Source: a virus. Taken from it: a stretch of 20,720 nucleotides of DNA. The notes under the pieces are model-generated. The model was not told the DNA's origin. It searched no databases and saw only the letters and a program-made list of their open reading frames with translations. Shown here one piece after another: positions 1-20,720 of the stretch. Numbering within the stretch: position 1 is the first letter of the stretch; each line of letters starts with the position of its first letter. The stretch is from positions 1-20,720 of the IMG/VR virus record IMGVR_UViG_3300034062_008406, one strand, 5' to 3'. A program made the position numbers and the translations under genes.

Positions 1-20
1 TTGATACCAAATACCGAATA

Positions 21-47
21 AAAAAAGGCTAAAAATTAATTTTAGCC
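21..47 (-). terminator. Intrinsic terminator closing the packaging module
   Basis: Read on the minus strand there is an 8-bp stem (GGCTAAAA/TTTTAGCC, arms 27-34 and 40-47) with a 5-nt loop, followed by six U residues (21-26). It starts 10 nt after the stop of the 117-aa gene at 58-411, so it probably ends the late transcript that carries terminase and portal. Confidence 0.85.
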
Positions 48-57
48 CTTATATAAT

Positions 58-411
58 TTATTTTTTCTCTTGAGACATTTTAAATATTTGATGAGAATCA
101 AAATATTCATTGATTAAATTCAGATATTCATCCAAAGAAATTTCATTGTTTTCTTTTTTAAAAGTGAAATGACATTTGAGATAAGATTTTTTTCCATAGG
201 AAATCCCTGATTCTCTTAAGTCTAGATCAACAATATATTCTGAATAACCTATTCTTGATTGAAATTCATAAGAAAGTTGTTTTAATTCTCTTTCGAGTTT
301 TTTAATTTCTTTTGAATAATCTCTTTCTTTGTCATCATTTGGTGTTATCCAACCTTCAATTTTCAGACTTATACAGTCATTTGTATCTTCAATAGTATTT
401 CTGAATAGCAT
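58..411 (-). CDS. Hypothetical protein, 117 aa, charged
   Basis: I do not recognise this protein. Residues about 33-55 are rich in E, K and L and could form a short coiled coil. The C-terminal half (residues 58-100) reads as alternating strands and helices, and there is no signal peptide or membrane segment. It is the last gene before the terminator at 21-47 and lies downstream of portal, where T4 relatives place small prohead or head-completion proteins. A head-related role is only a positional guess. No TATTTATA box precedes it, so it is probably expressed from the upstream gene's transcript. The ATG at 411 sits at the edge of an AT-rich palindrome (412-431). Confidence 0.75.
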   Translation of the reverse strand: MLFRNTIEDTNDCISLKIEGWITPNDDKERDYSKEIKKLERELKQLSYEFQSRIGYSEYIVDLDLRESGISYGKKSYLKCHFTFKKENNEISLDEYLNLINEYFDSHQIFKMSQEKK

Positions 412-431
412 TTTGTTATTAATATAACAAA
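412..431. repeat. AT-rich inverted repeat between two virion-module genes
   Basis: TTTGTTAT and ATAACAAA arms of 8 bp flank a TAAT loop. On the transcribed minus strand the T-rich stretch comes before the stem rather than after it, so this does not look like an intrinsic terminator. It lies directly against the start codon of the 117-aa gene and could affect its translation or be a processing site. Confidence 0.45.
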
Positions 432-450
432 AAAACTGCTATTTTCAAAA

Positions 451-1143
451 TTATTTTAAATCTTTGCTTAAGTTATGCATTTTCACAATATCTTGAATAC
501 AAGTTTTTGTATCAAATTCCATATTAAGGACTTTATCTTTCACTTGATACATTTTAACTTTCGTTTGAACGTCATCAACCTGAGAGATATGTTCAGAAAT
601 AATTTCTAAGCAAGATTTTTTAGTATTTTCAAAAATAGAGCTTTTATCTTCTAAAGGAGCTTTAATAAAACTTTCTACTAAAACCTTATCTTCAGCATCA
701 ATTTTAGATAAATTCTCATTAACGGATTTAGCCATTGAGAATATTTTTTCATCAGATTTGTTTAATGCCAAAAGATGATTTCGAACATTCTGATATGCAT
801 TTGTATATTTCTCAATATTAAAAGCAGTTTTTTCTTCAAAAAGAACAGTTCCAATTTCATTGAAAAAACTGTCATCAGATGTCAAGTCTTTTGAAAAAGG
901 ATATTTTATATATTTGTAATTAATATCTTTTGCAAATTGAACATTTTCATTAATAAACCCATCAACGCTTTCTTCAGAAACTCTTCCATTTCTCAAGTTT
1001 GTCACAATTGTGAAAAGTTTAAAAAGTTCTGAATTTTCTTTTAGAAGATTAAAAATTTTTGTAGTAGTTTTTTTATCTTCATTTAAATAAGATTCAGCCA
1101 ATAATCCTTGTAAACCTTGTATAACTAATGTATAATTTTTCAT
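451..1143 (-). CDS. Hypothetical helical protein downstream of portal, 230 aa
   Basis: The protein is not recognised. It is predicted helical and charged, with no membrane segment. The frame is open upstream to an ATG at 1188, but I chose the ATG at 1143 for two reasons. A TATTTATA box at 1158-1165 lies 14 nt before it, matching the spacing seen at other virion-type genes. The longer form would also place that box inside the gene and overlap the portal stop codon (1169). In T4 the genes after portal are gp67, gp68, the prohead protease and the scaffold. I see no protease motif here, so I leave the function open. Confidence 0.8.
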   Translation of the reverse strand: MKNYTLVIQGLQGLLAESYLNEDKKTTTKIFNLLKENSELFKLFTIVTNLRNGRVSEESVDGFINENVQFAKDINYKYIKYPFSKDLTSDDSFFNEIGTVLFEEKTAFNIEKYTNAYQNVRNHLLALNKSDEKIFSMAKSVNENLSKIDAEDKVLVESFIKAPLEDKSSIFENTKKSCLEIISEHISQVDDVQTKVKMYQVKDKVLNMEFDTKTCIQDIVKMHNLSKDLK

Positions 1144-1157
1144 TTTAAATATTTTAC

Positions 1158-1165
1158 TATAAATA
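1158..1165 (-). promoter_or_regulatory. Late-promoter-like TATTTATA box
   Basis: The minus strand reads GTATTTATAGTAAAA, with the octamer ending 14 nt before the ATG at 1143. It matches the boxes before terminase, the KTSC gene and others in this window. It decides the start of the 230-aa gene. Confidence 0.6.
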
Positions 1166-1168
1166 CAT

Positions 1169-3052
1169 TTAAATTTTTGTTTTTTCAATTAAATCCGAAA
1201 TTCTTTTGAGATATTCGATATTTTCATTTATTTCCTCTTCAAATTCGGGATTCCAGGATTCTGCTAATGGTGCTGCAGGAGCTGCAGGTGCTTCAGGGGC
1301 AGCAGGAGCTTCAGGTGCTCCACCAGCAGGTGCTTCAGGTGCTCCACCACCCATTTCTGCTCCACCACCCATTTCTGCTCCACCACCAGATGAACCAAGT
1401 GTGCTGCTTAAGTCACCGACAGATCCACCTCCGCCACCGCCTCCGCCACCACCGAATCCACCTCCAGTGTCAGCACCTTCAGCACCAGGAGTGATTGCTG
1501 GCAAACCTGTTGCTTGTGTTCCATAAAGTTTGATAAGATTATCAAATATTGTAGAAGAAGATATTTTTGATGCAGCAGCTTTGATTTCTTCAGAAGTTGC
1601 AGTTTCCATGAATTGTTGTTCAAGGTTCAAACGGACTTGATCATCAGTCATACCAAGAATTTCTTTCATTGCCATTGTATATGACATAGCAGATATACCC
1701 TTTCCTGCATCGGATACAGCATCTTTGAATGCAGTGATTTGAGCAGCCTTCATTTCTATACGAATAACATCCGCTTGAGAAGATGGATTATTTAAGGATA
1801 ATTCAAAATTATGTAATTCATCTTCATACCCTAAGAGCATAAGATGAACCATTGCCATTTTATTTAATTCTTGAACTGCAGACTGTTGAATACGATTAAT
1901 CTTTTTAGCTAATCGGACATCCATCATTGCAAGATTTTTGCCTTCACCTGCAGCAGCATCATATTGAAGAAAAGGTTTTGGAATACCGAGAGCTGCAAAC
2001 AATTGATTCAAATCATATTCAATATCTGCAATCTGATCAATATTAGTTGCACCTGCCAAAGTCTCAATTTTTGTATTATCTTCGGCACCACGTTTTGGAA
2101 TGAAATAATCTTGGTCATAACCCATTACATTATATTTCAAATCCTCTTGACCAGTATATTCATCAACATGTCTTTTTCTTTTGAACCTACTTGCAATGTC
2201 CTCAACATATGCTTGAACATCACTTGGATCAATATTACCGACATCAATATAATAAACCCTTCTGTCAATAGCTCTTAACAATCTTATAGTTCTCATTGCA
2301 TCTTCCACAAGAAGCAAATTTTTCCAAATTCTTCTTGCTTTCTCAAGAACTGAAACACCATAAGGAAGTCTTTTATCATCCGTAAGAAGTCTAAAATGCG
2401 CCACTTGCCAATATTTGAATTCAGCAATATCTGTAGCCTTCCAACGAAAGATTACTTCATCATCTTGATTCAATAATGAAGGTTTCATTCGAGCATTTTC
2501 CTTTCCTTCTATCCTTTCAACCTCAATATTTGGTAATTGTTTTGCGCCTACAATCCCCAATTCATCGTCAATTTGCATGTAGACAAAATTATCACCATAC
2601 TTACAGGTATTCCGTATCCACATTGGAAGAGTCGTATGAATGTTCAATCTATTAAAAAATAGTTCCTCTAATTCCTCTTGAATCTTCTTATTTTCTGAAA
2701 AAATATTTAATATTCTTCCTTCAGAATTTGCGGTTGTAGATTCTTCCATAAAGATATCAAGTGCTTGACCTATAATAGGGTAATATTCCATAAGATCGTA
2801 ATCAAGATACGAAGGATATCTTTGAGTTTCAAAAATTAAAGCTTTTTGCTTGATATGGGTATCAACCTTTTGCCATTGAGAACTTAAAAATTTCGTTTGC
2901 TGTTTTTCAAGTTTTCTAAGGTCATATTCCCTCTTATTCTTTGTAGTTAAAAGAGGAGCCTTATTATCCTCTTTAGGAGCATATGGATGATCTTGAGTAA
3001 ACCTTTGAGTTAACTTTTTATACTTTGTTATTATAGGTTGATTTTTATCCAT
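1169..3052 (-). CDS. Portal vertex protein (T4 gp20-like), 627 aa
   Basis: This forms the dodecameric portal at the head vertex through which DNA is packaged. Residues about 77-500 follow the T4 gp20 family, with YPSYLDYDLMEYYPIIGQAL near 79-98 and then HFRLLTDDKRLPYGVS (219-234), a long helix rich in R and L, and RRVYYIDVGNIDP (264-276). T4 gp20 is 524 aa. The extra length here is mostly a C-terminal tail: a glycine run (531-543), then G/A/P/E-rich repeats (557-597), then a charged helix (603-627). The start is 34 nt after the terminase stop, with no clear TATTTATA box between, so portal is probably cotranscribed with terminase. The codons of the tail are locally GC-rich in an AT-rich genome. 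Confidence 0.95.
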   Translation of the reverse strand: MDKNQPIITKYKKLTQRFTQDHPYAPKEDNKAPLLTTKNKREYDLRKLEKQQTKFLSSQWQKVDTHIKQKALIFETQRYPSYLDYDLMEYYPIIGQALDIFMEESTTANSEGRILNIFSENKKIQEELEELFFNRLNIHTTLPMWIRNTCKYGDNFVYMQIDDELGIVGAKQLPNIEVERIEGKENARMKPSLLNQDDEVIFRWKATDIAEFKYWQVAHFRLLTDDKRLPYGVSVLEKARRIWKNLLLVEDAMRTIRLLRAIDRRVYYIDVGNIDPSDVQAYVEDIASRFKRKRHVDEYTGQEDLKYNVMGYDQDYFIPKRGAEDNTKIETLAGATNIDQIADIEYDLNQLFAALGIPKPFLQYDAAAGEGKNLAMMDVRLAKKINRIQQSAVQELNKMAMVHLMLLGYEDELHNFELSLNNPSSQADVIRIEMKAAQITAFKDAVSDAGKGISAMSYTMAMKEILGMTDDQVRLNLEQQFMETATSEEIKAAASKISSSTIFDNLIKLYGTQATGLPAITPGAEGADTGGGFGGGGGGGGGGSVGDLSSTLGSSGGGAEMGGGAEMGGGAPEAPAGGAPEAPAAPEAPAAPAAPLAESWNPEFEEEINENIEYLKRISDLIEKTKI

Positions 3053-3086
3053 TACAATTAAATTCTTTATTACTAATATATTTTAT

Positions 3087-4856
3087 TTACATAAAAAGCC
3101 AACTATGTTCACCTGTAGGATCCTGTGATGATGTAATTTTATTACTTTTCACATGTGAAGGAGTTGTAAACCCTCCGCTGTAACTACTATTAAGATTACT
3201 CTTCTCTCTCGGAGATTTATTACCTCCATTTCCAAGTACACTAAGAATACTTTTAGTTTGAGCTTTTGCTTTCTCAAGACTTTTAAATTCAGTTTCCAAC
3301 ACCCAAAATGCCAAAGCTGCAGCCATAATCAAGTCATCATTAAATCCTGGAGTATGGTCAGGTCTACCGTTAACCCAAACAAAAGTTTCAAGTTCCGCAA
3401 CAAATCTACTCGATCTTATTTTGAAATCATTTTCTTCAATAACACCTGTAAGTTTACCTATGATTTGCGGTCTTTTTGAACTTATTTTATAACCTGCAAC
3501 TAATTTGTTTTCGTTTACACCATATTGAGGTTTTTTCTTCATGAATTCAGGGTTATTTCCTTTGGAATAATACAAATACTTATAACCAAATTCTTGAAGT
3601 TTTAAAATACAGTTATCACCATATCCACCTGTAGTATCCACTATTGTTAAAGCAGAATAAATATTCCCCCATTTAAATACAATCTCTGCAAGATATTCAG
3701 GTCTTATCTTTCCTTTGTATTCTAAAACTTGATCTCCAGTAGTAGTGTCAATTACAACAACTGCTGAAAAGTCATCTGAATTACCACTAGAAACATCGAC
3801 ACCCATAATATATTCATGCCCTTCAACAGGATGCTCATAAACCCATAAACGATCTTCTTGTTCGTGTTTTTCAATAGGTTCTCTCACATTCACTCTTTCA
3901 TGGTATTCAATCCATTCTTGCTCAACAACTGTTCCTGCAGAACCTTCAAATTTTACATCTAATTCTCGTGCAATAGCCAACTTATCATTATTTAACATAC
4001 TACACATAGTCTTATACCAAGGAGCTATAGGTTTATAACCAGCTTTTTCCATCTTTTCAAAAGAAGCAAAAGTGTAATCAATTTCCTTAACGATTTCAAC
4101 TTTACCTAAATCATCTTCCTTATGCCATTCCAAACCTTTATTATAACGAGGATCTTCATACCATTTTAAGTGAATAATATTGAATCCATTTTCACCAGAT
4201 TTTGCATTTATATAAGTTTTATAATAAAGTTCATCCTTTCCATTAGGAGTTGAAATAATTATCATTTTTCCACCTGTAGAAAGAGCTGCCATAGAAGCAT
4301 TATAAAGTTCTCTCGCTTGAGTTTCTACATATGCAGCCTCATCTATTACTAAATAAGTGGGGGTATAACCACGAAGGGCATCTGGAGAGGTAGCTAAGGC
4401 TATAATTTTGGTTCCATTGAGAAGCGTTATGGATTCTGCTGCACCTTTACCATCAATATAAGGTTCAACTCTTTTTCTATCATCATAAAATTCACCCCAA
4501 ACATATCTTGGCATATGGGAAAGAAACATTCTTATACCTGCTAAAAACTTTTTAGCTGAAGCAAATTTGTTTGCAATAACTATAATTACTTCAGGTTTGT
4601 TTGGGTCTGTATAAGCAGCCTTACAAGCAAGGTATGCTTGAGTGGTAGTAGACACACCTGTCTGACGAGGTTTTGTTACAATATTGTTTCTAACCCTCTC
4701 ATAACAAGATATAATTTCCTTTTGTCTGGGAAATAGTTTGAAAGGGACATAACCACCTTTAGTAAGGTCGAATGCCTTCAAATGTTTTTCAATTGTATAC
4801 GCAGGATTTATTAATCCTGTAATGTATTCTTTTTGTATATCTGCTTTAGTAAGCAT
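3087..4856 (-). CDS. Terminase large subunit (T4 gp17-like), 589 aa
   Basis: This is the ATPase-nuclease motor that packages DNA into the prohead through portal. N-terminal ATPase: a variant Walker A, KPRQTGVSTT (62-71); Walker B YLVIDEAAYV (168-177, D172 and E173); and coupling motif IISTPNG (200-206). C-terminal RNase H-like nuclease: acidic residues D354 (in MGVDVSSG), D407 (in TIVDTTG) and D507/D508 (in GFNDDL). The length is close to T4 gp17 (610 aa). The P-loop has valine where T4 has its lysine (GVST against GKTT), so K62 at the start of the motif may take that role, as known in other terminases. A terminator and then a TATTTATA box lie just upstream, so this gene starts its own transcript. 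Confidence 0.97.
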   Translation of the reverse strand: MLTKADIQKEYITGLINPAYTIEKHLKAFDLTKGGYVPFKLFPRQKEIISCYERVRNNIVTKPRQTGVSTTTQAYLACKAAYTDPNKPEVIIVIANKFASAKKFLAGIRMFLSHMPRYVWGEFYDDRKRVEPYIDGKGAAESITLLNGTKIIALATSPDALRGYTPTYLVIDEAAYVETQARELYNASMAALSTGGKMIIISTPNGKDELYYKTYINAKSGENGFNIIHLKWYEDPRYNKGLEWHKEDDLGKVEIVKEIDYTFASFEKMEKAGYKPIAPWYKTMCSMLNNDKLAIARELDVKFEGSAGTVVEQEWIEYHERVNVREPIEKHEQEDRLWVYEHPVEGHEYIMGVDVSSGNSDDFSAVVVIDTTTGDQVLEYKGKIRPEYLAEIVFKWGNIYSALTIVDTTGGYGDNCILKLQEFGYKYLYYSKGNNPEFMKKKPQYGVNENKLVAGYKISSKRPQIIGKLTGVIEENDFKIRSSRFVAELETFVWVNGRPDHTPGFNDDLIMAAALAFWVLETEFKSLEKAKAQTKSILSVLGNGGNKSPREKSNLNSSYSGGFTTPSHVKSNKITSSQDPTGEHSWLFM

Positions 4857-4866
4857 TTATTTTTCT

Positions 4867-4874
4867 TATAAATA
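4867..4874 (-). promoter_or_regulatory. Late-promoter-like TATTTATA box before terminase
   Basis: The minus strand reads GATATTTATAAGAAAAA, with the octamer ending 10 nt before the terminase ATG. It follows directly after a terminator, as expected for a new transcription start. Confidence 0.7.
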
Positions 4875-4878
4875 TCTT

Positions 4879-4915
4879 TTAAAAAGAAAAAGGTGGATTT
4901 CATAAGAAATCCACC
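4879..4915 (-). terminator. Intrinsic terminator after the 116-aa gene
   Basis: A perfect 9-bp stem (4892-4900 with 4907-4915, GGTGGATTT/AAATCCACC) and 6-nt loop are followed on the minus strand by UUUUUCUUUUU. It lies 24 nt beyond the stop of the 116-aa gene and separates it from the terminase transcript. Confidence 0.9.
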
Positions 4916-4938
4916 AACTATCTTTTGAATAAATTTGA

Positions 4939-5289
4939 TTACAATCCGTAATATTTTACCTTCTTAGAAGACTTTGTTTCCGATACAACATCTTGCATTG
5001 CTTTAGATGCATCCGATTTCATGAATTTAGGATTCTTTAATATTTTATTTGAAACTGGATCGTATTCAGCTAATAAATTGTAAACATCTGTTAAAATGTT
5101 AATAGGATTTGTTCTATCAGAAGTTTCTTGAACTCCTAAATTTAACAATTCCTTTTTTAGATTTAAACTGGTTGTTCTAATCGTTGATATCATTTTATCA
5201 AGTTCTTCTGGTGATTTTGGTTCGGTTTCTTCGAACAAATAAGCTTTTTTTACAAGCCTCTCAATCAACATGTTTTTTTTCTTCTCCAT
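4939..5289 (-). CDS. Small protein upstream of terminase, 116 aa
   Basis: I do not recognise the sequence. It is predicted all-helical and charged, with a helical stretch at about residues 26-52 and a lysine/serine-rich C-terminus. Its position directly before the large terminase is where many phages encode the small terminase subunit, but no family motif supports that, so it stays hypothetical. The start is either ATG 5289 or ATG 5271 (residue 7). I prefer 5289 because a TATTTATA box lies 10 nt upstream. With that start it overlaps the 3' end of the 134-aa gene by 29 nt. It has its own terminator at 4879-4915. Confidence 0.8.
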   Translation of the reverse strand: MEKKKNMLIERLVKKAYLFEETEPKSPEELDKMISTIRTTSLNLKKELLNLGVQETSDRTNPINILTDVYNLLAEYDPVSNKILKNPKFMKSDASKAMQDVVSETKSSKKVKYYGL

Positions 5290-5665
5290 ATATTTTCTCT
5301 ATAAATATATCTTTTTCATATAATTTTGATTTAACGGATTCTAATTTTTCACCAAATTTAAAAAAAAGTCTCCTTTCGATTGTTTCTTCATCCTTTTCAG
5401 ATTCCCAAGCAAGAGGAATAATTCCTTGTTTGCAATCTGACATATCAAAAGAAACATGATTTTGTATCAATTCAAACTCTATTTCGGTTTCAAGACGATA
5501 TGCTAAATCCACATAATCAATAGGAACCTTCGGATTTCCATTGGCAGGATATGCATCCCAATCGTCACCTGTTACATCTTCTAAAGAACTTTCAGAGAAT
5601 AATAATTCATAGTAACTATATCCCTGAAAGTTCTCTCCAATATGATTTATAAAAACTAACTTCAT
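5261..5665 (-). CDS. Conserved-looking phage protein, 134 aa
   Basis: This is a soluble acidic protein with no membrane segment. The N-terminus alternates short strands and an aromatic stretch (residues 10-24), followed by DDWDAYPANGNPKVP near 34-48. Proteins with this kind of tryptophan/proline block occur near head genes of large phages, but I cannot assign a function. The ATG overlaps the stop of the upstream 54-aa ORF as ATGA, which suggests translational coupling. Its 3' end contains the start and promoter of the next gene. Confidence 0.8.
   Translation of the reverse strand: MKLVFINHIGENFQGYSYYELLFSESSLEDVTGDDWDAYPANGNPKVPIDYVDLAYRLETEIEFELIQNHVSFDMSDCKQGIIPLAWESEKDEETIERRLFFKFGEKLESVKSKLYEKDIFIEKIYGEEKKHVD
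5300..5307 (-). promoter_or_regulatory. Late-promoter-like TATTTATA box
   Basis: The minus strand reads ATATATTTATAGAGAAAA, ending 10 nt before ATG 5289. It lies inside the coding end of the 134-aa gene, so its conservation is not simply due to intergenic AT richness. Confidence 0.6.
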
Positions 5666-5826
5666 TTGAACATTCTAAAATTCTTTGGACTGTGTGTTAT
5701 ATAGTAATCATCATCCCCATCATATCTTCCAATAGGAGTACCATCAGGTGCTCTGGTGATTTTTTCTTTATTCTTTGGAGACTTTATTCTTTCTGTATGC
5801 ACACCATCATATTTAGGTTTTACCAC
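5662..5826 (-). CDS. Short ORF, 54 aa, or -1 frame extension of the acidic protein
   Basis: From GTG at 5826 the frame encodes 54 residues ending in YYITHSPKNFRMFK. The composition looks coding: it has a conserved-looking APDGTPIGRYDGDDD block at residues 26-40. Its TGA overlaps the next ATG as ATGA, a normal phage junction. There is no ATG start. The frame is -1 relative to the end of the 529-aa acidic gene and overlaps it by 7 nt, just after a run of nine A. It is either an independent gene with a GTG start or the C-terminal part of a frameshifted fusion made on that A9 run. Upstream in this frame a TAA closes it at the start of the A run, so any longer product needs the shift. Confidence 0.65.
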   Translation of the reverse strand: MVKPKYDGVHTERIKSPKNKEKITRAPDGTPIGRYDGDDDYYITHSPKNFRMFK

Positions 5827-7409
5827 CTGGCTTTTTTTTTAAACGATTCTTGAAAATAATCTTCATCTATTTCAAGCATAATATCATCCTCATTCAAATA
5901 ATCATCCTCATTCAAATAATCATCCTCCATCAAGTCAAATTCAGAGAGATAGTCTTCTTCATTTAAATAATCATCCTCCATCAAATCATATTCAGAAAGA
6001 TAATCATCTTCATGTAATTTATTAAATTCTCTCAAATACCCTTCTTCAGAAAATTCATCATCTTCATTCAAATAATCATCTTCATTCAAATAATCGTCTT
6101 CATTCAAATAATCGTCTTCATTCAAATAATCGTCTTCATTCAAATAATCTTCTTCAGAAAGATAATCATCTTCATATAAATCACCATATTCATTCAAAGG
6201 ATTATCTAATAATAAGTTATCAGTATTTTCTTCAAAGTAAACATCACTATCATCTTCCATCACATCCATAGCATAATCTTTAAATTCTTTCAAAGATTTT
6301 TCAGTATTTCCTTTTTGATGAAACATTTTAAAATCTATTCTTGATAATTTACCATCTTTATTGTTATCCAAATTTTTACGCTGTTTATCAGACAATTTTT
6401 TATTGGATTTTTTCATTCTTTTAAATATTTCCGCCAAAGATTTTTCCATTCCTTCTTCACCACCCTCTGTTTCAGGCATATCTTCTGTATCTCCATCATC
6501 TTCAGGCATTTCATTATCATCTTCAGGCATATCATCACTATCTTCAGGCATATCTTCTTCAGAACCTGGATAATCCAAATCTAATTCATCAGAATCTTTC
6601 TTAAGATTTTTATCAACTTTCTTTTTTAATTTTTTGATATCAGATGTTGAAAGTTTTTCAGGATTTACTGCAGCAGCAACCATACCTAATGCAAAATTTG
6701 CAAGGTCTCCATATTCTTCATCTTCACCTTGAAACTCTCTGAGTTCGTAAGCAAGTTTGCCAGCCAACTTCTGAATAAGTTTTGTTGGATCCTCTTCATC
6801 ACCGCCATCTTCATCATCACCCTCAGATTCATCTGCATCATCTTCAGGCATATCCATTGGCATATCAGCTCCAGCTTCTGCAGGCATATCAGCTCCAGCT
6901 TCTGCAGGCATACCCTCTCCACCTTCAGCAGGCATATCAGCTCCAGCTTCTGCAGGCATATCAATTGGTGCATCACCTGCGCCACCTGTAGGAGCATCCA
7001 CTGGCATATCCATTGGAACATCCGCAGCTGCAGCTTTTGGTGCAGGTACTTTCAAAACCATTTTCTTATTTTCTTCTTGCTCTTTCAAAAACTTATTTCC
7101 ATGAATTCTTTTAAATTCAATATCCCAAAGATGAATTATTTTTTCAGCCTCTAAAATAGTTTCTTTTGAATATTTTGATTTATTTTGAACTCCTTGAATA
7201 TAATCAAAATGTTCAGGTAAATATGCCTTAAAAAAAAGACTTTCTTTAATAACATATTTTGCACCTTCTTTAACAATACCGTAAGTTTTTCCATTAGCAG
7301 CATTATAAGTTTTTTCTACATTAGAAAACGAATCTTTTTTCTCAGGTACGATCAAAGATTCCATCAACCTGCTTGCTTTATTTAAAGCATCTATTCCTTT
7401 TAAGTCCAT
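5820..7409 (-). CDS. Acidic repeat protein with EF-hand loop, 529 aa
   Basis: This is probably a virion or prohead-core protein, judging by its position and extreme acidity. Residues 1-115 form an ordered N-terminal region (TYGIVKEGAKYVIKES near 42-57). Residues 121-188 are A/P/M/D repeats (MPAEAGAD units). Residues 189-320 are acidic with MPEDD repeats around a more ordered helix (208-272). Residues 348-359 read DNNKDGKLSRID, a good EF-hand calcium loop with ligands at positions 1, 3, 5 and 12. Residues 412-511 carry tandem NEDDYL/SEEDYL/MEDDYL hexapeptides. T4 gp22, the scaffold, is also acidic and helical, but homology is not shown. The gene lies 6 nt after the 141-aa gene and ends on an A9 run followed by an ORF in the -1 frame. 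Confidence 0.85.
   Translation of the reverse strand: MDLKGIDALNKASRLMESLIVPEKKDSFSNVEKTYNAANGKTYGIVKEGAKYVIKESLFFKAYLPEHFDYIQGVQNKSKYSKETILEAEKIIHLWDIEFKRIHGNKFLKEQEENKKMVLKVPAPKAAAADVPMDMPVDAPTGGAGDAPIDMPAEAGADMPAEGGEGMPAEAGADMPAEAGADMPMDMPEDDADESEGDDEDGGDEEDPTKLIQKLAGKLAYELREFQGEDEEYGDLANFALGMVAAAVNPEKLSTSDIKKLKKKVDKNLKKDSDELDLDYPGSEEDMPEDSDDMPEDDNEMPEDDGDTEDMPETEGGEEGMEKSLAEIFKRMKKSNKKLSDKQRKNLDNNKDGKLSRIDFKMFHQKGNTEKSLKEFKDYAMDVMEDDSDVYFEENTDNLLLDNPLNEYGDLYEDDYLSEEDYLNEDDYLNEDDYLNEDDYLNEDDYLNEDDEFSEEGYLREFNKLHEDDYLSEYDLMEDDYLNEEDYLSEFDLMEDDYLNEDDYLNEDDIMLEIDEDYFQESFKKKARW
5832..5840 (-). other. A9 homopolymer, possible slippage site
   Basis: Nine consecutive A on the coding strand cover codons KKK, five codons before the stop of the acidic protein. 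One extra A in the transcript, or a -1 ribosomal shift, would continue into the 54-codon ORF and add a C-terminal extension. A sequencing length error in the run would have the same effect. Confidence 0.5.
5877..6173 (-). repeat. Tandem 18-nt coding repeats (NEDDYL units)
   Basis: About a dozen 18-nt units encode NEDDYL and close variants, including five nearly perfect consecutive copies at about 6058-6143. The repeats stay in frame throughout, so they are selected or generated as coding sequence and are likely to vary in copy number. Confidence 0.85.
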
Positions 7410-7415
7410 ATTTTT

Positions 7416-7841
7416 TTATTTTGTAAAACAATAAGTGTTTGATATATTTGTACTTTCAATTCCAGATGAATCCTTTACATCTAATCGAATACATAATTTA
7501 GTTCCAATGGGAATTATTATGGATTCTAAAGAATTTAAAAAACTCAAAATATATGTGTTATTCAATCCTAAATTTAAATCTCCATATGTTGTAACGACAG
7601 GGTAATCAGGAACAATATCCGAAAGGTTATTCCAACCAAAATCATAAAAAAAATAATTTCCAACATACACTTTCCAACGGATTTCTCTTTGAATTGTATC
7701 TCCATCATCAAAATATGTAGAATTATCACTCAATATGGAATCAGAAAAAGAAAATCTTGCTAACGGTGCATCATTAAATCTATTAAAGCACACTTTAGCA
7801 CAAACTATTTTTTCATTTATTTCATATTGTTTGCAACGCAT
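7416..7841 (-). CDS. Beta-rich putative virion protein, 141 aa
   Basis: The protein is not recognised. The sequence is dominated by predicted beta strands, aromatic residues and asparagine (YFFYDFGWNN at 62-71), with five cysteines and no membrane segment. This is common for small capsid-decoration, neck or tail-associated proteins, and the location within the late module fits, but the role is inferred. It starts 4 nt after the 81-aa gene and ends 6 nt before the acidic-protein start, so the three are surely cotranscribed. Confidence 0.75.
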   Translation of the reverse strand: MRCKQYEINEKIVCAKVCFNRFNDAPLARFSFSDSILSDNSTYFDDGDTIQREIRWKVYVGNYFFYDFGWNNLSDIVPDYPVVTTYGDLNLGLNNTYILSFLNSLESIIIPIGTKLCIRLDVKDSSGIESTNISNTYCFTK

Positions 7842-7845
7842 TTTC

Positions 7846-8091
7846 TTATGTGGTTGTAATTCTTATAACATTTCCTAATCCATCATATTCATAGTTTAAA
7901 GTAAATGCTGTCACGCCATCTTTTTTATAAATAGCTAAAATAACATTACCTGAACCGTTATATTGATAGTCTATTGAGTTACCAGCAATAGCACCCCAAT
8001 TTGTAATATCATTTAACCCCATTTCTCGTGTTTCACAATCACAATTTACAGGGTATCCTTCATAAATATTCCAAGGTTCTTTTATAGCCAT
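7846..8091 (-). CDS. Small protein with YD/RHS-like repeats, 81 aa
   Basis: The C-terminal half has two YD-type units, YNGSGNVILAIYKKDG (43-58) and YEYDGLGNVIRI (67-78), resembling the strand pairs of RHS/YD repeats. The N-terminal part carries a CDC motif at 18-20. It is probably a small beta protein of the virion, with low certainty. A one-mismatch TATTTATT box lies 10 nt before the ATG, and the gene is followed after 4 nt by the 141-aa gene. Confidence 0.75.
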   Translation of the reverse strand: MAIKEPWNIYEGYPVNCDCETREMGLNDITNWGAIAGNSIDYQYNGSGNVILAIYKKDGVTAFTLNYEYDGLGNVIRITTT

Positions 8092-8101
8092 ATATTTTTA
8101 T

Positions 8102-8109
8102 AATAAATA
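8102..8109 (-). promoter_or_regulatory. Late-promoter-like box with one mismatch (TATTTATT)
   Basis: The minus strand reads CTATTTATTATAAAAA, 10 nt before ATG 8091, the same spacing as at terminase and the KTSC gene. The last base differs from the consensus. Confidence 0.5.
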
Positions 8110-8120
8110 GTCTTAATGTA

Positions 8121-9122
8121 TTAAAATGATTCTAATTCTTTATATTGCGAAAATTCTGGATTATCAGATTTCACTCTATATTGCAAAGTAGATTTAGGTA
8201 TACCCAATTTTCTTTCAGCTTGTCTTAAAGAAGTATATCTTTTCCCTAAAATCATATATCTACCCAATCCTGGCTTTATAGATTTATCTTCTTCTTTTTC
8301 AGGCATTTTAGGTTGTGCGACAACTCTAGGTTTTGGAGGCTCATAACCATAAGAACTTTGATTATCATAAACATCTGATTTCATATCATCAAGTTTATCT
8401 AATAATCCCATCCTCCTCAAACTTTTAAATGCAATATTTCCTACAGATCCTTCTCCACCATCCTTTAAACCTCTTTTTCTTAAATCTGCAATTGCTTTTT
8501 TAAGTGCATTTATATCATCAAATAATCCATCCAAATCACCATTAAGAAACCTTCTATTTAAAGCATTAAATTTTCCTTCGAAAAATCCAATTATCCTTTG
8601 AATCAAACTTTCATCAAATTTATAATCTTGCATAACTGGCATTCTAAGCCATTTATCATAAAGAACTGAATATACACCACCAGAAACCAATTCTGCTTCA
8701 GAATCTTGCATATAAAGTTCTATTGGAAATTTTTTCACAAAAATATCATGATTTTGATTCCATAGTTCCTTTTTAGACCATGCAAATTCATTAACCAATT
8801 CTGTATTTTTAGAAATTTCAGAATAGTCAACTACAATATGTAAATCTACATCTGAATATTCAGACCAATTATAATTAGCTAATGAACCTGTCAAAATTAT
8901 ATCTTGAAGATCAACCCATTCAATATTACAGTAATCATAAAAATCTCGCCCAACTTTCAAAAGGTTTTTTCTAACCTCTGGAATCATTTTTTTATTTTCA
9001 TCAAAAATATCTGGGCAAAGAGTTTGTTTCATTCTAAAAGATGAAAGGTCAAATCCTTCTCCTATACGATTTCTTATATTTTTAATATTTTTAAATACTT
9101 CTTCAGTAACAACTAAATTCAT
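8121..9122 (-). CDS. Nucleotidyltransferase with C-terminal NUMOD-like HTH, 333 aa
   Basis: Residues 71-136 form a minimal nucleotidyltransferase core of the pol-beta superfamily: DIILTGSLANYNWSEYSDVDLH places G79-S80 and catalytic D91 and D93, and E135 in FPIELYMQD is the likely third carboxylate. Related proteins are common in large marine phages near head genes; the substrate is unknown. Residues about 180-250 are helical. Residues 289-320 (YMILGKRYTSLRQAERKLGI and onward to YRV) look like a NUMOD1-type helix-turn-helix, a module usually found in homing nucleases. The start overlaps the stop of the KTSC gene as ATGA, so the two are translationally coupled. Confidence 0.85.
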   Translation of the reverse strand: MNLVVTEEVFKNIKNIRNRIGEGFDLSSFRMKQTLCPDIFDENKKMIPEVRKNLLKVGRDFYDYCNIEWVDLQDIILTGSLANYNWSEYSDVDLHIVVDYSEISKNTELVNEFAWSKKELWNQNHDIFVKKFPIELYMQDSEAELVSGGVYSVLYDKWLRMPVMQDYKFDESLIQRIIGFFEGKFNALNRRFLNGDLDGLFDDINALKKAIADLRKRGLKDGGEGSVGNIAFKSLRRMGLLDKLDDMKSDVYDNQSSYGYEPPKPRVVAQPKMPEKEEDKSIKPGLGRYMILGKRYTSLRQAERKLGIPKSTLQYRVKSDNPEFSQYKELESF

Positions 9123-9421
9123 ATGATATTTTTTTTAAGTTCATTTATTGTTTCAATTATAGGTGTTACATCCATAACTCCATCCACCTTTGTAAATTTA
9201 AATTTATTTTTTATGTAACCTATAAAATGTTTTCCTTGGCTTTCTGCAACTTTTAGTCTTTGAAAATTGTAATTTTCGATTCCTTCATAAACGTACTGGG
9301 TTCCGCCTTTGAATATGATTGCCAATTGTTTAGACTCCTTATTATACTTGCAAGCAAGAATATTTGAGGAATCAAAATAACATATACTTCCATTTTCTGA
9401 TTTATTTTCTAACAATAACAT
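9119..9421 (-). CDS. KTSC-domain protein, 100 aa
   Basis: Residues about 16-76 match the KTSC domain (first noted at the C-terminus of some lysyl-tRNA synthetases): short strands, then F38-KGGTQYVYEG, a helix with the A-x-S-x-G-K-H-F pattern (58-65) and IKNKF. KTSC proteins are often small and phage-borne; their function is unsettled, and nucleic-acid binding is the usual suggestion. It is the first gene of the late minus-strand module, with a TATTTATA box 10 nt upstream, and it is coupled to the nucleotidyltransferase by an ATGA overlap. Confidence 0.85.
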   Translation of the reverse strand: MLLLENKSENGSICYFDSSNILACKYNKESKQLAIIFKGGTQYVYEGIENYNFQRLKVAESQGKHFIGYIKNKFKFTKVDGVMDVTPIIETINELKKNII

Positions 9422-9431
9422 TGTATTTTAT

Positions 9432-9439
9432 TATAAATA
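9432..9439 (-). promoter_or_regulatory. Late-promoter-like TATTTATA box, leftward
   Basis: The minus strand reads GATATTTATAATAAAA, 10 nt before the KTSC ATG. It opens the whole leftward virion module and is one half of a divergent pair with 9467-9474. Confidence 0.7.
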
Positions 9440-9466
9440 TCATTTAAAATTATATAAAAGAAAAAC

Positions 9467-9474
9467 TATTTATA
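9467..9474 (+). promoter_or_regulatory. Late-promoter-like TATTTATA box, rightward
   Basis: CTATTTATAGAAAAGG lies 14 nt before ATG 9489. It is the partner of the leftward box at 9432-9439, so both directions share one type of promoter. Confidence 0.65.
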
Positions 9475-9488
9475 GAAAAGGTGTGCAT

Positions 9489-11918
9489 ATGGAAAAATTT
9501 GATGAAGTTGCAGACAGCTGCCTTAAGAAAGCTGAAAACTACGCAAGGGTAAAAGACAAAGATTCAGAGATAAGAGTTTCGCATTTAATATTTTCAATTC
9601 TAAATGATAAAAAATATAATGTAGTCACATCTGTTTTAGAGGAAATGAATATTGATGTCGATTTATTGACAGAAAGTGTTGAAATTGTAAGGGTAGAAAA
9701 TATCAAATCTCAAGAGACAAAACAGAAATCTATAAAAAATTGTAAAATACTTAATGAAATTTTACAATTTTCTTTAGAAAATGCTATAAAATTTGAAGTA
9801 AAAACTGAAGCCAGTATTGTAGATATTTTTCTATCTTGCTTACAAATTGAAAATGAATTAACTGAGGTCTTCAACGATTTTCATATTAACCATGAAAAAT
9901 TTAAAGAAATTGCCGAAGATTTAGAAGCAATGGATTTTGAAGAAGATTATGATGGTGGATTTGAATTTGCTGAAGCATATTCAATCAGATCTCCAAAACA
10001 ACCGACTTCAAAAAATTTTAATTTAGAGAAGTATTGTACCAATTTCACACAATTAGCTAGTGAAAATAAACTTGATCCTTGTTACGGTAGAGAAGATACA
10101 ATTAACGAACTATATCGGATACTTTGCAGAAGCAAAAAAAGAAATGCTGTATTGATTGGTAGAGAGGGCGTAGGCAAAACAAATTTGGTTGAAGGGCTTG
10201 TTGTTAACATTGTAAGAGGAAGTGCGCCTAAAAAGCTTTTAAATAAGACGATCTATTCCTTAGATATTAATTCTCTTGTAGCTGGAACAAAATATAGAGG
10301 TGTATTCGAAGAAAGAATACAGGCTATATTAGATGAACTTTCTTCAAATGAAAATTCAATACTTTTTATTGATGAAATTCATAATATCATCGGAGCAGGT
10401 TCAGCTGAAGGCAGCGGTGACTTATCAAATATATTAAAACCTTATTTAGCAAGAAAATCTTTTCAAATAATTGGTGCTACAACTACCTCAGAGTATAAAA
10501 AATATTTTGAAAAGGATAAAGCATTAATAAGAAGATTTTCCGAAGTAATGGTTGAAGAACCTTCCGTAGAAAACACAATAAAAATTCTTAATAACATAAA
10601 AGATTCTTTTGAGAAAACTCATAATGTTACATATAGCCAGGATGCAATTATAGCATGTGTTGAATTAAGCCACAAATACATGCCTTATAGAACACTTCCA
10701 GATAAAGCTATCGATATTATGGATGATGTAGCCTCAAAGAAAAGGCTTCAAATATTCCAATCGAATAATTTGAATAACCTTCAAGATGAATACAAAAAAA
10801 ATGAAGAGAAAAAATTAGAAATTATTAAAAATAAAGCATATCATTTAGCTGAAGAAATTAAAAAGGAATCAAATAAAATTCTTTCGAAAATAAAGGCTGA
10901 AAGAGATGGTAAAGCTAAAGAAGAAACTTCTAAATTAATCATAACTCTTCAAGATGTAAAAAATGTAGTTCAAGAGATAACAAAGATTCCTATTGCAGAT
11001 GATGGATTAGATGTGAAATTGTTGAAAAAACACTTAAGTGATAAAATTGTAGGTCAAGATGAGGCAATCAACGCTATCACCAAAACTATGATGCTTAATA
11101 AACTAGGATTAGATGATAGTGATAAACCTATAGGTTCATTTTTATTTATAGGATATTCAGGGGTAGGTAAAACTGAAATTACTAAAGAAGTATCAATGTT
11201 CATATCTAAAAGTAATGATTCATTGATAAGAATTGACTGTAGTGAATATAGCCAACCTCATGAGATTGCAAAATTGATAGGCGCACCTGCAGGATATATT
11301 GGATATGATGAAGGAGGAATTTTAACTGAGAAAGTCAAAAGAAACCCATTTTCAGTTATTCTTTTTGATGAAATTGAAAAAGCTCATGAGAAACTTTTTG
11401 ATATTCTTTTGCAGGTTTTAGGTGAAGGTAGATTAACTGATAATAAAGGTGAAACAATTAGTTTCAAAAACAGTATCATAATTCTGACATCAAACATCGG
11501 CACAAAAAAAGCTATCGGAAATATGTCATCAATCAGTTTCGCAAAATCTGAAAAAAAATATGACCATTCCATAGTTGAATTAGAAGTTAAAAAGTTCTTC
11601 AAACCCGAATTTATAAACAGAATTGATAACACTATCCATTTCAATATTCTATCAAAAGAAAATATAAAGGTTCTTTTGAGAAAAGAATTGGATAAACTTG
11701 CAAAACAAGTTGAAAAACATAATGTGAAGTTAAAAATTTCTGAAGAAGTTATAGATTTTCTTTTGGAAAGAGATTATACCATTGAGTATGGATTCAGACC
11801 ATTTAAAAGAATCGTAAACGATGAAATTAAATTGATTATAGCTGAAATCTTGTTGGAAGATAAACCAGCAGAAATAAAACTAACGATTGAAGATGGAAAA
11901 ATAAAAGCGGCTTTTTGA
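9489..11918 (+). CDS. ClpA/ClpC-like AAA+ unfoldase, about 809 aa
   Basis: This is an ATP-driven hexameric protein unfoldase. Residues are counted from an in-frame GTG at 9483; the ATG at 9489 is the likely start, as it is preceded by AAGG and the box at 9467. It has a divergent N-domain (1-150). D1: Walker A GREGVGKT (226-233), Walker B ILFIDE (293-298), sensor GATT (331-334) and arginine pair 350-351. A charged helical insert lies at about 428-485. D2: GYSGVGKT (557-564), VILFDE (625-630), TSN (669-671) and sensor-2 GFRP (770-773). The insert is far shorter than the ClpB middle domain, so it is ClpA/ClpC type. The ClpP-docking tripeptide position reads ISF (684-686) instead of the usual [LIV]-G-[FL]. 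The gene stands alone on the plus strand, and its stop lies inside a bidirectional terminator. Confidence 0.93.
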   Translation: MEKFDEVADSCLKKAENYARVKDKDSEIRVSHLIFSILNDKKYNVVTSVLEEMNIDVDLLTESVEIVRVENIKSQETKQKSIKNCKILNEILQFSLENAIKFEVKTEASIVDIFLSCLQIENELTEVFNDFHINHEKFKEIAEDLEAMDFEEDYDGGFEFAEAYSIRSPKQPTSKNFNLEKYCTNFTQLASENKLDPCYGREDTINELYRILCRSKKRNAVLIGREGVGKTNLVEGLVVNIVRGSAPKKLLNKTIYSLDINSLVAGTKYRGVFEERIQAILDELSSNENSILFIDEIHNIIGAGSAEGSGDLSNILKPYLARKSFQIIGATTTSEYKKYFEKDKALIRRFSEVMVEEPSVENTIKILNNIKDSFEKTHNVTYSQDAIIACVELSHKYMPYRTLPDKAIDIMDDVASKKRLQIFQSNNLNNLQDEYKKNEEKKLEIIKNKAYHLAEEIKKESNKILSKIKAERDGKAKEETSKLIITLQDVKNVVQEITKIPIADDGLDVKLLKKHLSDKIVGQDEAINAITKTMMLNKLGLDDSDKPIGSFLFIGYSGVGKTEITKEVSMFISKSNDSLIRIDCSEYSQPHEIAKLIGAPAGYIGYDEGGILTEKVKRNPFSVILFDEIEKAHEKLFDILLQVLGEGRLTDNKGETISFKNSIIILTSNIGTKKAIGNMSSISFAKSEKKYDHSIVELEVKKFFKPEFINRIDNTIHFNILSKENIKVLLRKELDKLAKQVEKHNVKLKISEEVIDFLLERDYTIEYGFRPFKRIVNDEIKLIIAEILLEDKPAEIKLTIEDGKIKAAF

Positions 11919-11930
11919 GCCGCTTTTTTA
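11903..11930. terminator. Bidirectional terminator between convergent genes
   Basis: A perfect 10-bp stem, AAAAGCGGCT/AGCCGCTTTT (11903-11912 with 11918-11927), has U runs on both strands. The stem and loop contain the last codons and TGA of the clp-like gene. The convergent gene at 11931 stops on the other side. Confidence 0.92.
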
Positions 11931-13397
11931 TTAAAATTTGTATTTATTATTTTTACTTTTCTTGAAAGAATTAATCTTTCTTTTGATTGATTCATACATT
12001 TCAGATTTTCCACATTGCTCACACATTTCATCATCTTCATATAGATATTCTTCATAAATACCATATTCAGGATTATCTGCATAAAATTCACTAAAAGGAT
12101 CATAACCATCTTCATCTTCACCTGAAAGACTTTTTATTGAATATTCACGTTCTTCTTCAGAAGGCATATAATCTTCTTCTTCAAAACTATAATCTTCTGT
12201 AGGATCTGGCTTATCTTCCTCATACATCATCAATTCTGAGATTTCTTTATACATTGGTTCCATATTACCTTCAGACATATTCTGATATTTTCCATAAATT
12301 TCATGCAACGCACCTTCAACATCCATATGTCCACCTTCCATTTTCATTTCGTATGATTCTTTCATTTTTTCATACATTTCCTGTACCATTTCTTGTGGAA
12401 CATCTAAAGCTTCTGCAGTCATTTGAGCAGCTTCTTCTGAACTGCCACATGCTCTTTTATTCTCATTAAACATTTTTTTGATTTCAGGAATCATTGACTC
12501 AGCCTCGTTAGTTAAACCATAATAGCCCTCATACATATCTTGAGCTTCAATGGCAAGATTTTCATTGATATATCTTTTAAGTTTCTTAGGAGCCCTTTTT
12601 GAACCTTCTTTGATAATTGATTTAATGGTTCTAACTTGTCTTTCATTCAAGAAATATTCACTTCCCAAACGATCAACAAATTTCAAATTGTGATATTCAG
12701 TTTTTCCTTTGAGAGATTCAACCATGTTAGAAATAAATTCTACCATTTGAGTTTCATCCATTTGTTTGAATCCTTGACCTAAACCAGTAGTGCCTTTATT
12801 ACCGATTTTTCTTTGATAAGAACTCATCATTTGGTCTACATTAGATTCATATGCAGGTTTACTGCCAAATCCTATACCAAGAGCAGTTCTTTCTCTTGAT
12901 TCATTGATTTTTCTTTTGAGGTTTCCAACTGTTGTGTGTTTCACTATTTTCATTTTTTGTATTTTATTTTTGTTTTCATATAATTGTCCTTTGAATGATT
13001 TTAATCCTTCAGAAAATTGCTCATAAAAATTCTCTAAAAAATCTAAAACTCTTAAAACTTGTTTATCATGACCAAGTTTTCTAAGCTCTTCACCACTTTC
13101 TCTTGCGCTGATATGCCAATAATTATTTTTTATATTATCTAATTGATTTTTAGCACGATTTACTATTGGGTTAAAAGTTGCTTTTAATTCATCCTTTGAT
13201 TTTTTACCGAGAGTGTCAAAATATTTTAAAGATGTGTCATAATCACTAAAACTTCTTTTTTTTAAATTTATTCTTTTTTTAAATCCTTCATAATTAACAA
13301 TTAAATTATGTATAATGCCACGATCATTATCATCAGTTAAATTATACATAAAATCATCTGCTGCCTTAATTAATTTGTCAAAATAAGATAAGTCCAT
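11931..13397 (-). CDS. Large charged helical protein, 488 aa, possible virion or core protein
   Basis: The protein is not recognised. Residues 1-150 are helical and basic. Residues 160-300 contain a glycine-rich patch (172-208) and basic helices. Residues 301-400 are Met/Glu-rich helices. Residues 390-460 are strongly acidic and tyrosine-rich, resembling the acidic protein at 5820-7409. A single CEQC pair (459-462) precedes a lysine-rich tail. This mix of helical and acidic low-complexity sequence fits a scaffold or internal virion protein, but there is no specific match. A TATTTATA box lies 11 nt before the ATG, overlapping the stop of the preceding 235-aa gene. The gene ends against the bidirectional terminator. 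Confidence 0.85.
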   Translation of the reverse strand: MDLSYFDKLIKAADDFMYNLTDDNDRGIIHNLIVNYEGFKKRINLKKRSFSDYDTSLKYFDTLGKKSKDELKATFNPIVNRAKNQLDNIKNNYWHISARESGEELRKLGHDKQVLRVLDFLENFYEQFSEGLKSFKGQLYENKNKIQKMKIVKHTTVGNLKRKINESRERTALGIGFGSKPAYESNVDQMMSSYQRKIGNKGTTGLGQGFKQMDETQMVEFISNMVESLKGKTEYHNLKFVDRLGSEYFLNERQVRTIKSIIKEGSKRAPKKLKRYINENLAIEAQDMYEGYYGLTNEAESMIPEIKKMFNENKRACGSSEEAAQMTAEALDVPQEMVQEMYEKMKESYEMKMEGGHMDVEGALHEIYGKYQNMSEGNMEPMYKEISELMMYEEDKPDPTEDYSFEEEDYMPSEEEREYSIKSLSGEDEDGYDPFSEFYADNPEYGIYEEYLYEDDEMCEQCGKSEMYESIKRKINSFKKSKNNKYKF

Positions 13398-13408
13398 ATA
13401 TTTTTTAT

Positions 13409-13416
13409 TATAAATA
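13409..13416 (-). promoter_or_regulatory. Late-promoter-like TATTTATA box
   Basis: The minus strand reads GATATTTATAATAAAA, 11 nt before ATG 13397. It is identical over the core to the box before the KTSC gene. Confidence 0.7.
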
Positions 13417-14124
13417 TCATTGTTTTGTTCTAAATGTAATAATTGGTTTAAAAATTCCCACTTGAATTGCAGGTCTTATTTTAAATCCGTTATCATAAAT
13501 CATTGAAGCACCAATTCCTGCGCCAATACTGACTATTTCCCTTGGAGCTTTAATATTAAAAGTTTGCGCCTGGATATTGCTTGTGGAATCATCTGAAACA
13601 ATCTTCAAACGAAGTTCAGGTCTTTTGAAAACATTCTTTTTATAATCATAAGAATAAATTGAATATTTTGCAGTATAAGTATAATCATAAGCCAAATCGC
13701 CATTTTTTAAATCGATTATACCTTTTATCTTCATATTCTTTTTTGTCGAATCAGCAAAAGAATAAACATCCAAAGTATCATTAACTCTTACAATTTTAAC
13801 CTTACCAGAATCTATTTTTTGATCCATAATAGTTACTGAAGAATTTAAATCTTTTATTCTTATTCCTAAAGATTTCAATTCATCTCTCAAACGAACAAAT
13901 TCAGGTTCATTCGAATTTGATATAACTACTGGAGAATATTCTCTGTTTGTATGCTCAACAACAAGTCTACCCTGCTTATCAATTATTTTACTGATAACAG
14001 AATCTCTTTGATTCAACTGATTAATTACATCTTGAGGTGTGAGCTTATTTTGATCCATAAATAAAAAATATAGCATCACATAAACAGGTAATGTTAACAA
14101 TAGCATTTTTATGAATTCTTTCAT
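13417..14124 (-). CDS. Membrane-anchored protein, 235 aa, spanin-like layout
   Basis: Residues 6-23 (KMLLLTLPVYVMLYFLFM) form one hydrophobic segment with a basic residue before it, giving a signal anchor with the rest outside the cytoplasm. Residues 33-110 are likely helical or coiled (LRDELKSLGIRIKDLNSSV). Residues 115-190 are predicted strands, and the C-terminus (198-235) has glycine-rich beta pairs (SIGAGIGASMIY). Bacteroidota phages encode similar single-TM proteins with a glycine/beta C-terminus, sometimes in lysis regions. An inner-membrane spanin or an envelope-interacting role is possible but unproven. The TATTTATA box 11 nt upstream suggests late expression. Its stop codon overlaps the promoter region of the 488-aa gene. 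Confidence 0.8.
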   Translation of the reverse strand: MKEFIKMLLLTLPVYVMLYFLFMDQNKLTPQDVINQLNQRDSVISKIIDKQGRLVVEHTNREYSPVVISNSNEPEFVRLRDELKSLGIRIKDLNSSVTIMDQKIDSGKVKIVRVNDTLDVYSFADSTKKNMKIKGIIDLKNGDLAYDYTYTAKYSIYSYDYKKNVFKRPELRLKIVSDDSTSNIQAQTFNIKAPREIVSIGAGIGASMIYDNGFKIRPAIQVGIFKPIITFRTKQ

Positions 14125-14135
14125 AAGAAATTTAT

Positions 14136-14143
14136 TATAAATA
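14136..14143 (-). promoter_or_regulatory. Late-promoter-like TATTTATA box
   Basis: The minus strand reads GGATATTTATAATAAA, 11 nt before ATG 14124. It is divergent from the plus-strand box at 14179-14186. Confidence 0.7.
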
Positions 14144-14178
14144 TCCTTTAGAAAGTTTATTTTTTTTTCTTTGAAAGA

Positions 14179-14186
14179 TATTTATA
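14179..14186 (+). promoter_or_regulatory. Late-promoter-like TATTTATA box, plus strand
   Basis: GATATTTATATGC lies 29 nt before ATG 14216. The octamer is exact, but the spacing is longer and the purine tract is absent, so this is weaker than the others. Confidence 0.45.
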
Positions 14187-14215
14187 TGCAAACATATATT
14201 ATTAAAATAAAAATT

Positions 14216-14302
14216 ATGAAAATTACATTAAACGAATTGAGACGTTTGATTAAAACTGTTATAAAAGAACAAGACGAAAAAAAAGTTGCTAATCCTTTAT
14301 AA
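14216..14302 (+). CDS. 28-aa ORF with capsid-targeting-like N-terminus, ends in an in-frame TAA
   Basis: ATG 14216 opens MKITLNELRRLIKTVIKE, nearly the same pattern as the gene at 20487 (MKIKLNELRQMVRKIISE). Position 16-18 is I-x-E, the T4 gp21 prohead-protease cleavage consensus, and T4 internal proteins start with a similar short basic/amphipathic targeting peptide. The frame stops at TAA 14300-14302 after 28 residues, but then stays open in the same frame to 14683. This is therefore probably the head of one 154-residue gene broken by a nonsense codon, or a gene read through. It is too short to be convincing as a protein by itself. Confidence 0.55.
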   Translation: MKITLNELRRLIKTVIKEQDEKKVANPL

Positions 14303-14350
14303 AAAGAACATGAACAATTAACAGGAATCCTTTTTGATATTCATGATTTA

Positions 14351-14683
14351 TTGAAAGATTATATGAATTCTGATGAACTTGATATGGATTCAAAAAATGA
14401 TTTACATGGAATGTTCAAAGATTTGAATATTCTATTACGCACATTAATAAATGAAAGTAAAATACTTGCAGGAAATGATTTAATGATGCAGGAATCCTTT
14501 AAATATAAAAAGAAATTAATAATCGAAAGTCTTGTTTCAGATATTATAACTGAATTAAATTCGAGAAAAATGGAATTAATAAAAAGTTACTATTACCAAA
14601 ACTGGTCTGAATATAACAACGCATTACATGGAATAGGCAATTGGATGACTTATGCTTCTACAAAACTTATACCTAAGAAATAA
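14351..14683 (+). CDS. Hypothetical helical protein, C-terminal part of a TAA-split gene
   Basis: The frame is the same as the 28-aa ORF upstream and is open from 14303. The first possible starts are TTG 14351 and ATG 14363. The product is helical and charged, with no recognised family. The part between the TAA and 14351 (KEHEQLTGILFDIHDL) is as protein-like as the rest, which argues that translation originally ran through. If translated alone, it would need re-initiation at TTG or ATG, and no Shine-Dalgarno is present. The alternatives are a recent pseudogene, stop-codon readthrough, or a sequence error at one base. It ends 10 nt before a bidirectional terminator. Confidence 0.6.
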   Translation: MKDYMNSDELDMDSKNDLHGMFKDLNILLRTLINESKILAGNDLMMQESFKYKKKLIIESLVSDIITELNSRKMELIKSYYYQNWSEYNNALHGIGNWMTYASTKLIPKK

Positions 14684-14693
14684 AGAGAATCAA

Positions 14694-14721
14694 AAAAGCC
14701 AGGAATAATTTCCTGGCTTTT
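14694..14721. terminator. Bidirectional terminator between convergent genes
   Basis: A 12-bp perfect stem, AAAAGCCAGGAA/TTCCTGGCTTTT (14694-14705 with 14710-14721), has a TAAT loop and U runs on both strands. It lies between the plus gene ending at 14683 and the minus gene ending at 14742. Confidence 0.93.
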
Positions 14722-14741
14722 GTCATTTTATTATATAAATT

Positions 14742-15143
14742 TTATCTTAATATCATTTTTGTAATAAAAACACTATTAAATTCCATTGCAAGTCTATTGT
14801 CCTCCCAATATTGAAAATATTCATTTTCTTTTTTGATATATTCTTCCGATTCCATATCGTCATAACCTTCATCATTAAAAACAGGGCAATTGGCAATAAT
14901 CTCATTTTGAAGTTTTTCATAATCTTCCGCAAAGGTCTTTGCTGCAGCTTCTGATTTAAAGCAAGCTAAAACAAACTCCATATTATCAGGATATGTTCCA
15001 ATTCTTGTATGAACAAGATATATGTATTCAGACTTATCAGAATTTTCAAATGAAATGCATTGTTTTGAATCAGTGTTTTCAGATGGGGGTTCACCTGGCA
15101 ACATATCTAAAATTTCTTTTGATGATTGATTAATAATTTCCAT
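14742..15143 (-). CDS. Hypothetical phage protein, 133 aa
   Basis: The protein is not recognised. Residues about 39-75 form a beta-beta-helix unit (YIYLVHTRIGTYPDN, then VLACFKSEAAAKTFAEDYEK), typical of small phage proteins with an alpha/beta fold. Residues 88-115 are acidic with many E and Y, and the C-terminus returns to strand. The start overlaps the NADAR-like gene by 14 nt, so it is in the same operon. It is the last gene of the long leftward transcript and ends 20 nt before the terminator. Confidence 0.8.
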   Translation of the reverse strand: MEIINQSSKEILDMLPGEPPSENTDSKQCISFENSDKSEYIYLVHTRIGTYPDNMEFVLACFKSEAAAKTFAEDYEKLQNEIIANCPVFNDEGYDDMESEEYIKKENEYFQYWEDNRLAMEFNSVFITKMILR

Positions 15144-15795
15144 AATATTTTTCAGTTATTTTTTTAATCAAAGCAGAAGTTATATCTTCATTAGAATTTA
15201 ATTCGCTTCTTTGAACAATTTCATCTGTTTCCTTATGTTTTAAAAAAAGAGTCAATCCGTTTTCCGAAGATTTTGTACATTCATTGTAATAAAAATTTGC
15301 AATCAAAGATTGTCTCAAATTCATCCAAAGTTTTCCAAGCATATTCTCACCTGCCCAAAAGCAATCAACATAATCCTGATTTTCACAGATATATGCAGCA
15401 CCCCAAAATAACGAAGAATCATTCACATTTGCTTTCTTGGTAACATCTTCATAAATCATTTGATTTCCAGTACACATAAGATGCCATTTCATCCAAGGAT
15501 GCTGTTCAATTTTCATTTGAAGCAATATTTCCATATTCTTAACATCTTCTTTAGAAAGCAATCTTACTTCTAAAAGTTCTGGATTTCTTTTGATGATTTC
15601 TTTGAACAATTTTTTTGCCTCAAGAGGATCCAAAGTTTTGCAAATTTTATCAACAATTTCTTTATGAAATTTAAATCTTGAACAAATGAACCAATGATCA
15701 GCCCTTGGAAATGTGATATCTTGAAATGTTATAGGATGATTAGATTTGTTTGAAAGCCAACCAAATTCATCGTTGATGGTTGTAAAAGTTATCAT
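15130..15795 (-). CDS. NADAR-family protein (YbiA-like), 221 aa
   Basis: The NADAR fold is recognised from its ordered motifs: FGWLSNKSNHPI (11-22, the FLSNFxPxPI block), FPRADHWFICSRF (29-41, the YPSVEHYFQAQKF block, with D33 in place of Glu), HLMCTGNQMIYED (105-117, with TG and E116), SLFWGAA (128-134), and GENMLGKLWMNLR (149-161). The length suits the family plus a C-terminal extension (165-221). NADAR proteins act on ADP-ribose-linked substrates, and some members remove ADP-ribose from guanine in DNA and act as antitoxins to DarT1. A phage copy could reverse DNA ADP-ribosylation by a host defence or process nucleotide metabolites; this is inference. It is coupled to the upstream 92-aa gene by an ATGA overlap. 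Confidence 0.85.
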   Translation of the reverse strand: MITFTTINDEFGWLSNKSNHPITFQDITFPRADHWFICSRFKFHKEIVDKICKTLDPLEAKKLFKEIIKRNPELLEVRLLSKEDVKNMEILLQMKIEQHPWMKWHLMCTGNQMIYEDVTKKANVNDSSLFWGAAYICENQDYVDCFWAGENMLGKLWMNLRQSLIANFYYNECTKSSENGLTLFLKHKETDEIVQRSELNSNEDITSALIKKITEKYYGNY

Positions 15796-16070
15796 TTTAT
15801 CAGACTTATTAAAATGTGAATAATATCTTCAGGGTACTGAAATAATCTTTTTTCAATCTTCCCTTGAAAATTAAAATCTTTGGAATTATATGAAACTACA
15901 TCTGAAAGATTTGGAATTTCATTAGAAAAAACTAAACCATTAGTTTTAAAATAATCTTCAGAAATCGGCAATTTAAACTGTTTTTTGTACCAGTCTATCG
16001 TCAGAATCGCTGTACCTGCTTTATTTTTTAAAGGTTCTATGGGAGAATAAAATATAATTTCTTTTGACAT
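15792..16070 (-). CDS. Hypothetical protein upstream of the NADAR gene, 92 aa
   Basis: The protein is not recognised. It is a mixed alpha/beta sequence, with IIFYSPIEPLKNK at 5-17 and WYKKQFKLPISEDYF at 27-41, and a hydrophobic helical C-terminus (82-92). Its stop overlaps the start of the NADAR-like gene (ATGA), so the two are translationally coupled and may act together. It starts directly after the TAA of a possible 19-codon ORF (TAA-ATG). It marks the left edge of the cassette-like array. Confidence 0.75.
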   Translation of the reverse strand: MSKEIIFYSPIEPLKNKAGTAILTIDWYKKQFKLPISEDYFKTNGLVFSNEIPNLSDVVSYNSKDFNFQGKIEKRLFQYPEDIIHILISLIK

Positions 16071-16130
16071 TTATATTAATTTTAGTTTTTGTTCAAGAAT
16101 CTTTAAAGTTGCTTGCTCCTTTTTATTCAT
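16071..16130 (-). CDS. Possible 19-aa peptide abutting the 92-aa gene
   Basis: ATG 16130 gives a lysine-rich peptide of 19 residues whose TAA is immediately followed by the ATG at 16070. The abutting arrangement and an AAGGAG inside the ORF might serve translation of the next gene rather than make a useful peptide. Evidence is weak. Confidence 0.25.
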   Translation of the reverse strand: MNKKEQATLKILEQKLKLI

Positions 16131-16166
16131 TATCAATGAGTTATAAGTGAGTAATTATATAATATA

Positions 16167-16195
16167 GTTATGTTCCATTAAAACGAGAACATAAC
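16167..16195. repeat. Hairpin site S0, loop CATTAAAACGA
   Basis: Perfect 9-bp arms GTTATGTTC/GAACATAAC flank an 11-nt loop identical to the loop of site S2 at 16712-16722, although the arms differ completely. It is followed on the plus strand by ACAAATATAAACA, which is repeated inverted at the other end of the zinc-ribbon unit. Confidence 0.6.
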
Positions 16196-16210
16196 AACAA
16201 ATATAAACAA

Positions 16211-16384
16211 TTATTCGTTATCCTCCCAATAATATCCACTAAAAAATTCTTCATAAGTTTCTTCATCCAAAACATAATCCCAGTAATAATGAGCTTTACT
16301 ACAATTTGAGCAATCACCAGATTGATAATCTTCACTTATGAAGAATTTATAATTACATTTCGGACATTCTAATTCGTGTTCCAT
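16211..16384 (-). CDS. Zinc-ribbon protein, 57 aa
   Basis: ATG 16384 encodes MEHELECPKCNYKFF, then CSNC, so four cysteines C7, C10, C25 and C28 form a C-x2-C...C-x2-C zinc ribbon. The C-terminal 25 residues are acidic and aromatic (FFSGYYWEDNE). It is too short for ordinary ORF cut-offs but plausible. Its leader is identical for 22 nt (16382-16403) to that of the 81-aa gene at 19362-19383. An inverted copy of ACAAATATAAACA flanks the other end of the gene. Function is unknown; nucleic-acid or protein binding is typical of such ribbons. Confidence 0.75.
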   Translation of the reverse strand: MEHELECPKCNYKFFISEDYQSGDCSNCSKAHYYWDYVLDEETYEEFFSGYYWEDNE

Positions 16385-16419
16385 AATAACTGTTTATATT
16401 TGTGAACGTTATGTGTAAT

Positions 16420-16665
16420 TTATCTTAACACAAAATCAAAATATTTATCCGATAGTGCATTTATATCTGTAAAGTTTGAATACCAACCATTATTGAATAC
16501 GATATAGAGTTTTGTATCATCTTCAAAAGTTTGTTCGTATAAATCATATTCCTTATCTTTTTGAAATTCCCACGACATATCGTATTCATCTGAACGAGTA
16601 CATAAAACTTTACCTATAAGTTCCACTTCTCTATCTTCATATTCTTCTATTAATCTTATTTTCAT
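16420..16665 (-). CDS. Hypothetical cassette protein, 81 aa (or 91 aa)
   Basis: The product starts MKIRLIEEYEDREVELIGKV and is a small acidic alpha/beta protein with a NNGWYSN patch; the family is not recognised. The frame extends to ATG 16695, adding ten residues, but that stretch is the conserved unit end GTTATGTGTA plus an AT-rich leader that forms a 15/16 inverted repeat with 16408-16423. I therefore prefer ATG 16665. However, the 71-aa gene of the array does appear to start inside GTTATG, so 16695 is not excluded. It is followed downstream by the zinc-ribbon unit. Confidence 0.7.
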   Translation of the reverse strand: MKIRLIEEYEDREVELIGKVLCTRSDEYDMSWEFQKDKEYDLYEQTFEDDTKLYIVFNNGWYSNFTDINALSDKYFDFVLR

Positions 16666-16688
16666 ATATTTTGATTTTGTTAATAAAC

Positions 16689-16745
16689 TACACATAACAA
16701 ATGATAAACAACATTAAAACGATTGTTTATCATCGGACGTTAGGT
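16689..16745. repeat. attC-like site S2
   Basis: The plus strand reads ACATAAC, AA, an 11-bp perfect stem (16701-16711 with 16723-16733), loop CATTAAAACGA, CGGAC and GTTAGGT. GTTAGGT fits the integron core GTTRRRY exactly. The end TACACATAAC (16689-16698) is the reverse complement of GTTATGTGTA at 16408-16417 across the gene. Confidence 0.65.
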
Positions 16746-16915
16746 TCAATTAAACATTAGTGGTTTAATGCTTGATTGCCCTATCTGAGTAATTTAAGTA
16801 TTTCAATTTTTGATTACAAATTTCGTAGTAATTTGTCTTTTTCATTGTCTAAATCATTGATTATCAAGGTTTTAAAATAGGTGTTGATATATTCTATAGT
16901 TATAAGCAATAAAAA
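16746..16915. other. Cassette-like stretch with only weak ORF content
   Basis: This stretch between sites holds a small hairpin (ATTAAAC/GTTTAAT, 16750-16770), an 11-nt palindrome TTGATTATCAA near 16856, a 26-codon ORF described separately, and the GTTATAAGC end of the next unit at 16899. I see nothing else in it. Confidence 0.4.
16765..16845 (-). CDS. Possible 26-aa peptide
   Basis: MKKTNYYEICNQKLKYLNYS begins a 26-residue Tyr/Asn/Lys-rich peptide. It is placed like other cassette ORFs, ending about 20 nt before the GTTAGGT core of S2. The composition is plausible, but the length gives little statistical support. Confidence 0.3.
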   Translation of the reverse strand: MKKTNYYEICNQKLKYLNYSDRAIKH

Positions 16916-17029
16916 TTACTCGTGCAGAAATTCCACATAATATGGAATGTGCCATGAATGTTTACTACTATAATATAATCTCCACCAACCTCTATTGTTC
17001 TGAATTTCTTCTGTCCATTTTGCTGTCAT
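16916..17029 (-). CDS. Small cassette ORF, 37 aa
   Basis: ATG 17029 gives a 37-residue product, MTAKWTEEIQNNRGWWRLYY and onward to PYYVEFLHE. It has an unusual four-tryptophan, five-tyrosine composition that chance AT-rich frames do not normally produce. The gene fills a unit whose two ends, 16899-16919 and 17034-17054, are reverse complements at 19 of 21 positions (GTTATAAGC...TAAAAATTAC). This is the longest terminal inverted repeat in the array. Function is unknown. Confidence 0.6.
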   Translation of the reverse strand: MTAKWTEEIQNNRGWWRLYYSSKHSWHIPYYVEFLHE

Positions 17030-17047
17030 TGTCGTAATTTTTACAGC

Positions 17048-17142
17048 TTATAACAGCGTATATGTGCAATACGCTAATAAGCATTTGTTGTTAATAATTA
17101 ATTTCATCTATGCGTACTGCACATATACGCAAACCGTTATAA
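17048..17142. repeat. attC-like site S3
   Basis: The plus strand reads TTATAAC, A, then arm GCGTATATGTGCA-A-TACGC (17056-17074), a 37-nt spacer, GCGTA-C-TGCACATATACGC (17112-17130), AAACC and GTTATAA. The arms pair over 18 bp with a single A:C mismatch. There is no T tract, so a terminator is unlikely. Confidence 0.75.
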
Positions 17143-17151
17143 TTAATAAAA

Positions 17152-17229
17152 TTATTTAGGTATCCAAAACCCTTGAATTGTCTGTTTTACTTCAATAAAT
17201 ACTATTCCATTAGCTGTTCTTATCCACAT
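17152..17229 (-). CDS. Small cassette ORF, 25 aa
   Basis: MWIRTANGIVFIEVKQTIQG is the start of a 25-residue peptide with alternating hydrophobic residues, ending FWIPK. It is short, but it is the only ORF in a unit bounded by sites S3 and S4. The unit ends 17136-17155 and 17228-17247 are reverse complements at 16 of 20 positions (GTTATAA...TAAAATTAT). Function is unknown. Confidence 0.5.
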   Translation of the reverse strand: MWIRTANGIVFIEVKQTIQGFWIPK

Positions 17230-17240
17230 AATTTTACATT

Positions 17241-17333
17241 TTATAACAAGGTATATGTGAAATACCTCATAAGGTTTCTACTAATTATTTAAGTTCTGTG
17301 GTCAGGTACTTCACATATACCCAACCGTTAGAC
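17241..17333. repeat. attC-like site S4
   Basis: TTATAAC, AA, arm GGTATATGTGAA-A-TACC (17250-17266), spacer, GGTA-C-TTCACATATACC (17305-17321), CAACC, GTTAGAC. The arms pair over 16 bp with the same A:C mismatch as S3. GTTAGAC fits GTTRRRY and contains the stop codon of the 70-aa gene. Confidence 0.75.
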
Positions 17334-17540
17334 GTAATTTTTCTTGAACCAATCGTCAAACCACTTCTCAAAATTATCGTATTTCATTTGAATACCCATA
17401 TCAGACCAAGTTGTTACATGACTACCGTCCTTAAACGCTTGTTTCAAATCATCATACGTGAATGAAAAACTACATCTAACATCAGATATACTCAATTCGG
17501 GGTTCTGTGCTTCATTTGATTTTTCTACGTTTTCAATCAT
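17328..17540 (-). CDS. Hypothetical cassette protein, 70 aa
   Basis: A small soluble protein of unknown family. Residues 14-26 (NPELSISDVRCSF) carry a motif shared with the two ORFs at 17607 and 18255. The C-terminal part is aromatic and lysine-rich (FEKWFDDWFKKNYV, 57-70). The TAA stop lies in the GTTAGAC core of site S4, a position typical of integron cassettes. The ATG is followed upstream by an AT-rich leader and site S5. Codon use resembles the neighbours. Confidence 0.7.
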   Translation of the reverse strand: MIENVEKSNEAQNPELSISDVRCSFSFTYDDLKQAFKDGSHVTTWSDMGIQMKYDNFEKWFDDWFKKNYV

Positions 17541-17573
17541 TTTATCTATTATTTAAGTTTTGTGTTTGAAATC

Positions 17574-17602
17574 GGCACTAAATATAGCCTTGTCCGTTAG
17601 TG
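17574..17602. repeat. Short hairpin site S5, loop ACTAAATATA
   Basis: GGC/GCC arms flank ACTAAATATA (17577-17586), then TTGTCC and GTTAGTG. Site S6 shares the same 10-nt loop, spacing and GTTA but has other arms. Both are preceded by a TTATTT(T)AAGTTT leader and lack the TAAC core on the left, so they form a second subtype. Confidence 0.5.
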
Positions 17603-17606
17603 ATAA

Positions 17607-17870
17607 TTATTTTATTTTCCTACCATCCGCAATCATTTCCAAACTAATCTGTGATATTAAACCTTGTGAACGAACAAGAAGTCCCCATATATTATCACCA
17701 TGTCTATTCCTCTCTTCTTGAGTCATATATTTATTCATATATTCAACAACCTTATCTTCTTGTTCATCTAATTTATTTCTTAGTGAATTGAAAATAAAAT
17801 CACTATCACTAACATCAAATATATTCAATTCTGAGTTTTCGTTAAATCTCCTAATTCTGTTCTCTTTCAT
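17607..17870 (-). CDS. Hypothetical cassette protein, 87 aa
   Basis: This is a helical, charged protein of unknown family. The N-terminus is basic (MKENRIRRFNEN). Residues 13-24 (SELNIFDVSDSD) carry the motif shared with neighbouring cassettes. Residues 30-60 are likely helical, and the C-terminal part (GLLVRSQGLISQISLEMI) is amphipathic. It lies between the short hairpin sites S5 and S6, with its stop 5 nt past the GTTAGTG core. I see no terminal inverted repeat on this unit. Confidence 0.7.
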   Translation of the reverse strand: MKENRIRRFNENSELNIFDVSDSDFIFNSLRNKLDEQEDKVVEYMNKYMTQEERNRHGDNIWGLLVRSQGLISQISLEMIADGRKIK

Positions 17871-17905
17871 AGTTTTGTCTTTTATTTTAAGTTTATATAT
17901 TAAAT

Positions 17906-17938
17906 CTCAGAACTAAATATATCTGAGTATCGTTATGA
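17906..17938. repeat. Short hairpin site S6, loop ACTAAATATA
   Basis: CTCAGA/TCTGAG arms (17906-17911 with 17922-17927) flank the same loop as S5, followed by TATC and GTTATGA. The arms covary completely against S5 while the loop is invariant. Confidence 0.55.
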
Positions 17939-18148
17939 ATAATACTTCTTAACATATTCATTGAAGAATAATGAAAATCCTTCGGTATCTAACTCACCCA
18001 TCATATAATGATTCCACTCAGTCCGAAATAATGTTTTATCACTATCATTCATTACTTTACTAATTTCACCCCAAAGTTTGTGAGCTTTTCGTTGATTAGA
18101 TTCTCTTCTACAAAAAACATTATTTCTAAATTCTTCAAACGTATTCAT
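17933..18148 (-). CDS. Hypothetical cassette protein, 71 aa
   Basis: The coding region fills its unit exactly. The ATG lies inside GTTATGAATA at the right end (18142-18151 in complement), and the TAA stop lies inside the identical inverted copy at 17932-17941. The product MNTFEEFRNNVFCRRE continues into KAHKLWGEI and ends in NEYVKKYYS. It is helical and aromatic, with no recognised family. There is no room for a promoter or leader between site S7 and the start codon, so expression must come from upstream transcription. Confidence 0.7.
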   Translation of the reverse strand: MNTFEEFRNNVFCRRESNQRKAHKLWGEISKVMNDSDKTLFRTEWNHYMMGELDTEGFSLFFNEYVKKYYS

Positions 18149-18239
18149 AACAAAGTGTATAAGTAATGTGGCTAATAAAGTTTATTCTAAGTTGAAAGTA
18201 TGTGCAAAGCCACACTACTCATACACTCAACCGTTAGTA
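18142..18239. repeat. attC-like site S7
   Basis: TATTCATAAC, AAA, then arm GTGTAT-A-AGTA-A-TGTGGCT (18155-18173), a 34-nt spacer, AGCCACA-C-TACT-C-ATACAC (18208-18226), TCAACC and GTTAGTA. It forms 17 pairs with two A:C mismatches. It has the same architecture as S3, S4 and S9, with a different sequence. Confidence 0.75.
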
Positions 18240-18254
18240 GCAATAAAACAAAAA

Positions 18255-18659
18255 TTAACGAATCATACCAAGTGCTGAATCATCATTATCCCAAAGATTG
18301 TCTAAAATTTGTTTAATTTCTTTTAATAAATTATCTTCAATTTTTCCTTGTAATTTATTTATAACATTTTCATAAGCATCTGCTTGTGCTTTTTTACAAA
18401 TATAAACAGCATCGCTTCTATCTAAAAATTGATGTCTGTCAAATTCATCTTTAAACAAATTTTTCCAATACTTACCACTACTAACTTGTCTAGTGAATAT
18501 ATTTTTCCAAGATTCATCACTTTCTTGTATAATTTTTGTTTGACTACTTCTAACATCAGATAAACGCAATTTTAATTTTTCGTTTTCTGCTTTTAATTCA
18601 CATATTTTGTCTTCTAATTCACGTATTTCGTCTTGTAATTCGTCTTCGTATCCAAACAT
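18255..18659 (-). CDS. Coiled-coil cassette protein, 134 aa
   Basis: Residues about 4-45 form a strong heptad coiled coil (ELQDEIRELEDKICELKAEN), ending in KLRLSDVRSS (29-38), which is the motif shared with the 70- and 87-aa cassettes. The rest is helical with aromatic residues, ending in LDNLWDNDDSALGMIR. It is probably oligomeric; the function is unknown. It is the largest ORF of the array. Its downstream site is S7, and its upstream boundary (S8) is degenerate and keeps only CAACCGTTATAA. Confidence 0.75.
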   Translation of the reverse strand: MFGYEDELQDEIRELEDKICELKAENEKLKLRLSDVRSSQTKIIQESDESWKNIFTRQVSSGKYWKNLFKDEFDRHQFLDRSDAVYICKKAQADAYENVINKLQGKIEDNLLKEIKQILDNLWDNDDSALGMIR

Positions 18660-18696
18660 AATTTGTTATTTAAAAATTAAAAAATTCGTTTATCTG

Positions 18697-18713
18697 CAAC
18701 CGTTATAAGTAAC
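18697..18713. repeat. Degenerate site S8: CAACC-GTTATAA end only
   Basis: The right-hand end CAACCGTTATAAGTAAC matches the other sites, but there is no matching left arm or TAAC. The 12 nt GTTATAAGTAAC at 18702-18713 are nearly the reverse complement (10/12) of 19028-19039 across the 101-aa gene. Confidence 0.45.
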
Positions 18714-18714
18714 T

Positions 18715-19020
18715 TTAAAGACGCTCTTCAATATAAGCAATATCATCATCTAACGACTCACCCGTACCTTTAATATGCTCAAACCAATCAACTTCTGGAT
18801 ATTGTTTGCCCTTACTTAAAAGAAAATTATTGTTTTTAGCATATTCATTAGGTTTTTTAATATGTATAATGAATTGTCCATATTTTGTTTTTTTGGAACG
18901 TGAATAAATATCTGCAATTGGAGATTCAAACCTTTTATGTAATTTAAACTCTGTAATGTTTGAACAATTAACGTCTATACCATTAATTGATACTCCTTTC
19001 ATTTTATAAAATATATCCAT
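18715..19020 (-). CDS. Hypothetical cassette protein, 101 aa
   Basis: A small basic protein with an alpha/beta pattern (GVSINGIDVNCSNITEFKLH at 9-28, then YGQFIIHIKKPNEY at 47-60). The family is not recognised. ATG 19020 is used; ATG 19002 (residue 7, MKGVSI) is an alternative. The unit ends are imperfect inverted repeats, and its upstream core reads CTTATAAG where other sites have GTTA, so this end may be worn. Confidence 0.7.
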   Translation of the reverse strand: MDIFYKMKGVSINGIDVNCSNITEFKLHKRFESPIADIYSRSKKTKYGQFIIHIKKPNEYAKNNNFLLSKGKQYPEVDWFEHIKGTGESLDDDIAYIEERL

Positions 19021-19027
19021 AATAAAA

Positions 19028-19112
19028 GCTACTTATAAGAAGGTATATATGCAATACAATATTAAGTTTAAGTTTGGCGCAAGGGTACTGCATATATACC
19101 CAACCGTTATAA
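19028..19112. repeat. attC-like site S9
   Basis: CTTATAAG, then arm GGTATATATGCA-A-TAC (19042-19057), spacer, GTA-C-TGCATATATACC (19085-19100), CAACC and GTTATAA. The arms pair over 15 bp with the A:C mismatch in the same place as S3 and S4. It is the rightmost full site. Confidence 0.7.
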
Positions 19113-19118
19113 ACAATT

Positions 19119-19364
19119 TTAAGAAATGTGTTCTCTTGTATTAAGTTCCGTTTTAATTAAATTCAAAAAATCTTTCCATTCATTGAATCTAATCTTTTCC
19201 TTCTGATAAAATTCATCATCTGAATGTTCCCACATATACTCACAAGTTTCAAATCCCCAATGATATTGTGATATAGCAACATTATATCTTTTACGTTCTG
19301 CTCTATAAAAACGTAGAAGATTTTTTGAATTTAATTTCCTTAGTTCTTCGATAGACTTTCTCAT
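19119..19364 (-). CDS. Hypothetical cassette protein, 81 aa
   Basis: The protein is helical, basic and aromatic (LLRFYRAERKRYNVAISQYH at 16-35), with W36 and W49 and one CEYMW stretch. It is not recognised. Its stop lies just inside the GTTATAAACAATTTTAAG end after S9. Its leader over 22 nt is identical to that of the zinc-ribbon gene 3 kb away, which suggests a shared, duplicated start region. It is the first unit of the array in transcription order. Confidence 0.7.
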   Translation of the reverse strand: MRKSIEELRKLNSKNLLRFYRAERKRYNVAISQYHWGFETCEYMWEHSDDEFYQKEKIRFNEWKDFLNLIKTELNTREHIS

Positions 19365-19383
19365 AATAACTGTTTATATTTGT
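19362..19383 (-). repeat. 22-nt leader repeat shared with 16382-16403
   Basis: Both copies include the ATG and the AT-rich leader of a gene and are identical. On the minus strand they read ACAAATATAAACAGTTATT and then ATG. Beyond them the sequences diverge. An 18-nt palindromic stretch (TTTTAGTT/AACTAAAA around AATA) lies next to this copy at 19384-19403. Confidence 0.7.
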
Positions 19384-19403
19384 TTTTAGTTAATAAACTA
19401 AAA

Positions 19404-19625
19404 TTAAACCACCTCAACTTTATATAGTGTTCTATCACCTAAAATTTCTTTTGAAAAACTTTTAATCACATCATTATTTTTGCGTGAGATAGTTTCCACA
19501 TCTAAATTATTCTTAAATTCTTCTAATGTTTTACTTAACCTATTAAAGTAGATTTGTTCCCACAAAAATATACCTGTCCATCGTAAGTGTTTCAAAATAA
19601 AATCTGTTAATTTAGTTCTTTTCAT
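19404..19625 (-). CDS. Hypothetical protein, 73 aa
   Basis: A small basic helical protein (MKRTKLTDFILKHLRWTGIF at the N-terminus, then YFNRLSKTLEEFKNNLD). It is not recognised and has no clear membrane segment. It is separated from the 68-aa gene by 22 nt and is probably in the same transcript. There is no attC-like site upstream of it, so it seems to lie just outside the array. Confidence 0.65.
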   Translation of the reverse strand: MKRTKLTDFILKHLRWTGIFLWEQIYFNRLSKTLEEFKNNLDVETISRKNNDVIKSFSKEILGDRTLYKVEVV

Positions 19626-19647
19626 TTTATATAAGTTTAAATTTGGA

Positions 19648-19854
19648 TCAATTAATTCTTATAATTTTAACAGCATTATACGTACTTAGTATTTTAAAAA
19701 ATTCATCGATTTGAATTTTCACCCAATAAGTTTTATTATCTGAAGTGTTTATCACTGTGTGATTATCATTATTAGAATCTATAGCAACTGAAACTACATG
19801 ATCGGTATTGATGAAGAAAAATCTTCCATCATTTTCTCTTATTTTTAAGTACAT
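19648..19854 (-). CDS. Hypothetical protein, 68 aa
   Basis: The sequence alternates strands and turns (MYLKIREND, FFFINTDHVVSVAID, HTVINTSDNKTYWVKIQ) before a C-terminal helix, suggesting a small beta-barrel or PH-like fold common in phage hypothetical proteins. The family is unknown. It follows the 63-aa gene by 25 nt on the same strand. Confidence 0.65.
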   Translation of the reverse strand: MYLKIRENDGRFFFINTDHVVSVAIDSNNDNHTVINTSDNKTYWVKIQIDEFFKILSTYNAVKIIRIN

Positions 19855-19879
19855 ATTAAATAAAATTTTAAATTTTTGA

Positions 19880-20071
19880 TTATTTTTTAGGATTTTCTTT
19901 ATTTGAATTAATAAAAATCTTCATAGTTCTTCCATCATCTTGAATACTTATTTCCAGTGAATCAAAATCTTCTAATTCCTTATATAAGGTTAGAAGTCTC
20001 CCAACGGAATATGTGTTTTTCGCATGATTGATAACTTCAATTCTGCTGATTTTTTCTAAGTCTATTTCCAT
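19880..20071 (-). CDS. Conserved-looking small phage protein, 63 aa
   Basis: ISRIEVINH at residues 8-16 and LEISIQDDGRTMKIFI at 39-54 match the pattern of small phage proteins of unknown function with an 'S-R-I-E-V-I-...-Q-D-D-G-R-T-x-K-I-F' signature. I recognise the pattern but know no function. It starts 3 nt after the stop of the 86-aa gene. Confidence 0.7.
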   Translation of the reverse strand: MEIDLEKISRIEVINHAKNTYSVGRLLTLYKELEDFDSLEISIQDDGRTMKIFINSNKENPKK

Positions 20072-20074
20072 AAG

Positions 20075-20335
20075 TTAAAATCTGTTTGCTAAATTTTCAA
20101 TTAATTTAAATTCTTCATCAGATAGCAAAAGTCTATTATTTGCTATTTTAGTCAGTTTCTCTTCGAAATCTATTTCTGAGAAAGTTTTATTTGCGGAGTT
20201 AGTATCAATTCGTTTAGAAATATGTCCCTCATCTTCTAAGTACTGAATGAGTGCTGCTATTTCAGACTTATTACAAGCATCGACAAAATCATCTATATCA
20301 ATATCTATATCTGTTTCAACATCAAAATTAGGCAT
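20075..20335 (-). CDS. Hypothetical acidic protein, 86 aa
   Basis: The N-terminus is Asp/Ile-rich (DVETDIDIDIDDFVDACNKS at 4-23), followed by helices (EIAALIQYLEDEG). A similar opening occurs in small hypothetical proteins of T4-like phages. It is the first gene after the Bacteroidota-type promoter at 20384-20415, so it may be early or middle. Confidence 0.7.
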   Translation of the reverse strand: MPNFDVETDIDIDIDDFVDACNKSEIAALIQYLEDEGHISKRIDTNSANKTFSEIDFEEKLTKIANNRLLLSDEEFKLIENLANRF

Positions 20336-20383
20336 AATTAAAAATTTAATTTGTATGAAAAAATATTATTTTAAATAACTTCA

Positions 20384-20415
20384 CAAAGTTATATAAACTA
20401 TCTGATGATTCCAAA
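20384..20415 (-). promoter_or_regulatory. Bacteroidota-type promoter (-33 TTTG / -7 TAACTTTG)
   Basis: The minus strand reads TTTG (20412-20415), 20 nt, then TAACTTTG (20384-20391), fitting the Bacteroidota consensus TTTG-N19..21-TAnnTTTG. It would start transcription about 40 nt before the ATG at 20335. The motif coincides with a 7-bp hairpin (20375-20392). It is the clearest host-type promoter in the window. Confidence 0.6.
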
Positions 20416-20456
20416 TTTTCATAAGAAAATTTTTTAACTTTTTAAAGAAATCAATA

Positions 20457-20464
20457 TATTTATA
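20457..20464 (+). promoter_or_regulatory. Late-promoter-like TATTTATA box, plus strand
   Basis: ATATATTTATAATAAAA lies 22 nt before ATG 20487 and is identical in core to the boxes before virion-module genes. Confidence 0.6.
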
Positions 20465-20486
20465 ATAAAAAAAAAATAAATTTCTT

Positions 20487-20720
20487 ATGAAAATAAAATT
20501 GAATGAATTAAGACAAATGGTTAGAAAGATTATTTCTGAAAGTTATAATCTTAATACAATTTACCCTTATTACGTTGAAGTAACTACTAACGGAATAGAT
20601 GAAGAATATTTTAACGTTGAAGAAAATGGAAAATTGGTTGGTAAGGTAATAGAAATGATTGAAAGAAATATTGATTATGAAGTTAAAGGTAGTGTTAATT
20701 TTGATAGCATAATAATAAAT
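20487..20720 (+). CDS. Partial gene with capsid-targeting-like N-terminus (runs off the window)
   Basis: The frame is open for 78 codons to the last base of the window. The N-terminus MKIKLNELRQMVRKIISE is nearly the same as that at 14216, with I16-x-E18 as a possible prohead-protease site. The following part (YYVEVTTNGIDEEYFNVEEN at residues 29-48) looks like a small alpha/beta domain. A TATTTATA box precedes it, so it is probably a late, virion-packaged protein; this rests on the T4 precedent. Confidence 0.7.
   Translation, partial: MKIKLNELRQMVRKIISESYNLNTIYPYYVEVTTNGIDEEYFNVEENGKLVGKVIEMIERNIDYEVKGSVNFDSIIIN

Follow-up and report, generated by a model that had tools for sequence, protein, structure and literature searches.

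The question raised by this locus is whether a row of small, hairpin-separated genes in a phage genome is an integron and, if so, of which kind. The DNA analysed (hereafter the window) is a 20.7-kb fragment, positions 1 to 20,720 of IMG/VR record IMGVR_UViG_3300034062_008406, from a T4-like phage (Portal_T4 match, 1.4e-65) whose host is probably a member of the Bacteroidota. According to our results, this region is with high probability what is left of an integron-like cassette platform of Bacteroidota phages, present as a decayed tandem copy. In this platform, recombinase, attI and array occur together, and cassettes are swapped as C-GTTA-bounded units. Intact copies consist of a recombinase of about 265 aa, an attI-like site and a row of cassettes, each made up of one small gene and one folded hairpin site.

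Layout of the locus and its hairpins

The initial annotation, made from the sequence alone, had described about ten small same-strand ORFs in a cassette array at 16167-19112. Indeed, ten small cassettes were found, 10/10 ORFs (25-134 aa) being minus-strand and together spanning 16211-19364. The array was thus correctly recognized but its limits were not: because the platform includes the remnants of the recombinase and the attI sites, the feature starts at 16071, not 16167, and it extends to about 19390 (right edge approximate), the distal end of the array being degenerate near 19367-19392. The features are as follows.

16071..16130, minus strand: recombinase remnant 1, first 19 codons, MNKKEQATLKILEQKLKLI and a stop; rest of the gene deleted
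16150..16170, plus strand: attI-like site 1, TTATATAATATA followed by GTTA; spacing resembles attI of the viral relatives
16167..16407, plus strand: cassette 1, matching the attI-proximal L219 cassette (91% nucleotide identity), with the match stopping exactly at CGTTA 16411
16211..16384, minus strand: cassette 1 ORF, 57 aa, CxxC...CxxC (zinc-ribbon-like), within the hairpin loop
16192..16411, plus strand: cassette 1 hairpin site, TAAC..GTTA, with the ORF in its loop
16408..16738, plus strand: cassette 2, 89% nucleotide identity to an L205 cassette, homology beginning exactly at CGTTA; own ends complementary
16420..16695, minus strand: cassette 2 ORF, 91 aa, 87% amino acid identity to L205
16695..16742, plus strand: cassette 2 hairpin site, short class, CATTAAAACGA loop
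16765..16845, minus strand: recombinase remnant 2, 26 codons, MKKTNYYEICNQKLKYLNYSDRAIKH and a stop
16882..16902, plus strand: attI-like site 2, GTTGATATATTCTATA followed by GTTA
16899..17135, plus strand: cassette 3, ends 16899-16919 and 17034-17054 complementary (21 nt, 90%; I16)
16916..17029, minus strand: cassette 3 ORF, 37 aa
17051..17139, plus strand: cassette 3 hairpin site (TAAC/GTTA-anchored search)
17136..17326, plus strand: cassette 4, present in L161 (92% over 220 nt) between unrelated neighbours, with breaks at CGTTA on both sides
17152..17229, minus strand: cassette 4 ORF, 25 aa
17244..17330, plus strand: cassette 4 hairpin site (anchored search)
17328..17540, minus strand: ORF of cassette 5 (17327-17595), 70 aa, with a relative in L190
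17477-17599: cassette 5 hairpin, badly eroded
17607..17870, minus strand: ORF of cassette 6 (17596-17931), 87 aa; cassette ends 17596-17619 and 17790-17813 complementary (24 nt, 92%)
17810..17935, plus strand: cassette 6 hairpin site, containing the ORF start
17933..18148, minus strand: ORF of cassette 7 (17932-18232), 71 aa
18148..18236, plus strand: cassette 7 hairpin site (anchored search)
18255..18659, minus strand: ORF of cassette 8 (18233-18701), 134 aa; cassette ends 18233-18257 and 18530-18554 complementary (I7)
18551..18705, plus strand: cassette 8 hairpin site (anchored search)
18715..19020, minus strand: ORF of cassette 9 (18702-19105), 101 aa
19036..19109, plus strand: cassette 9 hairpin site, with TAAG instead of TAAC (repeats D3-D5)
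19119..19364, minus strand: cassette 10 ORF, 81 aa

The hairpins have a common layout of TAAC, 1-2 nt, stem, loop, stem, 5 nt and GTTA. A TAAC/GTTA-anchored search of the whole window returned only six hairpins scoring at least 11 (cassettes 2, 3, 4, 6, 7 and 8), 6/6 with TAAC plus 1-2 nt at one end and 5 nt plus GTTA at the other, and the next-best TAAC/GTTA pair scored 6; a seventh hairpin is the one with the first ORF in its loop. Related loci totalling 1.55 Mb contained 669 anchored hairpins versus 28 in Markov shuffles, the 2/5 spacing occurring 164 times and the 1/5 spacing 67 times and almost never in shuffles, with the counts in the first locus set biased because those loci were picked by a sequence forming part of one hairpin subtype. 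The common ends and fold pointed out in the initial annotation therefore reflect a strict geometry found far above shuffles, and the folded site is conserved in structure rather than sequence, as expected of an integron. L321, a relative syntenic with the window over 5.8-14.1 kb, has no array anywhere in its 22 kb, and a search for relatives of the flanking 221-aa protein (15130-15795) returned none.

Recombinase, attI-like sites and comparison with integrons

The window had been described as lacking an integrase. It contains no intact gene, but it does contain two N-terminal recombinase stubs and two attI-like sites, indicating that the recombinase gene or genes were once here and were then deleted; an intact recombinase may lie elsewhere in this phage, beyond the 20.7-kb fragment. 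Together with its attI, the remnant 1 region matches the attI and recombinase start of L200 and L196 at 77-82% identity over 103-123 nt. Remnant 2 shows 88% identity over 25 aa to the N-terminus of the L222 recombinase, and its region including attI is 87% identical to L222 over 134 bp. One more truncated recombinase (aa 1-110) lies beside the array of L155. In the viral relatives, TATATATAATA followed by GTTA is conserved 42-60 bp from intact recombinase starts, in a position analogous to attI, and the first cassette starts there in 46/56 distinct loci. Among the related viral contigs, which are metagenomic, hairpins directly adjoin the recombinase gene in 61/64 retrieved by recombinase protein; both linkage and attI were measured on such protein-chosen loci, some of them near-duplicates. 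Around the recombinase, upstream hairpins number 316 on the opposite strand, as expected, against 7 on the other one; a further 3 occur in the 485 kb downstream, making 10 outside the expected place.

The recombinase is a XerA/IntI-like tyrosine recombinase without the IntI insert. The catalytic residues R133, K158, H217, R220, H243 and Y252 are invariant in 48 recombinases, and the K-to-HxLRH distance is 58-60 (66 in one) versus 107 in IntI. Scores against the IntI-type model TIGR02249 were 147-158 bits (cut-off 265), with the match split in two, and those against the nearest NCBIfam model, NF040815 (XerA), were 168-195 bits (cut-off 220), every Xer equivalog cut-off being missed. PF00589 was above its cut-off in 10/30 array-bearing records, and this domain together with the R-K-H-R-H-Y pattern places the protein in the superfamily. 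The best fold match of its AlphaFold model (pLDDT 88) was 2A3V (E 6e-15), the IntI integron integrase on a VCR hairpin. A quick tree (SH-aLRT only; long-branch grouping unsure) placed the recombinases in a clade apart from XerC/D-like sequences. The chromosome-dimer recombinases XerA, XerC and XerD share the catalytic pattern and provide the nearest model but are tied to dif, whereas the phage recombinase is tied to cassette arrays and attI. None of the isolate phages searched carries the recombinase (best 39% identity), and a search of a Bacillota sample, run without a positive control, returned no close one.

Integrons are usually described as bacterial devices bound to IntI and its insert. 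The phage platform resembles them in having a tyrosine recombinase beside an attI-like site, one-gene cassettes in an array, each with a bulged hairpin site and a GTT core, and whole cassettes that are gained and lost. In contrast to integron attC, its sites have 1-2/5 nt spacers, A/C mismatches in both arms and about 10 nt of cassette-private arm pairing past GTTA instead of the shared GTTRRRY box; the AAC/GTT core is present, but the RYYYAAC and GTTRRRY boxes are not, 31/357 cassette starts fitting GTTRRRY. Moreover, the array precedes the recombinase start, and 344/350 ORFs are antisense (6 sense), whereas orientation with attC and away from attI is seen in the chromosomal relatives described below. 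The insert that the phage enzyme lacks is described as essential for integron function (PMC8138268).

The main alternative is a classical CALIN, with ordinary attC cassettes from bacterial integrons moved by host IntI. The overall logic and the TAAC/GTTA cores are the same, and IntI is common in Bacteroidota genomes (over cut-off in 84/296). Hairpins of the family described here also occur in Polaribacter phage P12002L, and Qi et al. 2023 reported that one of the two attC predicted in it recombines into attI1 by IntI1 (PMC9892861); their attC2 could not be matched to any one of these hairpins. The phage CALINs of Qi et al. 2023 likewise are attC-like arrays without integrase, in lytic phages and with DNA methyltransferase cargo; in the text considered here they are read as stray classical attC, with no mention of a phage recombinase of their own, of attI, of private pairing of the arms or of exchanged cassettes (PMC9892861). 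Nevertheless, we consider a classical CALIN improbable: 12 Bacteroidota IntI loci contained none of the 2/5 hairpins (0/12), which instead adjoin a different recombinase. The locus is thus an integron-like array, as the initial annotation proposed, but not the classical IntI/attC type, because the recombinase lacks the insert, the cassette starts do not follow GTTRRRY and, relative to the sites, the ORFs are oriented the other way from those of the chromosomal relatives.

Cassette ends, exchange and proposed mechanism

Complementarity links the two ends of the same cassette, not those of adjacent cassettes. Within a unit it was.65-.89 at positions 1-6 and.67-.73 at positions 8-11, position 7 being a conserved A/C mismatch; against other units, or between the two sides of one hairpin, it was.26-.53. 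Consistently, the own-cassette arm folded more stably in 294/343 cases (p=2e-49). Complementary ends, initially seen in several units, are therefore general. With an X arm that no other cassette shares, a site should be complete only in a circle or a self-folded single-stranded cassette.

Homologous cassettes in unrelated contexts start and stop exactly at CGTTA, and 81/361 alignment ends fall within 2 bp of it versus 1.3% expected. Cassettes 1, 2, 4 and 5 of the window have relatives in four different phage contigs (L219, L205, L161 and L190). Gain or loss at GTTA boundaries had been suggested as a check, and the phages do differ exactly at CGTTA borders, cassette by cassette, which is the unit exchange at a core site expected of an integron.

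We propose that the cassette exists as an excised circle, in which a single strand, X'-TAAC-spacer-stem-loop-stem-CAACC-GTTA-X, would fold up as one long bulged hairpin mimicking a double-stranded core site. By analogy with integron integrases acting on attC, the recombinase would cut within C-GTTA and join the cassette to attI or another GTTA junction, and a complete site confined to the circle could bias cassettes towards attI rather than towards random shuffling. Since the ORFs are co-directional with the phage operon around them, captured genes would be co-transcribed with it. In the window phage, loss of the recombinase gene or genes left the two stubs, the two attI sites and a frozen array.

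Homologous recombination between conserved hairpins, with no site-specific enzyme, would suit those hairpins that are similar over 85-90 nt and the alignments that end within hairpins, but most shared-cassette pairs have unrelated left hairpins with shared sequence down to CGTTA, and the unit-end complementarity and recombinase linkage would be left unexplained, making this very unlikely. Hairpin elements of HUH transposases (IS200/IS605 or REP/RAYT type), which likewise use folded single strands and tetranucleotide targets, have an equally slim chance, as the arrays adjoin a tyrosine recombinase rather than a Y1 transposase and the cassette ends share no common sequence. That the hairpins serve as terminators or as UTR structures in an ordinary operon of small genes, as their position between co-directional genes might suggest, is scarcely credible: this reading predicts neither the private end pairing nor such exact borders of exchange nor the link to a recombinase, 96/154 hairpins of the 100-140 nt class hold a start codon inside, an Rfam scan of the window gave only chance matches below gathering scores with no fitting family, and cassettes are exchanged between contigs at CGTTA. 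Cassette borders exactly at CGTTA thus reject both the terminator and the homologous-recombination readings. BLAST of one hairpin against isolate phages likewise gave only chance matches.

Chromosomal relatives and significance

The integron-like phage platform is widespread and apparently undescribed, no description being found in the literature surveyed. It combines integron logic with a different recombinase and different sites, is virus-borne and trades single-gene cassettes between viruses, and it accounts for part of phage genome mosaicism at single-gene resolution. DNA methyltransferases and a restriction-alleviation protein are among the cassette products, which fits arms-race use, and the hairpin tags offer a route to many small phage accessory genes. 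In addition, both the need of the IntI insert for hairpin recombination and the origin of integrons become testable.

Related XerA-like platforms were found in Bacteroidota chromosomes (loci L293-L300). They share the hairpin geometry, the cassette-end pairing with its mismatch and an attI-like TATAAACGAGTTA, but in them attI follows the recombinase stop by 60-126 bp, whereas in the phage platforms it precedes the start codon, and their ORFs are sense (10/10) rather than antisense. A virus-only system had been suggested by one hairpin subtype, which gave 2 matches across 257 Gb of genomes from bacteria and archaea, but these chromosomal loci, with the same geometry and other sequences, rule it out. 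It is reasonably likely that the Bacteroidota-phage cassette network, with its own XerA-like recombinase, attI, circle-only site and chromosomal kin, represents a second, IntI-independent integron lineage, which either has an insert-less ancestor in common with IntI integrons or acquired hairpin-cassette recombination independently.

Hairpin-bounded cassettes and their cargo

The window, a virus record of 20,720 bases, encodes a T4-like portal (PF07230, 1.4e-65) and gives a weak match to a T4-type terminase, and on this basis it was assigned to a tailed phage. An 811-aa ClpA/ClpB-like AAA+ ATPase (9483-11918), relatives of which are encoded in at least 600 viral stretches, lies among the structural genes. 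When all TAAC...GTTA pairs in the window were tested for complementary arms, six scored 11-16.5, every one within 16695-18705, whereas the runner-up scored 6, and in all six pairs 1-2 unpaired bases follow TAAC and exactly 5 precede GTTA. These scores and uniform spacers indicate that the hairpins with common TAAC/GTTA ends noted in the initial annotation are real and far above chance; the roughly ten small same-strand ORFs described there were found as ten.

Features of the cassette region in the window
16130-16071, minus strand: recombinase start ending after 19 codons, left of attI 1
16150-16170: attI 1, of the TATATATAATA/GTTA type
16167-19390, plus strand: hairpin series
16167-19390, all minus strand: ten small ORFs between or within hairpins
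16845-16765, minus strand: 26-codon recombinase stub (88% identity to the recombinase of locus L222 across 25 residues)
16882-16902: attI 2, accompanied by the 26-codon stub

At 17477, 17810 and 18551, three unrelated cassette ORFs contain a similar short stretch (ISDVRCS, IFDVSDS and LSDVRSS). The likeness comes from the left hairpin arm (TAACATCAGATA...), which is coding, so that part of the cassette protein is written by the recombination site. Outside the array, two phage ORFs (14216-14683 and 20487-20720) have an MKI(T/K)LNELR N-terminal signature in common. The former is split by an in-frame TAA at 14300-14302, after which the frame is open to 14683, and an imperfect inverted repeat (37 nt, 76%; 20415-20494) runs from immediately before the latter ORF into its first part.

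The hairpin class is widespread. Many viral contigs were retrieved with a 14-base query taken from one hairpin, and the matches came with complete palindromic partners. In a structural scan of 1.55 Mb of these loci, 669 anchored hairpins were detected versus 28 in shuffled sequence, and spacers of 2 and 5 nt (2/5) occurred 164 times and of 1 and 5 nt 67 times, both nearly missing from the shuffles. By length, the hairpins form three groups, of about 45-49, 85-90 and 115-127 nt, and those of one array are nearly always all on a single strand. The ORF is antisense to the TAAC-to-GTTA strand in 344 of 350 ORF-bearing cassettes, with a median length of 87 aa. Most of a set of 87 longer ORFs belong to no recognised family; recognisable cargo consists mostly of DNA methyltransferases, together with a restriction-alleviation protein, an RNA ligase and nucleases. 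In phages, the cassette ORFs point the same way as the recombinase gene and the genes around them, so read-through of the phage operon would be the simplest idea for cassette transcription.

Private end pairing and exchange of cassettes

When each unit is taken to span from one GTTA to the following one, its opening bases are complementary to those directly before its own TAAC. The matched fraction was.65-.89 over positions 1-6 and.67-.73 over positions 8-11, versus.26-.53 for unrelated units or both flanks of one hairpin, while position 7 (A opposite C) was almost never matched. Folding with DNA parameters also showed that a site is more stable with its own start than with the start of the next cassette (294 of 343; mean -5.65 kcal/mol, p=2e-49). 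The complementary ends initially noticed in several units are therefore confirmed. Such self-pairing would be expected of cassettes passing through a circle, in which the cassette's own start would complete the pairing arm of the site.

Among 465 cassettes, those with homologues in other surroundings lose similarity precisely at CGTTA at either end. In the full set of comparisons, 81 of the 361 ends of alignments lay at most 2 bp from CGTTA, versus 1.3% expected. In the window, cassette 1 corresponds to the attI-proximal cassette of locus L219 (91% nt), cassettes 2 and 4 recur in L205 (89%) and L161 (92%), respectively, and L190 encodes a relative of the cassette 5 protein (61% over 41 aa). 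None of these hairpins occurs in the 22 kb of contig L321, which shares synteny with 5.8-14.1 kb of the window. Gain and loss at GTTA boundaries, proposed as the deciding test in the initial annotation, was thus observed, and these data indicate that cassettes move between phages.

A dedicated recombinase and its attI

A tyrosine recombinase above the PF00589 cut-off was found in 10 of 30 array-bearing records and adjoins the array in all eight inspected. Searching viral contigs with this protein gave 190 relatives, of which 80 were kept. Upstream, opposite-strand hairpins occurred in 61 of the 64 protein-chosen loci having enough upstream sequence (316 hairpins, compared with 7 on the same side but the other strand, and 3 across 485 kb of downstream sequence). 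The first cassette start, complementary to the end of the first hairpin, was located in 46 of 56 distinct loci. In nearly all of them it falls at TATATATAATA|GTTA, separated by 42-60 bp from the start codon of the recombinase, which gives an attI-like site beside the recombinase.

The window array is a decayed tandem copy of this platform. No intact integrase is present, as first reported, but two N-terminal recombinase stubs remain with two attI, which is why none was seen. A second case is L155, a 130-kb contig in which the recombinase beside the array (9884-10213; 71% identity) ends after residue 110 and no intact match to PF00589 is present.

Relation to integrons and chromosomal relatives

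The catalytic residues of the recombinase are invariant in 48 sequences, and its AlphaFold model (pLDDT 88) best fits the integron integrase 2A3V, followed by XerA. It scores below every curated Xer and IntI cut-off, and its K-to-HxLRH distance, which is 107 in IntI of Bacteroidota, is 58-60 (66 in one sequence), showing that it lacks the IntI insert, stated to be essential for integron function (Smyshlyaev et al. 2021, PMC8138268). The phage platform resembles integrons in anatomy and cassette exchange and works like one; for the chemistry, this is what we infer. However, two tested features, the insert and the R-box consensus, place it outside the IntI/attC family. The proposed integron-like array therefore stands in its anatomy and exchange, but not as a member of that family.

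Classical integrons and CALINs have been reported in phages including Polaribacter phage P12002L, in which one of two predicted attC was recombined by IntI1 (Qi et al. 2023, PMC9892861). Short hairpins of the present family occur in this isolate (NC_028924) at 30008-30056, ~30908-30955, 38035-38090 and 38879-38936, some with the CATTAAAACGA loop of window hairpin 16695-16742. Its annotation names no recombinase; P12002L offers a cultivable phage for experiments. A literature search that covered a minority of subscription journals and no preprints turned up no account of such a system, which does not prove it new.

In Bacteroidetes proper, a single complete integron, in Salinibacter, has been named (Neron et al. 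2022, PMC9024848). Recombinase matches at E<=1e-70 were found in 90 of 395 sampled Bacteroidota genomes, and when the 29 best new chromosomal loci were scanned, around a dozen had at least one hairpin of phage geometry near the gene. Chromosomal loci have the same private end pairing as phage cassettes. In most of them, an attI-like TATAAACGAGTTA lies 60-126 bp past the recombinase stop, and the cassette ORFs are sense; therefore, the phage platform is a rearranged relative of the chromosomal one rather than a copy. Hairpins with 2/5 spacing were missing from all 12 Bacteroidota IntI loci examined, indicating that two systems with different sites coexist in one phylum. Acinetobacter plasmids (matches H33-H42) also encode recombinases ~46% identical to the phage recombinase, one of which is named TnpF.
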